A stretch of 32,796 nucleotides of DNA from a virus. The first letter of the stretch is position 1, and each line of letters opens with the position of its first letter. The position numbers and the translations under genes are program-made. The notes beneath the pieces were generated by a model. The model saw only the letters and a program-made list of their open reading frames with translations, ran no database searches and was not told the origin of the DNA. The stretch covers positions 1,874 through 34,669 of IMG/VR virus record IMGVR_UViG_3300030103_004682, one strand, 5' to 3'. This document shows, in pieces, positions 1 to 32,796 of the stretch.

Positions 1-1
1 C

Positions 2-1732
2 ACAAGGGGCGATGGTGAAATAGTCGGCATATCTTTCGCTTGCGAAGGCTTTGAAGGCTATTTCCCATTTGCACACGAGACAGGATTTAATTTTCCTAAA
101 AGCAAAGTCATGGAGTTTACAAAGAAAGTTTGCGCTGCAACTAACGATAAGATCTTTCACAACGCTCCGTACGATGTCGGGTGGTTGCGTAGCTTTGGCG
201 TCACAATAAACGGCAGGATTATCGATACGTTGATAGCAGCGCCGTTAATAAACGAGAACCAATACTTTTATTCATTAAACGCGTTGGGCAGAGAATATTT
301 AAACGAAGGTAAAACGGAGGCAGAACTAAACGCTGCGGCTGAGGAGTGGGGCTTAGACCCGAAAGCAGAGATGTGGCGTCTGCCTTCGGCATACGTAGGC
401 ACGTATGCTACACAAGATGCTGCTCTAACTTTGAAGCTATGGGAGCACTTCAAAGTAAAACTAGAGGAGCAGAACCTATGGAACATTTTTGATTTGGAGA
501 TGGAAGTCTTACCTGTAGTTATGGCCATGAAAGAAAGGGGCATACGTGTAGATTTAGAAGGCGCAGACAGGATTAAAAAGGACTTGATTAAACAGGAGAA
601 AAACCTGCTCAGAGAGATACAAAAGCAGTCAGGAGTCAAAGATATACAACTTTGGGCGGCAAACTCCTTAGCGACCGTTTTTGACGCCCTGAAGCTAACG
701 TATACGCGTACTCCAACAGGTCAGCCTAGCTTTACCAAAGCTTTTCTAAACAATCACACACATCCTGTAGCTAAGATGATTAAAGAGGCCAGAGAGATAA
801 ACAAATCGCACAGCACGTTTATCGACTCTATCTTGAAGCATGAGCACAACGGCAGGATACATGCAGAGATAAGACAGCTAAAAGGCGAGAGCGGCGGCAC
901 AGTCACTGGTCGGTTGTCCATGAGCAATCCAAACTTACAACAGGTCCCGGCACGAAACAAAAAGATAGGCACGTTGATTCGTTCTCTGTTCTTGCCAGAA
1001 GAAGGCGAGCTCTGGTGTTCAGCAGATTTTAGTCAACAGGAACCAAGAATACTTACCCACTACGCAGATCTATCTAAGTATCAAGGGGCAGATATGATTG
1101 CCGATGCTTACAGAGAAAGCGATGCCGACTTCCATCAAGAGGTCGCTAACATGGTGGATATTGATAGAAGCACAGCCAAAACAATAGGGCTAGGCATCAT
1201 GTACGGTATGGGTAAAGGTAAATTAGCGGACGAGCTGGGTGTAAACACAGACGAAGCCGCAGAGATATTGAGTAAGTTTAATACGTACGCACCGTTTGTA
1301 AGAGAGTTAGCAGACTCTGTTATGCGCAGTGCTACTCAAAAAGGATACATAAAAACTCTTTTAGGCAGACGTTGTCACTTCGATATGTGGGAACCTCTAA
1401 GATACGGCACGGGTAGACCGATGAAGTATAACGAGGCGATACACGAGTACAACGGCGAAATAAAAAGAGCGTTTGTGTATAAAGCTTTGAATAAATTAAT
1501 TCAGGGCTCGGCTGCCGATATGACAAAGAAAGCCATGGTTGATTGCTATAAAGCAGGTTATATGCCTTTGCTTCAGGTGCACGACGAACTCGTGTTCTCT
1601 GTTGGGTCAAAAGAGGACATAGCGGGTATAGTAAAAACCATGGAAGAAGCTGTCCCGTTATCTATTCCTAACAAGGTAGATGCGGAAATCGGTGTAAATT
1701 GGGGTGATTCTATGGAGTCATCTCATAAATAA
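2..1732 (+). CDS. DNA polymerase, family A (Pol I-like), N-terminus cut by window edge
   Basis: Replicative phage DNA polymerase with proofreading. The frame is open from base 2, so the ATG at 110 is internal: the codons before it read as the start of the 3'-5' exonuclease fold (DGEIVGISFA, YFPFAH). Numbering from that ATG, Exo II is NAPYDVGWL (about 18-26) and Exo III is YATQDAALTLKLW (about 99-111). The polymerase region has TGRLSMSNPNLQQVPAR, motif A DFSQQEPRIL, motif B RSTAKTIGLGIMYG and motif C LQVHDELV, so the catalytic aspartates and the HDE are present. The residue matching E. coli Phe762 is Leu (codon 1190-1192). Exo I lies beyond the window edge. It is followed by a small RHH-like gene and a nuclease, a normal phage replication neighbourhood. 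The family assignment is firm; what lies upstream is unknown. Confidence 0.97.
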   Translation, partial: TRGDGEIVGISFACEGFEGYFPFAHETGFNFPKSKVMEFTKKVCAATNDKIFHNAPYDVGWLRSFGVTINGRIIDTLIAAPLINENQYFYSLNALGREYLNEGKTEAELNAAAEEWGLDPKAEMWRLPSAYVGTYATQDAALTLKLWEHFKVKLEEQNLWNIFDLEMEVLPVVMAMKERGIRVDLEGADRIKKDLIKQEKNLLREIQKQSGVKDIQLWAANSLATVFDALKLTYTRTPTGQPSFTKAFLNNHTHPVAKMIKEAREINKSHSTFIDSILKHEHNGRIHAEIRQLKGESGGTVTGRLSMSNPNLQQVPARNKKIGTLIRSLFLPEEGELWCSADFSQQEPRILTHYADLSKYQGADMIADAYRESDADFHQEVANMVDIDRSTAKTIGLGIMYGMGKGKLADELGVNTDEAAEILSKFNTYAPFVRELADSVMRSATQKGYIKTLLGRRCHFDMWEPLRYGTGRPMKYNEAIHEYNGEIKRAFVYKALNKLIQGSAADMTKKAMVDCYKAGYMPLLQVHDELVFSVGSKEDIAGIVKTMEEAVPLSIPNKVDAEIGVNWGDSMESSHK

Positions 1733-1753
1733 TAGTATATAATAAGAGGTATC

Positions 1754-1930
1754 ATGGATTTAGAAAAATGGCGTAGCGTGTCAATACGTAAAGAAATAGT
1801 TGAGTTGGCGGCAGAGATCGGCGACAAAACTGAAAGACCAACAAGTAACGTGATTGCTTTTGCAGTAAAGCGTCTGCATCAAGACATAGAAAGCGGACGT
1901 TTACCAGAAGAAGTAATCAGTGAAGCATAA
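1754..1930 (+). CDS. 58-aa ribbon-helix-helix-like small protein
   Basis: A short ORF between polymerase and nuclease. It has an ATG start with a good Shine-Dalgarno (AAGAGG at 1744-1749, four bases upstream). The protein begins MDLEKWRSVSIRKEIVELAA and continues through TERPTSNVIAFAVKRL. A short strand (about 6-11), a helix (about 12-23), a turn and a second helix (about 31-47) match the size and pattern of CopG/Arc-type DNA-binding proteins. This is inference from pattern only. Its last 11 nt overlap the GTG start of the next gene, so translation is probably coupled. It might autoregulate the replication operon or act as a DNA-binding accessory. The gene is likely real; the function is uncertain. 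Confidence 0.7.
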   Translation: MDLEKWRSVSIRKEIVELAAEIGDKTERPTSNVIAFAVKRLHQDIESGRLPEEVISEA

Positions 1931-2633
1931 AATACTTTACGAGTCTCCGTACGATTACGATAACTTCTCTAGCGAGGACGGCAAAGGCGGTAGGTTTTAC
2001 GACTGTAACGGCCAGAAGCTGCCTTCTGTAACTACTGTATTGTCTGCAACAAAGTCAAAAGACGCAGAAGAAGGGTTGCAGAGATGGAAAGATAGAGTCG
2101 GCGAAGAAGAGGCTGAACGTATTCGTATCGAAGCTTCTACGCGTGGTACGCATATGCACCACATACTAGAGAATCAAATTGTGCACGGGGATCTTTGGCA
2201 CTATCGTCCGGTCACCGGCGAAGAGAAACGCGCGTACAAAATGGCTTGCAATATTATGGACAACGGTTTTCCTAAGATATCGCAAGTGTATGGCTGTGAA
2301 GTATCTGTGTACTATCCCAACAAGTATGCAGGTAAGGCAGATGTCATTGGCGTCTTTGAAGACGATTTAGCTATCATGGATTTTAAACAAACCAACAAAC
2401 CAAAACGGCGTGAGTGGGTTGGCGATTACTTTCACCAGCTTGCTGCCTATGCTCTGGCGCACAACGAGATGTACGGCACGAACATACAGAAAGGCGTGGT
2501 GTTGATGTCTTCGGTGGACCTAAACTATCAGGAGTTTACTTTGTCTGGTGATGAGTTTAGAGAGTACGGTGAGCGTTGGTTAGAAAAGGTTAGTGAGTAT
2601 TACACCAGAGACATCATGCAGATGTTGGCTTAA
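1920..2633 (+). CDS. PD-(D/E)XK nuclease (RecB/Cas4-like exonuclease)
   Basis: A 237-aa nuclease of the PD-(D/E)XK superfamily, probably the phage 5'-3' exonuclease used in host DNA breakdown or recombination, like T7 gp6 in genomic position. The core is visible: GKADVIGVFEDD followed by IMDFKQTNKP (acidic residue, then D-x-K), then the helix FHQLAAYALAHNEMYG, whose Gln-Ala-Tyr arrangement is typical of RecB-like and Cas4-like members. The N-terminal LPSVTTVLSATKSK resembles the same family. The start is GTG at 1920. No other good start exists before the conserved region, and the GTG sits inside the end of the 58-aa gene. Its stop overlaps the stop of the opposing 1626-aa gene by 4 nt. Confidence 0.9.
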   Translation: MKHKILYESPYDYDNFSSEDGKGGRFYDCNGQKLPSVTTVLSATKSKDAEEGLQRWKDRVGEEEAERIRIEASTRGTHMHHILENQIVHGDLWHYRPVTGEEKRAYKMACNIMDNGFPKISQVYGCEVSVYYPNKYAGKADVIGVFEDDLAIMDFKQTNKPKRREWVGDYFHQLAAYALAHNEMYGTNIQKGVVLMSSVDLNYQEFTLSGDEFREYGERWLEKVSEYYTRDIMQMLA

Positions 2634-5600
2634 CGAGGTTTTTTGTATCTTACATCTTCGCCAGTTTCTTCGTATTCTTTCGCCCAAGCAGGGCCCACAC
2701 TGAAATCAAACGGTAAGACGGTTCTGGTTTTAAATTCTCTTCTTACACCGGATAACTCTTTTTTAAGATCTCTTTCTCTATCTTTTAATTGTTGAATTCT
2801 TACATCCGTTATACCTTCTCTTTTTAAAACTGTTTCCGCTTCTTTTAAAAATTCACGAAAGTATTCATCTGGATCTATAGGCACAAAAGTTGCGCCCTCT
2901 CTTGTTCTGTATAAATTAGCTCTATCGTCTGCTCCAAGAGCGTTGTATCTTTTTTCATTTTCTTTAAACAAGAGACCTTGCCAATACTCAGGCTTTCTTC
3001 CAGTAACTTTATACATTGTATTCAAAAGATTCCTATGTTTGTTCACCTCTCCTAAAAGTTCTTCGTTTGCGTCGTAGTAAGATTTTAATATTGCTGCTCC
3101 ATCAAACAATCTATCTCCTCCACCGGCTTGTTCTCTAAACACCTGCCTGTTAATTTCTGTTCTTCTGTTTATAAACTCTTTTACCTTAAATTTGTGATAC
3201 GCATCATTAAAGTTAATTTTTTTAACATCAAAACCGCTTAATGCAAACAGCTCTTCTGCCGCGTCTTGCGGTTGGTTGTAATCACTTAATGTTTCTAGTC
3301 CCTCTCCAGAGGCTTCTATTACATCAACTCCTTGCGTAATTACTCCGGGCAAAACGTCTATAAAAAATTCTTTTCCAATGGCTGTCCAATAGCCAACAGG
3401 ATTTACGTTAGGATCTATTTCAGTAACTTTTTTCTCTCTGTCTGAATCATAGTTGCTTCTAGCTTTTAAAAACGCTTTTAATAATATTTGATCTTCTATA
3501 TAGCTTTCTCCAAAACTGTATAAGGCTCTACTCATGTTTTTTATAAAATCTGCTGCAACGCCGACTAAGCTCCCTGTAGGAAGTTGAGAACTCGGAGAAG
3601 CTATCCTAAACGCATCTCTGTAATATGCTCTGACTGCGCTACCTATTTGATCGTACATATCTGTATGCGTTCCGTCTACATACTCAAGAGTGTTGGTTTC
3701 TTTATTAAATTTTAAAACTAATCTGTTGTTATCTTCAGCGTAATCCGCTACAAATTCGCCTAGAGCATACGCTATACCAATAGGCAGGCCTATTCTTAAA
3801 GCAGCCGCCATTGGAAGAATTAATCCCATAGTGGTTAAGTAGGCCATGTGAGAAAGAGATCTGGCAACACCGTTGGCAACTAATCTAGGATTACCTGTTT
3901 TCATTCCTATTTCCATATCCTTGCCAGCCATAACAGCTATGTTGTATTGAGTTCTAAATATTTCTGTTGGAAAGGCAGTAAAGTTACTAACCGGGCTAGC
4001 CCTTAATATCTCTACAAACCGTCCCACGTATTCATAATTAGGAACAGTGTTTCTTGTTCTGTAGGCGGCTAATTCGTCAATCATTTGTGCGTGTCGCCTT
4101 ATTGGATTATCAGACTTAAATTTTGGCTTGTAGCCGTACATTAAATCTTCCATGGTTTGCATGTTTTGTTCATATTGCGCTTGCGCATCTTCTGGAATAA
4201 TGTTTCTGCCGCTAGCATCAGAAACTATTTTTAAAGGAAAAGCCTTTTTGTATTTTCTTTTTTCGCCGATGTAATTTAAAACTTTAAAAAAGTTGTCTGA
4301 AAAAAGATAAAGCTGCCTAGTTTTTTCCATTGCCGTGTTAGCTACACCTGCTTTTTCAGACTCTATTTCTAACCCTTGAAAAACTCCATTCATGCTACTT
4401 TGACTTCCGGCTAGCTCATACGTTCTAGCTAGATTACCTAAAGTAACAGAGCTATCTAATAGTCCTAGTTCAACCATTCTTCTAGCTTCGGCGGGAGTGG
4501 CGTTGTTTAAGTATGCGGCGGCATTTTTAAAAGCTGCTTGTAAAGCTGTAGGGTTTATGGAGGATATGTTTCCGTTTACTAAAAGAGTTCCAGCCGCGCT
4601 AACAAAGTTTCTTATTTGAGTTTTAGGACTGTAAACAATTTTACCTTCAGCGACTACGGTTTTAGGATACAAAAATATAGGCGCGTAAAAGGTATCTACA
4701 AAACCTTGTAGGCCGCTATTATTTACTTGATTTGATAAAGATTGAGGCATTAAACCAGAATTAAAAGCTTCTTGTATTCCTTGAGCAAAAGAATCTGTTG
4801 TGTAAAAACCCGCAAAAGGATTTGTTTCGTCTCCTTGTATTTCTTGATTGAATCGTCCTTCTTTAACTCTAGATATCCATCTAGTCTCAGGATTGCTTGC
4901 CATTTCAAACAAATCATACAAAGCGCTATACCCCGATAAAAATTCTGTTTGTTTAAACGCTGTAACTACAAACTTGTCACTAGGATCTGTAATCTCTCCT
5001 ATAGCCTTACGCACAGCTTTGTTTATATCTCCTCTAGGTTTTAAAACACTTTCGTCCATGCGCACATCTATAGAATCGGTTGGAGAGTTACCAAAGGTGG
5101 AAGAATCAGGTAATAATCCTCCTTCAGATAATTTTTCTAGTCCGACTTCTTTTTTGTATATGCTGTCTAATAAAGTCTCTGCTGCTTGAACGGGGTTAGG
5201 AACTCCCTGTTTGTTAAATTTTTCAGCTAAATACTTTACCGCTCCTAGATGAGCGGATTGTTCTTGTGTAGAAGCTCCCTTCCTGTTTGGGGCGTTAAAT
5301 TTAACTCCGGGTAGAGTAAGTTTATAAGCTCTTGTAAGGTAAGAGCCTAAATTTTTGTTTATTGTTTCCCTTAGTTCCACTGGCCATGCTTCCATGTCTG
5401 GATCTACTTTGTGCATAAACTCGTCTATTTTTTTAGTGTTCATGTCCACTAAAGTTCTAGCGGCAGTAAAAGAATCCACCATGCGCTTTATTTTTCTTTT
5501 TACTTCTGGAGATTGTTTGTTGTATTCAAAATAATCAAACAGTTCTTTTCTAGTGGTTTGTCCGGTTAAAAAATCGTCTTGTGCTTTTTTAAAAGATATC

Positions 5601-7510
5601 TGTTTATCTGACATAGTTTCTAAACCAAGAAGATCAAAAACATCTGATTTAGTTCTGGACAAAGTTTTTATTGCTTTGTCCATGGTTAATTTAATGTCTC
5701 TAGCTTTTCTGTTTTCAGCACGTTCTCCGGTGCTTTTTCTTTTTACGATTTGTTCCCATTCTGCTCTAGGCAAACTTTTTTCTGGTTTAAAATAAGAGTT
5801 TATATATCTGTAGCCTAAAAAATCTAACCAACTTGTTAAGTCAGAATCTACAGGGGTAGAGTAAACACGACTTTGCGGTCTTTTGCCTATAGGCACTTCA
5901 GCAAAAGATTTTGTGTCTGGCTCCCACTGAGGAAAATAATCAGTATTATCTATAGTTATTTTCATGTCTTCTTTAACCGCTGGGCTTAGATCAGGGACGC
6001 TTGATCCTTCAGGAACAAACTCTGACATTTGATACGTTCCAAACACAGGACGTTTTGTTTCTGGATCTATTAATGGTTTGTGAACTATGATTGGGTCACC
6101 GTTCACGTTTTCCTCTTGCACAGGAGTTGCCCAATGCAGTCTTACTCTTGCGTCTGTAGGCACATCTGAGAAAGGTATGGCAGGAACCATGCCTTTGCCT
6201 TTTTTAGGCTCATAACGAATTACGTTACTCAAAGGCTCTAATGTCCCTGCTTCGTCTATAGGATTAGGGGAGTTGGGTATGTCTATAGAAAAATCTGGCT
6301 GAATGTTTAAATCTAAATTTAGTAGCTCATTTTGTTTCTTTTTGTTTTCTGCTGCTGCTGCAACTTCGCTTTCAAAGGTAGCATCTGGGCCGGCAAACCT
6401 TTCCCCTGTTTTCATTTCTATCCCGGCGGAGCCTCCTTTTGTTGCAAGTCCTAATGTGCCTCCTAAGAAAAATCCTCCTGCTCCGGCTTCTATGTATTCA
6501 GATAAAGCTTGCTGTTCTTCTGGACTAAGGTCTTCGCCGTTTTTTAATTTAGTTAAGTAACCAAGAATTACTTTTTCCATAGGATCTAGACCTGCTTGTT
6601 TTCTTTCTAAATCTGTTTGTACTATTTCGGTACCTGCTTCTATCACTCCTCCTTTAACTCCTGATTTAGCTGTTTGTAAAATAGCAGCTGTCAAACTGTC
6701 TATAGCTGCGTCTTGAACAGCTTTGCCACCTCCTCTTAGTAAAACAAACAAAAGGCTGTCAGCCGCCGAGGCCGCTGTTCCCGCAAGAAAAGCTCTACCC
6801 GGTTTTAAATCTTCAGCTGTCTCTGCACCCTCTATAATTTGTCTTTCTATCATGGTTCCAAAAAAAGCAGGAAGCTGCCCTACAGTCATGCCGAATACAA
6901 ATCCTGCGGTGCCCCCGGCTATAGTTCCGAAAGGTCCTAATATAGATCCAGCGTATGCTCCTGCTGCTCCAGCAGCTAGTCCGGGAGCCATGTAGCTAGC
7001 AGATTGCCCTGCTAAAGTAGATAGATACTCGTCTAATAAATGCCCCGGCAAAGTATCTGGATCATCGTCGTTAAACGAATCGAGCAGATCTTGAAAAGAA
7101 ATAGCCTCGCCGTATTGAATAGCTTGGTCTTGTATTTGCTGTTCTATTTCTCTTCTTCTTTGCTGCACGTCCTTGTCTGTTGCAAGCCCCGCAGCGTCTT
7201 TAAGTCCTAAAAAAGTAGAGTAATAATCTGAAAGTAAGTTTTCCGACCCTCTAAAAAATTCATCTCGAATTATTCTAAAATTTCCCTTTTCTTTTGTGTC
7301 GCCAACTATTTTTTGATCTACGTGGTATTCGCCTCTAGGTATGCCGTTTGGAAAAAGTTTTTCTAACCGAGCTAATTTTTCTTTAGCTAGTTTTGTGTTT
7401 TCTTCATCAGTGTATTTTTCTAGGTCGCTAACAAAAGTAACGCCCGGGTATTGCGTAGTTATTATTGGATTGCGTTCTGGAGGTTTTTCTTCTTCTTCTG
7501 GATTATACAT
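2630..7510 (-). CDS. Giant internal virion / DNA-ejection protein (1626 aa)
   Basis: The largest gene in the window and the last of the minus-strand virion genes. I recognise no enzyme motif. The N-terminal 150 residues are charged. A Gly/Ala-rich hydrophobic stretch follows (about 168-220, with AAGAAGAYAGSILGPFG and GGTAGFVFGMTVGQL), another at about 337-355 (AGAGGFFLGGTLGLA), and a long hydrophobic segment at about 1222-1255 (LTTMGLILPMAAALRIG). Such membrane-active segments in a very large late protein fit the T7 gp16-type ejection proteins that cross the cell envelope with the DNA. No lytic transglycosylase motif was seen. It ends in a charged helical region. A tape measure is less likely because the connector genes are podovirus-like. 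The start is ATG with no clear Shine-Dalgarno, 17 nt after the 504-aa gene. Confidence 0.72.
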   Translation of the reverse strand: MYNPEEEEKPPERNPIITTQYPGVTFVSDLEKYTDEENTKLAKEKLARLEKLFPNGIPRGEYHVDQKIVGDTKEKGNFRIIRDEFFRGSENLLSDYYSTFLGLKDAAGLATDKDVQQRRREIEQQIQDQAIQYGEAISFQDLLDSFNDDDPDTLPGHLLDEYLSTLAGQSASYMAPGLAAGAAGAYAGSILGPFGTIAGGTAGFVFGMTVGQLPAFFGTMIERQIIEGAETAEDLKPGRAFLAGTAASAADSLLFVLLRGGGKAVQDAAIDSLTAAILQTAKSGVKGGVIEAGTEIVQTDLERKQAGLDPMEKVILGYLTKLKNGEDLSPEEQQALSEYIEAGAGGFFLGGTLGLATKGGSAGIEMKTGERFAGPDATFESEVAAAAENKKKQNELLNLDLNIQPDFSIDIPNSPNPIDEAGTLEPLSNVIRYEPKKGKGMVPAIPFSDVPTDARVRLHWATPVQEENVNGDPIIVHKPLIDPETKRPVFGTYQMSEFVPEGSSVPDLSPAVKEDMKITIDNTDYFPQWEPDTKSFAEVPIGKRPQSRVYSTPVDSDLTSWLDFLGYRYINSYFKPEKSLPRAEWEQIVKRKSTGERAENRKARDIKLTMDKAIKTLSRTKSDVFDLLGLETMSDKQISFKKAQDDFLTGQTTRKELFDYFEYNKQSPEVKRKIKRMVDSFTAARTLVDMNTKKIDEFMHKVDPDMEAWPVELRETINKNLGSYLTRAYKLTLPGVKFNAPNRKGASTQEQSAHLGAVKYLAEKFNKQGVPNPVQAAETLLDSIYKKEVGLEKLSEGGLLPDSSTFGNSPTDSIDVRMDESVLKPRGDINKAVRKAIGEITDPSDKFVVTAFKQTEFLSGYSALYDLFEMASNPETRWISRVKEGRFNQEIQGDETNPFAGFYTTDSFAQGIQEAFNSGLMPQSLSNQVNNSGLQGFVDTFYAPIFLYPKTVVAEGKIVYSPKTQIRNFVSAAGTLLVNGNISSINPTALQAAFKNAAAYLNNATPAEARRMVELGLLDSSVTLGNLARTYELAGSQSSMNGVFQGLEIESEKAGVANTAMEKTRQLYLFSDNFFKVLNYIGEKRKYKKAFPLKIVSDASGRNIIPEDAQAQYEQNMQTMEDLMYGYKPKFKSDNPIRRHAQMIDELAAYRTRNTVPNYEYVGRFVEILRASPVSNFTAFPTEIFRTQYNIAVMAGKDMEIGMKTGNPRLVANGVARSLSHMAYLTTMGLILPMAAALRIGLPIGIAYALGEFVADYAEDNNRLVLKFNKETNTLEYVDGTHTDMYDQIGSAVRAYYRDAFRIASPSSQLPTGSLVGVAADFIKNMSRALYSFGESYIEDQILLKAFLKARSNYDSDREKKVTEIDPNVNPVGYWTAIGKEFFIDVLPGVITQGVDVIEASGEGLETLSDYNQPQDAAEELFALSGFDVKKINFNDAYHKFKVKEFINRRTEINRQVFREQAGGGDRLFDGAAILKSYYDANEELLGEVNKHRNLLNTMYKVTGRKPEYWQGLLFKENEKRYNALGADDRANLYRTREGATFVPIDPDEYFREFLKEAETVLKREGITDVRIQQLKDRERDLKKELSGVRREFKTRTVLPFDFSVGPAWAKEYEETGEDVRYKKPR

Positions 7511-7527
7511 TTCATCGCGAGCCCGTA

Positions 7528-9042
7528 TTAGTTAGCTCCATCTAAAAGCTTTTCAATTAAGGCGTTTATGTCTCCTTCTGTCACGTCTTGTGAGATATAC
7601 AAATCTTGTAATGCGTTAGGGTCCATGCCTACAATTTGTCTGTAAATAACTTGTTTTAACGCTGCGCGCATTTCTTCTTGAGTTTTAATCCCAAACCCTT
7701 GTAACTGAAAGTTTAGTTCTTCTGGGCTTAAATAATTTGGGTCTCCGGGCGGTAATTGAGATCTGCGATAAAGCTCTGCTATTGCTTCTGATTTTTGTAT
7801 GGCGACTGGTTTTTTATTTGGATCTGTTGTTAATAAACTTGTTTCTGTTTTAAAAGCGTCTTTTATTAAATCCCCCGACACTATTGCTTCTCTTTCAGGT
7901 ATTGTTCCCATGCCCTCTGATTCAGCTAAAGCAGCTTGACCGGCTACGTCTACTAATCCTGCTACACCACCTTGTAAACTTTTGCCAGACAATAAAGTTC
8001 CTAATCTTTTTCTCTCCATTCTTTCGCGCATGAGGTCTGTATTTAAAGGATTGTTTAGAGCTATCTGTAGTGCGTTCTGTACGGCTACAGGATCAGGCGT
8101 TTTAACAGTAGGAGACTCTTCTTTTTCCTCTGTCTCTTTTGTAGAGGAGCCTACGTTAAAAACATCTCGAACAGCTTTGTTCATAGAGTTTATATCTTTT
8201 AATATTTTTTGCGTGTTTTCCATAGCCTCTAGCAAATTGCTTGGCTTTTCTACCACACTACCTTCTTGCATTTTAGCTACGTTAGCGGTGGCTACTACAT
8301 CTAACTCTTCTACGAAATCTGGTGTTAGTAAAGTAATCTCTTCTTCGGTCACGTCATCTCCTATGGAAGAGGCTATATCTACGATAGCTCTTTTGTAGCG
8401 CATGTCTATTTCTTGCAAGCCGTCTAAGACTTCTGCTTGTTGCTCTGTTGTTAAAGAGCCTTCGCTTTTTTCTTTTGCTTCTTTTACAAAATCTCTAGCA
8501 GCCTGTTTAAACGTTTCTGTAGTTTTAGTTACTAATTTTGCTGTGTCTTGTCCTTGGTCCTTGGTCGGTGCTTCTTCCATATCCATCATAGGAGCATCGC
8601 CCTGTGGTTTTACAGCGGCTAACATGTTGTTAAGAGCTGCGTTGATTTCGTCATCGCCTTCTTCAAACACTTGCGCTGGCATACCGCTAGGCATCGGTAC
8701 GCCCATAGGACCAGTGCCCTGTACAAAATTCATAGCTTGATCGACAGGAAAGACTTCACCACCTTCTTCGTAGCCCATTCTTTCTACCACTTCTGGAGCT
8801 ACTTTAGCTAACGCTTTCAGTCCTTCGTTTGGATAAGTCTTGCCACCTTCTTTATAACCCATCTTTTTAACGACGTCGGGTCTTACTTTTGCTAAAGCTT
8901 TTAATCCTTCGTTTGGATAAGTCTTGCCCCCACCGTTGTAATACTGAACCATGCCCCCCATTTTGTATCTCGGTATAGGAGCTAACCCAGAGGTAATCCC
9001 CTGCGGCATTTGAGTAAACATGTTTCTGTTACGCCAACTCAT
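7528..9042 (-). CDS. Virion-associated protein with N-terminal 28-aa repeats (504 aa)
   Basis: An unrecognised late protein between two probable ejection proteins. The N-terminus is Met/Gly-rich with two tandem 28-residue repeats (residues about 38-65 and 66-93; consensus GGKTYPNEGLKALAKV, then VV..MGY.E). After that comes an acidic, mostly helical protein with predicted amphipathic helices and no membrane segment. It is probably an internal or core virion component, judged by position and by the GG-rich motifs shared with its neighbours. The start overlaps the end of the 312-aa gene by 14 nt. A second Met at residue 8 is a possible alternative start, and neither has a convincing Shine-Dalgarno. 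Confidence 0.65.
   Translation of the reverse strand: MSWRNRNMFTQMPQGITSGLAPIPRYKMGGMVQYYNGGGKTYPNEGLKALAKVRPDVVKKMGYKEGGKTYPNEGLKALAKVAPEVVERMGYEEGGEVFPVDQAMNFVQGTGPMGVPMPSGMPAQVFEEGDDEINAALNNMLAAVKPQGDAPMMDMEEAPTKDQGQDTAKLVTKTTETFKQAARDFVKEAKEKSEGSLTTEQQAEVLDGLQEIDMRYKRAIVDIASSIGDDVTEEEITLLTPDFVEELDVVATANVAKMQEGSVVEKPSNLLEAMENTQKILKDINSMNKAVRDVFNVGSSTKETEEKEESPTVKTPDPVAVQNALQIALNNPLNTDLMRERMERKRLGTLLSGKSLQGGVAGLVDVAGQAALAESEGMGTIPEREAIVSGDLIKDAFKTETSLLTTDPNKKPVAIQKSEAIAELYRRSQLPPGDPNYLSPEELNFQLQGFGIKTQEEMRAALKQVIYRQIVGMDPNALQDLYISQDVTEGDINALIEKLLDGAN
8764..8931 (-). repeat. Two tandem 84-nt in-frame repeats
   Basis: Two adjacent copies (8848-8931 and 8764-8847) encode the 28-aa units in the 504-aa protein. 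They differ at a few residues (R/A, D/E, KK/ER), so the duplication is not recent. Both copies keep the GGKTYPNEGLKALAKV core. Confidence 0.85.
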
Positions 9043-9967
9043 AATCAGTTATCGTAGGTATATTAAAAGGGTTGAACTGTCCTAGACCGCCTCCCGATAA
9101 AGGCGAAGGTGCTAGTCCTGATGTAGGCGTCTGCATTTGAGGTATTGTTTGTGCAGGCATCATAAATTGCTGCCCCATGTTACCAAACAGGCCTCCTAGA
9201 CCACCGCTTTGTAATAAACCAAGAGCTGCCGCTTGTGGGCTGATTCCGGGCTCTGCTTTGTAAGTGGTTTGCGCAAATCCTGTTGGCAACATGCCTAACA
9301 TGCCTTGTAGTGTCTGTAATCTTTGTCTTGGCTCTAGTGCAGCTCTTTGTGCTGCATCAAACGTAGCGTCAAACCCTGCTTGTTGTAACCCTCTGCCTAA
9401 CGAACCGAGTCCAGTTAGCGCATTTATTTGATTAATAATTCCTTGTTGTCCTGTTGTTGCTAGTCTGCTCAATCCTGTTCCAGCTGTTTGCGCTGCTCTT
9501 TGAGCTCCTTCAAAGCCTCTCGATCTTATAGCTCCTATCTTTTCAGCTAATCCTCTACCCAAAGCTCTTTCTCTTTCAGACTCCATAAGTCTGCCACGAG
9601 AACCACCAAAAGCACCTGCTTTAACAGCATCAGCTCTATCACGGACTCCTTGTACGTCAGCTCTTTCTGTTAGATCGCTTATGGTTTGTTGTACAACTGC
9701 GTCTTCGTACGGGTTGTAAAAGTCTCTTGCTCCTTGTGGACCAAAGAAACCTGCTGCTTGTTGTATAAAAGGTTGAAACTGACCCAAACCGCCAGCAGCT
9801 AATCTAGCTTGTTCCTCTAACGGATCAAAGCCAGCTATTTGTTTTTGTGCTATAGGTGTTGGTGCAGCGGCTAAATCAAACGCGGACTCTAAAAAGTCCC
9901 TACGCATTTTTGCGGCTAACGGATCTTCCTGTCTAACAACGGTTGTTGGATTTAAAAAAGCTGCCAT
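9029..9967 (-). CDS. Virion protein, probable internal/ejection protein (312 aa)
   Basis: A late structural protein. After an N-terminal segment (FLNPTTVVRQED) there is a long Ala/Arg-rich helical domain with YNPYEDAVVQQTISDL at about 80-95, AGAFGGSRGRLMESERERAL at about 113-132 and a further helix IRSRGFEGAQRAAQTAG. I recall this pattern from many marine podovirus virion proteins, but no enzymatic activity is implied. The C-terminal third is Gly/Met/Pro-rich and low complexity. The gene starts one nucleotide inside the stop of the 416-aa gene (TAATG), so the two are translationally coupled. It lies where T7-like phages carry gp14/gp15 core proteins, which is the basis for the role suggested. 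Confidence 0.68.
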   Translation of the reverse strand: MAAFLNPTTVVRQEDPLAAKMRRDFLESAFDLAAAPTPIAQKQIAGFDPLEEQARLAAGGLGQFQPFIQQAAGFFGPQGARDFYNPYEDAVVQQTISDLTERADVQGVRDRADAVKAGAFGGSRGRLMESERERALGRGLAEKIGAIRSRGFEGAQRAAQTAGTGLSRLATTGQQGIINQINALTGLGSLGRGLQQAGFDATFDAAQRAALEPRQRLQTLQGMLGMLPTGFAQTTYKAEPGISPQAAALGLLQSGGLGGLFGNMGQQFMMPAQTIPQMQTPTSGLAPSPLSGGGLGQFNPFNIPTITDYELA

Positions 9968-11217
9968 TACGCCATCTGCTCCGCTTGTTTCATTAATTTA
10001 TATAGGTTTCTTGCACCTAAAACTTGTGTTGCTGGTCTGGTCATAACAAACTCACCCGGCTCTAAGAAAGCCGGTGTTATATCTCCGGGACCATCGTCCA
10101 TGCCGCCTTTTTTGTAACCTTTTATATTGCCGTTTTGTTTAATACTAGCTATGCCTTCTAATAAACCGCCCTCTTCCATTGTAGTAGGTTTTACGTTTGC
10201 GTATTGTGCACCTTCAATAAGAGCGGGTTGTAGATTACCTATTCTGTAACTAGGCATGTTTTCTAATTGTTCTGGTGAGTATCCAAAAGCGGCTGCTCCT
10301 GTAGGCACAACATCTGCTGGACTTCTGTCAGGAGAGTCTAATAATTTTTTAAGAAGCATAAAGTTAGCGAGGCCGCCTAAACCGCCCATGCCGCCACCCA
10401 TGCCCATGCCGCCACCAAACATTGCAGCTGCTGTGTTGTTTCCTAAAATACCTTTAGTGGCATCTTCTAACGTATCGTCTAGTCCCTGTAGTTTTAATCT
10501 TCCCCCTATTTGTTTTCCAAGAGGTGAAGCTAAAATTTTTCCTAATGGGCTATCTGAATCTACTAAATTACCTAAAACTCCTTTGATACCACCGGACTCT
10601 CCTTGTAAACCTTTTACAATATCCATGCCGATAGACTGTCTTAATGGAGCGCCTCCCCCAAGTCTAGTGGGGTCTGCTGGTCCAACAAAATTTGGATCAA
10701 ATATACTCATGCCCTCTTTTGTAAACCCTCTAGTGGCTCCTTGAGCTAGTGCACCTAAACCTGCACCTAACGCTGCGTCACCTAAATAGTCTTTTGGTTT
10801 TTCTCCACTTAATAATCCTTGTAGTCCTGCGCCAACTGCGCCGGATATGATTGGTCCTCCGGGAACAAAAGCAGCAGCTATAGGCGCTAACGGCGCTAGT
10901 TTCTTACCTAAACTTTTTAATCCTGATTTATCTGCAAAACTTTCTAGTCCTTTGGTTACTTTTTTAAGTAATTTACCTACAAAAAACTCTGGCTGCCCTG
11001 TTATTGGATTTATTTTCATAGCCGGTGAGCCGACTACAAACTCTTCTGGATTGACTTGAAACTCTCTAAATTGATCGTAGAGCATCTTGCGCAGTTCTGG
11101 GTTGGCTTCTAATATGCCTCTTGGTACAACGGTTTCCCCCGTTGCCACGTGAGCTATATGATCGTCTTCAAAACGACCTAAGCCTTTCGCTATGTTTAGT
11201 GACTCTTGTAACTGCAT
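9967..11217 (-). CDS. Gly/Ala-rich virion protein with tail-protein GE(T/F)V motifs (416 aa)
   Basis: A probable internal or tail-associated virion protein. The N-terminus has HVATGETVVPRGIL; the centre is hydrophobic and Gly/Ala-rich (IAAAFVPGGPIISGAVGAG, then DAALGAGLGALAQGA) with a Gly/Met run around residue 265. The C-terminus has KKGGMDDGPGD, PAFLEPGEFVMTR and LGARNLYKLMKQAEQ. The PGEFV-type motif also occurs in phage tape-measure and tail proteins. The hydrophobic middle suggests membrane insertion during ejection (inference). The start was set to ATG 11217 because GAGGG lies just upstream (11221-11225). A longer TTG-started version from 11235 is possible but weaker. The 58 nt upstream, to the lysozyme stop, hold no feature I can support. 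Confidence 0.68.
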   Translation of the reverse strand: MQLQESLNIAKGLGRFEDDHIAHVATGETVVPRGILEANPELRKMLYDQFREFQVNPEEFVVGSPAMKINPITGQPEFFVGKLLKKVTKGLESFADKSGLKSLGKKLAPLAPIAAAFVPGGPIISGAVGAGLQGLLSGEKPKDYLGDAALGAGLGALAQGATRGFTKEGMSIFDPNFVGPADPTRLGGGAPLRQSIGMDIVKGLQGESGGIKGVLGNLVDSDSPLGKILASPLGKQIGGRLKLQGLDDTLEDATKGILGNNTAAAMFGGGMGMGGGMGGLGGLANFMLLKKLLDSPDRSPADVVPTGAAAFGYSPEQLENMPSYRIGNLQPALIEGAQYANVKPTTMEEGGLLEGIASIKQNGNIKGYKKGGMDDGPGDITPAFLEPGEFVMTRPATQVLGARNLYKLMKQAEQMA

Positions 11218-11275
11218 AGTCCCTCGTTTAAACAATTCCTATTGTATGTGCAAATTTATTCTACTGCCACTATTT

Positions 11276-11722
11276 TTACGAATAAACGTGCCAGTCGTTA
11301 CCGTTAAAAAGTTCTGCTTCAGCGTTTCTTCTGCGCACTAAACCTTTCAAAACCTTGCCGTTGGCCTTGTTCCATCGTTTTATCTGCTCTGCTACGTCGT
11401 CGTACGCGCCTTTGTTCAAGACTTTTCTTAACGTAGAAGTTTTTAAGTTCGTTGGTCCTAGGTTATAGGTCCATGCTACAAGGGCATCAAACTGGTTTTG
11501 TTCTAACGGTACGTCAATAAGATCTTCGACGTATTCTTCAAATTCCTCTAGGTCCTTGGCTAACAGTTCTTCTGCTTGATGCTGCGATATCTTCATACCC
11601 TCGACCACGTTTTTAGTTGTGCCGTAGCCTATTGTCAACACGCCAGCAGAACACAAATAACTTTCTAGCTCGCAACCTTCAAAGTGTTTTATCAAATCTA
11701 TGCCGTTTTGCGATATCTTCAT
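11276..11722 (-). CDS. Endolysin, T4-type lysozyme (glycoside hydrolase family 24)
   Basis: Muramidase that cleaves the cell-wall glycan for lysis. At 148 aa it is the usual length of family 24 phage lysozymes. The catalytic triad is readable as Glu15 (KHFEGCE), Cys24 (SYLCSAG) and Thr30 (GVLTIGYGTT), with the same 9- and 6-residue spacing as Glu11-Asp20-Thr26 of T4 lysozyme. Cys replaces Asp, as in phage P1 Lyz. The core NQFDALVAWTYNLG and the C-terminal GLVRRRNAEAELF are also typical. There is no signal peptide or SAR segment, so export should need a holin. It overlaps the o-spanin stop by 4 nt and has an ideal Shine-Dalgarno. Confidence 0.97.
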   Translation of the reverse strand: MKISQNGIDLIKHFEGCELESYLCSAGVLTIGYGTTKNVVEGMKISQHQAEELLAKDLEEFEEYVEDLIDVPLEQNQFDALVAWTYNLGPTNLKTSTLRKVLNKGAYDDVAEQIKRWNKANGKVLKGLVRRRNAEAELFNGNDWHVYS

Positions 11723-12096
11723 TTTGCCTCCTTGGTTGTAACTTTTCTGTAGTACACAACAACCTCTTTGAGTTCGTTGATGTAACGTTTAAGTTCTTGC
11801 ATATTGTAAGACATGAGTTCGTAGTCTGGTATAGACATAGCAACAAAAACAACTCTGCCTTCTTCCTTTTTTAGTTTGTCTAAGAACTCATCGATGTTCT
11901 TCTCAGATACTACATACCAGTACGGTTCTTTTAAATCTATACCTCTAGGCAACATAGGCTGTGCTATCTGCCTATCTATTGGTTTAGATATGACGTCTAC
12001 TTGTTTAGGAATCAGGCTGCAACTGTAGACCGTCATTAAGACGATCAATGCTACGGCTGTCTGCTTCAATACTGTCGAATACATCTTTAGTGCCAT
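11719..12096 (-). CDS. Outer-membrane spanin (Rz1-like lipoprotein)
   Basis: A probable o-spanin, the outer-membrane subunit that works with the Rz-like i-spanin to fuse membranes in the last step of lysis. It has an N-terminal signal sequence with a hydrophobic core (about residues 12-21) and a lipobox-like VYSC with Cys at residue 26. Tyr at -2 is unusual. The rest is a soluble helical periplasmic domain ending YRKVTTKEAK. At 125 aa it is longer than lambda Rz1. The first 92 nt lie inside the i-spanin gene in another frame, the classic Rz/Rz1 arrangement, which supports the call more than sequence does. An alternative start is the Met at residue 5 (12084). Confidence 0.8.
   Translation of the reverse strand: MALKMYSTVLKQTAVALIVLMTVYSCSLIPKQVDVISKPIDRQIAQPMLPRGIDLKEPYWYVVSEKNIDEFLDKLKKEEGRVVFVAMSIPDYELMSYNMQELKRYINELKEVVVYYRKVTTKEAK
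11727..11733 (-). promoter_or_regulatory. Consensus Shine-Dalgarno for lysozyme
   Basis: AAGGAGG on the minus strand, four bases before the lysozyme ATG and inside the o-spanin coding end. It is one of the two strongest ribosome sites in the window, suggesting high, independently initiated translation of endolysin. Confidence 0.85.
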
Positions 12097-12397
12097 TGTT
12101 TACTCTAGTTTCTATAAGTCCGGGTTTAGCTGCGGCTAGCTTACTTAGATTGTGTCGTTTGAAGATATCTAAGTATCTAGACATCTCTGCCTCTATTTCT
12201 TGGTTGCGTGACTGTATGGCTAGTAGCCCTTCGGTCTGCACTTTAAAATCAGATTGCAAAGATTCTATCGCAGCTCTTTGTTCTTGGTCCCTCAACTCAA
12301 AAGCTTGGTTGAGTGAAGCCAGTCTCGAGTTCTGGCTCCATAGAAAGTATAGGGCTATAGCTAATACCCCTACGACTCCTAATAATATTCTACTCAC
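12005..12397 (-). CDS. Inner-membrane spanin (Rz-like)
   Basis: An i-spanin: an N-terminal uncleaved transmembrane anchor (residues about 4-20, LLGVVGVLAIALYFLW) followed by a long periplasmic coiled coil (about 25-90, rich in Q, E, R and L). The C-terminal part has KPGLIETRVNNGTKDVFDSI, a pattern seen in Rz-like proteins. At 130 aa it is of typical size. It begins in an ATGA overlap with the 221-aa gene and contains the start of the o-spanin. Lysis gene order is i-spanin, o-spanin, endolysin, without an obvious holin next to them. Holin candidates lie at 16488-18003. Confidence 0.85.
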   Translation of the reverse strand: MSRILLGVVGVLAIALYFLWSQNSRLASLNQAFELRDQEQRAAIESLQSDFKVQTEGLLAIQSRNQEIEAEMSRYLDIFKRHNLSKLAAAKPGLIETRVNNGTKDVFDSIEADSRSIDRLNDGLQLQPDS

Positions 12398-13059
12398 TCT
12401 TCGTATAAGTTATTAAATGTTATCAGCGAATCCAAATAACTTTCGTGCCCCTCAGCTGAATGTAAATGTTGCGACGGAGCAAAGTCCGGCGCCCCCTGTC
12501 CTGTAACCCAAAGTGCTGGGCTAGTCGCTCGCACTCTGTTGTTTGGTAAAGCAACCATGTTGCCTTTCCATTTACAGTCTTCAGTAATATAAAGTAAATG
12601 CGATTGCTTGTGTTGCGCTGGGCAATCAGCTATCGCGTTATTGGTGTAGTCAACGGTAAACAAATACTTACCTGTGTAGAACTCGCCATCGATCTTACAT
12701 TGCCAAGGACTAGAGCTGACTCTGTCCATGGTAACAATAGAATGATCTCTAGACTCGCAGTCCCATGGTTGTGCTAAATGATCTTCCATGGGTTCTGGCC
12801 ACTCGTCTACGGGTATATCTGCTATTAGCGCTTGTATTGGCATACGTGCCCACATAGCACCACCGTGTATGTTTTTATCAGGATCATCTTCTTCAAATCC
12901 TGTAAAGACCACTTGAAAACTTAACGACCTATCTGGAATTGTGTTCACCGCTATAGCCAAGGCGTGTAGGTACTCGCCGTGGTATCTTAGATGATTAGCG
13001 GTAAACTCCCTTCTTACCCAACACGGAAAGTGTGGGATATTACTAATCAGATGTGCCAC
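12394..13059 (-). CDS. Conserved phage protein of unknown function, 221-aa paralogue
   Basis: I do not recognise a named family. It is clearly a paralogue of the 226-aa protein at 30925-31605; by eye well over half the residues match. Blocks shared by both: CWVRRE near the N-terminus, HGGAMWARMPI, EWPEPM followed by AQPWDC, KYLFTVDY, PAQHKQSH, VALPNNRVR and TGQGAPDF. Many conserved His, Asp, Cys and Trp residues suggest a metal site or enzyme-like fold, but no catalytic motif can be named. There is no signal peptide or membrane segment. The start is GTG at 13059, 3 nt after the 43-aa gene, and the 226-aa copy also starts with GTG. Its end overlaps the i-spanin start (ATGA). Confidence 0.85.
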   Translation of the reverse strand: MAHLISNIPHFPCWVRREFTANHLRYHGEYLHALAIAVNTIPDRSLSFQVVFTGFEEDDPDKNIHGGAMWARMPIQALIADIPVDEWPEPMEDHLAQPWDCESRDHSIVTMDRVSSSPWQCKIDGEFYTGKYLFTVDYTNNAIADCPAQHKQSHLLYITEDCKWKGNMVALPNNRVRATSPALWVTGQGAPDFAPSQHLHSAEGHESYLDSLITFNNLYEE

Positions 13060-13062
13060 TCG

Positions 13063-13194
13063 TTATCTTCTTTTCTTTCCGCCTTTTTTAGCGTATTTAG
13101 CTTTTTTAACCTTTCCGCCTTTTCTCATGCCTTTAGCTTTTTTCATTACTCCGCCTTTTCTCATACCTTTGGCTTTTTTCATCATTCCCGGCAT
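13063..13194 (-). CDS. 43-aa Lys/Gly/Met repeat protein
   Basis: A very small gene that simple length cut-offs miss. It starts at ATG 13194 and reads MPGMMKKAKGMRKGG, then repeats KKAKGMRKGG, and ends KKGGKKRR. About 20 of 43 residues are Lys or Arg and none is acidic. The repeat resembles the KSKGMKNGG units of the 110-aa protein at 31606-31938, and both genes sit directly upstream of a 221/226-aa paralogue. A good Shine-Dalgarno (13201-13207) lies six bases upstream. It is probably a nucleic-acid-binding or virion-packaged basic peptide (inference). Confidence 0.8.
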   Translation of the reverse strand: MPGMMKKAKGMRKGGVMKKAKGMRKGGKVKKAKYAKKGGKKRR

Positions 13195-13196
13195 AT

Positions 13197-13487
13197 CTAT
13201 CTCCTTTTTTTCTTTGCAGAAGTTTTACGTTTTTTCTTCGTTGCAAAAGTTTTAACATTTGTTGGTTTACCACCAACCCCTTGAGCTTTCGCTCGTTTAC
13301 GCTTTACAGCGCTTGCCCGTTGCGCTTTTGTCATAGACATAGCTTTTGAACGCGGCACACATTTCGGGTAGCCTTTCTTTTTAGTAGACGCTTTCTTACG
13401 TCCACACTTAGCAAAGCCACCTTTCTTGTTCTTTCTTCCAATATCGACCCAGTCTTCTTGGAACCACTTTTTTAAACCGGTGGCCAT
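13197..13487 (-). CDS. Small basic protein with CG...CVP-SKA motif (96 aa)
   Basis: A highly basic protein (about 35 of 96 residues Lys/Arg, three acidic). The N-terminus is WFQEDWVDIG, then FAKCGRKKA, GYPKCVPRSKAMSMTKAQRA, with Cys28 and Cys43, and a Lys-rich tail. The N-terminal half aligns with the 147-aa protein at 31978-32421 (NWLRIG, CG, RCLPESKARSLSKSERAA), so they are paralogues. I recall this domain in many marine phages as an uncharacterised conserved protein. It may bind DNA or RNA (inference from charge). It begins in the stop of the 135-aa gene and is separated from the 43-aa start by 2 nt. Confidence 0.85.
   Translation of the reverse strand: MATGLKKWFQEDWVDIGRKNKKGGFAKCGRKKASTKKKGYPKCVPRSKAMSMTKAQRASAVKRKRAKAQGVGGKPTNVKTFATKKKRKTSAKKKRR
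13201..13207 (-). promoter_or_regulatory. Shine-Dalgarno for the 43-aa gene
   Basis: AAAGGAG on the minus strand, six bases before ATG 13194, at the 3' end of the 96-aa gene. It decides that the tiny downstream ORF is translated. Confidence 0.75.
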
Positions 13488-13894
13488 TATCTATATCCGC
13501 CACCACGTTTTTTATATGTTCTAACTAACCAAGCGTTTGCGTATGCACTAGGGTACACGTCAAACTTCTTTTTAGCCTCTGCTTTTACTCTAGAGTACAA
13601 AGCTGGGTTAGTTGGCGTAGGGCCACTTTTCTTTTTAGATTTTTTCTTTTTTACCTTGCCGCCTTTTTTTAATTTTAAAGCACTTAAAGATTTAGCCTGA
13701 CCTGCATGTAATTTACTGGCTTTTTTCAAACCTTTAATTACTTTTTTAACAATCTTTTTCCTGTCTTTGCTTTGTATTTTTTTAGGGTCTAAAGATTTAG
13801 CTTGACCTGCATGTAACTTACTGGCTTTTTTCAAACCTTTAATTACTTTGTCGACTACCTTCTTTCTACCTTTATTACCTATTCTAACTGCCAT
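13487..13894 (-). CDS. Lys-rich protein with internal duplication and YPSAYAN motif (135 aa)
   Basis: A basic protein (about 45 of 135 residues Lys/Arg). The segment KVIKGLKKASKLHAGQAKSL occurs twice (about residues 16-35 and 51-70), separated by a linker. A poly-Lys stretch follows (about 76-89), then a C-terminal domain NPALYSRVKAEAKKKF, VYPSAYANAWLVRTYKKRGG. The C-terminal YPSAYAN motif is shared with the 77-aa protein at 32421-32654, and the HAGQAK motif with the 40-aa protein at 30806-30928 (SRLHAKQAKQ). It thus looks like a fusion of two modules that are separate genes in cassette B. It starts directly after the stop of the 94-aa gene. Confidence 0.82.
   Translation of the reverse strand: MAVRIGNKGRKKVVDKVIKGLKKASKLHAGQAKSLDPKKIQSKDRKKIVKKVIKGLKKASKLHAGQAKSLSALKLKKGGKVKKKKSKKKSGPTPTNPALYSRVKAEAKKKFDVYPSAYANAWLVRTYKKRGGGYR
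13684..13850 (-). repeat. Intragenic direct duplication, about 63 nt at 105-nt period
   Basis: Two nearly identical copies (about 13684-13746 and 13789-13850) encode the repeated KVIKGLKKASKLHAGQAKSL segment of the 135-aa protein. They are so similar at the DNA level that this duplication looks younger than the one behind cassettes A and B. Confidence 0.85.
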
Positions 13895-14179
13895 CTAGCA
13901 CCTCCACCTTCGTCTAGCTTGTCTTAATCTTGAGTTTGGATTCTTTGCTGCTTTAGGGAACTTCTTCATCTGTCCAGCAGATCTAGCACAATACGACTTA
14001 CGTCTTTTCGCTGCTTTGCTGCCTTTCTTTACTTTACCTGTTACAGCTGTTTTTAATTTACTCCCCGGGTTTAGTTTACGGTAGGCTTTGACGCCAGCCT
14101 TTGTCATACCTGCCCCTGACTTCGTAGGACGGAAGTTCTTCTTGTTCCTAGCAGGCATCTTTGCCTTTTTTCTAGGCAT
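13895..14179 (-). CDS. Very basic phage protein with KSYCARS...ARRRWRC (94 aa)
   Basis: About 34 of 94 residues are Lys/Arg and there is no Asp or Glu. Conserved-looking blocks are SGAGMTKAGVKAYRKLNPGS, KLKTAVTGKVK, KRRKSYCARSAGQMKKFPKA and the end NPNSRLRQARRRWRC. I recall such sequences as a phage domain of unknown function (perhaps DUF6321), not checked. Two Cys residues (64 and the last residue, 94) are shared with the truncated paralogue at 32655-32796. A protamine-like or DNA-binding role is possible from charge alone. Its start overlaps the end of the 34-aa ORF by 8 nt. Confidence 0.85.
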   Translation of the reverse strand: MPRKKAKMPARNKKNFRPTKSGAGMTKAGVKAYRKLNPGSKLKTAVTGKVKKGSKAAKRRKSYCARSAGQMKKFPKAAKNPNSRLRQARRRWRC

Positions 14180-14276
14180 AAATAGTCTTCTTCCTACGAC
14201 CTTTCATAACCTTACCACACCCTCGGTGGTTGCGTTTCTTGGTCGTTTTAGCTAACTGTGCTCTCGTAATTGCCAT
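14172..14276 (-). CDS. 34-aa basic peptide with RGCGKVM motif
   Basis: A tiny ORF that fills the gap between the 109-aa and 94-aa genes: MAITRAQLAKTTKK, then NHRGCGKVMKGRRKKT and the end IYA. The RGCGKVM...RRK motif also forms the C-terminus of the 147-aa protein at 31978-32421 (ARGCGKVMNNKRKVT), and a looser form ends the 77-aa protein (RGQGIVMRAR). The ATG lies 1 nt past the 109-aa stop, and its own stop overlaps the next gene by 8 nt. The Shine-Dalgarno is weak, so it may rely on coupling. Motif sharing and tight packing are the evidence that it is real. Confidence 0.72.
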   Translation of the reverse strand: MAITRAQLAKTTKKRNHRGCGKVMKGRRKKTIYA

Positions 14277-14277
14277 T

Positions 14278-14607
14278 TTATAAATATACCTGCGAACCTT
14301 TTTTAGTCTGTACAAAAACTGTACCAACTGATGCAGTTCCTTTCAAGCCTCGTTCTTCTTCTGGGGCTGCATCTATATTGTACCAGCCAAATCCTGTCCA
14401 AACCTGTAAAGAGTTTACAGTAGTATTCCATATAATACTTCCGGGATTAAAAATGGCGTTGTTTCTTTCCGTTGTTGTAAACTGATCGGTGTTGCTTGGA
14501 TCAAACTCACCTAAGTTAATTTCTAATATTCTTATCAGACGATTGTATAAATCTACGCTTATCTCTGTGGTTGCAACCGGTAGTCTGGTTGGTAAAAGCT
14601 TGGCCAT
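14278..14607 (-). CDS. Small conserved phage protein next to tail nozzle (109 aa)
   Basis: An unrecognised protein of 109 aa. The N-terminus has a helical segment (TEISVDLYNRLIRILEINL), the middle reads NNAIFNPGSIIWNTTVNSLQ then VWTGFGWYN, and the end is beta-like (GTASVGTVFVQTKKG). The pattern of a short helix plus a W-rich beta domain resembles small fibre- or tail-associated proteins of marine phages. It is coupled to the nozzle gene by a 1-nt TAATG overlap, so a role in tail assembly or decoration is a fair inference. Confidence 0.72.
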   Translation of the reverse strand: MAKLLPTRLPVATTEISVDLYNRLIRILEINLGEFDPSNTDQFTTTERNNAIFNPGSIIWNTTVNSLQVWTGFGWYNIDAAPEEERGLKGTASVGTVFVQTKKGSQVYL

Positions 14608-16475
14608 TACTTCTTGCCGTCAGGTCGTATGTCGTATCGCAATGCACCCAAACGCCAACCCACTCCTACATTACCGCTATCGCCGTCGTTAGATGCTATA
14701 CGCACAGCAGCTTGTCTGCCTCTTGCTCGCATGTGTTCTTGTTGCGTTGACGGAGTAACCGTTGCGGTATTGTCCGTGGTCAGTGAATCACCGGGGAAGT
14801 TTCTTGTTTTGGTGACTATGTTTACATTAGAACTAGCATCATCGTCTAAAAATTTTATATCGGGTATTAGTCTACGTAAGAAGGCAAAGCTGTCGCCATC
14901 GCCTAAATCAAAATCAGAAGACTCTATAAACACACCCGTCATCTCTGCGCCGTCGTTATCAAAACCTTTTTCTTGTTCGTATAAGTATCCTCCAGAGACA
15001 GCTTGCGGATAACTTTCTATATTTGAGTCTAGCCAAGCAGTTCTGGACAGTTGACCGTAGTACCAAACTTTTTCTAGATAGTTGTAGATAACGTATCTGT
15101 CGACTTCATTAGAACTAGCCGACGGATAGAACCAACCCACTTCAGAGTGTTTGTTGTTAGTGAACGCGTTTATTTTATATGCTTGTCCTTGGTTTATATC
15201 GCTAAACACATAGTTTCTTACGCTGCACGGTAACTGTTGAACACTACCATTGTATAAATAGAAAGCATCGTAACTCATGTAATACACACCGTTAGGTCCA
15301 GTCACAGCTGCTTTCGGACCTATCAGTCCTGTTGATTCGTTTATTAAGTTAAGACCAAAAGTAAACGGCGGTCCTATAAACTGCATACTGTAGACAGACG
15401 TATCGGTAAAGATAACTATCTCCTGTCTTGATTTTACTGCGCCTATAATTAAAGATCCCGAAGACAATCTTAGCTCCCCAGCAGAGTTCGTGGTCCTTGT
15501 TTCAAAGTCCAACGGATTCTCTTGATCGCTAAACGCTATCAACATAGGATCAACCGATCCTGTTCTAACGTTACTAGTGTTAAGTGGATCCGCTCCTAAG
15601 ACTATTAGGTGTCGGTCTGTTTCAGATGTCAAAACTTGTAATGCGGCTGTGGGCACTTGATTAGCTCCGGTAGCGTCAGATAGAGCTGTCGCTCTTGTCC
15701 CTGTGCCGTTGTTCTCTATCCAACGATAAATACCGCCCGCTCTAACGTTAAAGATTAAATCTTCTCCGTAGTTATCGTGAGTGTAAATTCTTAATTGATT
15801 TGCAGCAGACAAAGGCGTAGTCGAGCCCCAACCGCTAGACCCCCAACTGTTTGCTCCCCAACCTGTTGATGATACGTAGGCATCTAGTCCTGTGTTAATT
15901 TGATATGCTCCCACAACAGTGCCTTGTCCATTACCTGTGTCACTGCCGTTTGCAGTTACCGTACTGCCGCTAGTGTCTTTAGCGGTCACTGTGTATGTGT
16001 TACCGTCTGTTACAGAAGCTATTTGATATTCTTGATTGAGAACAGCAGCGGTAATGTTGCCGCCTAACGAAACTGCGCCAGAGAAAGTAACAAAATCATT
16101 TTGTACTGCTCCGTGACTGGTATCGGTAATCGTAAGAGTGGACGAACCGTTTGATGCAGAAAAAGCTATTTCATTGTTGCCTGTAGTATTTCTTATAGGC
16201 GTTACGTCATTAAAAGCATCGTTGTTCTCTACTATGTAATACTTTAAATGCGTGCCCATACCTAAGTATTTAGTACCCGCTAAAGATATAAAATTGTGTA
16301 GTGCTCTAGCTGTGCCTTGATAAGTAGCAGAGAGCAGCTTGGACCAACCGCCAAACTTCTCTGGTCTACCTGCACGGAACCTAACTAAATTACAATCAAA
16401 CCACCCGCCTTCGTTATCATAAGCTGTCCCTTCTCTATTGATTCCGGGGTTGAATGTAGTCTTTTGTAAAGGCAT
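14607..16475 (-). CDS. Tail nozzle / P22 gp10-like stabilisation protein (622 aa)
   Basis: Probable tail nozzle or hub that closes the connector channel, related to P22 gp10 (packaged-DNA stabilisation) and analogous to T7 gp12. The N-terminus is diagnostic: FNPGINREGT, EGGWFDCNLVRFRAGRPEKF and GGWSKL. A beta-rich insert at about residues 104-185 (STLTITDTSHGAVQNDFVTF...) looks like the extra domain often carried by this family. A Trp-Gly-Ser stretch (GWGANSWGSSGWGST, about 205-219) follows. The rest has repeated propeller-blade-like strands (LIVLGADPL, IVIFTDTSVYSMQFIG, YYMSYDAFYLYNG). A Shine-Dalgarno AGAGG lies about nine bases upstream. Confidence 0.85.
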   Translation of the reverse strand: MPLQKTTFNPGINREGTAYDNEGGWFDCNLVRFRAGRPEKFGGWSKLLSATYQGTARALHNFISLAGTKYLGMGTHLKYYIVENNDAFNDVTPIRNTTGNNEIAFSASNGSSTLTITDTSHGAVQNDFVTFSGAVSLGGNITAAVLNQEYQIASVTDGNTYTVTAKDTSGSTVTANGSDTGNGQGTVVGAYQINTGLDAYVSSTGWGANSWGSSGWGSTTPLSAANQLRIYTHDNYGEDLIFNVRAGGIYRWIENNGTGTRATALSDATGANQVPTAALQVLTSETDRHLIVLGADPLNTSNVRTGSVDPMLIAFSDQENPLDFETRTTNSAGELRLSSGSLIIGAVKSRQEIVIFTDTSVYSMQFIGPPFTFGLNLINESTGLIGPKAAVTGPNGVYYMSYDAFYLYNGSVQQLPCSVRNYVFSDINQGQAYKINAFTNNKHSEVGWFYPSASSNEVDRYVIYNYLEKVWYYGQLSRTAWLDSNIESYPQAVSGGYLYEQEKGFDNDGAEMTGVFIESSDFDLGDGDSFAFLRRLIPDIKFLDDDASSNVNIVTKTRNFPGDSLTTDNTATVTPSTQQEHMRARGRQAAVRIASNDGDSGNVGVGWRLGALRYDIRPDGKK

Positions 16476-16487
16476 AAAACGTTCCTC

Positions 16488-16634
16488 TCAACTAAGCAAA
16501 AATAATACCGATAAAATCGTCATTAACAAAACAAGAAACATAATAACTCGTAGTTTTTTGTTTGTAACAAGAACATAAATAAAAAGTACAAAAAAGACTA
16601 TGTTTCGTATCCGCCTTTCTTTGCGCTTACTCAA
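16488..16634 (-). CDS. 48-aa two-helix membrane protein (TTG start)
   Basis: A small gene in what would otherwise be a 230-nt gap. It starts with TTG at 16634 and reads MSKRKERRIRNIVFFVLF, then IYVLVTNKKLRVIMF and LVLLMTILSVLFLLS. That is a basic N-terminus (inside), a first membrane helix (about 12-23), a short basic turn (TNKKLR) and a second membrane helix (about 30-47), i.e. a hairpin topology seen in class II holins. An AGGGG Shine-Dalgarno lies six bases upstream, and the TTG is 1 nt after the stop of the 36-aa gene, which supports coupled translation. The function is unproven; holin or antiholin is a guess. Confidence 0.55.
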   Translation of the reverse strand: MSKRKERRIRNIVFFVLFIYVLVTNKKLRVIMFLVLLMTILSVLFLLS

Positions 16635-16635
16635 C

Positions 16636-16746
16636 TTATGCCCCTAACAAGAAAGCTGGGAAGAAAAATAAAATGCTGACAACAATAATAAAAATTAAAA
16701 TTGTTTTAATCTGTCTTCTTTTGTACTCTTTCCAAGTTTTCATCAT
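16636..16746 (-). CDS. 36-aa single-pass membrane peptide
   Basis: A tiny ORF starting inside the 3' end of the 95-aa gene. The sequence begins MMKTWKEYKRRQIKT and continues ILIFIIVVSILFFFPAFLLG. A basic N-terminus is followed by one strongly hydrophobic helix (about 16-35). An AAAGGA Shine-Dalgarno precedes the tandem ATGs at 16746 and 16743. Its stop lies 1 nt before the TTG of the 48-aa gene. Topology is predicted N-in. No family is recognised. It could be part of the lysis timing system. Confidence 0.6.
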   Translation of the reverse strand: MMKTWKEYKRRQIKTILIFIIVVSILFFFPAFLLGA

Positions 16747-16993
16747 TAGGATCCTTTAGTTTATGCTCCTCTTTAAGTTCTAAAACAGTATTAACTTTCT
16801 GCTGTAATCGTATCATATCTTGATCTAGAAGACGTAGCTGATCGGTGAGTCGTATGATTGTGGCCTTCATTTCTTGCACTGCTGGGTCAATAACGTTGGT
16901 TATGGTCTGCCAGACAAAATACACAAAGTAGCCTAAACCAACCACCATAACCACAGGGAACCCAAAGTCTGCAACTATTTGGACTATATCCAT
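16706..16993 (-). CDS. Membrane-anchored coiled-coil protein (95 aa), paralogue 2
   Basis: N-terminal segment VADFGFPVVMVVGLGYFVYF (about 7-27) predicted to span the membrane, followed by an amphipathic coiled coil (about 36-75; MKATIIRLTDQLRLLDQDMI, LQQKVNTVLEL) and a charged tail. It has the same plan as the upstream 97-aa protein: FGFPV versus LGVPI, then a helix and a coiled coil with DMIR. A tandem duplication is therefore likely. The architecture resembles BhlA/UviB-type holin-like proteins (inference). It starts in a TAATG overlap with the 97-aa gene. Confidence 0.78.
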   Translation of the reverse strand: MDIVQIVADFGFPVVMVVGLGYFVYFVWQTITNVIDPAVQEMKATIIRLTDQLRLLDQDMIRLQQKVNTVLELKEEHKLKDPNDENLERVQKKTD

Positions 16994-17286
16994 TAGTCCC
17001 TCCTTGCGTCTATCTTACCGTCTTCAACAAAGTTCTCTGCCCTAGCTATGCGATTTAAGTCCGGGCTAAGATCAAGAGCGCTAGATACACTGGTATCTAT
17101 ACGAATCATATCGTTGTTCATAATAGAAGCTCTGGTAATTAACATTTGCGTTATGCCTTGTATGGTTTTTATTTCAGCCACCAGCCCGTCCATGAGCTGT
17201 TTCATAACAAGAAAGATAAAGTAAGCCATGACTAGGGCTCCGGCGATAGGCACACCTAATTCTGCAATTAGGTCGAACCACTCCAT
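16993..17286 (-). CDS. Membrane-anchored coiled-coil protein (97 aa), paralogue 1
   Basis: Begins MEWFDLIAELGVPIAGALVM and continues with a hydrophobic helix to about residue 29 (AYFIFLVMK), then a helical region (LVAEIKTIQGITQMLITRAS, NNDMIRIDTSVSSAL) and a polar tail. The plan matches the 95-aa protein immediately downstream. Holin-like proteins of the BhlA/UviB sort have one N-terminal membrane helix plus a cytoplasmic helix, so this is one of the better holin candidates, but no decisive motif is present. The ATG directly follows the stop of the 103-aa gene. Confidence 0.78.
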   Translation of the reverse strand: MEWFDLIAELGVPIAGALVMAYFIFLVMKQLMDGLVAEIKTIQGITQMLITRASIMNNDMIRIDTSVSSALDLSPDLNRIARAENFVEDGKIDARRD

Positions 17287-17598
17287 TTAATCTTCGCCTT
17301 TGAAGTTTTTACTTGAGTTTGACGTACCTGCGTACAAACCAAACCAAGCTGCCCCTGCCCCCACAATGATAGATATAAGTCCGCTCTGTTCTAGAGACGG
17401 ATCTTCTAAGCCCATGAACCACATAGTTGAATAATATAGGAGAAATATGTAGACGCTCAAAAATAGCCTAGGAAAGATCCGCCAAGAATCTATTGCTCTA
17501 GCTAGATGTATCCACTTTTGATACGGGTTAGCCCCTTGATTGTGTGGTGTTACATCAATGTCCAGTTCTAGTTTTTTCTTTATCGGTTCTTGGTTCAT
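17287..17598 (-). CDS. Two-pass membrane protein, holin candidate (103 aa)
   Basis: A polar N-terminus (MNQEPIKKKLELDIDVTPH), an amphipathic stretch (YQKWIHLARAIDSWRIF), then two hydrophobic segments: about 53-73 (RLFLSVYIFLLYYSTMWFMG) and about 80-99 (SGLISIIVGAGAAWFGLYAG). The second, Gly/Ala-rich helix resembles pore-forming holin helices and is similar to proteins I recall at this position in marine podoviruses. The start was set at ATG 17598 (GAGG just upstream, ATGA overlap with the previous gene) rather than the longer reading from 17649, which would run back into that gene. Confidence 0.78.
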   Translation of the reverse strand: MNQEPIKKKLELDIDVTPHNQGANPYQKWIHLARAIDSWRIFPRLFLSVYIFLLYYSTMWFMGLEDPSLEQSGLISIIVGAGAAWFGLYAGTSNSSKNFKGED

Positions 17599-17798
17599 AT
17601 AAACCTCGATAGTATTACCGTACCCACGATAAATGGATACACCGCCCAAAGCATTGTTTCTAAACGATCAAACCTTTTTGATCCCTCTTCTAATCTTTTT
17701 TCTATGTTTTGATAACGAATAGCGCACTCTTTCTCATGCGCCTGTATTTGAGCCAGTGCGTTTTTATTTGACACCGTGTTCTTACCTGACCTGCTCAT
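17595..17798 (-). CDS. Coiled-coil plus C-terminal membrane anchor protein (about 67 aa)
   Basis: A soluble N-terminus, then a coiled-coil region (AQIQAHEKECAIRYQNIEKR, LEEGSKRFDRLETM) and a C-terminal membrane helix (LWAVYPFIVGTVILSRF). This plan matches the XhlA-like family of holin-associated proteins. The start is uncertain: ATG 17798 overlaps the 73-aa gene by 17 nt and has no Shine-Dalgarno. GTG 17774 (59 aa) has AGGTAAG just upstream and would avoid the overlap. The conserved-looking part is downstream of both. Confidence 0.72.
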   Translation of the reverse strand: MSRSGKNTVSNKNALAQIQAHEKECAIRYQNIEKRLEEGSKRFDRLETMLWAVYPFIVGTVILSRFI

Positions 17799-18003
17799 AA
17801 GATTGATTATAGAAAGCCGTGCTCTCAGCACTTAACTTTGAAGAAGACGCTGAAAAAAATATGACGCCTAAGATAAATAAAATGCCGGCAACAGCAAAAG
17901 CCATTTTAAAGAGTTCTTGTCGCTCTGCTTTCTTTCTAGCTTCTATATCAGCTTTACTAGGTCTGCCTCTTCTTGCGTATTTAAAAGGTTTTGCTTTAGC
18001 CAT
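17782..18003 (-). CDS. Small membrane protein with AT-hook-like N-terminus (73 aa)
   Basis: Begins MAKAKPFKYARRGRPSKADI, with a GRP core flanked by basic residues as in AT-hooks. It continues with a charged helix (EARKKAERQELF) and one membrane helix (FKMAFAVAGILFILGVIFF, about 33-51), then a polar tail (SSSKLSAESTAFYNQ). The start was set at ATG 18003, because GAGGAAGAG lies just upstream; a longer reading from 18033 is unlikely. Whether the GRP motif really binds DNA cannot be told from sequence. Confidence 0.75.
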   Translation of the reverse strand: MAKAKPFKYARRGRPSKADIEARKKAERQELFKMAFAVAGILFILGVIFFSASSSKLSAESTAFYNQSYEQVR

Positions 18004-18004
18004 T

Positions 18005-18082
18005 TTACTCTTCCTCATCATATTCTGGATCATAATTAGTTACTTTATTTAAGCCGTCGTAATGTGCGTTTTCGTTTTCCAT
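18005..18082 (-). CDS. 25-aa acidic leader-like peptide
   Basis: A tiny ORF between the 235-aa fibre gene and the 73-aa membrane gene: MENENAHYDGLNKVTNY then DPEYDEEE. The ATG is 1 nt after the fibre stop, and its stop is 1 nt before the next ATG. Its 3' end carries the GAGGAAGAG used as Shine-Dalgarno by the 73-aa gene, so it may serve mainly to couple translation. It is strongly acidic, in contrast to the basic small proteins nearby. There is no Shine-Dalgarno of its own. Confidence 0.45.
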   Translation of the reverse strand: MENENAHYDGLNKVTNYDPEYDEEE

Positions 18083-18083
18083 G

Positions 18084-18791
18084 TTACGTTAAGTTTATAG
18101 TGTAAGTATAAGTTGCGCCAGTCGGCGAGATATATTTAGCGTTAAGAGCCTTACCAATATAACTTGTTGGCAAACCACCGTTAGTATCGTCAAATCCCCA
18201 AGTAAGTTGAAATTGATCGTTATTTGCTGCGGTGGCGTAAGTGCCCTGAGTTCTTTGTGTTGCATCAATTTGATTTGATGTAGTAGAAATAGAACCGCTT
18301 CCTGCGTTTACTAAACCTACTCTACTGGTCACAGCAGCGTCTTCGGTGGCTCCAGTAACCCAACAAGCAAAAGTTTCTGTGCCGCCACCAAACCCAGAAC
18401 ATCCAGCTAAACTAATGGCTAACCCTCTCCCAGCAGCCGTGTTAAACGTAAAAGTAAAACTGCCGGCACTATAACCGCTCAGGGCATCAGAATAATTTCC
18501 AAAGTTTTGTGTGTTGTAGCCGTCTGTTATACGACCAGCTATATATTTTTGTAGTACCGAGCCTCCCATCCAACTTGGATTAAAAGTAACAGTAGCGTAT
18601 TTAGACCTACCATAAAACTGCGACATAGATATTTGCGAACCGCTTGAAACCACTCCGCCTAATTTACGGAAAGCAGCTTCGTTCATGTCTCTAGCTGCTG
18701 TAGCCGAAGCGTCTAGTTCTAAATTAATTGATTGTCCTGCGGTGGATCCACCAAGGGATATAGGACCTGAACTATTAAGTTGGTCGCTCAT
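18084..18791 (-). CDS. Fibre/adhesin-type virion protein (235 aa)
   Basis: The last protein of the fibre operon. The N-terminus SSGPISLGGSTAGQSINLEL and the following AAFRKLGGVVSSGSQISMSQ with FYGRS are patterns I recall at the start of many marine phage adhesin or tail proteins. The C-terminal part is a beta-rich, Gly/Ser/Thr-rich domain (GSFTFTFNTAAGRGLAISL, WGFDDTNGGL). It probably forms a surface-exposed receptor-binding or decoration protein. It begins in a 4-nt overlap with the upstream S74 fibre gene. Confidence 0.75.
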   Translation of the reverse strand: MSDQLNSSGPISLGGSTAGQSINLELDASATAARDMNEAAFRKLGGVVSSGSQISMSQFYGRSKYATVTFNPSWMGGSVLQKYIAGRITDGYNTQNFGNYSDALSGYSAGSFTFTFNTAAGRGLAISLAGCSGFGGGTETFACWVTGATEDAAVTSRVGLVNAGSGSISTTSNQIDATQRTQGTYATAANNDQFQLTWGFDDTNGGLPTSYIGKALNAKYISPTGATYTYTINLT

Positions 18792-19753
18792 TTTTTAAGT
18801 TCTTCTATTTCTGCTTTTAGTTCCTTGATGCCTTCGATTAACAAAGGCACTAGTTGTTCGTATCTGACTGCTTTTGTGCCGTCAGGTCTAGTTGCGCAAG
18901 CCTCTGGCAAAATAGCTTCTATCTCTTGAGCGACTACGCCTACATCAGACTTACGGACAAAGTAATCGTCTTCGCCGCCTCTTTCTTTTACAACTTCATC
19001 TTTCCAATCAAAATTGTAACCAGAGATGGCTTGTATTTTTTCTATTGAGTTTTCTATCGGATTTAAGTTTTCTTTTAAACCTATGTCCGAAGAATAGTAA
19101 GCTGTAATGTTATTAGTGGCTCTTATTTCACCAGTTGTTGCTGAAGCTGTGGTTCCTACCCCAATGCTTTTTGCAAAAGTCACGGCTCCGCCGTCTGCTA
19201 TAGTCATGGCATCATCACCATCTGTGTACTCTATTAAAGGTGTTTTTACGCTTGTTGATGCAATTACAGCATCTGCTGTAAGTGATGATGTTATCGTCAT
19301 GTTAGTAGCTGTTGGTGTTCCGCCTAATGCTACATCTTGAAAAGCATCCACTACAGAGGCACCCGATCCTGCTCCGTCTGAATACACTACTTTAACAGCG
19401 TCCGCAGCTATGGTTACCGTAGTTCCTGATCCTTGTTTAATAATTATGTTTTGCGATCCGCTTGTTGCGTTTTCAATAATCCAAACTTTTGAAACGGTGT
19501 TGGGCCCAAGAGTGATGGTGCAGGCAGAATCTAGTGTGCCTGTATATTTTAAATATAAGGATCTGCCGGGGTCAGTAGCACCATCAGCTATAGTTGTTGT
19601 GTGCGTATCAGCGTTTGTTGTTATGGCTTCTGTGCCGTAGCTAAACGCTTCTGCTATAAGTTCTAAATTAGTGTTGGTAGACGTACCCCAAGTACCTGAC
19701 TCATCACCTGTGGCTATTTCTTTTAGCCTTAAATCATTTACATACGTTGCCAT
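18788..19753 (-). CDS. Tail fibre with C-terminal self-cleaving S74 chaperone (321 aa)
   Basis: The N-terminal part (YVNDLRLKEIATGDESGTWG) matches the start of many marine phage fibre proteins. The middle is beta-rich (LYLKYTGTLDSACTITLGPN). From about residue 216 it is a Peptidase_S74 intramolecular chaperone: YYSSDIGLKENLNPIENS with the Ser222-Lys227 dyad (five residues apart, as in endosialidase tailspikes), then SGYNFDWK, VGVVAQEIEAILPEA, VRYEQLVPLLIEGIKEL and a terminal coiled coil. The chaperone trimerises the fibre, then cleaves itself off. It starts 1 nt after the 304-aa gene. Confidence 0.88.
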   Translation of the reverse strand: MATYVNDLRLKEIATGDESGTWGTSTNTNLELIAEAFSYGTEAITTNADTHTTTIADGATDPGRSLYLKYTGTLDSACTITLGPNTVSKVWIIENATSGSQNIIIKQGSGTTVTIAADAVKVVYSDGAGSGASVVDAFQDVALGGTPTATNMTITSSLTADAVIASTSVKTPLIEYTDGDDAMTIADGGAVTFAKSIGVGTTASATTGEIRATNNITAYYSSDIGLKENLNPIENSIEKIQAISGYNFDWKDEVVKERGGEDDYFVRKSDVGVVAQEIEAILPEACATRPDGTKAVRYEQLVPLLIEGIKELKAEIEELKK

Positions 19754-19754
19754 A

Positions 19755-20669
19755 TCATGCTACCTCTTCCCAAGATGGTGTTTGATTCTCATTTATTTCT
19801 GACCAACTCGGAGTTTGTGTGTCTGTAATATTACTATAATTAGGAGTTTGTGTGGTATCAAATTCAAACCAGACTATAAGATTCTCACCCACTTCCCCTG
19901 TAGCGGATACCCCGGCTAACGAAACGTTTGCATCGGCGTTAGGCGTAACCGTGCCAAGAGCGCTGGTTACTGCTTGACCAGTTAAAGTTAAATTAGCTTT
20001 ACCTGTTACTGTAGGTGTGCCGAGTGCGCTAGTTCCAGCTTGACCTGTTACGTTTACGTTGGCTTCTGCATCTACTCCAACAACAGTTACCGACCCTACA
20101 GAAGCAGTTACCGTAGGTAGAGCGACCACAGCTTGTGCGTTTACGCCCGGAGCAGAGAAAGCCGCTGTAGCGCTTTGTCCTGCTGGCGTGACGTTTGCCT
20201 CTGCATCAGTAGCTACCGTGCCTAAAGCAGAAGTGCCTGCTTGACCTGTAACCGTTACGTTAGCTTCCGCATCGAACGTAGGTGTGCCAACAGCTCCTGT
20301 AACTGCTAGTCCTGCAACCCCGATATCTCCACCGGCTACGATAGCTACACCGCCTAGCGCTGATGTTGCTGACTGGCCAGAAGGCGTGACATTTGCTTCA
20401 GCGTCAGTGGTTACGCTTACCGAACCTACTGAACCTGCAAGACTTGGTAGAGTCGCTACGGCCTGTGCGTTAACACCAACACCAGATACCGCTGACGTGC
20501 CCGCTTGACCGCTTGGCGTTACGTTTGCTTCGGCATTTATCGTTACTGGATCTACTTGTGTAGGATCAGGTAAAAGAGCTTGTGCAGATACGCCTGATAG
20601 ATCTACTTGTACGGGGGTTCCACCTAATGACGCAAAAGGCGACTGGGAAAAGGCGGATATACCAAACAT
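19755..20669 (-). CDS. Beta-repeat adhesin/decoration protein (304 aa)
   Basis: Built almost wholly from about ten imperfect 22-residue repeats (residues about 43-265) with consensus DAEANVTVTGQAGTSALGTV. A C-terminal tail holds three TQTP-aromatic units (TQTPNYSNI, TQTPSWSEI, NQTPSWEEV). The repeats are small, acidic and Thr/Ser/Ala-rich, so a beta-solenoid or fibrous stalk is likely (inference). The same repeat style occurs in short form in the 408-aa protein (GVSATASLGSVSVTG, GLASTSSLGTVSVT). It probably forms an extended fibre or surface-display element. No receptor domain is recognised. Confidence 0.75.
   Translation of the reverse strand: MFGISAFSQSPFASLGGTPVQVDLSGVSAQALLPDPTQVDPVTINAEANVTPSGQAGTSAVSGVGVNAQAVATLPSLAGSVGSVSVTTDAEANVTPSGQSATSALGGVAIVAGGDIGVAGLAVTGAVGTPTFDAEANVTVTGQAGTSALGTVATDAEANVTPAGQSATAAFSAPGVNAQAVVALPTVTASVGSVTVVGVDAEANVNVTGQAGTSALGTPTVTGKANLTLTGQAVTSALGTVTPNADANVSLAGVSATGEVGENLIVWFEFDTTQTPNYSNITDTQTPSWSEINENQTPSWEEVA
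19880..20545 (-). repeat. About ten imperfect 66-nt tandem repeats
   Basis: In-frame repeat array of the 304-aa protein with a unit of 21-23 codons. Two variant types alternate: DAEANV...GQ..TSALG and NAQAV..LP....SVGSV. The array could change in length by recombination without breaking the frame. Confidence 0.8.
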
Positions 20670-20670
20670 G

Positions 20671-20886
20671 TTAGATCTCCGCTACGGCTTTAGGTTCTTC
20701 AGTATTTACAGATGCAGTTAGTTGTTGTTCAAAGACAGATAGTGCTGCGTTCACTACATCTGTTTGACGCATAAGGTCTTCTTTTTTCATGCGTAGTTCT
20801 TGTATCTGACTCAACAAGTATTTTTGTTGATCGTTCAAATCAGCTACTTCGTAGTCTTTATCGTTTATGGTAATCGTGTCTGGCAT
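20671..20886 (-). CDS. Small helical protein, DUF6447-like (71 aa)
   Basis: Starts with a short beta motif (TITINDKDYEVADLNDQQ), followed by a long helix (YLLSQIQELRMKKEDLMRQT, NAALSVFEQQL). This is the pattern I recall for DUF6447, a small protein common among cyanophage and pelagiphage tail genes. It may be a fibre-assembly chaperone or adaptor; its place between the 115-aa and 304-aa genes supports this only by context. It overlaps the 115-aa gene by 1 nt. Confidence 0.7.
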   Translation of the reverse strand: MPDTITINDKDYEVADLNDQQKYLLSQIQELRMKKEDLMRQTDVVNAALSVFEQQLTASVNTEEPKAVAEI

Positions 20887-21233
20887 TAACTACCTATTGT
20901 TTTAGTGACAGATGTAGGTGTAATTTTTGCAGCTATCTCAGCATCAAGACTAGCTTTCTTTGCAGTAACTGTATCAGCTCCTAAAGCTGTTTCAACCCAA
21001 CCTTGCACATCACTTGCTGCTAAATCGGCAAAAGCTTTGAAACTTGATAAATCTGAAGTGTCTACTACTTGACTACCGTAAACTTCCGCAGTCCAGTTGT
21101 TACCGTCTGAGTCTTTATTGGTGTCATCAGTAGCTTTTAATCGCCAATGCACGTTGTACACCACATCGGACTTAGAATCTTTTGTTGGATAAGTGTCTAC
21201 GGTACTTACATCCCATGCGTATGATATTGCCAT
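20886..21233 (-). CDS. Small conserved tail-region protein (115 aa)
   Basis: Begins ISYAWDVSTVDTYPTK with VVYNVHWRLKATDD, then NWTAEVYGSQVVDTSDL, and ends in a helical region (VQGWVETALGADTVTAKKAS). This beta-sandwich-then-helix pattern recurs in marine phages next to fibre genes. No enzymatic motif is seen. It is probably a fibre accessory or assembly protein (context). Confidence 0.7.
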   Translation of the reverse strand: MAISYAWDVSTVDTYPTKDSKSDVVYNVHWRLKATDDTNKDSDGNNWTAEVYGSQVVDTSDLSSFKAFADLAASDVQGWVETALGADTVTAKKASLDAEIAAKITPTSVTKTIGS

Positions 21234-21234
21234 T

Positions 21235-22173
21235 TTATTCTCCCTTTAGAGTGTTAATTTCAGATTGTAAGGCTTCAATCTGTTCTTGTTGTTCTTGTAT
21301 TGCTTTGACAAGATATGGTGTAACTTTTCCATAATCCATAGAATACATATCTTCTGCATCTTTATGAACAACACTAGGTATAATTTTATCAACTTCTTGT
21401 GCTATAAAACCTTCATCAGAAACACCAGTTTTTTTCCATGTAAAAGATACTGGATTTAACTCATTAATAACTTCTAGTCCTCTTGCCTTACCTGTAACAT
21501 CTTTAAGAGTTGCATCCGAAGATGTAGCGTAAGTAGTTGCACTCCCGTTGCCGTATATTTGACCAACGATACTGCCATTTACTCTGAACCGCATAAATGT
21601 CCCGCCACCACTATGCGTTTCATCTACGAGTATTCCATAACCAATAGATTGATTAGTTCTTACTTGCAAAGTTTCATCTGAAATAGATGATGTATGGTTC
21701 ATAAGAATTTTTCCCACAGAGGTAATACGCATTTTTTCTGTACCTGCACCTCCACCAGATGAAGTATAAAAGGCTATTATTCCATCTTCTCCACCTGCTG
21801 TTTGATCAACACTAGTGAAAGCCATATATGAATTTACGATTGGTTTTGTGCCCCCAGAGTTGACTGTTGCTCCGCCAACTAATCCAGAGTTTGATGCTGA
21901 ACCGATTATCACTCTTGAATTTGTGTTATTTTGTGCAGAAAACTGATTACCCCAATATTGTCTTACTGAACCCCCTGAGTTTGTATCGTAAACATCAGCA
22001 GAAGTTTGTCTTACTAAAAAGTCACCTGTAGAGTTAATTTGTACTCTGTCTGTGCCTGCTGTTTTGATATCTATCTGGTCATCAGTATCAGCCGTAATGG
22101 TTGTATCGCCATCGGCATCAAGAATCATCTCGTTACCGTTTAAATCTATTTGTGAGTTTTTAGTTAATGCCAT
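21235..22173 (-). CDS. Tail fibre with C-terminal S74 chaperone, second copy (312 aa)
   Basis: The N-terminal LTKNSQIDLNGNEMILDADG and DTTITADTDDQIDIKTAG are a stock marine phage fibre opening. The beta-rich centre has GIIAFYTSSGGG and MRITSVGKILMN. From about residue 215 there is an S74 domain: TSSDATLKDVTG with the Ser219-Lys224 dyad, then ELNPVSFTWKK, EGFIAQEVDKIIPSVV, YSMDYGKVTPYLVKAIQEQ and a final coiled coil. It differs from the 321-aa fibre in its shaft, so the phage has two S74 fibres. It starts 1 nt inside the stop of the 92-aa gene. Confidence 0.88.
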   Translation of the reverse strand: MALTKNSQIDLNGNEMILDADGDTTITADTDDQIDIKTAGTDRVQINSTGDFLVRQTSADVYDTNSGGSVRQYWGNQFSAQNNTNSRVIIGSASNSGLVGGATVNSGGTKPIVNSYMAFTSVDQTAGGEDGIIAFYTSSGGGAGTEKMRITSVGKILMNHTSSISDETLQVRTNQSIGYGILVDETHSGGGTFMRFRVNGSIVGQIYGNGSATTYATSSDATLKDVTGKARGLEVINELNPVSFTWKKTGVSDEGFIAQEVDKIIPSVVHKDAEDMYSMDYGKVTPYLVKAIQEQQEQIEALQSEINTLKGE

Positions 22174-22451
22174 TAGAGAGTCTCTTGAGAATCAATTAAT
22201 GTTTCATACGCTGATTTTACTTCACTAGTCCAAGTTGCATTTGCAATCGCTTGAACTCTAGCATCTTCCCCTGATATGTCAGTATCACCCCAAGTGTCGT
22301 CTGTTTTAGTTCTTGGATTTAAAACATGACGATGAAAAGTTCTGTTAAGTTCAGTTCCATCTTCTTTTATTACTGTAGCAGTTCTGACTTGCACTTGACC
22401 CATTTCAAGCACTTCAATTTTATCTACCACTGTTTCTTTTGTTATTGCCAT
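22173..22451 (-). CDS. Small conserved fibre-linked protein (92 aa)
   Basis: MAITKETVVDKIEVLEMGQV and QVRTATVIKEDGTELNRTFH, then RHVLNPRTKTD, and a helical end (VQAIANATWTSEVKSAYETL). I recall this type of protein in cyanophages and pelagiphages beside fibre genes, without a known function. It lies between the 264-aa and 312-aa fibres and may serve one of them as a chaperone (inference). Confidence 0.75.
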   Translation of the reverse strand: MAITKETVVDKIEVLEMGQVQVRTATVIKEDGTELNRTFHRHVLNPRTKTDDTWGDTDISGEDARVQAIANATWTSEVKSAYETLIDSQETL

Positions 22452-22463
22452 AATTATTTCCTC

Positions 22464-23258
22464 TTATACTGCTGCCTCGTAATGTACCTGAAGTATTAAG
22501 TTTATAGTTCTGCCTCCAAACTGACTATTTTTTACTGATAATGAAGAACCAGTAAGAACATGAAAATAGATGTCATCAGCATTGTAGAGCGTTAAAGGAC
22601 TACCAAAACTACTTGTGTTTTCAGCTCCTGAATAGCTTAACGAACCTCCTCCATAATAATTACTGTTATTTACAACATTGTAAGGTAGTCCGCCAATAAC
22701 AAAAACGTTTGAATTGTTAGTAGGGATAAGTTGACTATAAGTATAAGCCATTACATGTCTGCCTACTTTTGTATAAGTAGCAGTTCGAACTATATCTACA
22801 GTGCCTCCATTGGGTAAAGTAGGAGTCCAACTACCCTCTTCATAATCATCTAAGGCATTTGCGGCTGCTGAGTCGCCATTAAATTTTATTCCGTCAGCAT
22901 CTATTCTTACTTCCTCAGTATTACCTACATAAAAAGCGTGTCTGCCTGTGGCATGACCAGAACTATGATATTGAAGATCATATGCTGGACCACTAGTAAA
23001 ACCTTGTCTTGTAGTTCCTGAATTAAATAAATAAAGTTTCAAGGATGCGTCAGTATATCCACTTGAGTAATCATTATTAACTACAATTTTTTTAGGTGTT
23101 GCTGTTGAGTTTTGAGAAGAAGAAGTAGAGCCTGCTGCTATACCTGTTGTGTTAAAACCGATATTTTCATCGCTATCTATGGTCAATGCAGTAGCATTTC
23201 CGCTATCAGAAATAGATGGGGTTGATGATAACTCTATTGGGATTTTAGTATTTGCCAT
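22464..23258 (-). CDS. Fibre/receptor-binding protein (264 aa)
   Basis: The N-terminal ANTKIPIELSSTPSISDSGN and ATALTIDSDENIGFNT are typical fibre leaders of marine phages. The middle repeats the VGNTEEVRIDADGIKFNGD type shaft, and LDDYEEGSWTPTLPNGG marks the start of a C-terminal beta-rich head domain (YTKVGRHVMAYTYSQL, INLILQVHYEAAV). It probably binds the host surface. It has no S74 domain. It starts 1 nt inside the 64-aa stop. Confidence 0.8.
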   Translation of the reverse strand: MANTKIPIELSSTPSISDSGNATALTIDSDENIGFNTTGIAAGSTSSSQNSTATPKKIVVNNDYSSGYTDASLKLYLFNSGTTRQGFTSGPAYDLQYHSSGHATGRHAFYVGNTEEVRIDADGIKFNGDSAAANALDDYEEGSWTPTLPNGGTVDIVRTATYTKVGRHVMAYTYSQLIPTNNSNVFVIGGLPYNVVNNSNYYGGGSLSYSGAENTSSFGSPLTLYNADDIYFHVLTGSSLSVKNSQFGGRTINLILQVHYEAAV

Positions 23259-23452
23259 TAGTCTGCTGCCTCTATTGTGTTACCTTCTTCAACCCAAGCT
23301 AATATAGCTTTATAGTGTCTGTTGCCTTCGTCTTTAGGTATGCTTAATTCAAGTCCATTCATTTTAGCTCTTATGCCTGCCTGTTCATGACCTGTAATAT
23401 TATCTTTGATATATTTAACCCACTCTATTGTAAATTCATTTCTTAACATCAT
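23258..23452 (-). CDS. Small fibre-linked protein (64 aa)
   Basis: MMLRNEFTIEWVKYIKDNIT, then GIRAKMNGLELSIPKDEGNR and HYKAILAWVEEGNTIEAAD. The C-terminal motif (NRHYKAILAWVEEGNTI) is one I recall from small proteins encoded near cyanophage fibres. It overlaps the 395-aa fibre stop by 4 nt (ATGA) and is followed by another fibre. It may be a specific assembly factor (context). Confidence 0.75.
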   Translation of the reverse strand: MMLRNEFTIEWVKYIKDNITGHEQAGIRAKMNGLELSIPKDEGNRHYKAILAWVEEGNTIEAAD

Positions 23453-24636
23453 AGCTCCGCATCAAATTCAAAACCTCCAATCCACATACCTTCTGCATTA
23501 TCTTCATCAGATACGCCATAATCAACTCTAAACGCAGAACAGTTAGGTGTGCCCGCCCAAGTGAATGTATGTAAGTCTGCTGCTCTCCACTCACCACCGC
23601 CTGTCTGTCCGTATGCGGCTAGTTTGGTAGAACCGCCTGTATAACCAGAAACCAAGCTATTTGGAGCATAAGGTGTTGGAGTTGGTCTTGCCCTCATGGT
23701 TACAGGATGCTGATACATATCGTGTGCTTGTCCATCTTCATAATAACTAATTCCTTGATAAAGCCAATAGCCATCTGTGTTATAAGATGCCATTTCATCA
23801 CCGCCTACTCCATGTGTAGCCTTGAAATTATTAGGATATGCTGTGGACAAAAAATACCTTTGACACAAAGCTAAATTTTCTCCACTACTTAAATATTCAA
23901 ATTCAGTAGCAACACTACCAACTTCTAACTGAACTGCGGTAATAGCAAATGTATTGCTTGTGCTAGACATAAAACTACTGAGACCTGCGGCTCTGTTTGC
24001 TGGTGTTTGTGCTGCCCAAGCAGAACTGTTTAGCGTTCCACCTGTGTATTCGCTGCCAGCATGAAGCCATATAGATACATTAAAACTAGCATTAGCATTA
24101 TTATCAAATACTCCTGTCGTATCGGCAGGAAAAGTTAGCACTACTTTTGACCAAGATGAAGTAACTGCGAATGTTTTTGAAATTTGTCTGCTATTATCAA
24201 TATCATAAAGTTCAAGTACATAGGTAGCATTTCCATTTCCTTTAACAAAAAAACTTACAGTAAATTCTTTTGCTCCACTTGTTCCTTTTTTAAATTGTTG
24301 TAAATTTTGCCCCTCTATTTGTTGCAATAAAATAAAATATTCACCTGCTCCTATAGAAGTGTCGGCTGTTGTGCATTCTAATTTTAAACTTGTCCTTACA
24401 TTGCTTTCAGCAGGAGCATCATCAACAACAGCACTCATAGTAGCCCTACCAGAGTTGCTACCGCCTATATCCATCTTCCATCTATCGGCTGTATAGTAAG
24501 TGCTTGCGTTTGCTCCGATACTTGTAACTGATGTTGCCCTTTGTGCAATACTGTAGTCACCATTAATTAAAATGTTTCGTCTGCCGAAAGCTCCAGAGCT
24601 TTCTACCATGCTTGTATCTACTTTAGTTAATGCCAT
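23449..24636 (-). CDS. Tail fibre with carbohydrate-binding-like domain (395 aa)
   Basis: The NILINGDYSIAQRATS motif and TADRWKMDIGG near the N-terminus, followed by a jelly-roll-like domain (FTVSFFVKGNGNATYVLELY, SKVVLTFPADTTG), then TAVQLEVGSVATEFEYLSSG and LALCQRYFLSTAY, are a well-known phage fibre arrangement that ends in a variable receptor-binding head (about 265-395). The central part is CBM-like, so sugar binding is a plausible role (inference). It begins in the TAATG of the 86-aa gene. Confidence 0.85.
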   Translation of the reverse strand: MALTKVDTSMVESSGAFGRRNILINGDYSIAQRATSVTSIGANASTYYTADRWKMDIGGSNSGRATMSAVVDDAPAESNVRTSLKLECTTADTSIGAGEYFILLQQIEGQNLQQFKKGTSGAKEFTVSFFVKGNGNATYVLELYDIDNSRQISKTFAVTSSWSKVVLTFPADTTGVFDNNANASFNVSIWLHAGSEYTGGTLNSSAWAAQTPANRAAGLSSFMSSTSNTFAITAVQLEVGSVATEFEYLSSGENLALCQRYFLSTAYPNNFKATHGVGGDEMASYNTDGYWLYQGISYYEDGQAHDMYQHPVTMRARPTPTPYAPNSLVSGYTGGSTKLAAYGQTGGGEWRAADLHTFTWAGTPNCSAFRVDYGVSDEDNAEGMWIGGFEFDAEL

Positions 24637-24896
24637 TATTCACTCATTTCTTTACTTGGTGGCAATGCTTTTTCTACTAATTTTAGTTCGTAAGCCTGAT
24701 CCACTTGTGCATCTTCACCTGTTGCCATAGCAATACCGTTTTGATTGCAATGCACCATTAGTTTTTGCAAAATTTCTTCTTTAGAATGAATTGCTCTGTT
24801 TTTTGTAACATCTAAAAGCCATTCAGCTATATCTGGTGTAATAGCTTCTAAACATTTTTTTTCTGTGTCTGTAAGAGTTATTGTTATATCTGTCAT
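24636..24896 (-). CDS. Small helical fibre-linked protein (86 aa)
   Basis: MTDITITLTDTEKKCLEAIT, then IAEWLLDVTKNRAIHSKEEI and LQKLMVHCNQNGIAMATGE, ending in a polar tail. This pattern is common in cyanophages next to fibre genes; the N-terminal TDITITLTDTE is the recognisable signature. There is no known function; a chaperone or adaptor role comes from context. It starts 4 nt after the 621-aa fibre. Confidence 0.78.
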   Translation of the reverse strand: MTDITITLTDTEKKCLEAITPDIAEWLLDVTKNRAIHSKEEILQKLMVHCNQNGIAMATGEDAQVDQAYELKLVEKALPPSKEMSE

Positions 24897-24900
24897 AATA

Positions 24901-26766
24901 TTATCCTAATAAATATCCCGAAAAATGAGTCCTTGATCTTGCACCTGAAATAGTGATGCTGGCACTATGGTAAGCATAAAGACGAACTGTGTCAGTTGCT
25001 GCTAATTTTATCATTTGTGTGGTGACAAAAGTATTATCACTATCAAAAGTTGAAGAATTAATAGCGTGCAGACCAAGACCAAAATAACCTTGATTGCTTC
25101 CACTAGGCTGCGCGTTATTCACGAAAAAAGACATGTACGCATAATCTATCGCACCTCCAAAATGAACAGTACCATTGAAAATATAAACTCCTGCTACAGG
25201 AGCAGTAAAAATGCTGCTGGCAAAATCTCCGTTTTGATCGTATTCTTCTGTGTCAAATGTTATATGTGTCCAACCATTTATAGATTGATCGCTAGATTTA
25301 TAAGCATCAAAAGCAGGTTGCAAAGGTTTAGTTACATGACCTGAACCATCAATTTGAAACGTTGTTGTGCCACCATCTTGTACTCTTAATACTTCATTGC
25401 CGCCACCAACTACATTAATTCTAAGTCCTGAATTACCATTAGTTGCAGTCCCTGTAATTACTGGTGCAGCAGAACTAATGTGTAGTTCTGAAGAAGGACT
25501 TGCAGTTCCTAAACCCAAACCTGTTGAGTCTATAATTGCTCGTTCAGTTCCGCCTGTATCAAACCTGATTTTATCTTCGTCAGAACTTTCTTCGACCATG
25601 ACTTTGGTATCACCATCAGCGTCTGATAGTTGCACCGCAGAGTTAATCTGACCGACTGCTATTGATACTACCTCTATTGAAACTCCGTTAGCGGGAGCAG
25701 CAGAAAAGGTTAGAACCGCATTACTAATACTGTAAGTTGCTTTTTCTTGGTAAACACCGCCAACAAAAACTTGCGTGTTGTTTTCGTTAGTAGGAGCAGC
25801 CGACAAACTAAAGGTTGTATCTGAACCGTCACCTGTAAACTCGTCTACTAAAATATTAGACGCTGCTGCGGATATATCCGTAATGGTGGATGTTATGGCT
25901 TCTACGGCTGTACCCGTTGGCGGAGCAGTAGAAAAAGTTAGCGTTTCCCCTGAAATGCTGTAAGTGCTTTTGTTTTGGTAAGTACCGTCTATATAAACTT
26001 GAACTGCATTCTCGCTTGTGGGCGTAACTCCTAACGCTAAAGTTGTATCGCTGTTGTCTCCAGTCATGGTTGCTATAACCATGTTTGATCCTTGCACATT
26101 ATTTAATGCCGAGTAGATTGTAATAACTCTGCCGTTAGCAGGAGCTGTAGAAAAAGTGACGGTTGTTCCTGAGACTGTATAAGTATCATGAGCTTGGAAC
26201 ACACCGTCTATAAATACCATAAGTTGTTGTTCGCCAGATACTGCGTTGGATATAGTGAAAGTAGTGTCACTTCCATCCCCAGCAAAGATATTAGTAACTA
26301 AAAAGTTACCTTCACCAACATTACCCCAAGCAGAGCCTGAGTAACCCTCAAACTTAGACGATGTGGTATTGAATCTTAGATCTCCTGCAACAGGGGAACT
26401 GGCCCTCTGCGCTGTCGTTCCTGTTGGCACGTTAAGAGCTGTATCAAGCTCTCTGATTGTTTTGCCTGCCGGGAGAGTACAGAACACATCTTTTGTGCCT
26501 GCACTAAAATTAACAGCGCTGTCGCTGTTAGAACTAGAAAGGATAGTTGTTCTAGATAACGTGTCTGGGGAGGCATCGGTAACTGTTCCGATACCTACTT
26601 CAAACTCCGCCGTACCTTGGCCTGCAATACAGTAGTAAGTAACGTTACTGTTACCTATACCGGCGACAAAGGTTTCAAAACCGGTAGCCGCACCCGCTAA
26701 ATTTAAGGTGCCTGTACCAGTTGTAGTGGTAGTTTCCTTTACTCTATCGTTAAGGACGAAAGCCAC
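24901..26766 (-). CDS. Long tail fibre with three repeats and C1q-like head (621 aa)
   Basis: Domains in order: the N-terminal virion-attachment type region FVLNDRVKETTTTTGTGTLN (1-150); three repeats of about 68 aa (about 160-366; GDGSDTTFTISNAV, FIDGVFQ, TYTVSGTTVTFSTAPANG); the stock shaft DADGDTKVMVEESSDEDKIR; and a C-terminal jelly roll of C1q/TNF type (about 480-621; QPAFDAYKSSDQ, FDTEEYDQNGDF, FTAPVAGVYIFNG, ending HFSGYLLG). C1q-like heads trimerise and bind ligands, so this is a strong candidate for the main receptor-binding protein. The start is GTG with an ideal Shine-Dalgarno. Confidence 0.88.
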   Translation of the reverse strand: MAFVLNDRVKETTTTTGTGTLNLAGAATGFETFVAGIGNSNVTYYCIAGQGTAEFEVGIGTVTDASPDTLSRTTILSSSNSDSAVNFSAGTKDVFCTLPAGKTIRELDTALNVPTGTTAQRASSPVAGDLRFNTTSSKFEGYSGSAWGNVGEGNFLVTNIFAGDGSDTTFTISNAVSGEQQLMVFIDGVFQAHDTYTVSGTTVTFSTAPANGRVITIYSALNNVQGSNMVIATMTGDNSDTTLALGVTPTSENAVQVYIDGTYQNKSTYSISGETLTFSTAPPTGTAVEAITSTITDISAAASNILVDEFTGDGSDTTFSLSAAPTNENNTQVFVGGVYQEKATYSISNAVLTFSAAPANGVSIEVVSIAVGQINSAVQLSDADGDTKVMVEESSDEDKIRFDTGGTERAIIDSTGLGLGTASPSSELHISSAAPVITGTATNGNSGLRINVVGGGNEVLRVQDGGTTTFQIDGSGHVTKPLQPAFDAYKSSDQSINGWTHITFDTEEYDQNGDFASSIFTAPVAGVYIFNGTVHFGGAIDYAYMSFFVNNAQPSGSNQGYFGLGLHAINSSTFDSDNTFVTTQMIKLAATDTVRLYAYHSASITISGARSRTHFSGYLLG

Positions 26767-26773
26767 TTTGCTT

Positions 26774-26780
26774 CCTCCTT
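26774..26780 (-). promoter_or_regulatory. Consensus Shine-Dalgarno for the 621-aa fibre
   Basis: AAGGAGG on the minus strand, seven bases before the GTG at 26766, partly overlapping the stop of the 142-aa gene. It decides the GTG start and suggests strong expression. Confidence 0.85.
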
Positions 26781-27207
26781 ACGCTATTCTAATAATAGCT
26801 GTAGACGCTGCTTTTGCTGGAAATACTATTGTAAAGTCACCTGCCGTAGAAGTTTTATCACCACCAAAGTCTATAGTAGCAACTGATTTATTACTGTCTG
26901 AAGAGTTGTAAATCATGCAGCCTCTTGCAGTAATAGTAGCCGTACCAAAAGTAAGATCTGAAAAATCAGTAACCGCAGTCGTCCCTGTTGATGTAGGTGT
27001 CACATTAGTTAAATTTGATCCTCCTGAGCTGTAATTAGTACCGGACGCTTGTCCAGTTGTTACGAAAGAAGTTGTAGTTGCTCCCAAAGTTGCAGAACTT
27101 GTATACAAAGCCAGCTTCATTGTGTCACCACTACTATTAGTAAAGTTATGATTACCCTTCAGCAATTCAACTTTAAAACTTGTGGTAAGTGTAGATGTAA
27201 TAGCCAT
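26779..27207 (-). CDS. Conserved virion protein (142 aa)
   Basis: TSFKVELLKGNHNFTNSSGD, then TMKLALYTSSATLGATTTSF, NYSSGGSNLTN, TARGCMIYNSSDSN and FTIVFPAKAASTAIIRIA. The run of beta strands is a well-known marine phage structural protein; I recall it as widespread in cyanophages with no assigned function. It is probably a tail or baseplate-like decoration subunit. A good Shine-Dalgarno (AAAGGA) precedes its ATG by seven bases. It is the first gene of the fibre set. Confidence 0.8.
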   Translation of the reverse strand: MAITSTLTTSFKVELLKGNHNFTNSSGDTMKLALYTSSATLGATTTSFVTTGQASGTNYSSGGSNLTNVTPTSTGTTAVTDFSDLTFGTATITARGCMIYNSSDSNKSVATIDFGGDKTSTAGDFTIVFPAKAASTAIIRIA

Positions 27208-27209
27208 AA

Positions 27210-27509
27210 TTAAATCCTTTTTATAATTTCAGCTAAATTTTCATCGCCAGCTTTGATAAGCTCTTGAATTAAACTAGCTTTGTAAGATTTTATAGCATTT
27301 TTTATGTAAATTAAACAAACTTGTTTTATCTGATCTTCATAAGCTTTTGCTTGCGCTTCTATATGCGGTTCTAAATCTTCAGATGTACCCACTAATTTTT
27401 CTGTAAGTCGTTCAGCCCAGTATTCAGGCGGATGTCCGCCAAAATTAGTTGTAGCAACCTCCACAACGCCAAGTTCAGGCATTCCGTCAGGTGTTATTTT
27501 TATTACCAT
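27210..27509 (-). CDS. Small conserved phage protein (99 aa)
   Basis: Short N-terminal strands (VIKITPDGMPELGVVEVATT), a motif NFGGHPPEYWAERLTEKLVG, and two long helices (EAQAKAYEDQIKQVCLIYIK, SLIQELIKAGDENLAEI). The FGGHPPE-W pattern is familiar from marine podoviruses, but I know no function. Its ATG overlaps the end of the 243-aa gene by 7 nt. Confidence 0.72.
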   Translation of the reverse strand: MVIKITPDGMPELGVVEVATTNFGGHPPEYWAERLTEKLVGTSEDLEPHIEAQAKAYEDQIKQVCLIYIKNAIKSYKASLIQELIKAGDENLAEIIKRI

Positions 27510-28234
27510 TTTTTTGGCTCCGGAGATTTTAGATGGTTATCTTCTCTGCCTATTAATATAGGTTGTTGTTCTAGTTTATTTACAGTCATTTCGCTTACCT
27601 TTTTAGTAAGCAGCCCTTTTTCGTCTTCTAAAACAACTAAGGGATCCGCTAAACGATGGTAGCCGTATAATTTTTGTTCGGCTGGTACGTTTGTATCTAA
27701 TAAACCGCTTGTCCCTGCTACTTGCACTTGCATCCCTTCACTAATACATTTTGATAACCAAAACTCTACACAAGCTCTACCAGATTCTGCAAAATGAAGA
27801 TTCCCTTGATAAGAAAAATCTATACCAAATAGTTTTAAAACGGCTACTTCGTTGTACAAAGCAAAAGCTATTGCATAAGCAACGGTATTATTTATGTAAT
27901 GACAGTTTGTAGCTTTTAGTATTTCATCAATAGGATATTCAACAAGCCCTGGACATCTTTTATCTAGTTCGCAAGTGTATATGGGTCCTTTATGCTCTTG
28001 TAAAACCTTTTGCATACTACCAGTTTGACCCCCAGCATCATCTGTATCAAGAAATCTGGATGCAGGATCCATCATAAAAACTCTATCGTGATATATTACA
28101 GAGGCAACCGCATTTATAGTCCATACTTCATCGAAATGGCTTGCGTGTGCTTTCGCTAAACAATAATCAAACCAACTTTTGCCAAGGCCTACAATTGCAA
28201 CTGTTTTGCCTTTTAACTTTTTTATTTTTGCCAA
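27503..28234 (-). CDS. Rossmann-like protein in structural operon (243 aa)
   Basis: KTVAIVGLGKSWFDYCLAKA with a Gly-rich first strand-loop (about 12-18), then DEVWTINAVASVI, DRVFMMDP, PIYTCELDKRCP, VEYPIDEIL, NTVAYAIAFALY and LKLFGIDFSY. This is an alternating alpha/beta pattern like Rossmann folds, reminiscent of DUF115/MptE-type or glycosyltransferase-related proteins. Substrate and activity cannot be read. It is odd to find an enzyme-like fold between connector and fibre genes; it may modify virion glycans or nucleotides (speculation). The start is TTG at 28234, 1 nt after the 223-aa adaptor, and no ATG precedes the core. Confidence 0.7.
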   Translation of the reverse strand: MAKIKKLKGKTVAIVGLGKSWFDYCLAKAHASHFDEVWTINAVASVIYHDRVFMMDPASRFLDTDDAGGQTGSMQKVLQEHKGPIYTCELDKRCPGLVEYPIDEILKATNCHYINNTVAYAIAFALYNEVAVLKLFGIDFSYQGNLHFAESGRACVEFWLSKCISEGMQVQVAGTSGLLDTNVPAEQKLYGYHRLADPLVVLEDEKGLLTKKVSEMTVNKLEQQPILIGREDNHLKSPEPKKW

Positions 28235-28235
28235 A

Positions 28236-28907
28236 TTAACTTACTTGCGATCTTAACGAATCATAACGGTATTCGTCTCGCCTTCCTCTTCCCTCTGCTC
28301 TATTTTTTAACCTGGCCATCTCTAAGTTAAATCTAGTTTCATATAATTGTATTAAATCTGACTCACCTTTCATAAAAGTGTAAGCCTCTACTAAACATCC
28401 GTATAACAAGCCGTTTCTTGCATTTTGTGAAATCCAAGTTCCTGTTGTATCGGTCACCAAACTGTTAGGTTTATGTAAATAATGTAGTTCTACTGCATAC
28501 GCTTGATCGGGTACTGGAGCTAATATAATCGTAGTACCGTTGTTTGATCCTGTCGATAATTCTTTGTCAAAATCACCGTAATAAAGAGGCAACCCTCGCA
28601 AATTAGTATCTGTAGGATCTACATTGAACTCTTGCATAAAACTTGGATGTTTCTTATCTAAATATGTGTAGTCACCGTTGTTAATTACAGCTAACGAAAA
28701 ACTCATAATAAAATCTGTAGGGCAAGTTAAAAACCTATTGCCTGCAGTCATGTTGCCTTGTACGTTCTTCCTAAAAAAATCAAACTGTACAAGTTCAAAT
28801 ATTCTTTCCTCTGCGGTTTTAATAATGTCATCAAGCGTGCTTACAAAAGTAGATTCTGTATTTTCCGTATAATTTTGTATTAAAGTTTTAAGTTCTGCTA
28901 ACGTCAT
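28236..28907 (-). CDS. Head-tail adaptor / tail tube-type connector protein (223 aa)
   Basis: A helical N-terminus (LAELKTLIQNYTENTESTF) with the TAEERIFELVQFDFFRKNV block, then beta-type strands (RFLTCPTDFIMSFSLAVIN, GTTIILAPVPDQAYAVELHY) and a helical C-terminus (LYGCLVEAYTFMKGESDL, YETRFNLEMARLKNR). This is the general plan of T7 gp11-like and SU10-type adaptors that sit under the portal. The name is by pattern and position. It begins 1 nt after the 408-aa gene. Confidence 0.78.
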   Translation of the reverse strand: MTLAELKTLIQNYTENTESTFVSTLDDIIKTAEERIFELVQFDFFRKNVQGNMTAGNRFLTCPTDFIMSFSLAVINNGDYTYLDKKHPSFMQEFNVDPTDTNLRGLPLYYGDFDKELSTGSNNGTTIILAPVPDQAYAVELHYLHKPNSLVTDTTGTWISQNARNGLLYGCLVEAYTFMKGESDLIQLYETRFNLEMARLKNRAEGRGRRDEYRYDSLRSQVS

Positions 28908-28908
28908 A

Positions 28909-30135
28909 TCAAGGTGTATTTGCTGTCCAGCCCATCGCGCTGTGATTTGTACAATAATAATATAATGTCGGAGCTCCAGAAGCTACCGTTATTTGCGTGT
29001 AAGCTCCTGAGCTACCTGGCGTGCCGTTTGTTAAAACTCCTGTTGTGTACTCAGATCCACCTCCGTGTGTTCCATTCGCTGTCGTAGAGAAGCGCAAAGG
29101 ATGTCCAGAATTACTAGAATCACTTTGATCAAACTTATATGTGCCGCCCTCAGATAAGCTTAAAGTTACGTCTGCTGTAGCAGTAGAGCCGTCTATTGCA
29201 AATTTATTTGTTGATCCTACGTTGTAGTATGGATGGTTATAAGGGTTACCGCTTACTACAGTAACTGCATAAGTTGCATCGATTGTATAGGCAGTCCACC
29301 CCATACCTGAATGATTTGTGCAATAGTAGTAAAGTGTTGGCGCTCCAGAGGCTACTGTAATTTCTGTATAAGCTCCAGAGCTGCCCGGAGTACCTACGGT
29401 GGTGACTCCAGTAGTGTATTCCGAACCTCCAGAATGTGTTCCGTTTGCGGTAGTGCTGAAACGTAATGGATGTCCGCTGTTTGAAGAATCGCTTTGATCA
29501 AATCTATAGGTCTGACCTTCTGTTAAATAAAGTGTTACATCAGCTGTTGCTGTTGATCCGTCTATCGCATATTTATTAGATGAACCAAAATTATGATAAG
29601 GATGATTTGATGGATTGCCACCAACTACAGTAACTGTATAAGTTGTAACTGTTTGATTAGTTACAGATACTGTTCCTAAAGATGATGTGCTTGCTAGACC
29701 TGTTACTGTTTCATTTACTGTTGTACCAGTGACAGAAACACTACCTAAAGAAGCTGTGGCGCTAACACCGTCGGGTACAGCTCTATTAGACGGAACGTCT
29801 TCAGATGTTGTGACTTCTCCAACAGAGCCAGTTCCAGATACGCCTTGAAAATTGGTCCCTAAAATATTTTTATCTAGATAATTTGTGCTCGTACTATTTT
29901 TATATGTTACAACAACAAAACCTTCGCCTCCCTCAACATCGTTGTTTGGCCTTGGTTTGTATAAAGCTTCAGGATCTGCCTTTGCCCTTGTTGGCTCTAG
30001 CTGGGGGTGCTTGTTTTCATAACAAGAGGGACAAGTTTTTGCGCCGTTCCATTCTTCCTTTAGTTCATTAAGCTTGTATTCAAAACCGCAGCGATCACAT
30101 AAAGCTCTAGCAAACTTCCCAGTTGCATAAGCCAT
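28909..30135 (-). CDS. Zinc-ribbon virion protein with tandem cupredoxin-like domains (408 aa)
   Basis: Three parts. (1) A zinc ribbon: Cys13, Cys16, Cys35, Cys38 (CDRCGFEYKLNE ... CPSCYENKHP), followed by ADPEALYKPRP. (2) A short stretch with beta repeats (GVSATASLGSVSVTG). (3) Two copies of a 123-residue-period beta domain (about 166-284 and 289-405). Each has a His in SGHPLRFS (222, 345) and the cluster YYYCTNHS.MGW giving Cys272-His275-Met278 and Cys395-His398-Met401. These fit the His-Cys-His-Met ligands of type-1 copper proteins with amicyanin-like Cys-x2-His-x2-Met spacing. Electron transfer in a virion is not known to me. Cu binding is predicted, not shown. Confidence 0.8.
   Translation of the reverse strand: MAYATGKFARALCDRCGFEYKLNELKEEWNGAKTCPSCYENKHPQLEPTRAKADPEALYKPRPNNDVEGGEGFVVVTYKNSTSTNYLDKNILGTNFQGVSGTGSVGEVTTSEDVPSNRAVPDGVSATASLGSVSVTGTTVNETVTGLASTSSLGTVSVTNQTVTTYTVTVVGGNPSNHPYHNFGSSNKYAIDGSTATADVTLYLTEGQTYRFDQSDSSNSGHPLRFSTTANGTHSGGSEYTTGVTTVGTPGSSGAYTEITVASGAPTLYYYCTNHSGMGWTAYTIDATYAVTVVSGNPYNHPYYNVGSTNKFAIDGSTATADVTLSLSEGGTYKFDQSDSSNSGHPLRFSTTANGTHGGGSEYTTGVLTNGTPGSSGAYTQITVASGAPTLYYYCTNHSAMGWTANTP
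28921..29640 (-). repeat. Tandem cupredoxin-like domain duplication (369-nt period)
   Basis: The two domains of the 408-aa protein are so alike (FDQSDSSNSGHPLRFS and VASGAPTLYYYCTNHS identical in both) that a fairly recent in-frame duplication is likely. Copy boundaries are about 29284-29640 and 28921-29271. Confidence 0.88.
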
Positions 30136-30806
30136 TACATCACCCTGATATCAGGCCTCACTCTAAACGAGGCTCTATCTTCGTCCTGGTCAGATGCTCT
30201 TCTGAACTCCTCCTCATAAATAGCTTTGAGTTGTGCGGTTTTTTCAGGAGCTCTTTTGAGCGAAAGGTAATAGGCTAGACCCGCAGTAAAGCAAGGATAA
30301 AAGCGAAAAGGCATGTCCATAGTATCGATAGCCTTGTCTGCATCATCCATTCTTATAATTTTATTGAAAACTAAAATGTCAGTAGAATTTTCTGGAGCGG
30401 GCCAGATCTTCAATTTTGGAGTGCTTAGCTTTTCTAAAAAAAATTGTGAAGGCCTAGCTTGCGTTGTTTTATTTGGAATATTCAAGTATTCGCTACGCGA
30501 TATTCTATTAATACTAATATCTGTTTGCGTAGAATTAATAGTTCTCCTTACAACTACATCTAAAACATCAATTACATTTGCATTCAAAGTATACTCAGTT
30601 GTTCCTTGTGTAACCGTTTGAGTATCCTGCTCAATAGTCCATTGATTCAAGCCTCTGTTTGCCCATTCAGCTAACATAAAATTAATGGATCTTCTTGCTG
30701 TTTTCAAATCATAACCAGTTCTTAATTCCAAGCCACATCGCTCGAACGCTTCTTCTATAAATTCTGCTACATTTGGTTCAAAGTCTGTACTACCTGATAA
30801 AGCCAT
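30135..30806 (-). CDS. P22 gp4-like head-tail adaptor (223 aa)
   Basis: Binds under the portal ring and connects to the nozzle. The N-terminal EPNVAEFIEEAFERCGLELR, then TARRSINFMLAEWANRGLNQ and TTEYTLNANVIDVLDVVVRR, are the recognised pattern of P22 gp4-type tail accessory factors. The rest is beta then helical (FFLEKLSTPKLKIWPAPENS, PFRFYPCFTAGLAYYLSLKR). With the gp10-like nozzle (14607-16475) this points to a P22-style connector. It is coupled upstream to the 40-aa gene (TAATG) and downstream to the 408-aa gene (TAATG). Confidence 0.87.
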   Translation of the reverse strand: MALSGSTDFEPNVAEFIEEAFERCGLELRTGYDLKTARRSINFMLAEWANRGLNQWTIEQDTQTVTQGTTEYTLNANVIDVLDVVVRRTINSTQTDISINRISRSEYLNIPNKTTQARPSQFFLEKLSTPKLKIWPAPENSTDILVFNKIIRMDDADKAIDTMDMPFRFYPCFTAGLAYYLSLKRAPEKTAQLKAIYEEEFRRASDQDEDRASFRVRPDIRVM

Positions 30807-30928
30807 TATTTTTTCTTAGTTTTTTTCAAAGATTTTTCTATTTGTTTTGCTTGTTTTGCATGCAATCTTGACGCACCTTTAAGCTCTTTTATTAGTTTTC
30901 TTTTTTGTGCAACTGTTAAATCTGTCAT
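30806..30928 (-). CDS. 40-aa basic peptide with HAKQAK motif
   Basis: A tiny gene joining cassette B to the connector genes: MTDLTVAQKRKLIKELKGAS, then RLHAKQAKQIEKSLKKTKKK. The SRLHAKQAK motif matches the SKLHAGQAK units repeated in the 135-aa protein of cassette A. It has a perfect ATGA overlap with the 226-aa stop and a TAATG overlap with the adaptor start, so it is almost surely translated. It is basic and helical, with no membrane segment. It could bind nucleic acid or act as a small assembly factor (inference). Confidence 0.82.
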   Translation of the reverse strand: MTDLTVAQKRKLIKELKGASRLHAKQAKQIEKSLKKTKKK

Positions 30929-31605
30929 TCGTCTTCCTCCGCGTATAAATTATCAAATATTCTATTGACATCTAAAGTATAGTCTAAATCAGATTTGGAA
31001 TAGTGTATATGAGCTGAAGGTCTAAAATCAGGGGCACCTTGTCCAGTCTCAAACCAAGCAGGGTGAGTAACTCTGACTCTATTATTAGGCAAAGCAACTA
31101 TGTTGCCTGTCCACTCGCCAGCTTCGAGAAGCTGCATCACATGACTTTGCTTATGTTGAGCTGGATCATCAGCAATTTCATTTTCAGCATAATCAACCGT
31201 AAATAAATATTTAGCAGGAAAAAACTGTCCATCTATTTTTGCCATCCAAGGACAAGGAGTAGCTCTATCTATCACATAAACTGAATTATGATGCGAGGAA
31301 CAGTCCCAGGGCTGAGCGTCATGTACAGCCATAGGTTCAGGCCATTCTTCTAATGGTATATCACCGACTAAAGCGGTTATTGGCATTCTTGCCCACATAG
31401 CACCACCATGCACTGTATCTTTTTCTTCTCCTTCAGGTTCTATACCTGTAAAAATAACTTGAAAGCTAAGACACCTTGTTGGCATCGTAGTGATTCCAAC
31501 TGCCATAGCATGCAAAAATTCTCCATGATATTTTTGATGATTGTGAGTGTACTCTCTTCTTACCCAGCATTTGAAATACGGGATATTACTGTATAAATAC
31601 GCCAC
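30925..31605 (-). CDS. Conserved phage protein of unknown function, 226-aa paralogue
   Basis: Paralogue of the 221-aa protein at 12394-13059. It has the same blocks in the same order: YFKCWVRREYTHNH, YHGEFLHAMAVG, CLSFQVIFTGIE, HGGAMWARMPITAL, EWPEPM, AQPWDC, KYLFTVDYAENEIAD, PAQHKQSH, VALPNNRVR and TGQGAPDFRPSAHIH. The GTG start at 31605 abuts the stop of the 110-aa gene. The conserved His/Asp/Cys/Trp set hints at a metal-binding or enzymatic fold, but I cannot name one. Its neighbours are a basic repeat protein and a connector gene. Confidence 0.85.
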   Translation of the reverse strand: MAYLYSNIPYFKCWVRREYTHNHQKYHGEFLHAMAVGITTMPTRCLSFQVIFTGIEPEGEEKDTVHGGAMWARMPITALVGDIPLEEWPEPMAVHDAQPWDCSSHHNSVYVIDRATPCPWMAKIDGQFFPAKYLFTVDYAENEIADDPAQHKQSHVMQLLEAGEWTGNIVALPNNRVRVTHPAWFETGQGAPDFRPSAHIHYSKSDLDYTLDVNRIFDNLYAEEDE

Positions 31606-31938
31606 CTATCTTTTTGAGTTTATATAAGCTCTTCCAAACCCTCTTTTTGCAGCACCAACTGCTGAGTTTTTTCCGCCTCTTTTCACTCCTTTAGATTTTG
31701 CAGGTCCACCTACACTCATGCCTTTGGACTTAACTTTACCGCCGTTTTTCATCCCCTTGGATTTCATAACGCCACCATTTTTCATGCCTTTAGACTTCAT
31801 AGGTCCGCCATTACGCATACCTTTAGATTTTACCTTGCCACCATTTTTCATACCTTTAGATTTTACTTTACCGCCGTTTTTCATGCCTTTAGACTTTACT
31901 TTGCCGCCGTTTGCATAACCTTTAGTTTTTTTATACAT
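31606..31938 (-). CDS. KSKGMKNGG repeat protein (110 aa)
   Basis: Almost entirely 11-residue repeats (KSKGMKNGGKV and variants, seven KSKG units plus a degenerate one). About 34 of 110 residues are Lys/Arg and none is acidic. The C-terminus (VGAAKRGFGRAYINSKR) is not repetitive. The repeat style is shared with the 43-aa protein of cassette A, and each gene precedes its 221/226-aa gene. It may be a disordered, polycationic DNA- or membrane-binding protein packaged in the virion (inference). The start is ATG at 31938. Confidence 0.82.
   Translation of the reverse strand: MYKKTKGYANGGKVKSKGMKNGGKVKSKGMKNGGKVKSKGMRNGGPMKSKGMKNGGVMKSKGMKNGGKVKSKGMSVGGPAKSKGVKRGGKNSAVGAAKRGFGRAYINSKR
31666..31929 (-). 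repeat. Eight imperfect 33-nt tandem repeats
   Basis: In-frame 11-codon units of the 110-aa gene, imperfect in the third positions and in one or two residues (MKNGG, MRNGG, MSVGG, VKRGG). Slippage could change the number without frameshift. These are coding repeats with no spacers, not a CRISPR array. Confidence 0.85.
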
Positions 31939-31977
31939 ATAAACTCCTGTCAGATAATAAAACTTGTTGCTACTTAA

Positions 31978-32421
31978 TTAGGAAATAGTTGTTACTTTTC
32001 TCTTGTTGTTCATCACTTTACCACAGCCCCTGGCTATAAACCCACCATTTTTTTTCTTGACGCGGTTCTGTTGAGCCATAGCTTTTTCAATAGCCATGCC
32101 TCTTTTCATTTCGTATGAACTAATTTTACCGTCTTTGTCTAAATCAGCTTTTTGTCTATTTTTTAACACGGCTCCTCCTTTATTTTTTGTTACTCTTGCT
32201 TTAGGCGTATTTGCTACAAATTGTGTTCCTTGGGATCCCGCAGCTTTTTTCTTACGAGCGGTTGCTGCTCTTTCTGATTTCGACAAACTTCTTGCTTTTG
32301 ACTCTGGCAGGCATCTATCAGGATTTTTTTTATTTTTACTTGTGCCGCAAGGGCCTTTTATTGAACCGTCTGTCCCTATACGAAGCCAGTTTTGTTTACG
32401 CCACTCTGCTAATTGTCCCAC
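31978..32421 (-). CDS. CG/CLP-SKA protein with EF-hand and RGCGKVM tail (147 aa)
   Basis: The N-terminal half (WRKQNWLRIG, GPCGTSKNKK, RCLPESKARSLSKSERAA, Cys25 and Cys37) is paralogous to the 96-aa protein. Then comes a near-perfect EF-hand calcium loop, DLDKDGKISSYE (residues 93-104), with flanking helices. The C-terminus ARGCGKVMNNKRKVTT matches the 34-aa protein. It therefore combines in one chain two modules that are separate genes in cassette A. The start is GTG at 32421, overlapping the TAG of the 77-aa gene (TAGTG). Structural calcium binding in a virion or assembly factor is plausible. Confidence 0.82.
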   Translation of the reverse strand: MGQLAEWRKQNWLRIGTDGSIKGPCGTSKNKKNPDRCLPESKARSLSKSERAATARKKKAAGSQGTQFVANTPKARVTKNKGGAVLKNRQKADLDKDGKISSYEMKRGMAIEKAMAQQNRVKKKNGGFIARGCGKVMNNKRKVTTIS

Positions 32422-32654
32422 TATCTAAGCCTCGCTCGCATTACAATTCCCTGTCCTCTTATAGAAACCGGTCCCCCGTTAGCTTTCTTTTGTCTTTTAG
32501 ATTTTTTTGCATAGTTTGGATCTTTACAATATTTAGATGCAGCCATATTTGCATAAGCAGAAGGATATTTATCAAAAGTTCTTTTTGCCCAAGCTATTCC
32601 CTCTGGACAAATTTTTCCACCGGATTTGGCTTTTTTTCTTCTTTTTTCAGCCAT
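32421..32654 (-). CDS. Basic protein with YPSAYAN motif (77 aa)
   Basis: MAEKRRKKAKSGGKICPEGI, then AWAKRTFDKYPSAYANMAAS, KYCKDPNYAKKSKR and the end GGPVSIRGQGIVMRARLR. YPSAYAN is shared with the C-terminal domain of the 135-aa protein. The end RGQGIVM is a loose form of the RGCGKVM motif. Lys/Arg-rich. It lies immediately after the KSYCARS gene, as its counterpart does in cassette A. Confidence 0.82.
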   Translation of the reverse strand: MAEKRRKKAKSGGKICPEGIAWAKRTFDKYPSAYANMAASKYCKDPNYAKKSKRQKKANGGPVSIRGQGIVMRARLR

Positions 32655-32796
32655 CTAACAATCCCAATCTCGTCTAGCCCAATAATTGGCACTACATCTA
32701 TCAGTTGTTCCACCCATACCTTTACTTCTTGCACAATATGATTTCTTTCTGGCTGCATTATTTTTATGCATACCAAGCTTTGCATCTCCAAAAGTA
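32655..32796 (-). CDS. KSYCARS protein, N-terminus beyond window (partial)
   Basis: The open frame enters from the right edge and ends with TAG at 32655-32657, directly abutting the ATG of the 77-aa gene at 32654. The visible part reads GDAKLGMHKNNAARKKSYC, ARSKGMGGTTDRCSANYW, ARRDWDC. It is a paralogue of the 94-aa protein (KSYCARS and the end ARRRWRC). A different minus-strand reading starting at 32791 overlaps it but lacks these motifs. The true start is outside the window. Confidence 0.85.
   Translation of the reverse strand, partial: TFGDAKLGMHKNNAARKKSYCARSKGMGGTTDRCSANYWARRDWDC

Follow-up and report, generated by a model that had tools for sequence, protein, structure and literature searches.

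Introduction

In cells, blue copper proteins serve as electron carriers and also form domains of oxidases. The described proteins closest to the phage domain reported here are amicyanin, plastocyanin and pseudoazurin (PF00127), with which it shares a Greek-key sandwich, a histidine placed before a strand and a cysteine that ends the penultimate strand. It also shares the C-x2-H-x2-M loop spacing of amicyanin, and profile homology to all three proteins is detectable. Unlike them, the phage domain occurs in multidomain virion proteins, in tandem and with a marine phage distribution, it carries an N-terminal insert and long mid-domain loops, and copper has not been shown in it. The purple cupredoxin of Nitrosopumilus (5fc9) is a single-domain cellular protein, again unlike the phage module.

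Phages offer three further points of comparison. Cyanophage petE is also a blue copper protein encoded by a phage (PMC3037559, PMC2984593), but it is a free-standing plastocyanin that belongs to photosynthetic electron flow in the infected cell, whereas the module described here is built into virion structural proteins. The iron-binding HxH motifs of tail fibres, solved in T4 gp37 and predicted in alterophage R22Y (PMC11705849), likewise place a metal site on a phage tail protein, but they hold iron through paired histidines in trimeric fibres, whereas the module has a copper-type site with a cysteine within a single domain. Ig-like domains are mobile beta-sandwich add-ons in the head, neck and tail genes of tailed phages; the module resembles them as a mobile beta-sandwich add-on, but no Ig-like phage domain is known to have a type-1 metal site.

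In the open-access literature that we searched, no report described a type-1-like site recurring as a virion module; what came up instead were papers on auxiliary petE, on phage pmoC and on unrelated subjects. No copper-related naming of the module was found in the annotations of the matched phage records or in the BFVD names examined, and it remains possible that automatic superfamily tags exist in other databases. Cupredoxins and cyanophage petE are already known; what appears to be new is the recurrence of a type-1-like site as a module of virions.

Results and discussion

Two cupredoxin-like domains on a virion protein between adaptor genes

The window analysed here is a stretch of 32,796 nucleotides, nearly the whole of a 34,669-base IMG/VR virus record (IMGVR_UViG_3300030103_004682). 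One of its ORFs encodes a 408-aa protein consisting, in order, of an N-terminal Cx2C..Cx2C module, a Ser/Thr/Gly-rich linker and two tandem domains of about 120 aa (Table 1), with PHROG matches to tail fibre and baseplate wedge families. Both domains contain SGHPLRFS and YYYC-x2-H-x2-M, and among the window ORFs of at least 60 aa in all six frames, C-x2-H-x2-M was absent outside this one. The flanking genes encode SU10_adaptor proteins, a class that in SU10 forms a dodecamer linking portal, nozzle and long tail fibres (PMC9509320); neither adaptor had a PDB sequence match at E≤0.01.

The two domains are about 85% identical as proteins, and yet 81 of 119 codons differ between them, 63 synonymously and 18 non-synonymously, so the duplication must be old and the protein under purifying selection. 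Recent duplication as the cause of ligand identity between the copies is ruled out by the 63 synonymous differences. The original prediction had claimed tandem cupredoxin-like domains with a complete His/Cys/His/Met set, conserved in both copies despite drift elsewhere, and both claims held. Two details needed correction: its interval (28921-29640) falls 9 bases short at the C-terminal end of domain 2, and the cysteine lies 50 positions after the first histidine in both copies, so that 49 rather than 50 residues separate them.

Table 1. Features of the 408-aa protein and its flanking genes, in window coordinates.
Feature	Position	Strand	Basis
Virion protein P0001, 408 aa, with tandem cupredoxin-like domains	28909..30135	-	ORF calls; PHROG matches; flanked by two SU10_adaptor proteins
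N-terminal module, ~66 aa, Cx2C..Cx2C (C13, C16, C35, C38), phrog_28581	29938..30135	-	PHROG match; C4 motif counts
Cupredoxin-like domain 1, residues 167-287	29275..29637	-	AF2 pLDDT 82.9, pTM 0.80; homologues
Cupredoxin-like domain 2, residues 290-408	28912..29268	-	AF2 pLDDT 97.9, pTM 0.90; Foldseek; plastocyanin profile match
Domain 1 equatorial His222	29470..29472	-	Sequence; alignment
Domain 1 Cys272-x2-His275-x2-Met278 cluster (CTNHSGM)	29302..29322	-	Sequence
Domain 2 equatorial His345	29101..29103	-	Sequence
Domain 2 Cys395-x2-His398-x2-Met401 cluster (CTNHSAM)	28933..28953	-	Sequence
Adaptor A, SU10_adaptor PF24175	30135..30806	-	Pfam match E 2.4e-11
Adaptor B, SU10_adaptor PF24175	28236..28907	-	Pfam match E 2.3e-20

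Elsewhere in the window, a 226-aa protein (30925-31605) matches phrog_3704, labelled 'ferredoxin', at 6e-28 and has no evident ferredoxin cysteine pattern, so this label may be wrong. A 110-aa protein (31606-31938) is built of KSKGMKNGG-type repeats. Several short tail-fibre ORFs lie in a row at 18788-26766, one of which (24901-26766) has DUF4183-type repeats and a C1q-like C-terminus.

Predicted fold and structural neighbours

AlphaFold2 modelling of domain 2, based on an alignment of 148 sequences headed by the window domain, gave a confident Greek-key sandwich in which H59 lies just ahead of strand 61-64, C109 closes the penultimate strand (105-109), and H112 and M115 sit in the loop leading to the last strand (116-120). 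The four residues are thus predicted to occupy the topological positions of a type-1 site, as in amicyanin; this is a statement about the model's topology, and no atomic distances were measured.

Cupredoxin or multicopper proteins made up 15 of the top 20 Foldseek neighbours of domain 2 in the PDB, the best cupredoxin by TM-score being the Nitrosopumilus protein (prob 1.00, TM 0.54/0.66). These PDB matches were individually weak, with no E-value below 0.01 (nor below 0.001), and Ig V domains were also among the neighbours. A first AlphaFold2 and Foldseek run on a shallow alignment (69 similar sequences) had been ambiguous between Ig and amicyanin, which the deeper 148-sequence alignment largely settled. 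Direct phmmer comparison of the whole 408-aa protein with the PDB retrieved antibody V regions only, a result superseded by the profiles described below.

The domain also matches two predicted BFVD structures named 'beta-sandwich proteins' (A0A481Z6J5 and A0A481YWX9, from Pithovirus LCPAC302 and Marseillevirus LCMAC201), with TM up to 0.77 and 26% identity; whether they carry the ligands is undetermined. The N-terminal insert showed a weak resemblance to ribosomal protein L31B, which we judged to be chance.

Profile homology to blue copper proteins

Homology was clearest through a plastocyanin-like sister form of the domain found in other phages. Searched against the whole PDB, the sister family profile matched copper nitrite reductase (E 4e-7) and amicyanin and plastocyanin (2e-6), as well as auracyanin, pseudoazurin and rusticyanin, and every one of the 60 listed matches was a copper protein with the cupredoxin fold, CuA-type cytochrome oxidase subunits accounting for two. 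Pfam Copper-bind (PF00127) was matched by 19 of 21 sister family members at E≤0.1, with a best value of 3.9e-8. The window family aligned to the sister family in hhalign at 99.4% (E 6e-22) with the ligands in register, and iterated profile searches merged the two forms, which are one family. A mixed profile of 148 sequences, headed by the window domain, reached plastocyanins at E 7e-4, and in the profile alignments the histidine and the C-x2-H-x2-M cluster fall on the copper ligands.

The window protein itself gave no cupredoxin match in Pfam, the PF00127 cut-off not being reached, and only 3 of 85 members of its family matched PF00127 at E≤0.1; the window domain alone is too divergent for Pfam to detect as a cupredoxin. 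Its best weak Pfam match was to CBM_4_9, below the gathering score (19.4 bits against a cut-off of 25.9). Profile evidence and predicted fold together indicate that each repeat has the cupredoxin fold and shares ancestry with plastocyanin, amicyanin and pseudoazurin, and the amicyanin/plastocyanin ligand pattern named in the original prediction held on both counts.

The ligands are kept, and lost, as a set

Across the 148-sequence set, with a mean column identity of 38%, nine columns were conserved at ≥90%, namely H59 (invariant), G44, T46, F49, P60, Y107, C109, H112 and M115, which include all four ligands. The full HCHM set was present in 454 of 480 related domains. Free loss of cysteine or methionine was not seen: cysteine was never lost alone in 480-489 aligned domains, and methionine changed only to Gln (10), His (2) or Leu (1) while the H/C/H residues stayed intact; one further copy reads D-C-H-L. 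An equatorial ligand was lost in 6 of 40 clusters, and all six lacked at least two of H/C/H (permutation p 2.5e-4). These clusters were cut below 60% identity and are not fully independent, and some losses are alignment gaps. At one locus (L016), a copy without any of the four ligands lies next to an intact one. The ligands are conserved as a set, and degenerate copies lose the equatorial ligands together. As an internal control, the C4 motif in the N-terminal module of the same protein survives in just 35 of the 138 homologous ORFs, unlike the ligand set; about three quarters of the phrog_28581 homologues lack it, and many have ISDRSG there.

Because the peptide patterns used for retrieval sometimes contained the Cys-His motif, the sampling is biased towards copies that keep it; other domains in those ORFs, which were not used for retrieval, mostly showed the same conservation or had the Gln form. 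A chance motif is ruled out by the permutation test on ligand loss and by the uniqueness of C-x2-H-x2-M among the window ORFs. A disulfide role for the cysteine is disfavoured, as exactly one cysteine occurs in 416 of 435 unique domains and most ORFs are single-domain.

These results bear on two alternatives that give the site little or no metal-specific role. The first, that the domain is an ordinary Ig-like or carbohydrate-binding sandwich without metal whose motif is kept for packing, draws on the weak CBM_4_9 matches and the Ig domains among the Foldseek neighbours, but we consider it very unlikely given the co-conservation of all four ligands, their set-wise loss and the profile homology to blue copper proteins. 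The second, that a metal, possibly zinc or mixed metals, serves fold stability only, would suit a small sandwich displayed outside the cell and the survival of ligand-less degenerate copies. It too seems unlikely, since a C-x2-H-x2-M cluster whose axial residue is Met or Gln is a ligand set for copper and not for zinc, and since the homology is to copper proteins.

Axial variation is also relevant to a redox reading of the site. The axial ligand of stellacyanin is Gln. A Leu axial ligand occurs in fungal laccases (PMC6487685). A redox domain, which would exchange electrons with the host or whose oxidation state would trigger a virion change at infection, could be argued from the complete type-1 ligand set and from the axial Met/Gln/Leu/His variation, which in laccase tunes potential. 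Against it, virions are extracellular and have no known partner, placement in tandem and in several genes suits display better, and relatives without the domain exist, so that we regard this reading as very unlikely.

In a separate observation, a cyanophage ORF of about 1,600 aa (L352, L385 and a P-HM1-type ORF, L101:3530-8239) has as many as three divergent cupredoxin domains. The axial residues of those in L352 are Met, Met and Gln, which suggests differently tuned sites within one virion protein.

A mobile module of marine tailed phages

Going beyond the original prediction, our searches show the module to be widespread in marine phages and to move between virion genes. At E≤1e-5 the domain was found in 39 deposited phage records, comprising cyanophages, pelagiphages and Methylophilales phages, and it occurs in at least 594 IMG/VR stretches. 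The plastocyanin-like sister form occurred in 166 phage records, of which 163 have cyanophage names. Cultured phages that carry the module include P-SSM2, P-HM1 and S-TIM5. Only 9 stretches across 84,980 prokaryote genomes contained the domain, seven of which were metagenome-assembled contigs; at least five of the nine also carry the adaptor genes and are therefore probably phage contigs. A plasmid search gave no match. Among records matched at E≤10, 369 of 379 carry marine-type names (cyanophage, Synechococcus, Prochlorococcus, Pelagibacter, Methylophilales and marine-virus records).

The carrier genes vary. Sister form matches lie in gp9 baseplate-fibre connectors, a subtilisin-like protein, a tail spike and tail fibres, with gp9 and the tail fibres being the sites of the module in cyanomyoviruses, whereas in short-tailed relatives it sits on the small neck protein or within or in front of a flanking head-tail adaptor. 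The neck protein and the domain share an ORF in 101 of 138 neck-protein ORFs. At six related loci the domain is inserted within the adaptor B homologue, splitting it cleanly near residue ~100, and in phage 023Pt_psg01 the adaptor A homologue carries it as an N-terminal fusion. This decoration of the neck region via three neighbouring genes suggests that neck display is what selection acts on. Four relatives identified by the adaptor and a 622-aa virion protein (pelagiphages HTVC023P and HTVC027P, Roseobacter phage CRP-901 and phage DSL-LC04) have a middle gene with the N-terminal module and without the cupredoxin domain, which marks the domain as accessory.

Two further loci are worth recording. 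In HTVC027P the adaptor A homologue (L431:3501-4439) has a different, non-cupredoxin insertion of about 85 aa, and adaptors therefore accept varied insert domains. In Synechococcus phage S-CAM4, an ORF with a subtilisin-like match (L424:674-2719; NCBIfam mycosin, 4.6e-12) has an intact plastocyanin-like domain at its C-terminal end.

Location and distribution provide the case for a metal-trojan module, in which copper on neck, baseplate or fibres docks to a copper- or redox-related host surface protein. The module is on fibres, baseplate connectors and neck, it is nearly restricted to marine phages, and an iron counterpart has been published in the HxH sites of T4 gp37 and marine tail fibres. 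Nevertheless, no receptor is known, there are no copper data, and the neck-adjacent position is far from the receptor-binding tip; we therefore hold this explanation to be unlikely.

Proposed role and significance

We favour, with moderate confidence, a copper-stabilised cupredoxin-fold display module with an intact type-1 ligand set. The domain itself, conservation of its ligands as a set, homology to copper proteins, modularity and marine bias are shown, and the fold is predicted by a model, while copper binding and function are inferred. On this reading the module would be a mobile accessory element displayed on marine tailed-phage virions, and in the window phage two copies would hang via the Ser/Thr/Gly-rich linker from the small neck protein between the two adaptor genes. 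Each domain would bind a single copper ion. Loading would probably follow lysis, since phage proteins fold in the host cytoplasm, where copper is scarce, and the metal would lock a rigid, protease-resistant sandwich. Exposed around the tail, the module may then serve for adhesion or as decoration, like the Ig-like domains of other phages.

Copper binding is well supported indirectly, in the absence of copper data, and the adhesion or decoration role is inferred from position only. It is possible that the site instead binds Zn or Cu(I). Electron transfer and copper-guided docking likewise remain possible and are less supported than a decoration or adhesion module. The roles suggested originally, fold support, redox sensing and copper binding at the host surface, remain hypotheses without metal-binding data.

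In well over 150 deposited phage records, tail, baseplate and neck proteins contain this domain without any copper-related annotation, and a conserved type-1 site in virion proteins of cyanophages, pelagiphages and Methylophilales phages lacks an explanation. The finding makes testable the presence of copper in marine virions, its effect on their stability or adsorption, and the contribution of phages to seawater copper speciation. A bolder and, in our judgement, unlikely reading is that marine phages fill a dedicated cupredoxin module of their virions with copper, which then serves at the host surface for docking to a copper or redox receptor or as a redox trigger for infection; if this were true, phage particles would be a copper-binding pool in seawater.
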